Assembly: GCA_029006195.1 (NCBI GenBank)
Contig: JAQXGH010000012.1
Location: 1-48,949 of the forward strand
Reading direction: 5' to 3'
Length of the DNA stretch: 48,949 nt
Source of the DNA: Bacillota bacterium
Lineage (GTDB): Bacteria; Bacillota; Clostridia; Peptostreptococcales; Anaerovoracaceae
Shown: positions 1 through 48,949 of the stretch, one piece after another
How the letters are laid out: every line of letters starts with the position of its first letter
Position numbering within the stretch: the stretch's first letter is position 1
Position numbers and translations under genes: made by a program
Notes under the pieces: generated by a model
Database searches by the model: none
The model's input: the letters and a program-made list of their open reading frames with translations, nothing else
What the model was told of the DNA's origin: nothing

Positions 1-792
1 AATATAGAAAAACTTAAATCATATGGATTCGACATCATTGAGCCGGCTACAGGTATGCTGGCATGTCAGGATGTGGGATCAGGTAAACTGCCTGAACCAC
101 AGGTTATTCTGGATTATATCTGTAAGGAAATAGCTTGCGAGAAAGATATGGCTGGAATGAAAGTTACGGTTACTGCTGGACCAACTCAGGAAGCACTTGA
201 TCCGGTAAGATACATTACTAATCACAGCAGCGGCAAGATGGGATATTCTGTAGCTAGAGCTGCTATGCTTAGAGGGGCAGAGGTTACTCTTATTTCAGGT
301 CCTGTAGCCCTGGAACCTGTACCATTCGTTAATATGGTAAATGTTTCAACTGCTAAGGAAATGCTCGAGGCTATTAAGGAATCACTTCCTGAAACTGATA
401 TCCTCGTTAAATCGGCTGCAGTTGCAGATTATAGACCTGCTATCGTTAGAGAAAACAAGATGAAGAAATCAGATAATAATTCCGATCTTACACTTCCGCT
501 TGAACGTACAGATGATATTCTGGGCTGGGTTAAGGATAATAAGAGAGAAGGTCAGATTATCTGTGGCTTCTCAATGGAGACTACTAATTTGATTGAGAAT
601 TCCAGAGCTAAACTGGTTAAGAAAGGGTTAGATATGATTTGTGCTAACAGCCTTAAGGTAACCGGTGCTGGATTTGGTGGAAATACAAATGTTGTTACTT
701 TGATCAAAAAAGATGACATTAAAGAGCTGGAGCTTATGAGCAAGGATCAGGTGGCTCATGAAATCTTTAACGCTTTAATTGAGAAAAAGTAA
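1..792 (+). CDS. coaBC: CoaBC, phosphopantothenoylcysteine decarboxylase/phosphopantothenate-cysteine ligase (5' end outside window)
   Basis: This enzyme joins cysteine to 4'-phosphopantothenate and decarboxylates the product, two steps of coenzyme A synthesis in the cytosol. The frame is open from base 1, so the gene starts upstream and only the end of the CoaC flavoprotein domain is seen. That end holds the GMLACQDVGSGKLPEP stretch, whose Cys matches the CoaC active-site ACG(D) segment. The CoaB ligase domain follows and is complete: VTAGPTQEALDPVRYITN with the SSGKMG loop, then KSAAVADYRP and the KMKK lysines typical of the CTP-dependent ligase. The first in-frame Met (base 55) lies inside CoaC and is not the start. 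No terminator is evident before the next gene. Confidence 0.95.
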   Translation, partial: NIEKLKSYGFDIIEPATGMLACQDVGSGKLPEPQVILDYICKEIACEKDMAGMKVTVTAGPTQEALDPVRYITNHSSGKMGYSVARAAMLRGAEVTLISGPVALEPVPFVNMVNVSTAKEMLEAIKESLPETDILVKSAAVADYRPAIVRENKMKKSDNNSDLTLPLERTDDILGWVKDNKREGQIICGFSMETTNLIENSRAKLVKKGLDMICANSLKVTGAGFGGNTNVVTLIKKDDIKELELMSKDQVAHEIFNALIEKK

Positions 793-902
793 TAACAGCT
801 ATTAGGGAAAATACGAATTGAACCTTTTGGTTAACTGTGCTAGACTCTATTTCGGGTATTGATTTGTTTTGACTATTATTATATGGAAAGGATGGGTTAG
901 AG

Positions 903-1784
903 ATGTCTTACACAGTAAATTTAAGGCAGAGCCATGTATCATATAAGAATGCAATGGATTATAAGCCTGTAGATTATTCGGTTGAGGGGATTCGTATAAC
1001 AAGGGTACCTATTAAGTGTGGTCATCCTCTTTATACAGAAGTAGCAGATGTATTTTATGCAGAAGTTATGACAGATGAAGTATGCATGATGCCGATCGTT
1101 CCAGATGGATGTAATACTGTCGTTGTTAGATCTATGGATGATGAGGTAAGCGCATTTGTCTGCGGAAGCATTAATGAAATAAGAAAGATAGAAGTACATC
1201 CTGGAGAAATAGTGTACTTCGTTAAATTCCTTCCGGGAATCGGTCATTCTCTTCTTAACAGCACTAAGGAGAAGATGACAAATAATGTTAAGAAACTGTC
1301 GGACTGTATTCGTGGTTTTGAGCAGATTGAGTTTGCTATAAGGCATGAGCTTCCTCCGGTTAAGGTGGTAGAGATAATTGGAACAGTTATCAATAACGTG
1401 CTCTCTAAAGAAAATCACGTATATCTGATCAAATTCTGTACAGAAAAAATCATTAAGAACTTAGGAAACATAAGTGTATCTGCACTTGCTGAGGAGTCGG
1501 GTTTCACAGAAAGACATATTTCTAAGATGTTTGATGTATATGTTGGGTTATCACCTAAATCATTCTCACAGATCATCAGACTTCAGAATACTATGAAAGT
1601 CATTTCTGGAAGATGTGATCAGCCGTTGGTTGACGTTGCGGTTGCTTACGGATTCTTTGATCACGCTCATATGAACAGAACTTATAACAAGTTCATTCAT
1701 CGTTCAGCAGGTGATTTTGGTCACAGCTGCTTCTCTGGACTTAACTATGATGATATAGATGAGTATGTGGATGAAATTCATTGA
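903..1784 (+). CDS. AraC family transcriptional regulator
   Basis: This is a 293-residue regulator with a C-terminal AraC/XylS DNA-binding domain. In roughly residues 185-275, SVSALAEESGFTERHISKMF forms the first helix-turn-helix, and LVDVAVAYGFFDHAHMNRTY with a following FIHRSAGDF forms the second. The N-terminal half (VPDGCNTVVV, PGEIVYFVKFLPG) resembles the beta-rich ligand-sensing domain of AraC proteins that carry a DUF6597-like sensor. The ligand and targets cannot be told. An AAAGGATGG stretch about 6 bases upstream supports the start at 903. The gene is monocistronic, followed by a region with three inverted repeats. Family assignment is firm, function unknown. Confidence 0.85.
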   Translation: MSYTVNLRQSHVSYKNAMDYKPVDYSVEGIRITRVPIKCGHPLYTEVADVFYAEVMTDEVCMMPIVPDGCNTVVVRSMDDEVSAFVCGSINEIRKIEVHPGEIVYFVKFLPGIGHSLLNSTKEKMTNNVKKLSDCIRGFEQIEFAIRHELPPVKVVEIIGTVINNVLSKENHVYLIKFCTEKIIKNLGNISVSALAEESGFTERHISKMFDVYVGLSPKSFSQIIRLQNTMKVISGRCDQPLVDVAVAYGFFDHAHMNRTYNKFIHRSAGDFGHSCFSGLNYDDIDEYVDEIH

Positions 1785-1826
1785 TTTAATAAAAAGGACT
1801 TGCAATACAATAATCATTGAATTACA

Positions 1827-1850
1827 ATACATTCGTAAAGACGAATGTAT
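1827..1850. repeat. 10-bp perfect inverted repeat downstream of the AraC-type gene
   Basis: ATACATTCGT and its exact complement ACGAATGTAT flank a 4-base AAAG loop. It has no T-run after it, so it is a weak terminator at best. An mRNA 3'-end hairpin or an operator is equally possible. Confidence 0.5.
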
Positions 1851-1871
1851 ACAATTTCCATTTAATCACAT

Positions 1872-1888
1872 TGAGCGTGTAGCGCTCA
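1872..1888. repeat. 6-bp inverted repeat
   Basis: TGAGCG and CGCTCA flank a 5-base loop between the previous hairpin and the terminator-like hairpin at 1933. It is short and could be chance or a protein-binding site. Confidence 0.3.
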
Positions 1889-1932
1889 CAATAAATTAGC
1901 AAACAAGATTCTTTTTCCTTACAATGTCAGAG

Positions 1933-1975
1933 GACGATGTCAAATTTAGATTTGACATCGTCTTTTGGCATTTTT
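1933..1975 (+). terminator. Rho-independent terminator candidate
   Basis: GACGATGTCAAA pairs perfectly with TTTGACATCGTC, and an inner T-A pair leaves a TTAG loop. The stem is followed by TTTT and, after GGCA, a TTTTT run. It lies between the AraC-type gene and the sirtuin, so it most likely ends the former transcript. A longer sirtuin reading frame would run through this hairpin, which argues against the upstream start at 1924. Confidence 0.7.
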
Positions 1976-1976
1976 G

Positions 1977-1985
1977 TGCTACAAT
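1977..1985 (+). promoter_or_regulatory. Extended -10 promoter candidate for the sirtuin gene
   Basis: TG-C-TACAAT is an extended -10 element about 40 bases upstream of the SD-supported start at 2026. No -35 box stands at 16-18 bp; a TTGACA lies 22 bp upstream inside the terminator stem. Confidence 0.4.
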
Positions 1986-2025
1986 TACACTATCAGGGGA
2001 TGGACCTGATAAGGAGGGTTTTCAA

Positions 2026-2766
2026 ATGTATGAAGAATTAAAAGAAATAATAAAAAATAGCGATAATATAGTTTTCTTTGGAGGAGCTGGAGTTTCTACA
2101 GAAAGTAATATTCCTGACTTCCGTTCTGAGGCGGGGCTTTATAATGCACAGAAGAGCTATGGCATGTCACCGGAACAGATGCTTTCACATAGCTTCTTTA
2201 TCCATGATACAAATACTTTTTATGATTATTACAAGAATAATCTTATCTATGAAGATGCAGAACCTAATGCAGCACACCTGGCACTGGCCAAGCTGGAAGA
2301 AATGGGCAAATTAAAGGCAGTGGTAACACAGAACATAGATGGTCTGCATCAGAAGGCTGGAAGTAAGACGGTTTATGAGCTTCATGGATCAGTTCTTAGA
2401 AACAACTGCATGAACTGTGGCCAGTATTATGATCTTTCATATGTGATGGACGATGAGAATTGCGAAAAGCTGATACCTAAATGTAAGAAGTGCGGCGGTA
2501 CGGTAAAGCCTGATGTTGTTCTTTATGAAGAGCCTTTGGATGATGATCAGATCACAGGTGCAATTGATGCGATAAAGGCTGCAGATGTTTTGATTATTGG
2601 CGGCACATCACTTGTTGTTTATCCTGCTGCAGGTTTTGTAAATTATTTCAAAGGCAGCAAACTTGTCCTCATAAACAGAAGCAGCACTGCCTTTGATGGC
2701 AGAGCTGACCTTGTTATCAATGATGCAATTGGTAAAGTTCTGGGAGAAGTAGTAGGTAATCTCTAA
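2026..2766 (+). CDS. NAD-dependent protein deacylase, sirtuin family (CobB/SIR2-like)
   Basis: Sirtuins remove acyl groups from lysines using NAD+, giving nicotinamide and O-acyl-ADP-ribose. The 246-residue protein shows the family signatures in order: GGAGVSTESNIPDFRS for NAD binding, TQNIDGLHQKAG, the catalytic His in ELHGS, a zinc ribbon CMNCGQYYD...CKKCGG, then KPDVVLYEEPL and GGTSLVVYPAAG. I place the start at 2026 because AAGGAGGG sits 6 bases upstream. The longer frame from 1924 would be translated from a terminator hairpin. The length is normal for a small bacterial class U or III sirtuin. It converges tail-to-tail (4-bp overlap) with the reverse-strand regulator. Confidence 0.93.
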   Translation: MYEELKEIIKNSDNIVFFGGAGVSTESNIPDFRSEAGLYNAQKSYGMSPEQMLSHSFFIHDTNTFYDYYKNNLIYEDAEPNAAHLALAKLEEMGKLKAVVTQNIDGLHQKAGSKTVYELHGSVLRNNCMNCGQYYDLSYVMDDENCEKLIPKCKKCGGTVKPDVVLYEEPLDDDQITGAIDAIKAADVLIIGGTSLVVYPAAGFVNYFKGSKLVLINRSSTAFDGRADLVINDAIGKVLGEVVGNL

Positions 2767-4109
2767 TACTTCTTCAGGATTCTAGATACTGTCGATTGAT
2801 TAACGCCAAGTGCTTCGGCTGTTTTGTGAGTAGTTCCGTAGATAGCGTAAGCTCTCTTAACGAGCTGCTCCTCAAGCTGACGCTTGGCTTCTTTTAATGG
2901 GATAATATCATCGCAGTGTACCTTGAATTTATCTCCTGTATTGAGAGCTGATCCGTGTATAGAATCATAAACTGTATTGCCTCTGATTACTGGACCATCT
3001 GACATGATGTATGAGCTCTCAACTGTTTTCTTGAGTTCAATGAAGTTTCCAGGCCATGAATGTGATGTTAATACACCTAAAGCATCACGGCTGAAAATCT
3101 TCTTTGATTTATATTTGTCGTTAAATATTGTCAAATACTGATTGGCGAGATATGCGATATCTGCTGGTCTGCTTCTTAAAGGCGGGATATTGAATGGAAT
3201 AGTGTTCAATCTGTAATAAAGCGCCTTCATAAAGTGATTCTCATCGATAAGCTGTTTAAGATCTATGCCTGTGAGACCTATAATACGAGCATTTGAATTA
3301 ATAGGCAGATTACCATTTCTGCGTACAAACTGGCCGGTGTTTAGATACTTAAACAGTTTGGCCTGTATTTTTTCTGGCATATGGCTGATGTTGCTTAAAA
3401 CTAAAGTGCCGTCTGTTGCAATATCCAGTTTTCCTTGTTTGATCTTAGTGCTTTCGCCATTCTCCATAACTTCTTCGCAACCGAATATTTCGATATCAAG
3501 AGATTCTTCGTCGGTGTTGCTGCAGTTTATTGTAATGAATGGGTAGTCTCTTCTGTTTCCTGCGAAGTGAACGTGTCTGGCAGCTATCTGCTTGCCCGTT
3601 CCTGATTCACCATAGATGAGAAGGGGGATGTCAAGTGATGATACCTTCTCGAGAGAAGCTTTAAGCTTAAGGCTGAGAGGGTCGTTTACATCAAAGTCAC
3701 TATCCTTAAAGAGAGCTCTCTTAAGGGATGCGATTTCTTCTTCCTGCTTATCAACTGTATCAACGAGTGTATTAACGGCATCGATATCCTGAGAGTAGGA
3801 CATTACCAATTCGATGTCGCCTTTTTCATCATGAATAGGGATACCTGTCGCGATAATAGTTTTGTTATTCTTTAAGTTCTGGAGAACAGAAACTGATTTG
3901 CCTGTTTCCAGTACTTTGAGAGTGCTGCTTTCAGAAAAGTAGCCTTCCTCAATAAGTGTTTTGACGTTCTTGCCAATGATATTCTTGATGTCAAGATTGT
4001 TGATTTCTATGGACGCAGGGTTTACGAAAATAACGTTACCATCTCCATCACTAACAAATATTTCAACGCCTAAATTCTCTACTATGATTTTATAAATGCT
4101 ATTATCCAT
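2763..4109 (-). CDS. PAS/AAA+ regulator with TyrR-type HTH, degenerate sigma54-activator domain
   Basis: The 448-residue regulator has a PAS domain (about residues 3-115), a short coiled linker, a sigma54-activator AAA+ domain (about 140-380) and a TyrR/Fis-type helix-turn-helix at the end (about 425-448, HKTAEALGVNQSTVSRIL). Walker A is intact (GESGTGKQ, 167-174), as is WPGN near 352. The GAFTGA loop that contacts sigma54 is missing: after EIFGCEEV the usual motif is absent. Walker B reads TLVLSNI instead of TLFLDEI. It therefore probably does not remodel sigma54 holoenzyme and may regulate sigma70 promoters as TyrR does. I use the Met at 4109, with AGGGAG 5 bases upstream; the frame extends to 4172 without a good RBS. 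It is divergent from mntP. Confidence 0.85.
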   Translation of the reverse strand: MDNSIYKIIVENLGVEIFVSDGDGNVIFVNPASIEINNLDIKNIIGKNVKTLIEEGYFSESSTLKVLETGKSVSVLQNLKNNKTIIATGIPIHDEKGDIELVMSYSQDIDAVNTLVDTVDKQEEEIASLKRALFKDSDFDVNDPLSLKLKASLEKVSSLDIPLLIYGESGTGKQIAARHVHFAGNRRDYPFITINCSNTDEESLDIEIFGCEEVMENGESTKIKQGKLDIATDGTLVLSNISHMPEKIQAKLFKYLNTGQFVRRNGNLPINSNARIIGLTGIDLKQLIDENHFMKALYYRLNTIPFNIPPLRSRPADIAYLANQYLTIFNDKYKSKKIFSRDALGVLTSHSWPGNFIELKKTVESSYIMSDGPVIRGNTVYDSIHGSALNTGDKFKVHCDDIIPLKEAKRQLEEQLVKRAYAIYGTTHKTAEALGVNQSTVSRILKKY

Positions 4110-4188
4110 TGATGCTCCCTGTAGATTTACTAAAGAAATAACGAATAAAAATATAATACACCTCAATTTCAATAAATTCTAGCCCTTT

Positions 4189-4220
4189 TTTATGCTGTTT
4201 TGCATCGGATGTTGCATAAA
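4189..4220. promoter_or_regulatory. Operator candidate between divergent regulator and mntP genes
   Basis: TTTATGC and GCATAAA form a 7-bp inverted repeat with an 18-bp gap that itself holds CAT-CGG-ATG around the same centre. Dyads of this kind between divergent genes often bind the adjacent regulator. That the PAS/AAA+ protein binds here is inference only. Confidence 0.3.
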
Positions 4221-4237
4221 TGAGTGTCTCGTCTAAG

Positions 4238-4256
4238 AAAATGCTGTCAGCAATTT
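4238..4256. promoter_or_regulatory. Palindromic site upstream of mntP
   Basis: A 19-bp imperfect palindrome centred on 4247 (TGCTG-T-CAGCA with A/T-rich flanks) lies just upstream of, and at about the -35 distance from, the mntP -10 element. It is a plausible repressor or activator site. I do not recognise it as a known MntR or Fur box. Confidence 0.35.
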
Positions 4257-4273
4257 TATTGAAAAGGAAAGTG

Positions 4274-4282
4274 TGGTAAAAT
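4274..4282 (+). promoter_or_regulatory. Extended -10 promoter candidate for mntP
   Basis: TG-G-TAAAAT gives an extended -10 about 45 bases before the GTG start of mntP. The -35 region (TTTTAT at 17 bp spacing) is poor, so the promoter may need an activator. Confidence 0.45.
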
Positions 4283-4328
4283 ATTTTGAATATACTTTTT
4301 TGAAATTGCTAAGAGAAAAGAGGCAATT

Positions 4329-4931
4329 GTGAATTGGAACTTTATGTTTTTTATCAACAGCATACTTCTAGGTATTGGACTTGCCATGGATGCTTTTAGC
4401 GTTTCCATAGCAAACGGCCTCGCAGAACCCGAAATGAAGAACGGCAAGATGAATCTGATTGCTGGAACATTCGGTTTTTTTCAGGCATTAATGCCAATGA
4501 TAGGTTGGGCATGCGTATGTTTTCTTGTAACTTTCTTTAAGGCTTTTGAGAAATTCATACCTTGGTGCGCACTTATTCTTTTACTTTTCATCGGAGGAAA
4601 GATGCTCATCGAGAGCATGAAGGCTCTTCATTCAGACGAAAAAAGCGAAGAGAATGCTGGAGGAACACTTACGATGGGAGTGCTTATAGTTCAGGGCATA
4701 GCTACAGCTATAGATGCGCTTTCTGTTGGATTCACAATTGCAGACTATGGCTTTATCATGGCGCTTGTGTGCTCTCTGATCATTGCAGTTGTTACTTATG
4801 CGATCTGCATGGCGGGGCTTAAACTCGGCAAATCATTTGGAAACAAGCTTTCGGATAAGGCGGGCATCCTTGGTGGGTGCATATTGATCTTCATAGGCGT
4901 GGAAATCTTTGTTAAAGGTGTATTCTTATAA
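4329..4931 (+). CDS. mntP: MntP family manganese efflux pump
   Basis: This is a polytopic inner membrane protein of 200 residues that exports Mn2+ and protects against manganese excess. It is an internally duplicated six-helix fold: the first repeat carries GIGLAMDAFSVSIANG and the second VQGIATAIDALSVGFTIADYG, each with the conserved acidic residue of the family. The start is a GTG at 4329, with AAGAGG 5 bases upstream; an ATG at 4344 is a poorer choice. I looked for a yybP-ykoY manganese riboswitch upstream and did not see its core. It is followed after 26 bp by the YeiH-type transporter gene, probably on one transcript. Confidence 0.92.
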   Translation: MNWNFMFFINSILLGIGLAMDAFSVSIANGLAEPEMKNGKMNLIAGTFGFFQALMPMIGWACVCFLVTFFKAFEKFIPWCALILLLFIGGKMLIESMKALHSDEKSEENAGGTLTMGVLIVQGIATAIDALSVGFTIADYGFIMALVCSLIIAVVTYAICMAGLKLGKSFGNKLSDKAGILGGCILIFIGVEIFVKGVFL

Positions 4932-4957
4932 AAACAATTAGAAAGAAGGCTTTAATT

Positions 4958-6022
4958 ATGAGTGAAAAAACAAAGGGAATCTTACTATGTGCAGCCATAG
5001 CTGTTCCATCGTATTTGCTTGTTAAGTTCCTCCCTGCGTTGAGCGTAATCGGAGCACCTGTAATCGCTATCATTGCAGGTATGGTAATTACGAGATTTAT
5101 CGCGAAGGATAATTTCAAGAGCGGTATAGCTTTTACATCAAAGAAAATCCTTCAGACGGCAGTAGTTCTGCTGGGTTTCGGGCTTAATCTCTCAACTATC
5201 TGTAAGGTTGGTGCAAGTTCGATTCCGATTATTTTAAGCACGATCGGTACGTCACTTATCATATCGTTTGTATTATGCAAAGCCCTTAAAATCGGCCGTA
5301 ACCAGGCTGTACTTATTGGCGTTGGATCATCTATCTGCGGTGGATCAGCCATTGCGGCGACGGCACCTGTGATCGATGCAGATGATGAAGAAATTGCTCA
5401 GGCAATATCAGTTATTTTCTTGTTCAATGTAATCGCAGCCCTGATATTCCCAACACTGGGTGGAATTTTAGGAATGTCAAACGAAGGTTTCGGCCTTTTC
5501 GCCGGAACTGCCGTTAATGATACATCTTCAGTAACAGCTGCAGCATCAACATGGGATGTAATGCATTCGACAGGCGGAAGCGTAATGGAATATGCAACAA
5601 TCGTTAAGCTTACAAGAACACTTGCAATTATTCCTATAACACTGGTACTTGCAATCTACGAAATGAAGAGGCGCCAGAAGGCAGCAGCTGCTGCAGGTGA
5701 TGGTGAGGAAGCGGTAATGAACTTTAGCTTTAAGAGAGCTTTTCCTATGTTCATCCTCTACTTCCTGCTGGCTTCAATCGTAACAACTGTATTAACAACA
5801 GTATTATCAGGTGCGGCTCTTGGCGTTGCTACAGAAGCATTTTCAATTTTTAAGGAAATCAGTAGATTCTTTATCGTTATGGCAATGAGTGCCATCGGAC
5901 TTAATACTGATATCGTTAAGCTGGTTAAAACAGGTGGCAAGCCAATTCTTTTAGGTTTTGTCTGCTGGGTATGCATAGCAATAGTAAGTGTTCTCATGCA
6001 GATGACCACTGGACTTTTATAA
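4958..6022 (+). CDS. YeiH/UPF0324 family putative sulfate exporter
   Basis: The 354-residue membrane protein belongs to the Cons_hypoth698 (UPF0324, YeiH) family, annotated as putative sulfate or inorganic anion exporters. About ten hydrophobic segments are visible. Conserved stretches include LQTAVVLLGFGLNLS, GVGSSICGGSAIAATAPVI and GTAVNDTSSVTAA, typical of this family. The substrate is not established experimentally for this clade. An AGAAAGAAGG RBS lies before the ATG. The tight spacing to mntP suggests cotranscription, which would link ion export functions. Confidence 0.85.
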   Translation: MSEKTKGILLCAAIAVPSYLLVKFLPALSVIGAPVIAIIAGMVITRFIAKDNFKSGIAFTSKKILQTAVVLLGFGLNLSTICKVGASSIPIILSTIGTSLIISFVLCKALKIGRNQAVLIGVGSSICGGSAIAATAPVIDADDEEIAQAISVIFLFNVIAALIFPTLGGILGMSNEGFGLFAGTAVNDTSSVTAAASTWDVMHSTGGSVMEYATIVKLTRTLAIIPITLVLAIYEMKRRQKAAAAAGDGEEAVMNFSFKRAFPMFILYFLLASIVTTVLTTVLSGAALGVATEAFSIFKEISRFFIVMAMSAIGLNTDIVKLVKTGGKPILLGFVCWVCIAIVSVLMQMTTGLL

Positions 6023-6068
6023 TTAATTAGAATCATAGGGACTAGAAATTTGGGAGGAAATTTAGAAA

Positions 6069-6338
6069 ATGAAGAAAGCAATTATCACAGTTCTGGGACA
6101 GGACAGAGTAGGTATCATTTCAGGAGTATGTACACTTCTGGCTAATGAAAACATCAACATTCTCGATATCAGCCAGACAATCGTTGACGGATATTTCAAT
6201 ATGATGATGATTGTTGATGTAAGCGGTGTTGATAATTTAAATGACACGATCGAACATCTCGATAAGATTGGTAGTGACCTCGGTGTAATCATTAAATGTC
6301 AGCGTGAAGAAATCTTCGCATCAATGCACAGAATTTAA
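6069..6338 (+). CDS. ACT domain protein, UPF0237 family
   Basis: This is a single ACT domain of 89 residues (AIITVLGQDRVGIISGVCTLLANENINILDISQTIVDGYFNMMMIVD). It shows the glycine-rich turn after strand 1 that binds amino acids in related domains. The family is widespread and almost always sits directly upstream of a UPF0210 gene, as here (20 bp gap). It may be a small regulatory or amino acid-sensing partner of that protein. A GGGAGG motif upstream supports the start. Exact function is unknown in the literature I know. Confidence 0.9.
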   Translation: MKKAIITVLGQDRVGIISGVCTLLANENINILDISQTIVDGYFNMMMIVDVSGVDNLNDTIEHLDKIGSDLGVIIKCQREEIFASMHRI

Positions 6339-6358
6339 TTGAGGCAGGAGGTTAAAAA

Positions 6359-7723
6359 GTGATTAATTTATATGAAGTTAATGAAACTAATAAGATGATC
6401 GAGAATCAGAATCTCGATGTACGTACGATCACAATGGGTATCAGCCTTATGGACTGCATAGATTCTGATCTTAATAAGGTTAACGAAAATATTTACAAGA
6501 AGATTACAACATATGCTAAAGATCTGGTAAAGACAGGTAACGAAATCGGCAATGAACTTGGCGTTCCTATCGTTAACAAGAGAATATCAGTTACACCGAT
6601 CGCTATTATCGGAGAATCTGCATGTAAGTGTCCTGAAGACTATGTGACTATTGCCAAGACTTTAGACCGTGCTGCTGACGAAGTGGGTGTAAACTTCATT
6701 GGTGGATATTCAGCTCTGGTTTCAAAGGGCATGACAAAGGGTGAAGAAAATCTTATTAAATCGATTCCTCAGGCACTGGCGTGCACAGGTAAGGTTTGCA
6801 GTTCAATTAATGTTGGATCAACAAAGACTGGCATCAACATGGATGCTGTTAGACTTATGGGGGAAATCGTCAAGGAAACAGCTGAACTCACTAAGGATGA
6901 GGATTCACTTGGCTGTGCTAAGCTGGTAGTTTTCTGTAATGCTCCAGATGACAATCCGTTTATGGCGGGAGCATTTCACGGCGTTACAGAAGCTGACGCT
7001 ATCATAAACGTTGGTGTTAGCGGCCCTGGCGTAGTTAAGCATGCTTTATCACAGGTAAGAGGTGAAAACTTCGAGGTGCTCTGTGAAACTATTAAGAAAA
7101 CTGCATTTAAGATCACAAGAGTTGGCCAGCTTGTAGCTCAGGAAGCTTCAAAGAGACTTGGTGTTCCTTTCGGAATCATCGATCTTTCACTGGCTCCAAC
7201 ACCAGCTATTGGCGACAGCGTTGCTGATATTTTAGAGGAAATCGGACTCGAAAGAGCTGGTGCTCCCGGCACTACAGCTGCGCTGGCACTGCTTAATGAC
7301 CAGGTTAAGAAGGGCGGCGTTATGGCGTCTTCATACGTTGGAGGTCTTTCGGGAGCATTTATTCCTGTAAGTGAAGACCAGGGCATGATCGACGCGGTTA
7401 CAGAAGGCGCGCTTACACTCGAAATGCTGGAAGCAATGACTTGCGTATGCTCTGTAGGCCTTGATATGATCGCTATTCCTGGAGACACTAAGCCTTCAAC
7501 AATTTCAGGCATTATTGCTGATGAAATGGCTATTGGTATGGTTAACCAGAAGACTACAGCTGTAAGACTTATACCTGTTATTGGCAAGACTGTTGGCGAT
7601 AGCGCTGAATTTGGCGGATTACTTGGATATGCTCCAGTAATGCCTGTAAACAACTTCAGCTGTGAAGCCTTTGTATCAAGAAAGGGAAGAATTCCAGCAC
7701 CAATTCATTCGTTTAAGAATTAA
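6359..7723 (+). CDS. UPF0210 (PFL-like fold) family protein
   Basis: This 454-residue cytosolic protein is of the UPF0210/DUF711 family, whose fold relates it to the pyruvate formate-lyase/anaerobic ribonucleotide reductase barrel but without a proven activity. Family stretches seen include [17 protein letters not shown] near the N-terminus, [37 protein letters not shown] and [15 protein letters not shown]. The start is GTG at 6359 with GGCAGGAGG 7 bases upstream. It is translated directly after the ACT gene, and the pairing is conserved across Firmicutes and archaea. No terminator follows clearly; the next 170 bases hold the glycogen operon promoter. Confidence 0.9.
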
Positions 7724-7791
7724 ATTAAAAAAACAAACGAAAAGATTCAGATAAATCAGAAAATGATAGCAACGGTAAGGGCGATTCGTAG

Positions 7792-7802
7792 TATAATATA
7801 AT
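7792..7802 (+). promoter_or_regulatory. Promoter region of the glycogen operon
   Basis: Two overlapping TATAAT hexamers (7792-7797 and 7797-7802) lie about 95 bases upstream of glgP. No good -35 stands at 17 bp. A GCAACGG at 7769-7775 is complementary to CCGTTGC at 7814-7820, so an inverted pair brackets the -10. This may be a regulator site. Confidence 0.45.
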
Positions 7803-7810
7803 ATAGCTCA

Positions 7811-7838
7811 TTTCCGTTGCACGTTTTTTATACGGAAA
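7811..7838 (+). promoter_or_regulatory. 5' leader hairpin upstream of glgP
   Basis: TTTCCGT pairs with ACGGAAA across a 14-base loop, starting about 10 bases after the -10 element. It would lie at the extreme 5' end of the mRNA and could stabilise it or serve as an operator dyad. The run of six T bases is inside the loop, so it is not a terminator. Confidence 0.4.
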
Positions 7839-7893
7839 CTTCGATACGATATAAATTAAATTTTTATAAATAAGTTAGAGAGTAGGGTAGGTA

Positions 7894-10314
7894 ATGATTA
7901 AAACAAAAATCGACTTTATCACAGAGTACAGCAACAAGCTTAAGAATGAATACCATAAGCCTGCTGAATCCTGTACTGACAAAGAGAAGTTTGATGCTCT
8001 TGTTTATCTGGTGAATGATATTGCAGCAGAAATCAAGAACAATCCAACTGAAGCAAGCAAGGCCTTAGGGGAAAAGAAGGTTTATTACTTCTCAATGGAA
8101 TTTCTTATCGGTAAGCTTCTCGAAAACTATTTGATCAACCTGGGAATCAGAGATGTAGTAGCTGAAGGGTTAGAAGAAATGGGAACTTCACTTGAAACCC
8201 TTTGTGCACTTGAACCAGATCCGGGCCTTGGTAACGGCGGTCTTGGCAGACTGGCTGCCTGCTTCCTTGATTCAATGGCAGCAGTTGGCGTTTGCGGAGA
8301 CGGTATGGGACTTAGATATCACTTCGGTCTCTTTAAGCAGAGAATCGTAAGCGGATATCAGGTAGAAGAACCAGATGCATGGCTCGATGGCGGATATCCA
8401 TGGGAAAAGGCTGTTCCTGCGGATGCTATCACAGTTAAGTTCGGCGGAAACGTCAACAGAGAAATGCGTAACGGTAAGATGGAATTCAAGCACGTTGATT
8501 ATCTCAGCGTAAATGCTATTCCTTACGAAGTTCCAGTTGTAGGTTTTGGCGGCAAGGATGTAAACACTCTGTACCTGTGGGATGCTAGACCACTTCATGA
8601 CAGCATCGATATGGATGCTTTTAACAGAGGTGACTACAGCCAGGCAATGAGAGAAAGAAACGAAATCGAAGCAATCACAAGCATTCTGTATCCAGACGAT
8701 AGTAACGGTACAGGTAAGAGACTGAGATTAAGACAGGAATACTTCCTCGTTGCAGCTGGTATGGGCTCAATCATTAGAAATTATAAGGCTAAGTATGGAA
8801 ATGGTGCTTGGAAGGAATTCCCTGACAGAGTATCAGTTCATATCAACGATACACATCCAACTATGTGTATTCCTGAACTCATGAGAATTCTCATCGACGA
8901 AGAAGGTCTGGAATGGGATGACGCATGGGATATCACAGTAAGAACAATGTCATTCACAAACCACACTGTTCTTCCTGAAGCTCTCGAGAAGTGGGCTATC
9001 ACAGAATTCAAGGCGCTGCTACCTAGAATTTACATGATCATTGAAGAAATCAACAGAAGATGGCAGGATAACCTTACTGTTGCTGAAGGTGAATTCCACA
9101 GAGTTTCAAGAGAAACGTCTGCTTTATGGGATAACGAAGTTAAGATGGCTAACCTGTCAGTAATAGGCAGCCATTCAGTTAACGGCGTATCAGCCCTTCA
9201 TAGTGAAATCATTAAGGAAACTATCTTCAGAGACTTTAATGATCTGAACCCTGAAAAGTTCAATAACAAGACTAACGGCATCAGCCACAGAAGATTCATG
9301 ATTCAGGCTAACCCTGCACTTGCTAAGCTGATCAACGAAACAATCGGAACTGGCTGGCAGGAAAACCCTGATGAAATGGAGAAACTCCTTGCTTACACTG
9401 ATAACGAAGAAGTTATTAATAAGCTGGCTGCTGTTAAGAGAGAAAACAAAGAAAAACTGGCTAAGTACATCGCAGACAATATGCATATCGCTGTTGATCC
9501 TGATTCAATATTTGACGTTCAGGTTAAGAGAATTCACGCATATAAGAGACAGCTGCTGAATGGACTTAAGATCCTTAATCTGTATAACACTCTTAAGGAA
9601 AATCCAGATTACAATATTAACAAGTACACATTCATCATCGCTGGTAAGGCTGCACAGGGATATGCTTTCGCTAAGGAAGTTATCAAGTTCCTCAATAGCC
9701 TGGCAGATGTGATCAACTCAGATGAAGAAGTAAATGACAAGATCAAGGTCGTATTCATCGAAAACTTCAGAGTATCAAACGCTCAGATGATTTATCCTGC
9801 TGCTGATATCAGTGAACAGATTTCAACTGCAGGTAAGGAAGCCAGCGGTACAGGTAACATGAAGTTCATGATGAACGGTGCTATCACTCTGGGTACTATG
9901 GATGGTGCTAATGTTGAAATCAACCAGCTGGTTGGTGACGACAATATGCAGATATTCGGTCTTTCATCAGATGAAACTCAGAATTACTACATGAACGGCG
10001 GATATTCAGCATCAACAGTATGTGAAAACGATGCGAGAATCAGAAAGATGGCTGATCAGATGGTTAATGGTTTCTTCGCTAAGAGCGGAACTAACTTCTG
10101 GGGCATCCATGATGAACTGATTCAGCACAACGATGAATATTTCGTTCTTGGTGATTTTGATTCATATAACAGAGCATTTGAGAACCTCGACAGCATCTAT
10201 AACGATAAGATGAAGTGGGGCGCAATGTCTCTGACAAACATTGCTAAATCAGGCTTCTTCTCAAGTGATAGAACGATCAGAGAATACGCTGATGATATTT
10301 GGCATACTAAATAA
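7894..10314 (+). CDS. glgP: Glycogen/maltodextrin phosphorylase
   Basis: This GT35 enzyme releases glucose-1-phosphate from the non-reducing ends of glycogen or maltodextrins using phosphate and pyridoxal phosphate. The 806-residue length is normal. Signatures include LGNGGLGRLAACFLDSMA for substrate binding, HINDTHPTMCIPELMRILID, VKRIHAYKRQLLN, and STAGKEASGTGNMKFMMNGA. In the last, Lys657 is the predicted PLP Schiff-base lysine. It is the first gene of the glg operon, so degradation and synthesis are transcribed together. The start ATG at 7894 is preceded by a weak GAGAGTAGGGTAGG region. Confidence 0.96.
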   Translation: MIKTKIDFITEYSNKLKNEYHKPAESCTDKEKFDALVYLVNDIAAEIKNNPTEASKALGEKKVYYFSMEFLIGKLLENYLINLGIRDVVAEGLEEMGTSLETLCALEPDPGLGNGGLGRLAACFLDSMAAVGVCGDGMGLRYHFGLFKQRIVSGYQVEEPDAWLDGGYPWEKAVPADAITVKFGGNVNREMRNGKMEFKHVDYLSVNAIPYEVPVVGFGGKDVNTLYLWDARPLHDSIDMDAFNRGDYSQAMRERNEIEAITSILYPDDSNGTGKRLRLRQEYFLVAAGMGSIIRNYKAKYGNGAWKEFPDRVSVHINDTHPTMCIPELMRILIDEEGLEWDDAWDITVRTMSFTNHTVLPEALEKWAITEFKALLPRIYMIIEEINRRWQDNLTVAEGEFHRVSRETSALWDNEVKMANLSVIGSHSVNGVSALHSEIIKETIFRDFNDLNPEKFNNKTNGISHRRFMIQANPALAKLINETIGTGWQENPDEMEKLLAYTDNEEVINKLAAVKRENKEKLAKYIADNMHIAVDPDSIFDVQVKRIHAYKRQLLNGLKILNLYNTLKENPDYNINKYTFIIAGKAAQGYAFAKEVIKFLNSLADVINSDEEVNDKIKVVFIENFRVSNAQMIYPAADISEQISTAGKEASGTGNMKFMMNGAITLGTMDGANVEINQLVGDDNMQIFGLSSDETQNYYMNGGYSASTVCENDARIRKMADQMVNGFFAKSGTNFWGIHDELIQHNDEYFVLGDFDSYNRAFENLDSIYNDKMKWGAMSLTNIAKSGFFSSDRTIREYADDIWHTK

Positions 10315-10316
10315 TA

Positions 10317-10335
10317 CATGGCGCTTATGCGCATG
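10317..10335 (+). repeat. Intercistronic hairpin between glgP and glgC
   Basis: CAT-G-GCGC and GCGCATG flank a TTAT loop right after the glgP stop codon, with one bulged G. There is no T-run, so it probably acts as an mRNA stability or processing element that sets different levels of glgP and glgC. Confidence 0.4.
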
Positions 10336-10383
10336 AAATATGATAGGAATAAAAGGATAGGATAAGAAGAAGGAGGGTCGCAA

Positions 10384-11514
10384 ATGAAGAAAAAGTGTAT
10401 CGCAATGCTTCTGGCAGGAGGCCAAGGAAGCAGATTGGGTTTGCTGACAGGAAGTATAGCTAAACCTGCGGTTTCGTTTGGAGGTAAATATAGAATCATC
10501 GACTTCAGTTTATCAAACTGTGTTAATTCTGGAATTGATACAGTTGGTGTTCTGATTCAGTATAAGCCACTGATTCTTAATAAGTATCTCGGAACCGGCG
10601 AAGCATGGGATCTGGATAACTCTAATGGTGGAGTACATATTCTCCCGCCATATGCAGGTGCAACTGGTGGACAGTGGTATGAAGGTACTGCTGATGCTAT
10701 TTATCACAATATTGACTTTATTGATATGTATAATCCGGAGAATGTTCTTATCCTTTCGGGTGACCACATTTATAAGATGGACTATAACGAAATGCTTGAA
10801 TACCATGAAGCTAACAATTCAGATCTGACTGTATCTGTAATGGAAGTACCAATGGAAGAAGCTAGCAGATTCGGCATTATGTCAACTGACGAAGATAATA
10901 GAATTACTAAGTTTGCAGAAAAGCCAAAGGAACCAGAAAGCAATCTGGCATCAATGGGTATTTATATCTTCTCATGGCCTGTTCTTAAGAAGGCTCTTCT
11001 TGAAGATCATGATAAGGAAATCACTTCACATGACTTTGGTAAGGACCTTATTCCTACACTTCTTGGCGAAGGCAAGAACTTATTCGCTTACAACTTCGAT
11101 GGATACTGGAAGGATGTAGGTACTGTTTCAAGTTACTACGAAAGCCAGATGGATATCCTGTACCATGAAACAATGGGTTGGGATTTATTCAGCAGAGACT
11201 TCAGAGTAATGTCAAACTCAAATATGTATCCTCCTCAGCTGATTGGACCTGATGCAGAAATTTCAGATTCAATGATTTGTAATGGATGTAATGTAATGGG
11301 TAAGGTTACTGGATCGATTCTTGGTTCAGGTGCTATCGTAGAAGAAGGTGCAGTTGTTAAGGATTCAATTCTGCTTCCTAATTCATACGTTGGCAAGAAC
11401 TGCCAGGTTACTAGAATCGTACTCAATGAAGGTGCAGAAGTTAAGGACGGCGAAACAGTTGGTAGTATGGTTGGTGACATTCAGGTTATCGGCGAAGCTA
11501 AACTGTCAATTTAG
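10384..11514 (+). CDS. glgC: Glucose-1-phosphate adenylyltransferase, catalytic subunit
   Basis: It makes ADP-glucose from glucose-1-phosphate and ATP, the committed step of bacterial glycogen synthesis. The 376-residue protein has the nucleotidyltransferase motif [12 protein letters not shown] (from residue 11), the [15 protein letters not shown] activator/ATP region, [25 protein letters not shown] for glucose-1-phosphate and YWKDVGT. It ends in a left-handed beta-helix domain with hexapeptide repeats. It is followed by the paralogue glgD after 18 bp, and in Firmicutes the two form a heterotetramer. AGGAGGG upstream supports the start. Confidence 0.96.
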
Positions 11515-11532
11515 GAAAGGGGAGAGACGTAT

Positions 11533-12630
11533 ATGAAGACTATTGGACTTATTTCCGCAAACTACATCAGTGGTGAATTCGGTGAAATTACAGATAGAAG
11601 AACTCTGGCGTCTATTCCTTATGGCGGCAGATACAGACTTATAGACTTTGCTCTTTCAAATATGGCTAACGCTGGAATTTCAACTGTTGGCGTTATCTCA
11701 CCATATAACTCAGGCTCACTGATCGACCACATCGGTAAAGGTAAGCCATGGGGATTCGGAAGCAAGGTTGGAGGCATTTTCATTTTGCCTGGTTCAGTTT
11801 ACGGCGTAAGTATTTCAGGTAACAGATTCCTGCTGAGAGACTTTATCGCTAACAGACAGTATTTCGAAAGAGACGACGCTGATTACATTCTTATCAGCGG
11901 AAGTTCAGACGTATATAACATGGACTATCGTCCACTGATCGAGCACCATCACGAAATTGGCAGCCCTATCACTGTTGTATATCGTAAGATGGAAGAAAGC
12001 ACTGGATACAGAGGATTCTTTGTAGATACAAATGAAACTGGCTTTGTTACTAAGATGGTTACAAAGTCTACAGGCCCATGTAAGTACTTCATGGACTGCT
12101 TCGTAATCGACAGAAAGTACCTTCTGGACTTCATCGAATGGTTCGCTCCACTGGAATACATGGATATCATGGATATCGTAAGCGAAAACCTCAACTCAAT
12201 CGAAGTAAATACTTTCGAATTTGATGGATACCTTGGTAAGGTAAGTAACATCAACGACTACATGAGAGTAAGCAAGGACTTCTTAAACAAGGAAGTAAGA
12301 AAAGAAATCTTCAACGAAGATCGTAACATCTACACTAAGGTACAGGATGAAGCTCCTGTTCACTTCACAAATACAGCTAATGTTAAGAATTCAATCGTAT
12401 CAGCAGGCTGCATCATCGAAGGTCAGGTAGAAAATTCAATTATCTTCAGAAGTACTCATATCGGTAAGGGTGCTGAAATTAAAGACAGTATCATCATGCA
12501 GCATGGTGAAATCGGAGAAGATGTTGAACTTGCTAACGTAATCTGCGATAAGTACGTTGAAATTACTGAAGGAACAAAGATCAGTGGCGATAGAGATCCT
12601 ATCATCATTGGTAGAGACAAAAAGCTCTAA
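11533..12630 (+). CDS. glgD: GlgD, regulatory subunit of ADP-glucose pyrophosphorylase
   Basis: This is a GlgC paralogue of 365 residues that pairs with and activates GlgC in Firmicutes. It keeps the overall fold (SIPYGGRYRLIDFALSNM, SGSSDVYNMDY, FDGYLGKVSNINDY, and the beta-helix repeats). It lacks the GGxGxRL nucleotide loop: the N-terminus reads ISANYISGEFGEITDRRTLAS. It is therefore probably catalytically inactive, which is the normal state for GlgD. Its location between glgC and glgA is the usual one. Confidence 0.94.
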   Translation: MKTIGLISANYISGEFGEITDRRTLASIPYGGRYRLIDFALSNMANAGISTVGVISPYNSGSLIDHIGKGKPWGFGSKVGGIFILPGSVYGVSISGNRFLLRDFIANRQYFERDDADYILISGSSDVYNMDYRPLIEHHHEIGSPITVVYRKMEESTGYRGFFVDTNETGFVTKMVTKSTGPCKYFMDCFVIDRKYLLDFIEWFAPLEYMDIMDIVSENLNSIEVNTFEFDGYLGKVSNINDYMRVSKDFLNKEVRKEIFNEDRNIYTKVQDEAPVHFTNTANVKNSIVSAGCIIEGQVENSIIFRSTHIGKGAEIKDSIIMQHGEIGEDVELANVICDKYVEITEGTKISGDRDPIIIGRDKKL

Positions 12631-12654
12631 TATAGATATATAGGGGAATATACT

Positions 12655-14094
12655 ATGGCTAAGAAGAGTATTTTATTTACAGCATTTGAAGCAACGCCTT
12701 TCATCAAGACCGGTGGTCTTGGTGACGTTGCTGGCTCACTTCCTGCTAGCATTAAGTCTAAGGATATAGACATCAGAGTAATCTTACCTAAGCTTGGTCA
12801 GATTCCTGAAAAGTATGTGAAGGAAATGAAATATGTCAAGAACTACGGTGTTCCTCTCGGCTGGAGAATGGAATACTGCGGCCTTTTCGAAATGGAATAT
12901 AACGGCGTTACTATCTACTTCCTGGATAACGAACGTTACTTCATGAGAGATCAGGTTTATGGAGAAGGCGATGACGCAGAAAGAGTTGCTTTCTTCTCAA
13001 AGGCTATTCTTGAAACAATCGGACAGATCAAGTTCAAGCCAGACATCATTCACTGCAATGACTGGCATACAGCACTTGTTCCTGTATTCCTGCATGAACA
13101 TTACAATGGTGTATTCGGATACGATAACATTAAGACTGTTTTCACTATCCATAACCTTAAGTTCCAGGGTGCATATGATCCGTTTATCATCGGTGACATC
13201 TTAGGACTTAACGGTACACCTGCAGAACCTCAGCTCATGCATAATGGTGCAGTAAACTTCCTTAAGGGTGGGGTTATTTACAGTGATATGGTAACTACTG
13301 TAAGCCCTACTTATGCCGAAAACATCTGTACTCCAGAATATGGCGAAGGTCTTGAGGATCTGTTCAACTCAATCAGATACAAACTCAGAGGCATTATTAA
13401 CGGCATCGATTATGATGACCTCAACCCTGCAACTGACCCTAACATCGCTGCACATTATGATGTTAAGAATTTAAGCAATAAGGAACTGTGTAAGCTCGAA
13501 CTCCAGAAGGAACTGGGACTCGATGTTAACTTGGATGTACCTATCTTCGCGATCGTAAGCAGACTTACTGATCAGAAGGGTATGGATATGGTTGCACAGC
13601 TTCTGCCTGAATTTGCTGATATGGATATGCAGGTTGCCATTCTGGGTACAGGCGACAAACATTATGAAGGTTACTTTCAGTATATCGGTAGCCTTTGCCC
13701 TAGTAAAATTGCAGTACGTATCGCATTTAGCGAAAGTCTGTCTAGAAAATTCTATTCAGGTGCAGACGTATTCATGATGCCATCTGTATTCGAACCTTGC
13801 GGTCTGGCGCAGATGATGTCAATGAGATACGGAACTCTGCCGCTTGTTAGAGAAACTGGTGGACTTAAGGATACTGTTGACGGTTACTGGGGTTACGGTG
13901 ATCAGGCTACAGGATTCGACTTCTTATATGCGAATGCATATGAAATGAAGAATGCTGTATACCAGGCACTGGACATCTGGTATAACGACAAGGGACTCTG
14001 GAATCAACTCCAGATCAACGGCATGACAAGAGATTTCAGTTGGCCTAAGTCAGCTAATGAATATATAGCAATGTATGACGAGTTAATAGGATAA
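12655..14094 (+). CDS. glgA: Glycogen synthase (ADP-glucose, GT5)
   Basis: It adds glucose from ADP-glucose to growing alpha-1,4-glucan. The 479-residue GT-B fold protein starts with FTAFEATPFIKTGGLGDVAGSLP, whose KTGGL loop binds the nucleotide sugar. It also has HCNDWHTALVP, TIHNLKFQG, VSRLTDQKG and the C-terminal MPSVFEPCGLAQMMSMRYGTLPLVRETGGL with the conserved E-x7-E pattern. The stop codon is directly followed by the ATG of the next gene (no gap), which suggests translational coupling with the fusion enzyme. Confidence 0.96.
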   Translation: MAKKSILFTAFEATPFIKTGGLGDVAGSLPASIKSKDIDIRVILPKLGQIPEKYVKEMKYVKNYGVPLGWRMEYCGLFEMEYNGVTIYFLDNERYFMRDQVYGEGDDAERVAFFSKAILETIGQIKFKPDIIHCNDWHTALVPVFLHEHYNGVFGYDNIKTVFTIHNLKFQGAYDPFIIGDILGLNGTPAEPQLMHNGAVNFLKGGVIYSDMVTTVSPTYAENICTPEYGEGLEDLFNSIRYKLRGIINGIDYDDLNPATDPNIAAHYDVKNLSNKELCKLELQKELGLDVNLDVPIFAIVSRLTDQKGMDMVAQLLPEFADMDMQVAILGTGDKHYEGYFQYIGSLCPSKIAVRIAFSESLSRKFYSGADVFMMPSVFEPCGLAQMMSMRYGTLPLVRETGGLKDTVDGYWGYGDQATGFDFLYANAYEMKNAVYQALDIWYNDKGLWNQLQINGMTRDFSWPKSANEYIAMYDELIG

Positions 14095-17000
14095 ATGAAA
14101 GTATATCATAATTCGAGATTAGAAGAGTACAGAAAGCCCCTTGGCGCAGCACAGGTATCTTCGAAAGTCAGACTCGCTCTTAAGATAGAACCTTCTTATC
14201 CGGGTGAAACACTTGATATCGAGAATGTTCTGCTCAGATGCTGGCATGATGAACTCGGCGAACTGGTCTTCGAAATGACCGGTGACGGCAAATTCTATAC
14301 TTGTGATGTAAGTATGCCTGATAAGGGTTGCATCGTTTGGTATTTCTTTGTTATCAACAAAGCTTCAGACGATGGTTATGACACTCTGTTTTACGGGAAC
14401 AATGAATTAAATACTGGTGGAGAAGGCTGTATATATGATGTACAGCCGCCTTCATTTCAGATCACAGTTTACAGGCACGAACCTGTCCCTTCATGGTTCA
14501 AGGAAGGTATCGTTTATCAGATCTTTCCTGACAGATTCGCCAGAGACGAAAACTGGCGAGAGAGAGCTGATGCCGCAATCATGCAGTATGGTGAAGGCAA
14601 AGGCCAGAAGAAAATCATCGAAGAAGACTGGTACAGGCCTGCTTATTATGTCAAAGATGAAGAAGGGAACGTTCTTGAGTGGCCTTTCTATGGCGGCAGC
14701 TTCAAGGGCATTCAAGGCAAGCTGAAATACCTGAAATCTTTAGGCGTTTCAGTAATTTACCTTAACCCTATTTCTAAGGCTTCATCAAATCACAGATATG
14801 ACACAGCAGACTATATGAGACCTGACCCTATGCTGGGTTCAGATGAAGATTTTCAGAATCTCGCAAAGGCTGCAGAAGCTGAAGGAATAAGCATTATTCT
14901 GGACGGAGTTTTCAGTCACACTGGCGCAGACAGCATCTATTTCGACAAGTATGAAAAGTACGGGAATGGAGCTTTTGCAAATGAAGATTCACCATATAGA
15001 GACTGGTTCGATTTCAACACTGATGACCCGGTAGGCTATAGAAGCTGGTGGGGTATTAGAGATCTGCCTGAAGTAAATGAGGATAACGAAGATTTCGTCA
15101 AACTCATTTGCGGAGACGGCGGAGTTTTAGAAAAGTGGCTCAGGCTTGGCGCTAAGGGATGGCGTCTTGATGTAGCTGACGAGCTTCCTGACAGATTTAT
15201 TCAGAAAATAAGAACAAAGATCAAATCTGAGGGTAAGGACAATCTCCTTCTGGGAGAAGTCTGGGAAGATGCCAGCAACAAGGAAAGCCACGGCGAAAAG
15301 AGAAAGTATTTTATGGGCGATGAACTGGATTCAACAATGAACTATCCCGTTCGCAGTCTCATTTTAGACTTTATTCATTCAAATATAAGTGCACATATTT
15401 TCCAGGAAAAGCTCTTAAGCTTAAAGGAGAATTATCCTAGAGAAAACTTTTATGGTGCAATGAATCTGATTGGCAGCCATGACAGACAGAGAATTATGAC
15501 TGAAATGGGCGCTGAATCAAATTACGATTATGCCGCTAAGAAGGTTAAGATGGCATCAGTACTTCAGTACGCACTTCCAGGCGTTCCATGCATTTACTAC
15601 GGTGATGAAGCGGGAATGACAGGTGCGGCTGATCCTGAAAATAGAAACGGCTTTATCTGGGATAAAGAAAACACTGATACAGTAGCTTTCTTTAGACAGC
15701 TTGGCCTTATCTATAAGGAACACCCTGTATTAAAGGACGGCGACATCAGAATGATTTCTGATGATGTCGATGTGGCAGGCGGAAAATCAAACGATATTCT
15801 GGCCTTTATAAGAGAAGATGCTGTTAAATACAGAGATGAAAAGATTGTTGTAATAGTCAACAGAAGCAATGAAGTGAAGCCTGTAAGCCTTAAGGGCGTA
15901 AGCGACATCAAGTCAGCATATGCTCTTGAACTTCTGTCTTCATCAGAAATCGGTCTTGTCAAAGGCAAGATGGTTGACTCGATCAGCATGGAACCGCTCT
16001 CTGTTAAGATTATCTGCCTCTTAAAAAATGCTCCTGAGCGTTTCAAAATGAAGAGATGCGCGGGTACTATCTGCCACGTAAGCTCAATTCCAGGAGGAAC
16101 TCTTGGCACTAATGCCAGAAACTTCGTTGACTACCTGGCTGAGGCCGGAATGGGAATCTGGCAGATACTGCCGCTTAACCCAGATGGACTTGGTGGATCT
16201 CCATATAGCAGCAATGCAGTCTTTGCAGGAAATACTGCTTTCATAGATCCGTTAGAGCTTCCGGATATGCTTGAATACAGCGACTTCTTAGAACAAAACG
16301 AGTACTGGCTGAACGATTACGCTGAATATCTGGTTCTGAAGAGATGCTTTGACGGCGATGAATGGTATAAGTGGCCTGAAAAGTACAGAAACAAAACATA
16401 TACAAACCTTGCCAAGGAAATGGGCGTTGATGAAATCGGTGACACATTAGAGGCAATTAAGGTAAATCAGTATTATTTCTGGTATCAGTGGAAAGAGTTA
16501 AAGGCATACGCAAACAGCCGCGGCATTGATATCTTAGGAGATCTGCCTGTATTCGTTGGTGCAGACAGCGCCGATGTATGGGCAAACAGAGACATCTTCC
16601 TTATGGACGAAAATGGCGGACAGAAGTGCCACGCCGGAGTTCCGCCTGATTACTTCTCACCGGAAGGTCAGGATTGGGGAAACCCTCTCTACAACTGGGA
16701 TGCTCTTAAGAAGGACGGATACGGCTGGTGGATCAAGAGACTGGGCCAGTGCAAAGAAAGATATAATTACGTTAGACTGGATCATTTCAGAAGCTTCTCT
16801 GAATTCTATTCAATTCCAGAAGGCGAAACTCCAATAAACGGAAATTGGCAGAACGGCCCTGGACTTGATTTCTTCAGAGCTGTTAGAAGCAAGTACGGCA
16901 AGAGCCTGAAGATACTGGCAGAAGACTTAGGTCAGCTGGATAACGGCGTTGCTAACCTTCTGAAGCTTTCCGGACTTCCTGGTATGAATGTATGGCAGTT

Positions 17001-18471
17001 TTCACAGTATGATATGGATAACATGTCTGAAGAAATGATTCTTACTAGAGCCTTTTACTCAGGAACACACGACAACCAGACTCTTCTGGGCTGGGTTCGT
17101 GAGCAGGGCGGCGGTCCGGGCGAAGCCTTAAAGGTAATTAGACGTTTATACGAAAGCGGTTCACCATGGGCAATCATCCAGCTGCAGGATCTCTTCATGC
17201 TGGACGACAGCTGCAGAATGAATGTACCGGGAGTCCCTAAGGGCAACTGGACATGGAAGGTAACTGAAGATTTAAGTTCGGTTAAGAACCAGAAAATTGC
17301 AAAGGCTTTCAAGCTCCTGGCAGAAGAAACAGGACGAACTAAAGATTTTAGCGCAGAAGCTTTCTTTAAGAAGCATAATATGAACTTCGATAAATTCGAT
17401 ATGGAAAGCGAATGCGATAAAATGGTTGCTTACTATAATGACGCTATAAGCGGCGGCCTCATAGATGCTACAATGGACAGCCCCGAGTCACCTGAAGGCA
17501 GTGTAATTGCTATCGATATGGGAGGCACTAATGTCAGAGTTGCCAGAATCAAAATCGATAACGAAAGCGAGCATCCGGTAAGCATCGAAAGACAGATAAG
17601 AAAGCAGACTCCTGGCAGAGCTGGCAGAGTAACTGCCGCTGAACTCTTCAGAGATATCGCTTCGATGATAGAATTCGTTGATAAAAGAGGTGATTGCCGT
17701 AAGGTTGGCTTCAGCTTCTCATTCCCAATTGAGAGCGACGTCGAAACAAGAGATGCCAAGATTAAGCTTTGGTGCAAAGAACTCGAAGTCATCGGCGGCG
17801 AAGGCCAGTTCGCAGGCCAGCTTCTCAATAAGGCACTCGTCGAAACCGAACAGTTAAAGCGAGATGTTGTAGTGATCAACGATACAGTTGCAGCCTATAT
17901 GGCACACAGAGCACATAAGGTCAGCGACACATGTGTTGCAGGCTTTGTTCTTGGAACCGGTCAGAACATCTGCTTCAAGGATATGGAAACAGGTTTGATC
18001 TACAACCTGGAATCAGGCCGATACGACGGATTTGAAACAGGCGAGCTTGACGAAATCCTGGATGCACAGTCAGAAAATCCAGGAAGCGGCAAAGCAGAAA
18101 AAATGATGTCAGGAGTTTATCTCCCTAGACTGGTAGAAATCGCCTGTGCAAAGGCTATAGAAGACGGCTTCATCTCTGCCGACCTTAGTAAGGTAAGCGA
18201 CAAGAACATGCTTGCGGACATCGAAGATATTATCGTTGATAGATCAGCAATGCTTTCAGCAGTCACTGTAGCTGCCGGCGTAAAGATGGCAACTCACGGC
18301 AAAGTAGGAAACTACTCCGTAGTAGCCGAAGGTTCCCAGTTCTGGAAGACAGAAGGACTGAAAGAGAGAATCGAAAGATACACAAACCAGATTCTAGGCG
18401 GAGATGGTATTCACATTACATTTATCGGAATTCCAGACGCATCACTGGTAGGTGCAGCTGAATCCGTATAA
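14095..18471 (+). CDS. Trifunctional fusion: GH13 glucosidase/debranching-type, GH77 4-alpha-glucanotransferase, eukaryotic-type hexokinase
   Basis: One 1458-residue polypeptide carries three enzymes. Residues about 1-125 are a beta-sandwich-like N-domain. Residues 130-640 are a GH13 amylase/neopullulanase-type barrel with nucleophile Asp359 (GWRLDVADE), acid Glu388 (LLGEVWED) and Asp463 (IGSHDRQR). Residues 650-1110 are a GH77 amylomaltase with Asp896 (YVRLDHFRSF), Glu943 (LAEDLGQL) and Asp993 (SGTHDNQT). Residues 1136-1458 are a hexokinase of the eukaryotic type, with DMGGTNVRV (1141), GFSFSFP (1205), INDTVAAYM with catalytic Asp1263, LGTGQN (1286) and NPG..KAEKMMSGVYL. All catalytic residues seem intact. 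It would cut and rearrange maltodextrins and phosphorylate the freed glucose. It is coupled to glgA. Domain calls are firm; exact GH13 specificity is not. Confidence 0.92.
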   Translation: MKVYHNSRLEEYRKPLGAAQVSSKVRLALKIEPSYPGETLDIENVLLRCWHDELGELVFEMTGDGKFYTCDVSMPDKGCIVWYFFVINKASDDGYDTLFYGNNELNTGGEGCIYDVQPPSFQITVYRHEPVPSWFKEGIVYQIFPDRFARDENWRERADAAIMQYGEGKGQKKIIEEDWYRPAYYVKDEEGNVLEWPFYGGSFKGIQGKLKYLKSLGVSVIYLNPISKASSNHRYDTADYMRPDPMLGSDEDFQNLAKAAEAEGISIILDGVFSHTGADSIYFDKYEKYGNGAFANEDSPYRDWFDFNTDDPVGYRSWWGIRDLPEVNEDNEDFVKLICGDGGVLEKWLRLGAKGWRLDVADELPDRFIQKIRTKIKSEGKDNLLLGEVWEDASNKESHGEKRKYFMGDELDSTMNYPVRSLILDFIHSNISAHIFQEKLLSLKENYPRENFYGAMNLIGSHDRQRIMTEMGAESNYDYAAKKVKMASVLQYALPGVPCIYYGDEAGMTGAADPENRNGFIWDKENTDTVAFFRQLGLIYKEHPVLKDGDIRMISDDVDVAGGKSNDILAFIREDAVKYRDEKIVVIVNRSNEVKPVSLKGVSDIKSAYALELLSSSEIGLVKGKMVDSISMEPLSVKIICLLKNAPERFKMKRCAGTICHVSSIPGGTLGTNARNFVDYLAEAGMGIWQILPLNPDGLGGSPYSSNAVFAGNTAFIDPLELPDMLEYSDFLEQNEYWLNDYAEYLVLKRCFDGDEWYKWPEKYRNKTYTNLAKEMGVDEIGDTLEAIKVNQYYFWYQWKELKAYANSRGIDILGDLPVFVGADSADVWANRDIFLMDENGGQKCHAGVPPDYFSPEGQDWGNPLYNWDALKKDGYGWWIKRLGQCKERYNYVRLDHFRSFSEFYSIPEGETPINGNWQNGPGLDFFRAVRSKYGKSLKILAEDLGQLDNGVANLLKLSGLPGMNVWQFSQYDMDNMSEEMILTRAFYSGTHDNQTLLGWVREQGGGPGEALKVIRRLYESGSPWAIIQLQDLFMLDDSCRMNVPGVPKGNWTWKVTEDLSSVKNQKIAKAFKLLAEETGRTKDFSAEAFFKKHNMNFDKFDMESECDKMVAYYNDAISGGLIDATMDSPESPEGSVIAIDMGGTNVRVARIKIDNESEHPVSIERQIRKQTPGRAGRVTAAELFRDIASMIEFVDKRGDCRKVGFSFSFPIESDVETRDAKIKLWCKELEVIGGEGQFAGQLLNKALVETEQLKRDVVVINDTVAAYMAHRAHKVSDTCVAGFVLGTGQNICFKDMETGLIYNLESGRYDGFETGELDEILDAQSENPGSGKAEKMMSGVYLPRLVEIACAKAIEDGFISADLSKVSDKNMLADIEDIIVDRSAMLSAVTVAAGVKMATHGKVGNYSVVAEGSQFWKTEGLKERIERYTNQILGGDGIHITFIGIPDASLVGAAESV

Positions 18472-18521
18472 GGCTAATGTGGCCTTGGATGATAAGAAGA
18501 CGATGGAGGTAACAAGATAAA

Positions 18522-18896
18522 ATGATAATCAAAATGCTTGCTGTAGGAGTAGGGGGCTTCATAGGATCTATACTCAGATTCCTCATATCACAGATTCCGA
18601 TGTACAAATCATTCGGCAGCTACCCAATGAACACATTCCTCACAAACATAGCGGGTGCCCTCATCATCGGCTTTGTTATCACATATGCCAGACAGACAGA
18701 CATGTCACCCGAAAAGCTGCTGCTCCTCAAAGTCGGCCTCTGCGGTGGCCTGACAACTTTCTCGACATTCTCAGTAGAATCACTGGGTCTGATCGAAAAC
18801 GGCAACTATCTGATGGCGGCAGCGTACATTATATTCTCAGTAGCGATTTGTATAGTGGGGGTTGCGGTAGGCATGAAAGCGGCGGCGCTTGTTTAA
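18522..18896 (+). CDS. crcB: Fluoride channel CrcB/FluC
   Basis: This small four-helix membrane protein of 124 residues forms dimeric fluoride-selective channels. The family motifs GGFIGSILRFLIS near the N-terminus, MNTFLTNIAGALIIGF with the Asn-Gly pair, and GLCGGLTTFSTFSVE with the central Phe box and Na+ site are all present. TGGAGGT precedes the start. It lies 50 bp after the fusion gene with no terminator between, so it is probably the last gene of the glycogen transcript. I see no fluoride riboswitch in the short gap. Confidence 0.93.
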   Translation: MIIKMLAVGVGGFIGSILRFLISQIPMYKSFGSYPMNTFLTNIAGALIIGFVITYARQTDMSPEKLLLLKVGLCGGLTTFSTFSVESLGLIENGNYLMAAAYIIFSVAICIVGVAVGMKAAALV

Positions 18897-18906
18897 CTTA
18901 ATAATT

Positions 18907-18949
18907 AGAGCTTTGCTTTGATCTGATGATTAGGGTAAAGCTCTTTTTT
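18907..18949 (+). terminator. Rho-independent terminator after crcB
   Basis: AGAGCTTT pairs with AAAGCTCT and is followed directly by six T bases. It closes the glycogen operon transcript. Confidence 0.85.
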
Positions 18950-19175
18950 ATTGTCTACACATTAGAATACCAAACACTGCACGGTATCCACGACCCGGTC
19001 CTCGCCACAGGATATTTCTAAGATATCGCTCGGCTTATCGCTAAGGTAACGTCGTAGCCGTAAGGCGCCACGCACTAAAGTGCTGCACCTCTGGCAGGGG
19101 ACCTACCAACAACTCGTTCTTCGTTGGGTTAGGTCTCCCAACCGCCGCTAGCAATTTTTGCTACAAGCTGCCATA

Positions 19176-19214
19176 TGTAGATTTTCCTTGCCTTTTTATC
19201 CTTAAAAATCTACA
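19176..19214. repeat. 10-bp inverted repeat, first TGTAGATT hairpin
   Basis: TGTAGATTTT and AAAATCTACA are exact complements around a 19-base loop. Its arms reappear in the hairpin at 19374-19412, so the two belong to one repeat type. Confidence 0.6.
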
Positions 19215-19373
19215 GTGCATAGACCATACAGGGATAGATATCCGTTATTTGTGCCAACTTATGTGAGTCGGGCTTTTAATGTAGCCAGCTTTGCTATTTC
19301 AGAAGAAAGATTCGAATTGATGACAAGTAGCTGTCCGTTATTTAGGGCGGTTGCCTGTAAGGCCGGATTTCCA

Positions 19374-19412
19374 TGTAGATTATTAGGCAGTTTTACAGGT
19401 CAAGAATCTACA
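19374..19412. repeat. 8-bp inverted repeat, second TGTAGATT hairpin
   Basis: TGTAGATT and AATCTACA flank a 23-base loop, 198 bases after the first copy and with the same total length of 39 bases. Confidence 0.6.
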
Positions 19413-19497
19413 CTTTCGGAGGCTGATCTTTCAAAGTAAAAATAATGCTAATATTTATAAGGGAGGATGGATTTTTATGCAGGATTTATTATTGGAT

Positions 19498-19527
19498 AAA
19501 AAAGAGCCACCCATTAGGGCAGCTCTT
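19498..19527 (-). terminator. Rho-independent terminator after ychF (minus strand)
   Basis: On the minus strand AAGAGC..GCCC pairs with GGG..GCTCTT and runs into TTTTTT. It lies about 20 bases beyond the ychF stop codon. Confidence 0.8.
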
Positions 19528-19548
19528 AATAATTCGAAAATATATGTT

Positions 19549-20640
19549 CTATACGTTGAACAGGAAGTGGCAAATATCGCCATCCTTAACTTCATAATCC
19601 TTACCTTCTGATCTCAGCCAGCCACGTTCCTTAGCTGCAGAAAGCTTGCCTTCGCATTCCATAAGCTTGTCATATGCGATAGTTTCTGAACGGATAAAGC
19701 CCTTCTCGAAATCAGTGTGGATCTTGCCGGCAGCCTGTGGAGCCAGAGTGCCGCGCTTAATTGTCCATGCTCTTGTTTCATCTTCACCAGTAGTGATGAA
19801 TGAAATCAGATTCAGCAGAGCATATGATGACTTGATAAGCTTAGCGAGGCCTGATTCTGTAATGCCCATTTCTTCAAGGAACATTGCCTTCTCTTCGTCG
19901 TCCAGTTCTGAAAGTTCAGCTTCAACCTTGGCGCTGATAACAACTACTTCTGAACCTTCTGAAGCAGCCAGCTTTCTAACCATAGCAACATATTCGTTGT
20001 CTTCTGTTGCAGCGTCGTCTTCTGAAACATTTGCAGCATAGATAACTGGCTTATATGATAGGAGATCCAGGCTCTTAACAAAAGCAGCTTCCTCGTCGTC
20101 CAGATCCATCATTCTAGCAGGTCTGCCTTCTGAGATGAAATCGTTGATCTTCTTAAGGAAGTCGATTTCCTTCTGGAGGCTCTTATCGCCCTTCAGCATC
20201 TTAGTCTGCTTAGTGATACGACGTTCCAGAACTTCCATATCTGAAAGAATCAGTTCCATATTGATTGTTTCGATGTCTGAGAGAGGGCTGATCTTACCGT
20301 CAACGTGAACAACGTTAGTGTCTTCGAAACATCTAACAACGTGAACGATTGCTTCAACTTCTCTGATGTGGCCAAGGAACTTGTTGCCCAGACCTTCGCC
20401 CTTACTTGCGCCCTTAACCAGGCCGGCGATATCGCAGAACTCGATAGTTGTATAAATAGTCTTCTTTGAATTATATACTTCTGAAAGCTTAGTAACTCTT
20501 TCGTCAGGAACTGTAACAACACCGATATTCGGTTCGATTGTACAGAATGGGTAGTTGGCAGCTTCAGCGCCAGCCTTAGTGATTGCATTAAAGAGTGTAC
20601 TCTTGCCGACATTTGGCAGTCCGACGATTCCTAATTTCAT
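19549..20640 (-). CDS. ychF: YchF/OLA1 family redox-regulated ATPase, ribosome-associated
   Basis: This P-loop protein of the Obg-related YchF/OLA1 group prefers ATP over GTP and binds ribosomes. The 363-residue length is standard. It shows the P-loop [33 protein letters not shown] for switch regions, the NVSE motif replacing the canonical NKxD, a helical insert and a C-terminal TGS domain ending in [14 protein letters not shown]. An AAAGGAG RBS precedes the ATG at 20640. It has its own promoter overlapping the end of lgt. Confidence 0.96.
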
Positions 20641-20686
20641 ATATCTATATATCTCCTTTAATATTTTAACGATTTAATAGCATCTA

Positions 20687-20715
20687 ATTATAACAAAAGC
20701 AGTGGGCTTTCTCAA
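20687..20715 (-). promoter_or_regulatory. Promoter of ychF
   Basis: On the minus strand TTGAGA, a 17-bp spacer and an extended -10 TG-T-TATAAT. The -35 overlaps the last codon of lgt, about 45-70 bases upstream of ychF. Confidence 0.7.
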
Positions 20716-21455
20716 CGCTTTTGGGCTCTGCGATTCATAAGGAAATAGCAAAGGCCACAAACTACGATAATAACAATACTGATGACCTGAGCCTGTCTGA
20801 GAGATCCGATCATGAGGCTGTCTGTTCTGAGACCTTCCACTAGGAATCTCTCGATAGAATAGAGGATTCCGTAGAGGAGTATTGTCTGACCCTCGAACTT
20901 CCTGTGGTTATCAATATATAGCAGTATCCAGAAGAGGATAAAGCACCAAATTGATTCATAGAGGAAGGTAGGGTGATATGTTGCGCCGTCAACTGTAACT
21001 GCGAAAGGCAGATCAGTTGGGCCGCCGTGAGCTTCTGAATTGAAATAGTTGCCCCATCTTCCTATGCACTGACCCATTGCAACTGCTGGAGCGCAGAGGT
21101 CCAGGAGGTTAAGAGGTCTTACGTGCCAGATGTAACAGAGGATAGCGCACATTCCGAAGCCGGCAATGAGGCCGCCGTGAATGGCCAGGCCACCTGCGCG
21201 GGTGTTTATGATTTTGAATATATCGCCTGAATACATATTCCAATTGAATATTACGTAATATGCTCTGGCGCCGATGATAGCAACGGGAACGCATATGATC
21301 ATGAAATTAAAGAGCTTATCGCCCTCTAACTCATGCTTAGGTGCTCTGAAATATATGAGGCATCCGGCTACAACGATACCAAGCGTAACAAGTATCGCAT
21401 ACCAGCGTATGTCAAGATTAAAAATAGTAAACGCTATGGGGTTGGGAATTGGCAT
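20712..21455 (-). CDS. lgt: Prolipoprotein diacylglyceryl transferase
   Basis: Lgt transfers diacylglycerol from phosphatidylglycerol to the lipobox Cys of prolipoproteins in the membrane. The 247-residue protein has about seven membrane segments. It contains the signature GQCIGRWGNYFNSEAHGG with the essential Arg, Asn and Glu, the upstream HGGLIAGF with the conserved His-Gly-Gly, and YHPTFLYES. The length is typical for Firmicutes and shorter than in enterics. An AAGGAG motif lies before the start at 21455. Confidence 0.95.
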   Translation of the reverse strand: MPIPNPIAFTIFNLDIRWYAILVTLGIVVAGCLIYFRAPKHELEGDKLFNFMIICVPVAIIGARAYYVIFNWNMYSGDIFKIINTRAGGLAIHGGLIAGFGMCAILCYIWHVRPLNLLDLCAPAVAMGQCIGRWGNYFNSEAHGGPTDLPFAVTVDGATYHPTFLYESIWCFILFWILLYIDNHRKFEGQTILLYGILYSIERFLVEGLRTDSLMIGSLRQAQVISIVIIVVCGLCYFLMNRRAQKR

Positions 21456-21493
21456 ATGAATTAAATTCTCCTTTGTTATTCTTTTTCTGGAAC

Positions 21494-21502
21494 ATTATAT
21501 CA
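21494..21502 (-). promoter_or_regulatory. Extended -10 promoter of lgt
   Basis: On the minus strand TG-A-TATAAT stands about 40 bases upstream of lgt, directly after the terminator of the preceding small gene. The -35 region is only a T-rich run. Confidence 0.5.
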
Positions 21503-21513
21503 AAAAAATGGCA

Positions 21514-21551
21514 ATAAAAAACTACTCCTAGAGGGAATAGGAATAGTTTTT
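21514..21551 (-). terminator. Terminator of the small-protein gene
   Basis: ACTA-TCCTA and TAGGA-TAGT arms with one mismatch and a 7-base loop are flanked by A and T runs. On the minus strand the hairpin leads into TTTTTT, about 35 bases after the stop of the small gene. Confidence 0.75.
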
Positions 21552-21587
21552 CTAAAGTATGATTAATGCTTGGATCTAAATTTCAAA

Positions 21588-21776
21588 TTAATGTCTGCCG
21601 TTAGCCATAAATCTGCCAGCTTCATCGAAACCCTTGATGAGTCCATTAAGCTTTGATTCAGCGTTCTTGATTCTCTTTGATGGAGCTGGTGTCATGTTTC
21701 TACCTGCTTCGCTAAATCCATGTGCTAAACCCTTGATTGCTGCGCTAACGTTATTGCTCTTTCTTGCCTTCATCAT
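21588..21776 (-). CDS. Small basic protein with duplicated GFxEAGRxM motif
   Basis: I do not recognise this 62-residue protein. It holds two copies of a 13-residue motif, GLAHGFSEAGRNM (16-28) and GLIKGFDEAGRFM (45-57), identical at 9 of 13 positions and spaced by 29 residues, joined by a lysine-rich linker. No signal peptide or membrane segment is seen. The start is chosen at 21776, where GGAGG stands 7 bases upstream on the minus strand; an upstream TTG has no RBS. It has its own TATAAT promoter and its own terminator, so it seems a real monocistronic gene. It could bind a nucleic acid or act as an adaptor, which is a guess. Confidence 0.7.
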   Translation of the reverse strand: MMKARKSNNVSAAIKGLAHGFSEAGRNMTPAPSKRIKNAESKLNGLIKGFDEAGRFMANGRH

Positions 21777-21802
21777 TTCATTTTCCTCCAAAACAATGTT
21801 TT

Positions 21803-21808
21803 ATTATA
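21803..21808 (-). promoter_or_regulatory. -10 element of the small-protein gene
   Basis: A minus-strand TATAAT stands about 27 bases upstream of the start codon. The -35 (TAACCA at 17 bp) is weak. Confidence 0.5.
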
Positions 21809-21897
21809 ATCACTTTTTTGTGAATTGGTTACTTCCTTTTTGCACATTGAATATACTCCTAAAAGCCTTAAAAATAAAGGGGGTTTTGCGATTTTGA

Positions 21898-21961
21898 TTC
21901 GTTAAAAGATTTGACATAAACATAAGAATTGCTAATGTAACTAAACTGTCATATTAACGAA
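21898..21961. promoter_or_regulatory. Possible distal promoter with flanking inverted repeat upstream of mraZ
   Basis: TTCGTTAA and TTAACGAA form a perfect 8-bp inverted repeat that encloses a plus-strand TTGACA (21911-21916), a 16-bp spacer and TG-C-TAATGT. It may be a second, regulated promoter for the division cluster. The -10 is poor. Confidence 0.3.
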
Positions 21962-22020
21962 CCTTTGTACACAAATCAGTACATTAAACCGTGGGTTTGA
22001 GGGTGGATCCTGAAGGCTAA

Positions 22021-22107
22021 AGTGGAGGACAGGGAGAGTAAGTGGTGGGTTTGAACATAGAATGGTGTCAGATGGTGTAAAATGGTTGACAGTGGTGGGA
22101 GAGTGGA
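22021..22107 (+). promoter_or_regulatory. MraZ operator-like array of TGG direct repeats
   Basis: TGG(T/A) triplets stand at 22023, 22043, 22063, 22073, 22083 and 22093, exact multiples of 10 bp, with four consecutive copies (22063-22093) of the form (A/G)TGGT. MraZ is known to bind direct repeats of TGGGN with 5-bp gaps, a 10-bp period, upstream of its own operon. The array overlaps the -35 box, which fits autorepression. A GTGGGTTTGA decamer also recurs at 21991 and 22045. Confidence 0.7.
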
Positions 22108-22114
22108 GTAAAAT
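22086..22114 (+). promoter_or_regulatory. Promoter of the dcw cluster
   Basis: Perfect TTGACA, a 17-bp spacer and TAAAAT, ending about 30 bases before the mraZ start codon. It is embedded in the TGG repeat array. Confidence 0.9.
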
Positions 22115-22145
22115 TTAACTACACTTATTATCGGAGGGAGAAGGT

Positions 22146-22577
22146 ATGTTTGTAGGCAAGTACTACAACTCAATAGACAGCAAGTCGAGACTTATCATTC
22201 CTGCCAAGTTCAGAGAGGATTTAGGCGAGGAATGCATTATTGCGCTGTCACTTGATAAGTGCCTGACCATTTATCCGATGGAAGAGTGGAACAAGTTCCT
22301 CAACGAACTGGATGAACTCCCTAAGAGCAACCCTAAGGTAAGACAGCTTAAGCGTTTCTATAACACTTACGCGATGAAGGGCGATATTGATAAACAGGGT
22401 CGTGTGACTATCTCACAGGAACTCATCACTATGGCCAAGATCCAGAAGGAACTGGTTACTATGGGTAGCAATAAGTTTATTGAAGTGTGGAGCAGAGAAA
22501 GCTGGGACGAACAGTTTATCTTTGATGACGAAGAGCTTGATGATATCAGCAAGCTTGCAGAGGAGCTGGGCTTCTAA
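22146..22577 (+). CDS. mraZ: MraZ transcriptional regulator
   Basis: MraZ is an AbrB-like, ring-forming DNA-binding protein that regulates the division and cell wall cluster it heads. The 143-residue protein has two swapped-hairpin repeats, each carrying the DxxxR signature: DSKSRLIIPAKFRE in the first and DKQGRVTISQELI in the second. CGGAGGG precedes the start. Its stop overlaps the rsmH start by one base (TAATG), so the two are coupled. Confidence 0.96.
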   Translation: MFVGKYYNSIDSKSRLIIPAKFREDLGEECIIALSLDKCLTIYPMEEWNKFLNELDELPKSNPKVRQLKRFYNTYAMKGDIDKQGRVTISQELITMAKIQKELVTMGSNKFIEVWSRESWDEQFIFDDEELDDISKLAEELGF

Positions 22578-23512
22578 TGGAATTTAAGCATGTGTCGGTT
22601 CTTTATGATGAATGCATAGAGAATCTCAATATAAAACCAGATGGTATATATGTAGACGGAACTTTAGGCGGCGGCGGTCATGCCTTCGGAGTAGGGCAGA
22701 AGCTTTCTGAAGAGGGCCTTCTTATCGGAATAGACAGGGATAAGGATGCACTCGAGGCTGCGGGCAAGAGGTTAGAACCTCTTAAATGCGGCAAGCTTCT
22801 CGTTCAGAGTACTTACGCTGAGATAAAGTCCGTTCTTGAAGAAAACGGCATCGATGGAATCGATGGAGCGTTACTTGATATCGGAGTTTCATCCTTTCAG
22901 TTAGACAATACTGAAAGGGGCTTTTCATACATGTTCAACGCGCCTCTTGATATGAGAATGAATCAGAGCGATTCATTCTCTGCTAGAGACGTAATCAATG
23001 GATATGATAAGAAACAGCTGACGAAGATAATCAAGGATTACGGCGAAGAGAGATGGGCATCAAGAATTGCCGATTTCATAGTTAAAGCCCGTAAAGAGAA
23101 AGAGATAGAAACTACAGGCGAGCTTGTAGACATAATAAAAGCTGCGATCCCAGCCGGAGCAAGGCGTGAAGGACCGCATCCTGCGAAGAGAACCTTCCAG
23201 GCTATAAGAATAGAAGTAAACAGTGAACTGGATCAGTTAAGAGATGCAATAGATGAGTTTATCGATGTACTTAATCCGGGCGGCAGGCTTGCGATAATAA
23301 CTTTCCACTCACTGGAAGACAGAATAGTTAAAGAAACATTTAATAGGAGACTCAATCCATGCACATGTCCTAAGGAATTTCCGGTATGTGTGTGCGGTAA
23401 GGTCAGCGACGCGAGAAAGGTCACTGGCAAGCCGATAGCTCCTTCAGAAGAAGAGCTTGAGGTCAATCCTAGATCTAGAAGTGCTAAATTGCGAGTGATA
23501 GAGAAGAGGTAA
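22577..23512 (+). CDS. rsmH: 16S rRNA m4C1402 methyltransferase RsmH
   Basis: It methylates N4 of C1402 in 16S rRNA using S-adenosylmethionine, in the decoding centre. The 311-residue protein has HVSVLYDECIENL at the N-terminus, the SAM loop DGTLGGGGHAFG, IGIDRDKDAL, LLDIGVSSFQLD and the C-terminal RLAIITFHSLEDRIVKETF, all diagnostic. It is the usual second gene of the dcw cluster. Confidence 0.97.
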   Translation: MEFKHVSVLYDECIENLNIKPDGIYVDGTLGGGGHAFGVGQKLSEEGLLIGIDRDKDALEAAGKRLEPLKCGKLLVQSTYAEIKSVLEENGIDGIDGALLDIGVSSFQLDNTERGFSYMFNAPLDMRMNQSDSFSARDVINGYDKKQLTKIIKDYGEERWASRIADFIVKARKEKEIETTGELVDIIKAAIPAGARREGPHPAKRTFQAIRIEVNSELDQLRDAIDEFIDVLNPGGRLAIITFHSLEDRIVKETFNRRLNPCTCPKEFPVCVCGKVSDARKVTGKPIAPSEEELEVNPRSRSAKLRVIEKR

Positions 23513-23515
23513 GAA

Positions 23516-23980
23516 ATGATAGCACCAGAACAATGGCAGGAATATCAGAAGAAATATCAGAGATACGGCTTTGAAATGGCTCCTGAAACAGATAGCAGGA
23601 GAGAAAGAATCGAACGTCGTAAGGCTGCACAGAAATCAGAAGCAACAGTTCTGACATTAAGAAATGACAGAAGAATCATACTTGCTACGGTGCTTTTTTC
23701 TGCCATTATGGTTATAATGGTTGTAGTAATGGCAGCTTTTGCAGCTAAGATTACTTACGATATTAATAAGATAAAAACTGAAAATGATGTTCTCATCGGA
23801 GAAATTGAGGATATGGATGTAGACATCCTAAGTACTGAAAGCATAGGCTACGTAGAGAAGACAGCGAGAAAAGAACTGCACATGAAAGTAGCACCAGAAG
23901 AGAGCACAATTTATGTTTCAGCTGAAGATATTCCACAGAAAGGCTTCGGCGAAATTGTGAAAACTAAGGCTTACGAATAA
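23516..23980 (+). CDS. ftsL: FtsL-like divisome protein
   Basis: This is a bitopic membrane protein of 154 residues. A charged cytoplasmic tail (1-52) is followed by one membrane span (about 54-76) and an extracellular coiled-coil (KITYDINKIKTENDVLIGEIEDM). FtsL pairs with FtsB/DivIC and links FtsQ to the FtsWI septal synthase. Sequence conservation in this family is low, so the call rests on topology and on the position between rsmH and the penicillin-binding protein. It starts 3 bases after the rsmH stop. Confidence 0.8.
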   Translation: MIAPEQWQEYQKKYQRYGFEMAPETDSRRERIERRKAAQKSEATVLTLRNDRRIILATVLFSAIMVIMVVVMAAFAAKITYDINKIKTENDVLIGEIEDMDVDILSTESIGYVEKTARKELHMKVAPEESTIYVSAEDIPQKGFGEIVKTKAYE

Positions 23981-24058
23981 TAATAGAAGATTTTGACCCG
24001 GGCACAGCAGGGAAAATTGTGCCCGGGATTACTTGTATTTTTGAGGTATTGATAAAAC

Positions 24059-26056
24059 ATGCATACAACGAACAACAGCAGGAAAAACTTAATAATCGTA
24101 CTAACACTTGTATTCATCTGCATGATTATTTTATGCGGCAGAGTAGGATATCTGCAGATAGTAAGGGGCGATGAGCTCAGCGAAATGGCTTTGGAACGTC
24201 AGACAAAGGACAGACCTATCGAAGCGGACCGTGGAACTATCTATGACAGAAACGGCGAGAAGCTGGCTGTTAGTGTTAAGTGCTACACGGTTTATGTAAC
24301 TCCAGCAGAAGTTGGTAATGGCCTCAAGAGATCAGAAAGAAGAGCTGAGCAGGGCAGAGTTGCCAAGCAGCTTGCTGATATCTTGGAACTTGATGAACAG
24401 AAAGTTTACAACAAGGTAACAAGTGAGTATTCGCAGGTTAAGGTTATCAAGGGTATAGATAAGGCTACAGCTAACCAGATAAGAGACAAGAAACTGAGTG
24501 GTGTTACTATCATGAGTGACACTAAACGAAGCTATCCTAACGGTAATATGGCGTCAAAGGTATTAGGGCTTGTTAACGAGGATAACGTCGGACAGTCAGG
24601 TCTGGAACTTCAGTACAACAAGTACCTTAGCGGTGTTGCAGGCAGATGGGTAGACTATACAGACAACACAGGTAGAAACCAGCTGTCATATTCATCCGAA
24701 AACAGTAAGTACTATCAGTCAGAGGACGGCTACAATCTCTACACTACAATTGATGAAGTAATCCAGAGTTATACAGAAGATGCGCTTGAAAATGCACTTA
24801 AGAACACAAAAGCAGAGAGAGCCATGGCTATCGTAATGGACCCGGAAACAGGCGACGTTTTAGCGATGGCACAGAAACCTGACTTTGACCCTAACAATGC
24901 ATACGAGCCATCAGATCCGGAAGAGAAAGATAAATTTGATGCTCTTAGCGGAACTGAGCAGTCAGAATACCTGAGTAACATGTGGAGAAACTTCCTGGTA
25001 AGTGACGTTTATGAACCGGGTTCAGTATTCAAGCTCCTGACTACATCGATTGCTCTGGAAGAAGACGAAACAAGTCTTGACTCAACATTCAACTGCGTTG
25101 GTGTACTGAATGTTGCTGGAACATATATCCACTGCTGGGATGGATCAGGTCACGGAGAACAGAACCTTAAACAGGCAGTAGGTAACTCATGTAACCCTGT
25201 ATTTATGACACTGGCAACAAAGATTGGTATCGAGAAATTCTATGACTATCTTGAAAACTTCGGTATCACAGGTCAGACAGAAATTGACCTGCCGTCAGAA
25301 GGAATGGCAATTATGCAGTCAGAAGAATCTGCAGGGCCTGTTGGACTGGCGACTATAGGTTTCGGACAAGGTGTAGCCGTAACACCGATACAGCTTATAA
25401 CAGCAGTTTCTTCGATCGGTAACGAAGGGAACCTTATGAAACCTAGACTGGTTAAGGAAATAAAGGATTCTAAGGGTAACGTGGTCAAGGAAATTGAGCC
25501 TACGGTTCTCAGACAGACTATTTCTAAAGAAACTGCTGAAGAAATGTGCGACATTATGACATACGTTGTAGAAGAAGGCGGCGGCGGTGCTGCAGCAGTT
25601 AAGGGATACACAGTTGGCGCCAAGACTGGTACAGCTAACAAGGCAAAGAAGGGCGGATACAGTTCAAATACTTATTCATCCTGCCTGGCAATGGCCCCTA
25701 TGGAAGACCCTAAACTTGCAGTCCTCGTAATCGTGGATAGCCCTAAAGGCGTTAAGTACGGTAGTGTAACAGCTGCGCCTGCAGTAGGAACTATCCTGGA
25801 TAAATCACTTAAGCATCTCAATATCGCTCCTAAGGTAAGCGAAGAAGAAATCGAAGCTGAAGAAGCCGAAAAGATCGCTGTTCCTGATTTAACAGGAGAA
25901 AGTGCTGAGAATGCTATAGGCATCCTGGAAAAGAAGGGCCTGTCATTCGATATGAGTAAGGCTGCGCAAAAGCTGCCAGACTTTATGGTAGTTGATCAGT
26001 ATCCAAGTCCAGGAACAAAGGTTAAGCCTGGTACTAAGGTATATTTATATAATTAA
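24059..26056 (+). CDS. Class B penicillin-binding protein (FtsI/SpoVD type) with PASTA domain
   Basis: It is a DD-transpeptidase that cross-links septal or spore peptidoglycan. The 665-residue protein has one N-terminal membrane anchor (about 10-32), a dimerisation domain (EADRGTIYDRNGEKLA) and the transpeptidase with S322-VFK, S377-C-N and K522-TG motifs. A single PASTA domain (about 606-665, VPDLTGESAENAIGILEKKGL) follows. In Firmicutes clusters this slot holds pbpB/ftsI or spoVD; one PASTA domain is closer to SpoVD, but the presence of FtsW rather than SpoVE cannot be judged here. GAGGT stands about 11 bases before the ATG. Confidence 0.93.
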   Translation: MHTTNNSRKNLIIVLTLVFICMIILCGRVGYLQIVRGDELSEMALERQTKDRPIEADRGTIYDRNGEKLAVSVKCYTVYVTPAEVGNGLKRSERRAEQGRVAKQLADILELDEQKVYNKVTSEYSQVKVIKGIDKATANQIRDKKLSGVTIMSDTKRSYPNGNMASKVLGLVNEDNVGQSGLELQYNKYLSGVAGRWVDYTDNTGRNQLSYSSENSKYYQSEDGYNLYTTIDEVIQSYTEDALENALKNTKAERAMAIVMDPETGDVLAMAQKPDFDPNNAYEPSDPEEKDKFDALSGTEQSEYLSNMWRNFLVSDVYEPGSVFKLLTTSIALEEDETSLDSTFNCVGVLNVAGTYIHCWDGSGHGEQNLKQAVGNSCNPVFMTLATKIGIEKFYDYLENFGITGQTEIDLPSEGMAIMQSEESAGPVGLATIGFGQGVAVTPIQLITAVSSIGNEGNLMKPRLVKEIKDSKGNVVKEIEPTVLRQTISKETAEEMCDIMTYVVEEGGGGAAAVKGYTVGAKTGTANKAKKGGYSSNTYSSCLAMAPMEDPKLAVLVIVDSPKGVKYGSVTAAPAVGTILDKSLKHLNIAPKVSEEEIEAEEAEKIAVPDLTGESAENAIGILEKKGLSFDMSKAAQKLPDFMVVDQYPSPGTKVKPGTKVYLYN

Positions 26057-26074
26057 GCTAAAGAGGATATAGTT

Positions 26075-27478
26075 ATGAAGAAGATTAGTATTGAAGATAT
26101 AGTAGCAGTTACTGGCGCTAAACTGTTGGCTAGCTGTGAAAATGAAAATGCCATAACAGGCGTTAAACATGATTCTAGAGAGTGTGGCGAAGGAGATCTT
26201 TTCGTAGCGATAATCGGTGGAGTGCAGGACGGACATAAATATATCCCGCAGGTTCTTGCTGCAGGATGCAGATCTGTTTTGGTTTCACACACTAATGGAT
26301 GGCTTGATGAAATTGATGAAGCAGATCGTGATAACATCAACATCATTATGGTAGATGATACTGTCTACAAAATGGGCGAACTTGCCAAGTGGTACCTTGA
26401 TGGACTAGGCATTAAGAAAATTGCTGTAACTGGCAGTGTTGGCAAGACATCTACAAGAGATATGATTTATTTCGCACTCAGCGAAAAGTATAACACTGGT
26501 AAGAATCTTAAGAACTTTAATAATGACATAGGCCTTCCTATTTCAATATTCCAGTTCGATGAGAATACTGAGGCGGCCGTTCTGGAAATCGGCATGAATC
26601 ATTTTAACGAGCTGAGCAGATTGACAAGAATTATTGAACCCGAGATTGCGGTTATCACTAATATCGGTGTGGCGCATATGGAAAATCTGGGAAGCAGAGA
26701 TGGAATTTTTAAGGCTAAGATGGAAATCACAGAAGCGCTTGCCAGCAAGGCTCAAGGCGGCACTCTTGTTTATGCCAGAGATGAGGAATTCCTTAACGGA
26801 GAAAGAACTGCTGGAGACTACGATCAGGTTTCAGTAGGTACTAACGGACATAGCGATTATATTATATCTGATATTGACGATTTTGGTCTTGAAGGTATAG
26901 AATTTAATTTAGAGCATAATGAGCAGGTGTATAGAGTTAAGCTTCCTGTAGCGGGACTTCATAACGCCACAAACGCAGCAATTGCAATAGCTGTAGCGCA
27001 GCTTGCAGGCGTTTCCATAGAGGATGCGATAAGAGGTCTTGGCAAGGTCAACCTCACAGGCAGTAGACTTAAGAAAGTAAGTGGTAAGAACGTTACAGTT
27101 ATCGATGACACTTACAATGCAAACCCTGACTCAATGAAGAGTGCGCTTAGAGTTCTCGAGAAGACTAAGGCTAAGGGTAAGCGTGTAGCTATCCTGGGAG
27201 ATATGTATGAGCTTGGTGATAACGAAGCCAAGCAGCATTTCGGTGTTGGTATATTCGCTAGAAATTGCCAGATCGATACACTGATCTCAATAGGAGAACT
27301 GGGAAAGAATATCTCAGATGGTGCTAATGGCGGAGGGCTTACAGTAAAGCACTATGATACAAAGGAAGAAATGATCGCCGAAATGAAGAGTCTTATTCAC
27401 TCAGGCGATGTTATTCTCGTTAAGGCATCAAGAGGATTACATTTAGAAGATATAGTTAAAGAAGTTGCTGCAATTTAA
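26075..27478 (+). CDS. murF: UDP-MurNAc-tripeptide:D-Ala-D-Ala ligase
   Basis: It adds D-Ala-D-Ala to the UDP-MurNAc-tripeptide, the last cytoplasmic step of stem peptide synthesis. The 467-residue Mur ligase has an N-terminal UDP-binding domain (ITGVKHDSRECGEGDLFVAI), the ATP loop VTGSVGKTSTRDM, LEIGMNHFNELSRLT and the C-terminal VIDDTYNANPDSMKSAL, all MurF-specific. It follows the PBP gene directly, with no murE between them. Confidence 0.96.
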   Translation: MKKISIEDIVAVTGAKLLASCENENAITGVKHDSRECGEGDLFVAIIGGVQDGHKYIPQVLAAGCRSVLVSHTNGWLDEIDEADRDNINIIMVDDTVYKMGELAKWYLDGLGIKKIAVTGSVGKTSTRDMIYFALSEKYNTGKNLKNFNNDIGLPISIFQFDENTEAAVLEIGMNHFNELSRLTRIIEPEIAVITNIGVAHMENLGSRDGIFKAKMEITEALASKAQGGTLVYARDEEFLNGERTAGDYDQVSVGTNGHSDYIISDIDDFGLEGIEFNLEHNEQVYRVKLPVAGLHNATNAAIAIAVAQLAGVSIEDAIRGLGKVNLTGSRLKKVSGKNVTVIDDTYNANPDSMKSALRVLEKTKAKGKRVAILGDMYELGDNEAKQHFGVGIFARNCQIDTLISIGELGKNISDGANGGGLTVKHYDTKEEMIAEMKSLIHSGDVILVKASRGLHLEDIVKEVAAI

Positions 27479-27504
27479 CTTGTGGCGGGAATGAGGAGTA
27501 ACTA

Positions 27505-28488
27505 ATGATTATCAGTCTGATAGCATGTATAGTAATTGCTTTCGTGATTTCAGTAATTATAACTAAATATGAAATACCTTTTCTCAGACGTAAGGCTGGG
27601 CAGAATATTAGAGAAGAGGGCTTAAAGTCGCATTATTCTAAGGCAGGAACACCAAGCATGGGCGGTATCAGTTTCATTATCGCAGCATGTGTAACATCAA
27701 TTGGCGCCTGCTTGATCTGTGGCGGCGACATAGTTACAATGCTTCTTATAAATCTCGTATTCGTAGGCTTCGGACTTATCGGATTCTTCGACGACTATCT
27801 TAAGGTAATCAAGAAGCAGAACGAAGGTCTTAAGGCTAAACAGAAATTCGGATTGCAGATGATCATCTCAATTGCATTCGCAATTATTTTCGGTCATGTT
27901 TCTGATTTCGGAACTACACTGTACATTCCGATCGCAAATACATTTATTGACCTGGGAATTATCTACTATGCATTTATCGTATTCGCTGTACTGGCAATGA
28001 CAAATGCGGTTAACCTGACCGACGGTCTTGACGGACTGGCATCAGGCGTAACAGTTCTGGTCTCACTCTTCTTCGCAATAGCAGGAGTTGTAGTATTAAG
28101 CGGAACATTCCCTGATTCACTTACAGAATCATACTTCTTCGCATCAGTATGCGGAGGTTGTCTCGGATTCTTAGTATTCAACAAGAATCCGGCTAGAGTG
28201 TTCATGGGAGACACTGGATCACTGGCACTCGGCGGCGGCCTGGCTGCAGCAGCTATTGCCATGAAACTGGAACTGCTCCTTCTGGTTGCAGGTCTTCTGT
28301 TTGTTATTGAAGCACTTTCAGTAGTACTTCAGGTAAGTTATTTCAAGGCAACACACGGCAAGAGAATCTTCAAGATGGCGCCTATTCATCATCACTTCGA
28401 AATGTGCGGTTTCAGTGAGAAGCAGGTAGTTGGAGGATTCTGGGCGTTTACACTCATTTGCTGTATCATAGCAATGTTTATAATATAG
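27505..28488 (+). CDS. mraY: Phospho-MurNAc-pentapeptide transferase
   Basis: This polytopic membrane enzyme moves phospho-MurNAc-pentapeptide to undecaprenyl phosphate, making lipid I. The 327-residue protein has about ten spans. It shows GTPSMGGISFI, FFDDYLKVIKKQN with the catalytic aspartates, AVNLTDGLDGLASG and KMAPIHHHFE, which are the MraY signatures. TGAGGAGTAA precedes the start. It is in its normal cluster position before murD. Confidence 0.97.
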   Translation: MIISLIACIVIAFVISVIITKYEIPFLRRKAGQNIREEGLKSHYSKAGTPSMGGISFIIAACVTSIGACLICGGDIVTMLLINLVFVGFGLIGFFDDYLKVIKKQNEGLKAKQKFGLQMIISIAFAIIFGHVSDFGTTLYIPIANTFIDLGIIYYAFIVFAVLAMTNAVNLTDGLDGLASGVTVLVSLFFAIAGVVVLSGTFPDSLTESYFFASVCGGCLGFLVFNKNPARVFMGDTGSLALGGGLAAAAIAMKLELLLLVAGLLFVIEALSVVLQVSYFKATHGKRIFKMAPIHHHFEMCGFSEKQVVGGFWAFTLICCIIAMFII

Positions 28489-28503
28489 GAGGGTTAGATC
28501 GAT

Positions 28504-29862
28504 ATGAAAGACAAGAAAGTTCTCGTTATAGGAATGGGAAGATCAGGTATTGCTGCTGTATATGCGCTGGTAGATGCTGGTGCCATTGTAACTGTACAGG
28601 ACAGTAAGCCGGATGATGCGGTTGACCCTGATTTCATGGAATACCTTAATGCTAAGGGGATCGACAAATATTTCGCATGCACACCTGAAGATATGAGCGG
28701 CTTTGACATGCTGGTATTAAGCCCGGGAGTTCCGCCTTATCTCGGTTTCATTGAAAGTGCAAAGGCTTCAGGCGCTGAAATCATCGGCGAACTGGAACTT
28801 GCTTATAGACTTGGTCACGGCAGATATGTAGCGATCACAGGTACAAACGGTAAGACAACAACTACTACTTTAACAGGTGAAATATATAAGGCGGCAAATA
28901 AGGAAACTTATGTTGTAGGCAACATCGGTGTTGCAGTTATCTCTAAGGCAATAGAAGCTACAGACGATGCGGTTCTGGTAACAGAAGCCAGCAGCTTCCA
29001 GCTTGAAACTATCGACAGCTTTAGACCTGAAGTGTCAGCTATCCTCAACCTGACACCTGACCACCTGAACAGACATAAAACAATGGAAAACTACGGCAGC
29101 GCTAAGGCTAGAGTATTCCTCAACCAGACTAAGGATCAGTACTGTGTGCTGAACTTTGATGATAAGCTCTGCTACTCACTGGCAGAAACAGAGAAGTGCA
29201 ATGCTACAGTAGTTCCATTCAGCAGATTAGAAGAACTCGAGTTTGGAGCTTTTGTAAGAGATGGAAATATCGTAATCAGAAATGAAGCTGGAGAAGAAAT
29301 TGTGATCTGCGGTGCAGATGAACTCAAGATACCTGGCTCACACAATCTGGAAAACGCACTGGCTGCAGCTGCCATCACATACTTTGGCGGAATCGATCCT
29401 GAAGTGATCGGACATGTTCTTAGAACATTCGCAGGCGTTGAACACAGAATCGAACTTTGTGGTGAAATTAACGGCGTTAGATTTGTAAACGACTCTAAGG
29501 GTACAAATACAGACGCAGCTATCAAGGCCATCGAAGCAATGAAGGAAAACATCATCCTTATCGCTGGCGGATACGATAAGGGTTCAGAATATGATGACTT
29601 CATCGCAGCTTTTGGTGATAGAGTTAAGCATCTGGTGCTTATGGGCGTAACTGCTCCTAAAATCAGAGAAACTGCTGAAAGGGCTGGTTTCACAGCTATC
29701 ACTATGGCTGAAGATATGGTGGATTGTGTAAACAAGGCGTTTGAAATGGCTGCTCCTGGAGACGTAATCCTGCTTTCACCAGCATGCGCTAGCTGGGATA
29801 TGTACAGCTGTTTCGAAGAGAGAGGAGAACACTTTAAGAAATGCATGGAAGACCTGAAGTAA
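28504..29862 (+). CDS. murD: UDP-MurNAc-L-alanine:D-glutamate ligase
   Basis: It adds D-glutamate to UDP-MurNAc-L-Ala with ATP. The 452-residue protein begins with a Rossmann-like domain (KVLVIGMGRSGIAAV), then the ATP loop ITGTNGKTTTTTL, the Mg-binding LTPDHLNRH and the C-terminal FVNDSKGTNTDAAIKAIEA. These match MurD rather than MurC or MurE. The end overlaps the start of ftsW by 22 bases. Confidence 0.96.
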   Translation: MKDKKVLVIGMGRSGIAAVYALVDAGAIVTVQDSKPDDAVDPDFMEYLNAKGIDKYFACTPEDMSGFDMLVLSPGVPPYLGFIESAKASGAEIIGELELAYRLGHGRYVAITGTNGKTTTTTLTGEIYKAANKETYVVGNIGVAVISKAIEATDDAVLVTEASSFQLETIDSFRPEVSAILNLTPDHLNRHKTMENYGSAKARVFLNQTKDQYCVLNFDDKLCYSLAETEKCNATVVPFSRLEELEFGAFVRDGNIVIRNEAGEEIVICGADELKIPGSHNLENALAAAAITYFGGIDPEVIGHVLRTFAGVEHRIELCGEINGVRFVNDSKGTNTDAAIKAIEAMKENIILIAGGYDKGSEYDDFIAAFGDRVKHLVLMGVTAPKIRETAERAGFTAITMAEDMVDCVNKAFEMAAPGDVILLSPACASWDMYSCFEERGEHFKKCMEDLK

Positions 29863-31019
29863 GACTAAAAGAAACAGGTTCAATATACAGAAAACTCGGT
29901 CTGCAGAACATCGACTTCATCCTGCTTATAATAATGATAGTTTTAGTGGCATTCGGTATCACAATGGTATTCTCTGCCAGCTACTATTATTCAATAAGTA
30001 CAACGGATAATCCTTTCTCGTATTTAATCAAGGAAATAATCGCTGTAATTGTAGGAACGGCATGTTTTATCGCCGGTCTGGTGCTGGATTACAGAAATTA
30101 TAACAATAAGACTTTTGTTATTGTTGTTTTAGCTATTGCTGTCCTGCTGCTGATTTTAGTTCTTACACCGGCAGGAACTACTGTTAACGGCGCATCCAGA
30201 TGGATAGACATCAAGGTCACAACACTCATGCCTGGTGAAATCTGCAAACCTGCACTAATACTCTTTGTTGCATGGTTTTTAGGCGACAATATGAGAAAGG
30301 TTAAGTCACTCGTATATGGAATTCTGCCTATAGCGTTTGTTACTTTGATTTGTGCAGCTTTAATTTATAAGCAGCCTAACCTTTCAACAATGATCACAGT
30401 TTGCGGTATCGTTGTTGCGATGCTTTTAGTTGCAGGAATGAAGTGGAGATGGTTCTTTGTAATCTTTATTTTAGGCGTTATAGGCATTGCCTGCCTCATA
30501 ATATTCAAGCATGATAGTTACCAGGTTACAAGAATCCTGACTTTCCTTGATCCGTTTGCCGATGAACAGGGCGACGGTTATCAGGTAGTTCAGTCTCTGC
30601 TGGCTTTAGGATCAGGCGGCCCGTTTGGCGTTGGCCTTGGTAAGAGCGTACAGAAGACTTTATATCTTCCTGAACCTCAGAATGACTTTATCCTTGCCAT
30701 CATTGGTGAGGAACTCGGATTTATCGGTATCCTGGCTCTTATGGCAGTTTATTGCATTTTCATTTGGCGAGGTGCGAAAATCGCACTTAGAGCGAAGGAC
30801 CAGTTCGGTATGCTGCTGGCATCCGGAATTGTGTTAATGGTTGCGATTCAGGTGCTTCTTAACGTGGCGGTTGTTACATCGTCCATGCCGGCAACAGGAA
30901 TCAACCTGCCATTCATAAGTTACGGCGGTAACGCACTTATGATTTTCATGTTCTGTACTGGCGTGCTTCTTAATATATCCAAGCACGATATCAAGAGCAA
31001 AGAGAATGGAGAAGAATGA
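29841..31019 (+). CDS. ftsW: FtsW/RodA/SpoVE family lipid II polymerase
   Basis: SEDS-family glycosyltransferase that polymerises lipid II with its partner class B PBP. The 392-residue protein has about ten membrane spans. It carries the family stretches MVFSASYYYS, GASRWIDIK, YKQPNLSTMI, GEELGFIGILALM and the terminal PFISYGGNALMI. Its location between murD and murG points to FtsW, or SpoVE in a spore-former. The start at 29841 overlaps murD; GGAG lies 13 bases upstream and no better in-frame start precedes the first span. Confidence 0.92.
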   Translation: MHGRPEVRLKETGSIYRKLGLQNIDFILLIIMIVLVAFGITMVFSASYYYSISTTDNPFSYLIKEIIAVIVGTACFIAGLVLDYRNYNNKTFVIVVLAIAVLLLILVLTPAGTTVNGASRWIDIKVTTLMPGEICKPALILFVAWFLGDNMRKVKSLVYGILPIAFVTLICAALIYKQPNLSTMITVCGIVVAMLLVAGMKWRWFFVIFILGVIGIACLIIFKHDSYQVTRILTFLDPFADEQGDGYQVVQSLLALGSGGPFGVGLGKSVQKTLYLPEPQNDFILAIIGEELGFIGILALMAVYCIFIWRGAKIALRAKDQFGMLLASGIVLMVAIQVLLNVAVVTSSMPATGINLPFISYGGNALMIFMFCTGVLLNISKHDIKSKENGEE

Positions 31020-32128
31020 TGAAAGTAATAATGACAGGCGGCGGAACTGGCGGTCACATCTATCCGGCAGTTGCAATTGCAGATGAAATTAAAAAAAGAA
31101 ATCCAGATGCTCAGATTCTTTTTGTTGGAGCAGAGAGAGGTCTTGAGAAGAAACTGGTTCCAGAAAGAGGATACGATATCGAGCTTATAACAGTTGCCGG
31201 TTTTAACCGTAAGAACATGTTAAAGAATATCGACGTTGTTAAGAAGCTCATGAAGGGAAACAAGCAGGCTAGACAAATCGTTAGAGATTTTCAGCCTGAT
31301 TTCGTAGTTGGTACAGGCGGATATGCCAGTGCTCCACTTGTTAAGATGGCGCAGAAAGAAGGCGTTCCAACATACATCCACGAACAGAATGCGGTTCCTG
31401 GAATGACTAATAAGCTTCTTGAGAAGAATGTAAGAAAGGTTTTTCTTGGCTTTGCTAAAGCGGGAGAATCATTCAAATATAAGGACAAGCAGGTAGTCGT
31501 AGGAAATCCTGTACGTGACGAATTCATGCACACTGAGAAGCAGGAAGCCAGGAAGGAACTTGGCTTTGGCGAAAATGAATTCGTGATCCTGGCGTTCGGC
31601 GGAAGCCAGGGTGCAGGCAGAATAAACAAGGCGATGATGAGCGTTATCAAAGAATTCAATGGCGATAACGATTACAGAATTTGCCTGGGAGCGGGTAGCT
31701 ACTACTATGACGCTGTTTGTAAACAGTTAAAGGAAGAGGGTCTTGAAACAGCTGATAACATCAAAATCATGGAATACATCCGTGATATGGCTAAGTATCT
31801 GGCTGCGGCAGACCTGGTAATAAGCAGAAGCGGAGCACTGTCAGTTGCTGAAACTACAGTAAGCGGAACTCCTGCCATATTCATTCCATCACCAATAGTA
31901 ACAGGAAACCATCAGTACTATAATGCGCTGGCTGTAGCAGAAGAGGGCGGAGCTATAGTAATCGAAGAAGCCGATCTTGATAATGATGATCTTATTGAGA
32001 AAATCAGATCATTAAAGACTGATCCGGAAGCAATGGCTGAAATGGCAGCTAAGAGCAAAGCCTGTGGTCCTGTTAAAGCTACAGAAATAATTTGTGACAC
32101 TATAATGGGTGACTATGTAAATGGCTAA
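31016..32128 (+). CDS. murG: UDP-GlcNAc:undecaprenyl-PP-MurNAc-pentapeptide GlcNAc transferase
   Basis: It converts lipid I to lipid II at the inner face of the membrane. The 370-residue GT-B (GT28) enzyme starts with the MTGGGTGGHIYPA loop, followed by VVGTGGYASAPLV, IHEQNAVPGMTNKLL, FGGSQGA and ISRSGALSVAETTVSGTPAIFIPSP for UDP-GlcNAc binding. The start overlaps the ftsW stop (ATGA), indicating coupling; a second Met at the next codon is equally possible. Confidence 0.97.
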   Translation: MMKVIMTGGGTGGHIYPAVAIADEIKKRNPDAQILFVGAERGLEKKLVPERGYDIELITVAGFNRKNMLKNIDVVKKLMKGNKQARQIVRDFQPDFVVGTGGYASAPLVKMAQKEGVPTYIHEQNAVPGMTNKLLEKNVRKVFLGFAKAGESFKYKDKQVVVGNPVRDEFMHTEKQEARKELGFGENEFVILAFGGSQGAGRINKAMMSVIKEFNGDNDYRICLGAGSYYYDAVCKQLKEEGLETADNIKIMEYIRDMAKYLAAADLVISRSGALSVAETTVSGTPAIFIPSPIVTGNHQYYNALAVAEEGGAIVIEEADLDNDDLIEKIRSLKTDPEAMAEMAAKSKACGPVKATEIICDTIMGDYVNG

Positions 32129-32861
32129 CGAGAGAAAGAAAAAGAAAAGAAGAAAAAAACATTATTTCCTGAAATTTCTCATACTGGTAATAGTAGCGGG
32201 TGCAGCATTTGGAGTAGCTCATCTTCATTACTTCGATGTTACTGAAATTTCGATTTCAGGAAATCATGACATAACAGACCAGGAAGTTCTTGATCTTGCC
32301 AAGATAAAGATGAAGAAGAGTATCTTCGATGCACATCCATTCCTCATAGAAAGGCAGATAGAGAAGAACATGTTCGTCGAAAATGCCAAGGTAAAAAGAA
32401 AGCTACCTGGCAGAGTGGTTATAAAGATCAAAGAAAGAACAGGAATGGGCCAGTTTATCAAGGGCAAGGAATATGTCATAACAGATAGAGATGGCAAAGT
32501 GCTTTCAATAAGAAAGAAGGAAAGCAAAGTAGCATTCGTTCAGGGGGTTACTGTTAAAGAAGCCGAGAAGGGAAGCACTATTAAAACGTCAAATGATAAG
32601 GCTGTGGCGCTCATGTTGAATCTGATAGATGTTAATGAGAAAAATGACCTGTTTTTTAAGAGCGTATACATCAAAGGCGGCATAGTAAATGCGCACGTTT
32701 ATGATAGACTAGTTGTTAACGGCAGATACTCAAACGTTGTCAGCTGCATTAAGGCTGGAATATTGAAATCAGTAGTATATGACCTCTATCAGAAGGGAAC
32801 TGAAGAAGGCACAATAAATGTTAGTACAGACAATTATTGTTTCTTTACGCCCAAAAAGTAA
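32121..32861 (+). CDS. ftsQ: FtsQ/DivIB divisome protein
   Basis: Bitopic division protein of 246 residues. A lysine/arginine-rich cytoplasmic tail (1-13) is followed by one span (about 15-35), a POTRA domain beginning FDVTEISISGNHDITDQEVLDLA and a beta domain (VKRKLPGRVVIKIKERTGMG, VITDRDGKVL). It binds FtsL/FtsB and helps activate septal synthesis. It overlaps murG by 8 bases and is the last gene before the separate ftsZ promoter. Confidence 0.9.
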   Translation: MANERKKKKRRKKHYFLKFLILVIVAGAAFGVAHLHYFDVTEISISGNHDITDQEVLDLAKIKMKKSIFDAHPFLIERQIEKNMFVENAKVKRKLPGRVVIKIKERTGMGQFIKGKEYVITDRDGKVLSIRKKESKVAFVQGVTVKEAEKGSTIKTSNDKAVALMLNLIDVNEKNDLFFKSVYIKGGIVNAHVYDRLVVNGRYSNVVSCIKAGILKSVVYDLYQKGTEEGTINVSTDNYCFFTPKK

Positions 32862-32872
32862 TATGTTATACT
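32844..32872 (+). promoter_or_regulatory. Promoter candidate for ftsZ
   Basis: TTTACG, a 17-bp spacer and TATACT, with the -35 inside the last codons of ftsQ. It would let ftsZ be made at higher levels than the upstream cluster. Confidence 0.55.
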
Positions 32873-32908
32873 TAATTAAGTTTGAAGAATCATGGGAGGT
32901 AATTCTGA

Positions 32909-33994
32909 ATGCTACAGTTCGAAGTAAAGGAAGAAAAGCTGCAGGAAATTAAAGTCATCGGTGTAGGTGGCGGCGGCTGTAATGCAATAAATAGAATGAT
33001 CGAGTCAGGAATGAAGGGCGTAAACTTCGTTGCTGTCAATACAGATAAACAGGCTCTGGCTAAGAATAAGGCTGAAACTAAGATTCAGATCGGCGAGAAG
33101 CTGACTAAGGGTCTCGGTGCAGGCGGCAACCCTGAGGTTGGCCAGAAGTCAGCAGAAGAAAATCTCGAAGATCTCGAGAAGTTCATCGCAGGCTCAGACA
33201 TGGTATTCGTAACATGCGGTATGGGCGGCGGAACAGGCACAGGAGCAGCTCCAATTATCGCTAAGATTGCTAAGGATATGGGAATCCTTACAGTTGGCGT
33301 TGTTACTAAGCCTTTCAGATTTGAAGGTAAGAAGAGAGGCGAACATGCTGCTTTAGGTATCAAGTTCCTGAAGAAGTATGTTGACTCACTGGTAGTAGTT
33401 CCTAACGACAAGTTACTTGAAACAGTTCAGGAACAGACATCACTGCTCGAAGCTTTCTCAATGGCTGATGAAGTACTCAAGCAGGGTGTACAGGCTATTT
33501 CAGATATCATCGTAGATGATGCTCTCATCAACCTTGACTTTGCAGACGTTACAACAATCATGAAGGACAGAGGTATTGTTCACATGGGCGTTGGTCGTGC
33601 TAAGGGTGAAAACAGAATCGAAGAAGCAGTTGTTGCTGCAATGGATAGCCCACTCCTCGAAACTAAGATTTCAGGTGCTAAGGCAGTTCTGATCAACATC
33701 ACTGGCGGCAACGGTCTGACAATGTTCGACGTTGACAAGGTTGCAACAAGAATCGACGAAGAAGCTGATAACGATGCTATCATCATCCTCGGTACTTCAA
33801 TCAAGGATGATATGCAGGATGAAATTGCTATCACAGTTATCGCTGCAGGTTTCGAGAAGCCAAGAGATCTTGGCCCTATCGGCAAGAACGAAGAAAGCGC
33901 TCCTAAGGCTCCATTAACTGAAGCTACTTCAACTGAAGACAGTGATTACAGAATGCCAGGAATGGCTATTCCTGATTTCCTTAGAAAAAAATAA
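32909..33994 (+). CDS. ftsZ: Cell division GTPase FtsZ
   Basis: This tubulin homologue assembles the division ring. The 361-residue protein has [12 protein letters not shown], the GTP loop [16 protein letters not shown], the T7 loop [11 protein letters not shown] for GTP hydrolysis, and a short linker leading to the C-terminal peptide IPDFLRKK that binds partner proteins. The linker is short compared with many bacteria. GGGAGG precedes the start. ftsA is not adjacent in this cluster. Confidence 0.97.
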
Positions 33995-34012
33995 TAAAGG
34001 AGAATCTTTTCG

Positions 34013-34047
34013 ATAGCCGGTAATTATTTGCCGGCTATTGGTTTTTT
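34013..34047 (+). terminator. Rho-independent terminator after ftsZ
   Basis: ATAGCCGG and CCGGCTAT flank a 10-base loop and are followed by TGG and six T bases. The next gene starts only 2 bases after the T-run. Confidence 0.8.
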
Positions 34048-34049
34048 CC

Positions 34050-34832
34050 ATGAAATACGTAAGTTCAAAAGAGAACAAAATATACAAATCAGCAATAAAA
34101 CTTATGAAAAAGAAGTTTCGCGATGATTCTGGTATGTATCTTCTCGAGGGCGTGAAGCCTTTGAAAGATGCATTGCAAATGGGGATCAGCGTTGAAACGG
34201 TTTTTGCGTGTGAAGATAAAATTGAGATGGCAGAAGAGCTTTTTGCAAGCGAATGCCATCAGATGATCGGACTGTCCAGAGAACTGTTCTCGGAGCTTTC
34301 TGATACTGAGACTTCACAGGGTATTATTTCTGTTGTACATAAAGTAAGCTACTCACCATCAGAGTTTGCAGAGAGGATAGGCCAGGGGTCTAACGTTATC
34401 GTATTAGACAGGCTGCAGGATCCGGGAAATGTAGGAACGATAATCCGTACTGCTGAAGCTGCTGGTTACGGCGGTATCGTTGTTATGAAGGGAAGCAGCG
34501 ATATTTATTCGCCAAAGGTTGTGAGAGCGGCAGCGGGATCACTTTTTAGGATGCCGGTTGTTACAGGCTGGGATGTTTCCCAGTTACAAGAATTTGTTGA
34601 TAATCAGGGCATGAAAATTACGGTTACATGTCTTGAAAATGCAACAAACTGCTACGATGCAGACTTGCGAGAATATATTGCTCTAGTTATCGGTAATGAA
34701 GGGCAAGGCGTATGTGCTGATATTATGGATATAGCCGATGTTAGAGTTACAATACCTATGGCAGGAGCCATAGAATCATTAAATGCAGCGGTAGCTGCGG
34801 CAATACTGATGTATCAACCCTATAGGAGGTAA
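34050..34832 (+). CDS. TrmH/SpoU family RNA 2'-O-methyltransferase
   Basis: SAM-dependent RNA methyltransferase with a SPOUT knot, 260 residues. The N-terminal substrate-binding domain (YVSSKENKIYKSAIKLMKKKFRDD, LLEGVKPLKDAL) is followed by motif 1 LDRLQDPGNVGTIIRTAEAAGY, motif 2 ALVIGNEGQGV and motif 3 VTIPMAGAIESLNAAVAAAI. The target, 23S rRNA or tRNA, cannot be told. The N-domain fixes the start at 34050, directly behind the ftsZ terminator and without a nearby SD; the closest AAAGGAG is about 47 bases upstream, on the far side of the hairpin. The gene precedes pheST, as in many Firmicutes. Confidence 0.9.
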   Translation: MKYVSSKENKIYKSAIKLMKKKFRDDSGMYLLEGVKPLKDALQMGISVETVFACEDKIEMAEELFASECHQMIGLSRELFSELSDTETSQGIISVVHKVSYSPSEFAERIGQGSNVIVLDRLQDPGNVGTIIRTAEAAGYGGIVVMKGSSDIYSPKVVRAAAGSLFRMPVVTGWDVSQLQEFVDNQGMKITVTCLENATNCYDADLREYIALVIGNEGQGVCADIMDIADVRVTIPMAGAIESLNAAVAAAILMYQPYRR

Positions 34833-34841
34833 TTATTTATT

Positions 34842-35864
34842 ATGCAGGATCAGTTAAATAGGATTTTAGAAGAAGCTAAGGCTCAGCTTGCCAAAGCGGC
34901 AACACACGCTGAGACTGAAGAAATCAGAGTTAAGGTACTCGGCAAGAAGGGTGAACTCACTCAGATTCTTAGAGGAATGGGTAAGCTTTCCCCAGAAGAA
35001 AAGAAGACAACAGGCCAGCTGGCTAACAAGGTTAGAAACGAAATCGAAACTATCTTAAACGAGAAGTTTGAAGCTGTTAAGGCAGCTGCTAAGGAAGCTC
35101 AGTTTAAGGCAGAGAAGATCGACGTTACAGAACCAGGTAAGCCTGCAACTATCGGTGTTAAGCACCCTCTGACAATTACAATTGAAGAAATTTCAAGAGT
35201 ATTTATGAACATGGGATTCTCAATTGCAGAAGGTCCTGAAGTTGAAACTGTTTTCAATAACTTTGATGCTCTGAATGCAGGTCCTAACCATCCTGCTAGA
35301 GATATGACTGATACTTTCTACATCACAGATGACGTACTTCTGAGAACTCAGACTTCACCTGTACAGGTTAGAACTCTGATGAAGCAGAAGCCACCTATCA
35401 AGGTTATCTCACCTGGTAGATGTTTCAGATGCGATACTCCAGACGCAACACACTCACCAATGTTCCACCAGATCGAAGGCCTCGTTGTTGACGAAGGTAT
35501 CACTATGGCAGACCTGAAGGGTACACTTGACAGCTTCGCTAAGCAGCTCTTCGGCAGCAAGACTAAGACTAAGTTCAGACCTCACCACTTCCCATTCACT
35601 GAACCAAGTGCAGAAATGGACGTATCTTGCTTCAAGTGCGGCGGTAAGGGCTGTAGAGTATGCAAAGGCAGCGGCTGGATCGAAATCCTGGGCTGCGGCA
35701 TGGTTCATCCTAATGTTCTCAAGGTTGGCGGAATCGATACAGAAAAGTACACAGGCTTCGCTCTTGGTATGGGTGTAGAACGTGTAGCAATGCTCAAATA
35801 CGGTGTTGATGATATCAGACTGTTCTATGAGAACGATATGCGTTTCATTAACCAGTTCAAATAA
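34842..35864 (+). CDS. pheS: Phenylalanine-tRNA ligase alpha subunit
   Basis: Catalytic subunit of the class II (alpha-beta)2 PheRS, charging tRNA-Phe. The 340-residue protein has an N-terminal coiled coil (to about 85) and the catalytic domain with motif 2 KVISPGRCFRCDTPDATHSPMFHQIEG, TKFRPHHFPFTEPSAEMDVSC and motif 3 GFALGMGVERVAMLKYG. An additional Cys cluster (CFKCGGKGCRVCKGSGW) lies between motifs. AGGAGGT precedes the start. No T-box leader is visible in the short gap. Confidence 0.97.
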   Translation: MQDQLNRILEEAKAQLAKAATHAETEEIRVKVLGKKGELTQILRGMGKLSPEEKKTTGQLANKVRNEIETILNEKFEAVKAAAKEAQFKAEKIDVTEPGKPATIGVKHPLTITIEEISRVFMNMGFSIAEGPEVETVFNNFDALNAGPNHPARDMTDTFYITDDVLLRTQTSPVQVRTLMKQKPPIKVISPGRCFRCDTPDATHSPMFHQIEGLVVDEGITMADLKGTLDSFAKQLFGSKTKTKFRPHHFPFTEPSAEMDVSCFKCGGKGCRVCKGSGWIEILGCGMVHPNVLKVGGIDTEKYTGFALGMGVERVAMLKYGVDDIRLFYENDMRFINQFK

Positions 35865-35891
35865 TAGAGAACATAAATAGGAGGATAGACA

Positions 35892-38408
35892 ATGTTAGTT
35901 CCAGTAGAATGGCTGAATGATTATATAGATTTAAGTGACGTTAGCACAGTAGATTTCTGTGACAGAATGATTATGTCAGGCTCAAACCTTGAAACATGCG
36001 AAACTTTCTGTGAAGAAATGGAGAATGTTGTAGTCGGCAGAATCGAAAAGATTGATAGACACCCAGACGCTGATAAGCTTGTTGTTTGCATGCTCAACAT
36101 CGGCGATAAGGAAGCAAATGGTAAGGGCGAAGACGGACTGCTCCAGATCGTAACTGGTGCTCCTAACGTATTCGAAGGCGCCATCGTTCCTGTGGCTCTT
36201 CACAAGAGCAGAATCCCTGGTCCACTTCACGGCCAGCCAAAGCAGGAAGGCGGAGTTAAGATCACTAAGGGTAAGCTCCGTGGCGTTGAATCATACGGTA
36301 TGCTTTGCTCAGCAAGCGAACTCGGATTTGATGAAAAGGTAGTTCCTGTAGTACACAAGGACGGTATCTGGATTCTGGATCCTGCATGCTATGATGGTAT
36401 CGAAGAAAAGATCGGTCAAGATTTCGCAGAAGCACTCCAGTTAAAGCAGGCTGTTGTAGACTTCGAAATCACACCAAACAGACCTGACTGTCTGGCTATG
36501 ATCGGTATGGCAAGAGAAGCTTCAGCTACATTCAAGAAGCCTTTCTCATATCCTGATACAGAAATTAAGGAAGCAAATGGTGAAGGCAACTCATCAGATT
36601 ACGTATCAGTAGAAATCAAGAACACTGATGCTTGTAAGAGATACGTTGCAAGAATCGTTACAGATGTTAAGGTTGCTCAGTCACCATGGTGGCTCCAGAA
36701 GAGACTTATGTATGCTGGCATGAGACCTATCAATAACATCGTAGATATTACAAACTTCGTAATGCTTGAATATGGTCAGCCACTTCACGCATTTGACATC
36801 AACGAAGTTAAGGGCGGCAAGATCATCGTTGATAACGCTGCTGACGGAGAAAAGTTCACAACTCTCGACGAAAACGAAAGAACACTTACAAGCGACATGC
36901 TCATGATCAAGGATACTGAAAGAAGTATCGCTGTTGCAGGTGTTATGGGTGGACTTAACTCAGAAATCGAAGAAAATACAAAGACTATCATCGTTGAATC
37001 AGCTAACTTCAATGGCGATAGCGTTAGAACTACAGCTAAGAGCCTGGTACTCAGAACTGAAGCTTCATCAAGATTTGAGAAGGGTATCGACCCTAACCTC
37101 ACAGAAGCTGCAGCAGACAGAGTTTGCAGACTCATCGAAATGATCGGCGCAGGTAAGGTTTGTGAAGGAAGCGTAGACGTTTATCCAAACCCTGAAACTG
37201 CTAAGACAATCGACGTTAGAGTAAGCAGAATCAACCACGTACTGGGAATCGAGCTTCCTAGAGAAACAATGGTTGAAATGCTCAATAGCCTGGAAATCCA
37301 GGTAGCTGGCGAAGGAGATATCATGACAGTAACTCCACCAACAATTCGTCAGGACCTTCTCGAAGAAGAAGACTATATCGAAGAAGTTGCTAGACTTTAC
37401 GGCTATGATAACCTGCCAGTAACTCTTCCTAAGAGCAACTGCGAAGCAGGAATGTCATACGAAAGAAGCATTAGAGATAAGGCTAGAGAAGCTCTCTGCA
37501 GCATGGGTCTCAATGAAATCCAGACTTACTCATTCGTTAGCCCTTCAGGCGTTGACAAGGTAAGAATTGACGAAGATTCATGGGAAAGAGCTTTCGTTAA
37601 GCTGATCAACCCACTTGGCGAAGAAAACTCAGTTATGAGAACTATCCTTACTCCAAACATGATGGAAGTACTGGCTAGAAACTACTCAAGAAATCTCCCA
37701 GAAGTTAGAGCTTTCGAAATCGGTAACACATTCATGGATAATCCAATCAGCAGAGATAAGCTTCCTGATGAAGATTACTCACTGTGTATCGGTATGTATG
37801 GTAAGGGCGTAGACTTCTACACACTTAAGGGCGTTGTAGTAGAACTGCTCACTGAACTGGGAATCAAGAACATTTCATTCGAAGCTGAATCAGAATACGG
37901 CGTATATCACCCAGGCAGATGCGCTAGAGTTCAGGTTGAAGCATCAGAAGCAATGAAGAACGCTGGCATCGATACTGAAGAACTCGGTATCATGGGTGAA
38001 GTTCATCCTGACGTTGCAGAAAACTATGGTATGGATGGCGTTAGAATTTACTGCTGTGAACTCATGTTCAGTGCAATCTTAAGCAAGGCTGATACTTCAA
38101 TCGTTTATACACCACTGCCTAAGTATCCTTCAACATCAAGAGACATCGCTCTTCTGGTTGACGAAGAAATGGAAGTTGGCAAGATCGAAGAAGTTATCAA
38201 GGCTAACGGTAAGGCAATCTTAGAAAAGGTTAAGCTCTTCGACGTTTATAGAGGTAAGCAGGTTGAAGAAGGCAAGAAGAGTGTTGCATTCAACCTTACT
38301 TATAGAGATAAAGATAAGACATTAACAGATGAAGACGTTGCAGAAGTACACAATGGCGTACTGGCAGCACTTAAAGAAAAGCTTGATGCAGTCCTGAGAG
38401 AAATGTAG
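35892..38408 (+). CDS. pheT: Phenylalanine-tRNA ligase beta subunit
   Basis: Editing and tRNA-binding subunit of PheRS, 838 residues. The N-terminal EMAP-like tRNA-binding domain (VVVGRIEKIDRHPDADKLVVC) is followed by the B3/B4 editing domain, B5 domains (DVRVSRINHVLGIELPRETMVEML), a catalytic-like core and the C-terminal FDX-ACB anticodon-binding domain (PKYPSTSRDIALLVDEEMEVGKIEEV). The length is a little above the usual 800. TAGGAGG lies before the start. It is cotranscribed with pheS and zapA. Confidence 0.97.
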   Translation: MLVPVEWLNDYIDLSDVSTVDFCDRMIMSGSNLETCETFCEEMENVVVGRIEKIDRHPDADKLVVCMLNIGDKEANGKGEDGLLQIVTGAPNVFEGAIVPVALHKSRIPGPLHGQPKQEGGVKITKGKLRGVESYGMLCSASELGFDEKVVPVVHKDGIWILDPACYDGIEEKIGQDFAEALQLKQAVVDFEITPNRPDCLAMIGMAREASATFKKPFSYPDTEIKEANGEGNSSDYVSVEIKNTDACKRYVARIVTDVKVAQSPWWLQKRLMYAGMRPINNIVDITNFVMLEYGQPLHAFDINEVKGGKIIVDNAADGEKFTTLDENERTLTSDMLMIKDTERSIAVAGVMGGLNSEIEENTKTIIVESANFNGDSVRTTAKSLVLRTEASSRFEKGIDPNLTEAAADRVCRLIEMIGAGKVCEGSVDVYPNPETAKTIDVRVSRINHVLGIELPRETMVEMLNSLEIQVAGEGDIMTVTPPTIRQDLLEEEDYIEEVARLYGYDNLPVTLPKSNCEAGMSYERSIRDKAREALCSMGLNEIQTYSFVSPSGVDKVRIDEDSWERAFVKLINPLGEENSVMRTILTPNMMEVLARNYSRNLPEVRAFEIGNTFMDNPISRDKLPDEDYSLCIGMYGKGVDFYTLKGVVVELLTELGIKNISFEAESEYGVYHPGRCARVQVEASEAMKNAGIDTEELGIMGEVHPDVAENYGMDGVRIYCCELMFSAILSKADTSIVYTPLPKYPSTSRDIALLVDEEMEVGKIEEVIKANGKAILEKVKLFDVYRGKQVEEGKKSVAFNLTYRDKDKTLTDEDVAEVHNGVLAALKEKLDAVLREM

Positions 38409-38418
38409 GAGAATTCAC

Positions 38419-38988
38419 ATGGATAACAACAAGGTAAGCGTTAAAATTTATGGCAATGAGTATATTCTGGCTGGCGAAGCATCAAAGGAAGAAATCGTTC
38501 AGACAGCTGCTCACGTTGACATGAAGATGAACGAAATCGCAGAAGGTGCGAGAGCAGTTGGAGCAACTACTCATAACGTAGCTATCCTGGCTGCAATTAA
38601 TATCACTAAAGAATATTTCCAGAACATCAAAGAAATCGAAGATCTGAGAAGTCTTAACATCCGTCTTGAAAAGGATGCTCAGCATTACGTTCAGATGTGG
38701 GATGAAAGCAAGAAGAATTACGAAGATTACAAGGCTGAAAACCAGGCAACAATCGCAATGAACGATGCTCTTAAGAAGGAAGTTGAAGCTAAGAATGCTG
38801 AAATCGAAAGTCTTAAGGCGGCACTGGAAGCAAGTAAGGCTCAGATCGAAAACTCAGAGTCAGAAGCTGTTCAGGCAGCTGAAGATAAGTGCAGAGAACT
38901 GGAAAACAGCTTCTTTGACCTCCAGATGGAGAACCTTCAGCTGAAGAAAGACCTTGAAAAGTATAAGAACAGCATCGGCAAGTTCTAA
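38419..38988 (+). CDS. zapA: ZapA-like cell division protein
   Basis: ZapA bundles FtsZ filaments at the division site. The 189-residue protein begins with the ZapA domain (KVSVKIYGNEYILAGEASKEEIVQTAAHVDMKMNEIA) and continues as one long coiled coil (about 75-185) rich in Glu, Lys and Ala. It is longer than the usual 85-110 residues because of this extension. Its place between pheT and mutS2 is conserved in Firmicutes. Confidence 0.9.
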   Translation: MDNNKVSVKIYGNEYILAGEASKEEIVQTAAHVDMKMNEIAEGARAVGATTHNVAILAAINITKEYFQNIKEIEDLRSLNIRLEKDAQHYVQMWDESKKNYEDYKAENQATIAMNDALKKEVEAKNAEIESLKAALEASKAQIENSESEAVQAAEDKCRELENSFFDLQMENLQLKKDLEKYKNSIGKF

Positions 38989-39013
38989 GATTTATAATTG
39001 TATTTAATAAAAC

Positions 39014-41392
39014 ATGAATGAAAAGACTTTTAACGTACTTGAATACAACAAAATAATTGAACTATTAAAGGCACAGGCAGGCTCCGAAATGACTAAAAAA
39101 GTCATCTCGGAGCTAAAGCCTCTATATGACGTGCGCGAAATCCGTGAGAAGCAGAGAGAAACCACAGAAGCGGTAAGGCTCATAACAGCAAAGGGGCCTT
39201 TGCCAGTCGGTGGTTTTTATGATATAGAGGGAATTGTATCATTTACCCGCAAAGGCGGCGTTTTGACAATGGCGCAGCTTTTGAAGGTTCTATACAACAT
39301 GAAAACTGCGGAGCACGTTGTGGCCTTCGTGAAGGGCGGCGACGTTCCAGAATTGCCCCTAATTAAGTCTATGACTGAGATCATGGCAGTTCACAAGTCA
39401 TTCGCAGACGAAATAGACAGATGCATTATCTCAGAGGATGAGATGGCCGACAACGCCAGCCCGGAGCTGCGCAGAATAAGACGTGCAATCATAAGACAGA
39501 ATGATGCGGTTAAGGCTAAGATGAATCATATCCTTAATTCGCAGAAAACAGCACTACAGGATGCCATCGTAACCATGAGAAACGGCAGATATGTAGTTCC
39601 GGTAAAGCAGGAATACAGAGCCAGCGTCCCTGGTATCGTTCATGATCAGTCCGGTACAGGCGCTACTGTGTTCATAGAGCCGCAGGCAATCGTCAATATG
39701 AACAACGAGCTCAGGCAGCTGGAGCTTGACGAGAAGGCTGAAATAAACAGGATTCTTGAGGAACTGTCAAGCGGCGTTTCAGAGTACTACCATGACCTTA
39801 TAAATAACCAGAAGCTATTACTCGAACTGGATTTATTTATGGCCAAGGGTAGGCTTTCCATCGATATGATGGGCGAAGAACCGGAAATTAGTGAAGATGG
39901 AATACTCGACCTCAGGAGCGCGGCACATCCGCTTATCGATAAGAAAAAAGTAGTTCCGATCAACGTGTCCATAGGTGAAACCTATAACACGCTGGTAGTT
40001 ACAGGACCTAATACCGGTGGTAAAACTGTAACGCTCAAGACAGCAGGGCTACTATCGATAATGGCTCAGGCAGGTCTTCACATACCGGCGGCGCAGGGCA
40101 GTAAGGTGCCGGTATATAGAGAGATTTTTGCAGATATAGGTGATGAGCAGAGCATTGAACAGAGTCTTTCAACATTCTCATCACATATGGCAAATATCGT
40201 TGGGATCATCAAAGAGGCCAGCTACGACTGCCTGGTGCTCCTGGACGAACTGGGAGCAGGCACTGACCCTACAGAAGGTGCGGCACTGGCAATTTCGATA
40301 CTTGAAACTCTGGCAGATAACGGGGCAAGCTGCATAGCAACTACCCACTACACAGAGCTCAAGAAATTCGCCCTTTCGACAGAGGGCGTTGAGAACGCTT
40401 CTATGGAATTCAACGTGGAAACGCTGAGTCCTACATATAGATTAATGATCGGTCTTCCGGGCAAGTCAAATGCCTTCGAAATCTCAGGCAAGCTGGGGCT
40501 TCCAGGGGACATAATCGAGAGAGCATCGCTCCTCCTTGAGGGCGGGGACATCGCTTTCGAAGATGTAATCACTAAGCTCGAAGAAGACAAGCGAATAGCT
40601 GAAGAAGAAAGAGCAGAAGCGATCAGAGTAACCAGAGAGATGAAACTCAAGCAGGATGAGCTTGATGCAAAGGCTGCAAAGCTCGAAAAGCAGCGCGAGA
40701 AGGAAATAGCTCGTGCCAAGGAAGAAGCTAGAGACATAATAAGGGAAGCTCAGGAAGCTGCTGCTGAATTCAGAGAAGAGCTCAAGGAAATCGCTAGACT
40801 GGAAAGTCTGGGTGAACGAAACAAGAGATTTGATGCCGGCCGTAAGAAAATACGCGACATCGAAAAGAAAAACAGAGCAACGATCAAGAAAGAAAAGAAT
40901 GATAATCCGGTAAAACCTGAACAGCTCAAGATAGGCAATAGGGTTAAACTTCTGACACTGGGACAGAACGGTGAAATCATTTCACTTCCTGATGATAAGG
41001 GTGAAATGCAGGTACAGGTCGGTCCGATGAAGTTTACGGTTAACATTACAGACATCATGCTGATCGATAACAATACGCCAAGGCCAGACAGGAACAAGAT
41101 CCGTTCAAAGGGCTACGGTAGCCTTTACAAGAAGAAGGCACAGACTGTTGGCATATCGGTTGATGTCAGAGGCAAAAACCTGGATGATGCGATTATGGAT
41201 GTTGAGAAGTATTTGGATGACGCATACATCTCAGGGCTCCCTGAAGTTACGATTATTCACGGCAGAGGGGAAGGAATCTTGAGTAAGGGCATAAGAGCCA
41301 GACTCAGAAGCAATAAAGTCGTTAAAGAATACCGCAGGGGCGGCTTTGATGAAGGTGGAGACGGCGTAACAGTCGTTAAATTCAAGAAATAA
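39014..41392 (+). CDS. mutS2: MutS2 family ATPase/endonuclease with Smr domain
   Basis: MutS2 acts on recombination intermediates and, in Bacillus, on collided ribosomes. The 792-residue protein has MutS core domains without the mismatch-binding domain, the Walker A TGPNTGGKTVTLKTAGL (near residue 330), VLLDELGAGTDPTEGAALA for Walker B/signature, an extended coiled coil (about 515-630) and the C-terminal Smr nuclease domain (VDVRGKNLDDAIMDVEKYLDDA, IIHGRGEGILS). All elements look intact. The start has only a weak RBS. Confidence 0.96.
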   Translation: MNEKTFNVLEYNKIIELLKAQAGSEMTKKVISELKPLYDVREIREKQRETTEAVRLITAKGPLPVGGFYDIEGIVSFTRKGGVLTMAQLLKVLYNMKTAEHVVAFVKGGDVPELPLIKSMTEIMAVHKSFADEIDRCIISEDEMADNASPELRRIRRAIIRQNDAVKAKMNHILNSQKTALQDAIVTMRNGRYVVPVKQEYRASVPGIVHDQSGTGATVFIEPQAIVNMNNELRQLELDEKAEINRILEELSSGVSEYYHDLINNQKLLLELDLFMAKGRLSIDMMGEEPEISEDGILDLRSAAHPLIDKKKVVPINVSIGETYNTLVVTGPNTGGKTVTLKTAGLLSIMAQAGLHIPAAQGSKVPVYREIFADIGDEQSIEQSLSTFSSHMANIVGIIKEASYDCLVLLDELGAGTDPTEGAALAISILETLADNGASCIATTHYTELKKFALSTEGVENASMEFNVETLSPTYRLMIGLPGKSNAFEISGKLGLPGDIIERASLLLEGGDIAFEDVITKLEEDKRIAEEERAEAIRVTREMKLKQDELDAKAAKLEKQREKEIARAKEEARDIIREAQEAAAEFREELKEIARLESLGERNKRFDAGRKKIRDIEKKNRATIKKEKNDNPVKPEQLKIGNRVKLLTLGQNGEIISLPDDKGEMQVQVGPMKFTVNITDIMLIDNNTPRPDRNKIRSKGYGSLYKKKAQTVGISVDVRGKNLDDAIMDVEKYLDDAYISGLPEVTIIHGRGEGILSKGIRARLRSNKVVKEYRRGGFDEGGDGVTVVKFKK

Positions 41393-41403
41393 GGAGTATG
41401 GAA

Positions 41404-43122
41404 ATGATCAATTATGTAGATAAAATTGCTGAGCTGTTATCAGCACAGATTGAAGGTCTGGAAACAGATGAAATCAAAGGCATGATAGAACAGCCACAGA
41501 ACAGTGATATGGGTGACTATGCGTTCCCTTGCTTTAAGCTGGCAAAGATCCTGAGAAAGGCTCCTCCAATGATCGCTAAGGGCATCGCTGAAGCAATCGC
41601 AGAAGATGGAATCTTCGAAAAGGTAGAACAGGTTAACGCATATGTAAACATGTTCATCTCAAAGACTAGCTTCGCTAAAGAAACTATCGGTCAGGTTATT
41701 GCAGATGACGAAAATTATGGTAAGAGCACTATGGGCGAAGGCAAGCCTGTAATCGTAGAATATTCATCACCTAACATTGCTAAGCCTTTCCACATCGGTC
41801 ACATCAGAAGTACAGTAATCGGCGCTTCAATCGCTAAGATTTATGACATGCTGGGTTACGATGTGATCAGAATCAACCACCTGGGTGACTACGGTACTCA
41901 GTTCGGTAAGATGATCGTAGCTTACAGAAAGTGGGGAAACAGAGAAGATGTTATTAACGAACCAATCAAGACTCTTCTCTCATACTATACAAAGTTCCAT
42001 GTAGAAGCAGAAGAACATCCTGAACTTGAAGACGAAGCTAGAGCTACATTCACTAAGCTGGAAAACGGCGAACCTGAAGAAGTAGAACTCTGGCAGTGGT
42101 TCAGAGAAGAATCACTTAAGGAATTCAGCAGAGTATACGACATGCTGGGAATCAAGTTCGATTCATACAACGGTGAAAGCTTCTACTCAGACAAGATGCC
42201 TAGATTCGTTAAGGAACTGGAAGAGTCAGGTATCATGGAAAACGATAACGGCGCTAATCTGGTTAGACTTGACGAATACGGCCTTGGTACTGCACTCGTT
42301 ACTAAGTCAGACGGTTCAACTCTCTATATCACTAGAGACATCGCTGCTGCAGTATACAGAAAGGAAACTTACAACTTCTATAAGGACATCTACGTTGTAG
42401 CTTCACAGCAGAACCTGCACTTCCAGCAGTGGATGAAGATCCTGGAAATGATGGGATACGAATGGGCAAAGGACTGCGTACACGTTCCATTCGGCCTCGT
42501 TAGCCTGGAAGAAGGTACTATGTCAACTAGACAGGGCAGAGTAGTATTCCTCGAAGACGTACTTAACGGTGCAGTTGATAAGACTAGAGAAATCATCAAA
42601 GAAAAGAATCCTGATGCAGATGCAGAAACAGTTGAAGAAATCGCTAAGGCTGTTGGTATCGGCGCAGTAGTATTCAACGAACTTTCAAACTACAGAATCA
42701 AGGACTACGTATTCTCATGGGATCACGTTCTCAACTTCGAAGGTGAAACTGGTCCTTATGTACAGTACACTCACGCTAGAGCTTGCTCAATCCTTAGAAA
42801 TGCTGGCGACGATATCGTTGCTAAGGCTAAGGAAGGCTTCGATCCTCAGTACATCACAGGTGAAAGCGCACACGCACTCTCAAGACTGCTCTACGATTTC
42901 CCTGCAGTAGTAGTTGAAGCTGGCGAAAAGTACGAACCATCAGTAGTAACTAGACACATCGTTGACATCGCTCAGGCATTCAACAAGTTCTACCACGATG
43001 AACACATCCTGGTTGATAACGAAGACGAAAAGATCGCTAAGGTAGCAATGGTTTACGCTGCTAAGACAGTAATAAGAAACGGACTGGATCTCCTCTGCAT
43101 GAAGGCTCCAGAAAAGATGTAA
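41404..43122 (+). CDS. argS: Arginine-tRNA ligase
   Basis: Class I synthetase that charges tRNA-Arg and needs the tRNA for adenylate formation. The 572-residue protein has the N-terminal Add1 domain, SSPNIAKPFHIGHIRST with the HIGH motif, RINHLGDYGTQFGKM, the degenerate KMSKS region GTMSTRQGRVV and the helical anticodon-binding domain with VQYTHARACSI. I prefer the ATG at 41404 because AAGGAG is 7 bases upstream; the ATG at 41398 would be almost on top of it. Confidence 0.96.
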   Translation: MINYVDKIAELLSAQIEGLETDEIKGMIEQPQNSDMGDYAFPCFKLAKILRKAPPMIAKGIAEAIAEDGIFEKVEQVNAYVNMFISKTSFAKETIGQVIADDENYGKSTMGEGKPVIVEYSSPNIAKPFHIGHIRSTVIGASIAKIYDMLGYDVIRINHLGDYGTQFGKMIVAYRKWGNREDVINEPIKTLLSYYTKFHVEAEEHPELEDEARATFTKLENGEPEEVELWQWFREESLKEFSRVYDMLGIKFDSYNGESFYSDKMPRFVKELEESGIMENDNGANLVRLDEYGLGTALVTKSDGSTLYITRDIAAAVYRKETYNFYKDIYVVASQQNLHFQQWMKILEMMGYEWAKDCVHVPFGLVSLEEGTMSTRQGRVVFLEDVLNGAVDKTREIIKEKNPDADAETVEEIAKAVGIGAVVFNELSNYRIKDYVFSWDHVLNFEGETGPYVQYTHARACSILRNAGDDIVAKAKEGFDPQYITGESAHALSRLLYDFPAVVVEAGEKYEPSVVTRHIVDIAQAFNKFYHDEHILVDNEDEKIAKVAMVYAAKTVIRNGLDLLCMKAPEKM

Positions 43123-43140
43123 GGATATATAATATACATT

Positions 43141-44013
43141 ATGAGATACGAAGGCAATATTTTTAGACCGCCTAGTGAAGCGTACAGCTTACTGGTACAG
43201 GTCACTATAGGCTGCACACACAATAAGTGTACTTTCTGCAGCATGTACAAAGACAAGAAATTCAGAGTAAGAAAGCTGGAAGAAGTTATCGAGGATCTTA
43301 AGTGGGCGAGAGCTCACTACGGCCGCGTTAACAGAATCTTCCTCTGCGACGGAGATGCTCTGGCACTGAGCAACGAGAAGCTCATGCCGATTCTCGAATT
43401 CATCAAAGCCAACTTCCCTGAATGCGAGAGAGTAACATCCTATGGCAGAGCTACTGACATTCTCAATAAGACTGACGAAGAGATGAGACAGCTTTATGAA
43501 GCTGGCCTCACGATGGTTTATCTGGGTGCTGAATCAGGAAGCGACAAGGTGCTCATGGAAATAAACAAGGGAGAAACAAGGCAGCAGCTCATCGATGGCG
43601 TTAAGAAAATCGAAGCCTGCGGAATGCAGGCATCAGTAACATTCATCTCTGGCCTTGCCGGCAAGGATGGATGGGAAGATCACGCTATCGAAACAGGTAC
43701 AATGATCACAGAAATGCAGCCATCATACGTTGGTCTGCTCACACTGATGGTAGACCCTGGCGTTCCTATCGCACAGGATATCAATTCAGGTAAATTAAAA
43801 CTTCTCTCACCAGAAGAAGTAATGGCAGAAACTCTGCTTATGTTAAAGCATACAAACGTAGACAAAAAGTGCGTATTCAGAAGCAACCACGCTTCAAACT
43901 ACTTATCACTCAGAGGCAACCTCCCAGAGGATAAGGATAATATGATGGCGCTTTTGAGAAGAGCAATGGAAAACCACGATATGTTCAAGGATGAAAGATT
44001 CAGAGCACTGTAG
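43141..44013 (+). CDS. Radical SAM protein with CX4CX2C cluster motif
   Basis: This 290-residue enzyme binds a 4Fe-4S cluster and S-adenosylmethionine. The cluster motif is at residues 25-33 (GCTHNKCTFC), spaced CX4CX2C rather than the canonical CX3CX2C. It continues with LCDGDALALSNEKL, YLGAESGSDKVLMEINKG and VTFISGLAGKDGWEDHA, as in a Clostridia group of elongator/HemN-like radical SAM proteins of unknown reaction. No accessory domain is present. It follows argS by 18 bp. The reaction is not known. Confidence 0.85.
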   Translation: MRYEGNIFRPPSEAYSLLVQVTIGCTHNKCTFCSMYKDKKFRVRKLEEVIEDLKWARAHYGRVNRIFLCDGDALALSNEKLMPILEFIKANFPECERVTSYGRATDILNKTDEEMRQLYEAGLTMVYLGAESGSDKVLMEINKGETRQQLIDGVKKIEACGMQASVTFISGLAGKDGWEDHAIETGTMITEMQPSYVGLLTLMVDPGVPIAQDINSGKLKLLSPEEVMAETLLMLKHTNVDKKCVFRSNHASNYLSLRGNLPEDKDNMMALLRRAMENHDMFKDERFRAL

Positions 44014-44036
44014 GTTTTGCATCAAAGAGGTAAAAT

Positions 44037-45122
44037 ATGACTGATAATAAAATGATTAGCCGTGAAGACAGAATCGGCCGATACCTGAAAAAGTATCTGA
44101 ACAGATACGTCTTCCTGGAATTTTCAGATGAATTTGCCAAGAATTCTGAAACGGGCCAGCTACTTAAAGGCGTTTCGATTCCGCTTAAGAAGGATGAAGT
44201 TCAGAGCTTCGCAGGCGGCGAAGGCGTTTCGATGCTGGTTATAGCCGACAATATGGCAAACGTTATGGGCTGCGACCCTAAGTTCAAATTTACTGAGAAT
44301 TACGTGGCTATTCTTAAGACAATTTTTGACGACACACTCCTGGACAACCTGGTTAAGAGGGGTAATGAGTGCGCAGACGACGATAATCTGGACGATGCAT
44401 GCATCTACTTCAGAGCGGTTCTCTGCATGAACTCCGAGCACCAAGACGCCATGTATTCATATGCTCGCATCTGCCGCTCAATGTACGAAGCGAGCGAAAA
44501 CGAAGAGTATGTCGGTCGTTTCAAGGCTGAATCCCTGGAATGGTTCGAGCTGCTTACTGAAGCTCATCCACAGTTTGGCATGGGTTACTACTATCTTGGC
44601 TACTCATACCTGAATCTGGGCCTTTATGCAAAGGCTAAAATCGCCTGGGAAAAGTTCCTTGAAATCAATAGAAGAAAGCCTAAGGGCAAGGAATACGAGG
44701 AAATCACGGACCGCGTTAAGCAGATGGAAGACCCTGTAAACATCGAGCTCGGATGCATGAAAATCAGCATGGGGCATTACGAAGAGGGCCTGGCTATCCT
44801 GGAACCTTATGCAGATTCAGAATACAAAACTTGGTGGCCGCTTTACTATTACCTGGGAGTTGGCTACGTGGAATTAAAGGAATTCAGAAAGGCTGAGCTG
44901 GCATTCAAGCGCGTTCTTTCATTAAACGGCAGCCACCTGGATTCAATGCGTGAATTGGTTGAAATCTACCAGTATCACGGCGACTGGGTAAACGTAAAGA
45001 AATTCACAGAAAAGATTAAGATGGTCGAAGCTTCACAGAAGATGGACCAGGAAGAATATATCCGCGAAACTCAGGCAGAAAGCAAGAGGATGGAAGAATG
45101 GAACGAGGGATCAGACGCATAG
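44037..45122 (+). CDS. Tetratricopeptide repeat protein
   Basis: A 361-residue cytosolic protein without signal peptide. From about residue 105 it contains helical repeats of TPR type (ADDDNLDDACIYFRAVLCMNSEHQDAMYSYARI, GYSYLNLGLYAKAKIAWEKFLEINRRKPK, YLGVGYVELKEFRKAELAFKRVLSLN). The first 100 residues are unassigned. TPR arrays mediate protein contacts; the partner is unknown. It overlaps the L,D-transpeptidase gene by 25 bases, so the two are probably made together. Confidence 0.8.
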   Translation: MTDNKMISREDRIGRYLKKYLNRYVFLEFSDEFAKNSETGQLLKGVSIPLKKDEVQSFAGGEGVSMLVIADNMANVMGCDPKFKFTENYVAILKTIFDDTLLDNLVKRGNECADDDNLDDACIYFRAVLCMNSEHQDAMYSYARICRSMYEASENEEYVGRFKAESLEWFELLTEAHPQFGMGYYYLGYSYLNLGLYAKAKIAWEKFLEINRRKPKGKEYEEITDRVKQMEDPVNIELGCMKISMGHYEEGLAILEPYADSEYKTWWPLYYYLGVGYVELKEFRKAELAFKRVLSLNGSHLDSMRELVEIYQYHGDWVNVKKFTEKIKMVEASQKMDQEEYIRETQAESKRMEEWNEGSDA

Positions 45123-46105
45123 TTGCAATAATGCTTATGGTAATGGTTGGATTGTCATTCACAGGTCTGCAGGCGCCTTTTGTCTCTGCAGCTGTCAGTG
45201 CTCCAGCCAAGGTAACACTTTCGTCAGTTAAAGCTGACGGCAAGAAAGCTATCGTTAAATGGAAGAGCGTATCCGGAGCAAAAGGCTACGAAGTATATCG
45301 CAAGAAAAACGACGGTTCCTACGTGAAAATGTGGGATACCACTAACCTGAAATACTCAAACACTAAGGTTGCTTACGGTAACAAGTACACATATAAAGTT
45401 CGTGCTTACAAAAGGTCAAACGGCAAAAAGGTAAAGGGTAAGTTCTCAAGCACTAAGTCAGTGACTATCACAAAGCCTACAGAAGCAGGTGTAACTACTA
45501 CTGAAAGCACAGCATCACTTTCAACATGGGATAAGCTCAAAGCTGACTACAAGAATGATAGCTCAGCAAAGTATCTGCTCTTTGTTAAGTACACTGGTGG
45601 ATCAAGCGCAAATATCGAACTTCACAGCAAGAAGTCAGACGGCTCCGGCTGGAAAAAAGAACTCTCATGCAAAGGCTGGGTAGGCAAGAACGGCATCGAT
45701 AAGGTCAAGGAGGGCGACAAGAAGACACCAACCGGCACTTTTAACGTAACTAGCGGCTTTGGTATCAAGAGCAAGCCTCAAACTTCGCTTCCATACGTCA
45801 AAGTCACTAAGTACATGTACTGGTGCGGCGACAAGACCTACTACAATACACTGGTCGACACAAGCAAGGTTAAACATAGCTGTCCAAACGGAGAGCACTT
45901 AATCGACTACAAGGGCGCTTATGACTACGGCCTCTTCCTCGACTATAACAAAGATTGCGTATACAAGAAGGGCTCAGCCATCTTCTTCCACTGCACAACA
46001 AATTACGCATATACAGGCGGCTGCATCTCAGTTGCAACAGAAAATATGCTTAAGATCATGAGCATCATTGATCTTAATACGAAGGTTTGCATTTATCCGA
46101 ATTAA
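45098..46105 (+). CDS. Secreted L,D-transpeptidase with N-terminal fibronectin III domain
   Basis: An exported 335-residue protein with a signal peptide (1-31, cleavage near FVSAA). A fibronectin type III domain (about 36-125: KVTLSSVKADGKKAIVKW, YEVYRKKNDGSY, YTYKVRAYKR) is followed by a linker and a YkuD L,D-transpeptidase domain (about 156-335). The catalytic pair is His298 and Cys309 in FFHCTTNYAYTGGCISV. Such enzymes make 3-3 peptidoglycan cross-links or attach proteins to the wall. AGAGGA lies 7 bases before the start, inside the TPR gene. Confidence 0.9.
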   Translation: MERGIRRIVAIMLMVMVGLSFTGLQAPFVSAAVSAPAKVTLSSVKADGKKAIVKWKSVSGAKGYEVYRKKNDGSYVKMWDTTNLKYSNTKVAYGNKYTYKVRAYKRSNGKKVKGKFSSTKSVTITKPTEAGVTTTESTASLSTWDKLKADYKNDSSAKYLLFVKYTGGSSANIELHSKKSDGSGWKKELSCKGWVGKNGIDKVKEGDKKTPTGTFNVTSGFGIKSKPQTSLPYVKVTKYMYWCGDKTYYNTLVDTSKVKHSCPNGEHLIDYKGAYDYGLFLDYNKDCVYKKGSAIFFHCTTNYAYTGGCISVATENMLKIMSIIDLNTKVCIYPN

Positions 46106-46132
46106 TTTAGGTATTTTATAAATTAACAAATA

Positions 46133-46178
46133 ATGCGCGAAGGTTGTCCTGAATAACGGATGCCTTCGCATTTGTTTT
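46133..46178 (+). terminator. Rho-independent terminator after the L,D-transpeptidase gene
   Basis: CGAAGG pairs with CCTTCG and the stem extends through ATG/CAT with a small bulge; TTGTTTTT follows. Confidence 0.75.
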
Positions 46179-46260
46179 TAGGGTCAGTGAGATTTCGCGA
46201 AGCATCGACACAATTGGTTATTGACAATTACATTTCTTGTAAGTTTTTATGAAAAAACTG

Positions 46261-46289
46261 TTGACACTATATGGCTGGATATGTATAAT
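46261..46289 (+). promoter_or_regulatory. Consensus promoter of the tRNA operon
   Basis: Perfect TTGACA, 17-bp spacer and perfect TATAAT, 30 bases before the first tRNA. A second TTGACA at 46221 has no matching -10. Confidence 0.92.
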
Positions 46290-46318
46290 AATTCTTGTCG
46301 TTGAGAGACAGATAATGT

Positions 46319-46393
46319 TCCGAGGTAGCTCAATGGTGGAGCAACCGGCTGTTAACCGGTAGGCTGTGGGTTCGAGCCCCACCCTCGGAGCCA
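46319..46393 (+). tRNA. tRNA-Asn (GTT)
   Basis: The cloverleaf folds: acceptor TCCGAGG with CCTCGGA, D stem GCTC/GAGC, anticodon stem ACCGG/CCGGT around CTGTTAA (anticodon GTT), T stem GTGGG/CCCAC with TTCGAGC loop, discriminator G and encoded CCA. Confidence 0.97.
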
Positions 46394-46431
46394 ATAAAAA
46401 ATTGATTTGTCTTTACAATATGCCGGAGTGG

Positions 46432-46510
46432 CGGAATTGGCAGACGCACAGGACTTAAAATCCTGCGCTCCTAATCGAGCGTACCGGTTCGACCCCGGTC
46501 TCCGGCACCA
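46432..46510 (+). tRNA. tRNA-Leu (TAA)
   Basis: Acceptor GCCGGAG pairs with CTCCGGC. The anticodon stem CAGGA/TCCTG encloses CTTAAAA (anticodon TAA). The variable arm is long, as in class II tRNAs, the T loop is TTCGACC, the discriminator is A, and CCA is encoded. Confidence 0.96.
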
Positions 46511-46556
46511 ACCCAACCCTTAAGTTGGTCCAGAGAAAGGCAAATCTAAATATCGT

Positions 46557-46632
46557 CGCGGAGTGGAGCAGTTGGTAGCTCGTCGGGCTCATAACCCGGA
46601 GGCCGTAGGTTCAAGTCCTGCCTCCGCAACCA
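46557..46632 (+). tRNA. Initiator tRNA-fMet (CAT)
   Basis: The anticodon loop is CTCATAA. The acceptor stem has a C1-A72 mismatch, and three G-C pairs (GGG/CCC) end the anticodon stem, both hallmarks of initiator tRNA. T stem is GTAGG/CCTGC, discriminator A and CCA encoded. Confidence 0.95.
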
Positions 46633-46642
46633 AGAAATTAAG

Positions 46643-46667
46643 ACCTGATCATTAGATCAGGTTTTTT
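46643..46667 (+). terminator. Terminator of the tRNA operon
   Basis: ACCTGATC and GATCAGGT form a perfect 8-bp stem with ATTA loop, followed by six T bases. Confidence 0.92.
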
Positions 46668-46815
46668 AGTGCTTAAATAGGTGGGATTCCCCGGGAAAAT
46701 AACGTGTATTTTAAGATAACACTATTGAATCTATTCACGTTTTTACCCATCGATTTTTAAAATTCCATGATAATACCTGCCTAATATCCATTTCCAACAG
46801 AAAAAATGTGTATCC

Positions 46816-46874
46816 CATATGCTCATCTAAGCCGTTCTACACAAAATAACTGGATTAATCAAAATGAGCATATG
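46816..46874. repeat. 11-bp perfect inverted repeat with 37-base loop
   Basis: CATATGCTCAT (46816-46826) and ATGAGCATATG (46864-46874) are exact complements in an AT-rich gene-free stretch just upstream of the promoter at 46898. It could be an operator, a recombination site or a transposable element relic. Confidence 0.6.
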
Positions 46875-46897
46875 TGTGTTGGTATATATTTCTATAG

Positions 46898-46926
46898 TTG
46901 ACATTTCCTTCCATTTAATGTACTAT
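46898..46926 (+). promoter_or_regulatory. Promoter upstream of the nuclease-like gene
   Basis: Perfect TTGACA, 17-bp spacer and TACTAT. It predicts a leader of about 215 bases before the ATG at 47148. Confidence 0.75.
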
Positions 46927-46932
46927 TAATCT

Positions 46933-47147
46933 GTATTCAGTTTAAAACGTATACATTAATTCATGGTCTTAGCCAGGCTGCTGCTCACAAAACAGCCTTA
47001 GTCCGGATTAATTAAAACGAGAGGACAAGAGTCATAGGAATCGACGCCCTGGTCGATTCCGTCCTATTCGGAGGATGATGGAAATCGATTTTGCAAAAGC
47101 CCATCGATTCCCTACCTATAACCACAACAACAGAAACGAGAGGATTT
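46933..47147 (+). promoter_or_regulatory. Long structured 5' leader of the nuclease-like gene
   Basis: The leader holds a GGCTG/CAGCC stem near 46978-46997 and a strong hairpin at 47037-47060, in which GGAATCGAC pairs with GTCGATTCC around GCCCTG. A GGAGG at 47070 has no well-spaced in-frame start. The decamer AACGAGAGGA occurs at 47016 and again at 47135, where it is the SD of the gene. ATCGATT recurs at 47083 and 47103. Translational control by folding is possible; I recognise no known riboswitch. Confidence 0.4.
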
Positions 47148-47954
47148 ATGAGAGCAACCGATAACAACGATGATTATCTTGTGAAACGGCTGAAACGCTA
47201 TCGCATAATTTTACATAGAAATCAGAATGAGCTGCGCACTTTGCCTGAAGGAAGCCTGGGCTTTCGCTCTACTGCTAGTGGCACCGAATATGTGCACCTT
47301 TTTAATGAAGGCAGCGACCGCAACACTTATATTCGCAAAGGCATTACCAAGAATCCTGTCCTCATTGCCCGGCTGGCACGCAAGAAATATCTGCAGGTTT
47401 CCAACAAGCTCCTTAAACGGGAGATTGAACTACTCGAAAAATATCTGCGTTTTCATACCGAACCCACTTCCGATAATATTTTGGGATTACTGCCAGCGAA
47501 ATTCGGGAAACTGCCCCGCGAAATGTTTTTTCCGAATATCAGAAACTCTAGAGCATGGCAGAACAAGCCTTACGAGCAGAGCACCTATAAACCACACGAA
47601 AAAATTCACGTGACAAGCAAAGGATTGCGGGTTCGAAGCAAATCCGAGGTGATAATTGCGGAGCTGCTTGATGCGTGGGGAATTTCTTATAGGTATGAAA
47701 TGCTGATTCATTTTGAAGGCAAGACATATTGTCCGGATTTTACGATTAATATTAATGGCAAGATTTTTTATTGGGAGCACTGCGGACTCATGTCCGATCC
47801 GGATTACCGCAGCAGGAATCTGAAAAAGCTCCGCGCGTATCAGAAGATGGGAATTGTCCCGTGGAACAATCTCATTATTACATACGACACCGAGGACGGC
47901 GCCATAAACAGCTCAATCATCGAAGCCGAAATCAGAAACAAACTGGTTGCTTAA
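47148..47954 (+). CDS. Hypothetical protein with PD-(D/E)XK nuclease-like C-terminal domain
   Basis: A 268-residue soluble protein. The N-terminal half is charged and helical (about 10-105). The C-terminal part (about 160-260) has a restriction endonuclease-like pattern: Glu167 in VRSKSEVIIAELLDAWGISYRYE, Asp197 in CPDFTI, Glu210 in FYWEHCG, then PWNNLIITYD. The usual last lysine is replaced by His211. Similar proteins occur as orphans in Clostridia. Codons such as CGC, CGG and CCC are more frequent than in neighbours, which use AGA, suggesting transfer. The start 47148 is set by AGAGG 4 bases upstream. Enzyme activity is inferred only from the motif. Confidence 0.7.
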   Translation: MRATDNNDDYLVKRLKRYRIILHRNQNELRTLPEGSLGFRSTASGTEYVHLFNEGSDRNTYIRKGITKNPVLIARLARKKYLQVSNKLLKREIELLEKYLRFHTEPTSDNILGLLPAKFGKLPREMFFPNIRNSRAWQNKPYEQSTYKPHEKIHVTSKGLRVRSKSEVIIAELLDAWGISYRYEMLIHFEGKTYCPDFTININGKIFYWEHCGLMSDPDYRSRNLKKLRAYQKMGIVPWNNLIITYDTEDGAINSSIIEAEIRNKLVA

Positions 47955-48077
47955 ATCCGCCGGGTCAGTTACCATATTCATGCTGAAATGAATTTGGCAC
48001 TTGGCGTGCCGATAAAAATTTCCTTCTGGTGCGCCGAAACAACTTTGCAACTTCGCACATAGATAAGGATGAATCAG

Positions 48078-48586
48078 ATGAAATCAGTAATGCACGGACT
48101 TTACGGTGCCATCATAGGCGATGTGGCCGGCTCGAAATACGAATTCAACAACATAAAAACCAAGGAATTTCCGCTCTTTTCCAAAGGGTGCAGATACACT
48201 GACGATACGGTCATGACCATTGCTGTCGCGAAAGCACTTATGTACGCGACCGATGACGAATCTGATCTGGAAACACAGCTTTTGACAAACATGCAAAAAT
48301 ATGGGCTCACTTATCCGCCCGAGCAGGATTGCTACGGTGCGCGTTTTTCCGACTGGCTGCGTAACCCGAATCCGAGAGTTTTGAGGATGCAATCAGAAAC
48401 GCCATTTCAATCGGAGGCGATTCCGATACCATTGGTGCCATTGCAGGCTCAATAGCGTGGGCTTATTACTATGACAACGACGATGATTCCTTTTCTCGCC
48501 TTATAGAGCAGGTTAATGACTATCTGCCGCAGGAATTCATACACACAATTGAGGAGTTCGATCTGTGGCTGGCCAGTAAAATGTAG
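48078..48586 (+). pseudogene. ADP-ribosylglycohydrolase family pseudogene with internal deletion and frameshift
   Basis: The first part (48078 to about 48373) reads GLYGAIIGDVAGSKYEFNNIKTKEF, CRYTDDTVMTIAVAKAL and YGARFSDWLRNPNP, the N-terminal half of an ADP-ribosyl(dinitrogen reductase) glycohydrolase-like protein with the TDDT metal motif. The rest of the family appears in another frame from 48374: ESFEDAIRNAISIGGDSDT and IAGSIAWAYY, to the stop at 48584. The GSAMR-containing middle, about 100 residues, is missing at the junction. The open frame instead runs into unrelated codons and stops at 48455. AAGGAT 7 bases before 48078 supports that start. This is a broken gene. Confidence 0.88.
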
Positions 48587-48658
48587 CATCCGACCCCTGG
48601 GCGGATGCCTCAGCTCCGCACAAATCACGCATCTGGCCTTTGGGCGGATGCCACAGCT
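48586..48658. repeat. Two tandem 43-bp-period hairpin repeats
   Basis: Each unit begins GCATC(C/T)G, continues through TGGGCGGATGCC and ends (T/A)CAGCT: one at 48586-48615, the other at 48629-48658. Within each, GCATCCG (or GCATCTG) can pair with CGGATGC around a 9-base loop. Confidence 0.7.
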
Positions 48659-48673
48659 AACGGCATATAAGCA

Positions 48674-48701
48674 GACCCCCGAAAGAAGTCTTTCGGGGGT
48701 C
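48674..48701. terminator. Strong GC-rich hairpin between convergent genes, probable bidirectional terminator
   Basis: GACCCCCGAAAG pairs perfectly with CTTTCGGGGGTC around AAGT. T-runs on both sides are imperfect (GTCTTGTATTT on plus). It separates the pseudogene from the minus-strand gene. Confidence 0.7.
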
Positions 48702-48725
48702 GTCTTGTATTTGCTGCTTAGATGC

Positions 48726-48949
48726 TTATTTCTGGCCCAGTCTCTTGACCAGAGTCTTCTTAGGCTGATCTTTGGCACCGTCCTTGCCGGCACTTCCCTT
48801 GCCGGCACCCTTCTTGCCATCGCCGTCTGCAGGCTCATCCTCACGCTGACTTTCATCAGTCTCGATGTATTCAGGCTCCAGCTTCTCAGGCTCCTGCTCC
48901 TGAATCTTCTTGTCTTCAGCCTCAGTTTCCTTCCTCAGCTTGGCCTGCT
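48726..48949 (-). CDS. C-terminal tail of a lysine/glutamate-rich protein (5' end outside window)
   Basis: The minus-strand frame is open from the window edge to the stop at 48726-48728, giving 73 residues. They are highly charged and of low complexity: an acidic stretch (EAEDKKIQEQEPEKLEPEYIETDE), then Gly/Lys/Ala repeats (KKGAGKGSAGKDGAKDQ) and a basic end KKTLVKRLGQK. A disordered tail of a longer cytosolic or membrane protein is likely. The body of the protein is not visible, so no function is assigned. Confidence 0.7.
   Translation of the reverse strand, partial: QAKLRKETEAEDKKIQEQEPEKLEPEYIETDESQREDEPADGDGKKGAGKGSAGKDGAKDQPKKTLVKRLGQK

Follow-up and report, generated by a model that had tools for sequence, protein, structure and literature searches.

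A rare GH13-GH77-hexokinase fusion protein encoded in a glycogen operon and common to two species of Anaerovoracaceae

Results and discussion

A single frame beside the glycogen genes

Does one gene in a glycogen (glg) operon truly encode three enzymes in a single chain, and, if it does, what would a hexokinase do there? The question is raised by the window, by which we mean the whole stretch of 48,949 nucleotides that was analysed (contig JAQXGH010000012.1 of a Bacillota bacterium in the family Anaerovoracaceae). Here glgP, glgC, glgD and glgA, an operon that combines synthesis and breakdown genes, lie upstream of a long fusion gene and in the same direction. The ATG of the fusion gene abuts the glgA stop codon (TAA, 14092-14094) with no gap, as the first-pass annotation had reported when it placed the gene in the glg operon. 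The features are as follows.

7894..10314, + strand: glgP, glycogen phosphorylase (profile match)
10384..11514, + strand: glgC, glucose-1-phosphate adenylyltransferase (profile match)
11533..12630, + strand: glgD (profile match)
12655..14094, + strand: glgA, glycogen synthase, directly upstream of the fusion gene (profile match)
14095..18471, + strand: fusion coding sequence GH13-GH77-hexokinase, 1458 aa plus stop
14095..14469, + strand: N-terminal region, residues 1-125, before the GH13 barrel (position ahead of the Pfam GH13 match)
14518..15645, + strand: GH13 catalytic domain, residues 142-517, neopullulanase/maltogenic-amylase-like (Pfam, PDB matches, D359/E388/D463)
16054..17295, + strand: GH77 4-alpha-glucanotransferase domain, residues about 654-1067 (Pfam, PDB match, D896/E943/D993)
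17296..17367, + strand: GH77-hexokinase joint, residues about 1068-1091 (alignments)
17368..18468, + strand: hexokinase module with both lobes, residues 1092-1458 (Pfam, alignments, motif residues)
18522..18896, + strand: crcB, a neighbour outside the enzyme, 50 bases downstream of the fusion gene
18907..18944, + strand: terminator-like hairpin after crcB, a possible operon end (from a consensus pattern scan that found 10 sites against 7.6 expected in shuffles)

The fusion frame is open from its ATG to its TAA, over 1458 aa, and the three domains that had been claimed for it all match Pfam above the curated cut-offs: Alpha-amylase/GH13 at residues 142-517 (E 5.5e-55, 187.8 bits, cut-off 22), GH77 in two stretches (best 727-1058, E 1.3e-116, 390.7 bits, cut-off 25), Hexokinase_1 (PF00349) at 1132-1272 (E 6.6e-20, 72.2 bits, cut-off 24.3) and Hexokinase_2 (PF03727; best stretch 1367-1455, E 2.3e-21, 76.7 bits, cut-off 24). 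The residues 1-125 ahead of the barrel are 47% identical to their counterpart in the second fusion species described below (genome G169) and may have a carbohydrate-binding or N-domain role. The joint between GH77 and hexokinase is short, and in the alignments it has no separate linker domain.

Identity of the three modules

All seven catalytic residues named at first reading are present at their positions, as are the motifs GGTN and LGTG: D359 (GWRLDVAD), E388 (GEVWED) and D463 (GSHD) in GH13; D896 (RLDHFR), E943 (AEDLG) and D993 (THDN) in GH77; and GGTN (1143-1146), D1263 (INDTVA) and LGTG (1286-1289) in the hexokinase module. Together with the Pfam matches, the Asp/Glu/Asp sets place the first two modules in GH13 and GH77. 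The third also keeps K1228, the GTG-N pattern (G1287-N1291), E1306 and E1335; we take D1263 to be the catalytic Asp, GGTN and GTG-N to be the phosphate-1 and phosphate-2 motifs, and E1306 and E1335 to be the glucose-binding Glu residues. Both of its Pfam domains, its motif residues and its two-lobed fold make it a member of the hexokinase family, and its predicted model has the fold of human hexokinases, in agreement with the eukaryotic type, most familiar from animals and plants, that had been assigned to it. The model of the GH77-hexokinase joint is weak overall (pLDDT 80.8, pTM 0.56), and we therefore make no claim on how the domains are arranged.

Two-domain proteins annotated as a debranching enzyme joined to a 4-alpha-glucanotransferase had been noted in some Clostridia at first reading; for the present fusion only the second half stands. 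GH77 is of the MalQ/DPE1 type (E 1.6e-89 to PDB 1tz7); it keeps the Asp/Glu/Asp set of these enzymes (PDB 1tz7, 1cwy) and differs from them in being embedded in a larger chain and in leaving residues 98-141 of 1tz7 unaligned. The closest PDB sequence matches of residues 1-651 are maltogenic amylase, neopullulanase and the maltodextrin glucosidase MalZ rather than GlgX or isoamylase-type GH13 enzymes, and a GlgX-type debranching enzyme is therefore unsupported; the G169 copy carries, in addition, the maltogenic amylase C-terminal domain Malt_amylase_C (PF16657). Unlike these nearest relatives, the GH13 module is fused and lies in a glg operon. The annotation model NF011083 ('bifunctional glycogen debranching protein GlgX/4-alpha-glucanotransferase') shares its domain order with the fusion, which scores 984.4 bits against it (best stretch residues 61-717 on model positions 93-746), below the cut-off of 1322 bits; relative to NF011083 proteins the fusion adds a C-terminal hexokinase of about 367 residues. 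Two-domain GH13-GH77 proteins are known, and what is new is the hexokinase added at the C-terminus.

The hexokinase module might also be translated separately. In a scan of residues 1050-1140 of the window copy with a simple Shine-Dalgarno pattern, no such pattern was present at the four in-frame ATG codons (residues 1096-1127). Two of the five codons scanned in G169 fit a Shine-Dalgarno-like pattern, both inside GH77, and given these matches internal translation of the hexokinase is possible.

A second species with the same fusion

That the window's genome is a draft in fragments (55 contigs, 85% complete) speaks for an assembly or sequencing artefact joining separate genes. The same domain order recurs, however, again in one frame, in G169 (1428 aa; contig JAGHTQ010000022.1), which is Candidatus Colimonas fimequi (Bacillota, Clostridia, Peptostreptococcales, Anaerovoracaceae). 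The same in-frame joint thus occurs in a second species at 64%, 64% and 42% identity for GH13, GH77 and hexokinase, respectively, which rules out chance as well as a mis-join, and the two fused hexokinases form one clade (99% SH-aLRT, 119-sequence tree); we accordingly assign an artefact next to no probability. The fusion is a genuine, rare three-enzyme protein, common to two species. Colimonas is the name given to GTDB genus UBA1191 from equine faecal metagenomes, and the accessible part of that study places the genus in diverse mammalian guts (PMC8957277).

Across 49 genomes of the genus, the protein finds matches in 30 and none in 19. The three-domain form occurs in the two fusion species, a single GH13-GH77 frame without hexokinase in six (G211, G199, G194, G175, G185 and G210), and separate or partial frames in 22. 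The domains of the six two-domain relatives were confirmed, their genomes have no Hexokinase_1 match, and all six genes also follow glgA. In a tree of the GH13-GH77 portion the two fusions group with G185 and G210 (100/100) and pair with each other weakly (79/85); this fits a hexokinase gained only once, whether or not G185 later lost it.

Distribution of the hexokinase family

A hexokinase of eukaryotic type had been thought unusual in bacteria, and this is not borne out: within the family PF00349 matches 28 of 349 genomes, within the class 33 of 391 and within the phylum 22 of 299 (each set including the window's genome), and in another class of the same phylum it matches 260 of 380. An earlier contig search with a single sequence found no relative; a further contig search found at least 530, and the best 80 of these include Planctomycetota, Spirochaetota, Bacteroidota and many Bacillota. 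From these genome counts, and from the relatives in several phyla, we conclude that this type of module is common in bacteria and the fusion is not. The family is described by its eukaryotic members in the accessible part of a review on glucose kinases published in 2025 (PMC12696579), and the fusion draws attention to its many bacterial ones. No phage match to the module was found.

Rarity of the fusion was judged from neighbourhoods and frame lengths. Within up to 5 kb on each side of the best 80 of the at least 530 relatives, GH13 or GH77 is nearby only in the Ca. Colimonas fimequi record. A GH77-hexokinase joint needs an open frame of about 800 aa, and in the family, class and phylum sets only the two fusion species have one that long, matches at contig ends (for example, in G242 and G1183) being left out of this judgement. 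Among the other 26 matching genomes of the family, 25 have standalone hexokinases and one (G242) has two fragments cut by contig ends; the hexokinase motif was seen in 26 of the 28 loci inspected, the exceptions being these two fragments (L021 and L029). The run-on frames of 511-732 aa among these loci were rejected as fusions, each being a standalone hexokinase of the usual kind preceded by sequence that does not look coding, and in the other class of the phylum frames reach 558 aa among the matches listed. That the architecture is undescribed, as first supposed, agrees with the absence of the fusion from every further genome whose frame could be judged and with a literature search that found no recognisable description (most subscription papers and protein-database annotation lay outside its scope). 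The nearest analogues in that search were TreS-Mak and the GlgB-MalQ fusion of Neisseria suica, which, as far as the accessible part of the source describes them, follow the same principle of placing alpha-glucan steps in one chain, and in TreS-Mak a sugar kinase as well (PMC11046441). They differ in their enzymes, in the kinase and in the product, which for TreS-Mak is maltose 1-phosphate.

Divergence and origin of the hexokinase module

The fused module shares Pfam domains, predicted fold and catalytic residues with standalone bacterial and eukaryotic hexokinases, and is shorter (about 367 aa, compared with 410-463 aa in 16 standalone family members). It also diverges faster between the two fusion species than either GH13 or GH77 does. 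Of 38 conserved columns, the 117 standalone copies retain a median of 38, and only four of these copies retain fewer than the fused module does; because the rows were selected by motif (148 loci passed the filter, leaving 119 different rows), conservation inside the filter motifs is partly built in. Two segments of the aligned standalone enzymes are missing, one a 9-residue loop (MLPTYL) and the other 25-45 residues long, and the Thr of the human hexokinase T-K pair is Cys in the window copy and Ser in G169. Such divergence and lost segments may reflect altered kinetics or relaxed constraint.

They would also suit a hexokinase-like domain with a sensing or structural role, one that has lost its kinase activity and regulates GH13 and GH77 by binding glucose or glucose-6-phosphate, as would the presence of a separate ROK glucokinase in G169 (above the TIGR00744 cut-off). 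We regard such a domain as unlikely, however, given that D1263, GGTN, GTG-N, E1306, E1335 and K1228 are conserved in both species, and we favour an active kinase.

In the hexokinase tree (119 sequences, quick method) the fused pair sits on a long branch outside the standalone copies of the family and adjoins a different bacterial clade, a placement that the long branches make unsure. We infer that the fusion arose once in this lineage, when a standalone hexokinase from the vicinity of the glg genes became attached to the 3' end of a GH13-GH77 gene that already existed.

A proposed role in glycogen breakdown

Enzymes of the maltogenic amylase/neopullulanase type break short dextrins down to glucose and maltose, and MalQ/DPE1-type GH77 enzymes release glucose while making longer chains. 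The fusion probably unites, in one glg-operon polypeptide, the clean-up end of glycogen and maltodextrin breakdown with the capture of free glucose. GlgP would attack the outer chains and yield glucose-1-phosphate; the GH13 module would hydrolyse the leftover short branched and linear maltodextrins; the GH77 module would disproportionate short maltodextrins into longer chains for GlgP plus glucose; and the hexokinase module would convert that glucose, with ATP, to glucose-6-phosphate. Phosphorylation on the spot, as supposed at first reading, would amount to channelling. Removal of glucose would also pull the disproportionation forward, since GH77 is reversible and glucose can serve as its acceptor. 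The gene context agrees with conversion of glucose to glucose-6-phosphate on the same chain; the individual activities, the sugar specificity, the direction of flux and a kinetic benefit of fusion are part of what we infer. If active, this three-enzyme fusion would prevent, within one chain, the escape of free glucose from glycogen breakdown, and would be a natural test case for whether flux changes when a kinase is joined to a glucanotransferase that works reversibly. For this question the two fusion species and the six two-domain relatives (two with an adjacent glucokinase gene) form a small natural series.

A stronger version, which we hold only tentatively and rate somewhat short of an even chance, is that a trifunctional enzyme turns maltodextrin and ATP into glucose-6-phosphate and longer dextrin, is the species' only glucose kinase and has replaced a separate glucokinase; glucose kinase activity would then be tied to glycogen turnover. 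In the window's genome we found no Glk and no PTS EIIC of PF02378, and the one ROK protein has an N-terminal HTH; 'only glucose kinase' may nevertheless be wrong, as this genome is 85% complete. The ROK glucokinase of G169 means that the fused kinase is not the sole glucose kinase there. A recognisable glucose kinase is, moreover, not always needed, since in G185 (97% complete), which has the GH13-GH77 enzyme, searches for hexokinase, Glk and ROK proteins gave no match at E 0.001.

Neighbouring genes in relatives

PF02685 matches nine of the 49 genus genomes, strongly in four (E below 1e-60), all two-domain species, and weakly in five; one of the weak matches, in the two-domain species G210, falls on a ROK protein that scores under the TIGR00744 cut-off. 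A Glk-type glucokinase gene adjoins the two-domain gene in G211 and G194. Phosphoglucomutase is the next gene after the fusion in G169 and directly follows the two-domain gene in G185 and G210.

The phosphoglucomutase next to the G169 fusion, the mixture of synthesis and breakdown genes in the operon and the broad specificity of eukaryotic hexokinases could all point to a kinase for another sugar (for example, mannose, fructose or glucosamine), or to one that mainly serves glycogen synthesis by converting imported glucose to glucose-6-phosphate, instead of recovering glucose as glycogen is broken down. We consider this improbable: the module is fused to two enzymes of glucose-releasing families, and two relatives place a Glk-type glucokinase beside the GH13-GH77 gene. 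Capture of released glucose remains our preferred reading, for which the kinase-neighbour pattern, coming from few and related species, is suggestive only. In G292, of a different genus in the same family, a standalone hexokinase lies upstream of phosphoglucomutase, and the pair is divergent from a run glgB-glgP-glgC-glgD-glgA-GH13-GH77 whose last gene is cut by the contig end (glgP and glgC called by tblastn; glgB, glgD and glgA by resemblance only).

Hexokinase and glucokinase genes in related genomes

A possible picture of the arrangement that preceded the fusion comes from G292, a genome of a different genus of the same family. On its contig 24 (locus L219) the glg cluster ends with a GH13-GH77 gene, and a hexokinase-phosphoglucomutase pair is divergent from the cluster. 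Two relatives (loci L061 and L063) have a Glk-type glucokinase gene that adjoins the two-domain GH13-GH77 gene and points toward it.

Features in compared loci (locus coordinates)
L219 10918-13984, standalone hexokinase, then directly phosphoglucomutase
L061 8999-10084, Glk-type glucokinase
L063 4499-5482, Glk-type glucokinase
L211 3855-6140 (+), radical SAM domain and hexokinase in a single 761-aa frame

The L211 frame is from Lachnospiraceae bacterium RGIG10360, and its hexokinase may have an internal start of its own. In a second class of the phylum (that of genome G932), 260 of 380 genomes have a match to PF00349 (Hexokinase_1), some of them two.

Other features of the window

18522-18896, crcB, immediately downstream of the glycogen operon
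46319-46629, run of three consecutive tRNA genes (Rfam)

The Rfam scan of the window at the gathering threshold gave no matches other than tRNAs. The slot after the fusion gene is occupied by crcB in the window, whereas in Candidatus Colimonas fimequi (G169), the second species with the three-domain fusion, it holds phosphoglucomutase.
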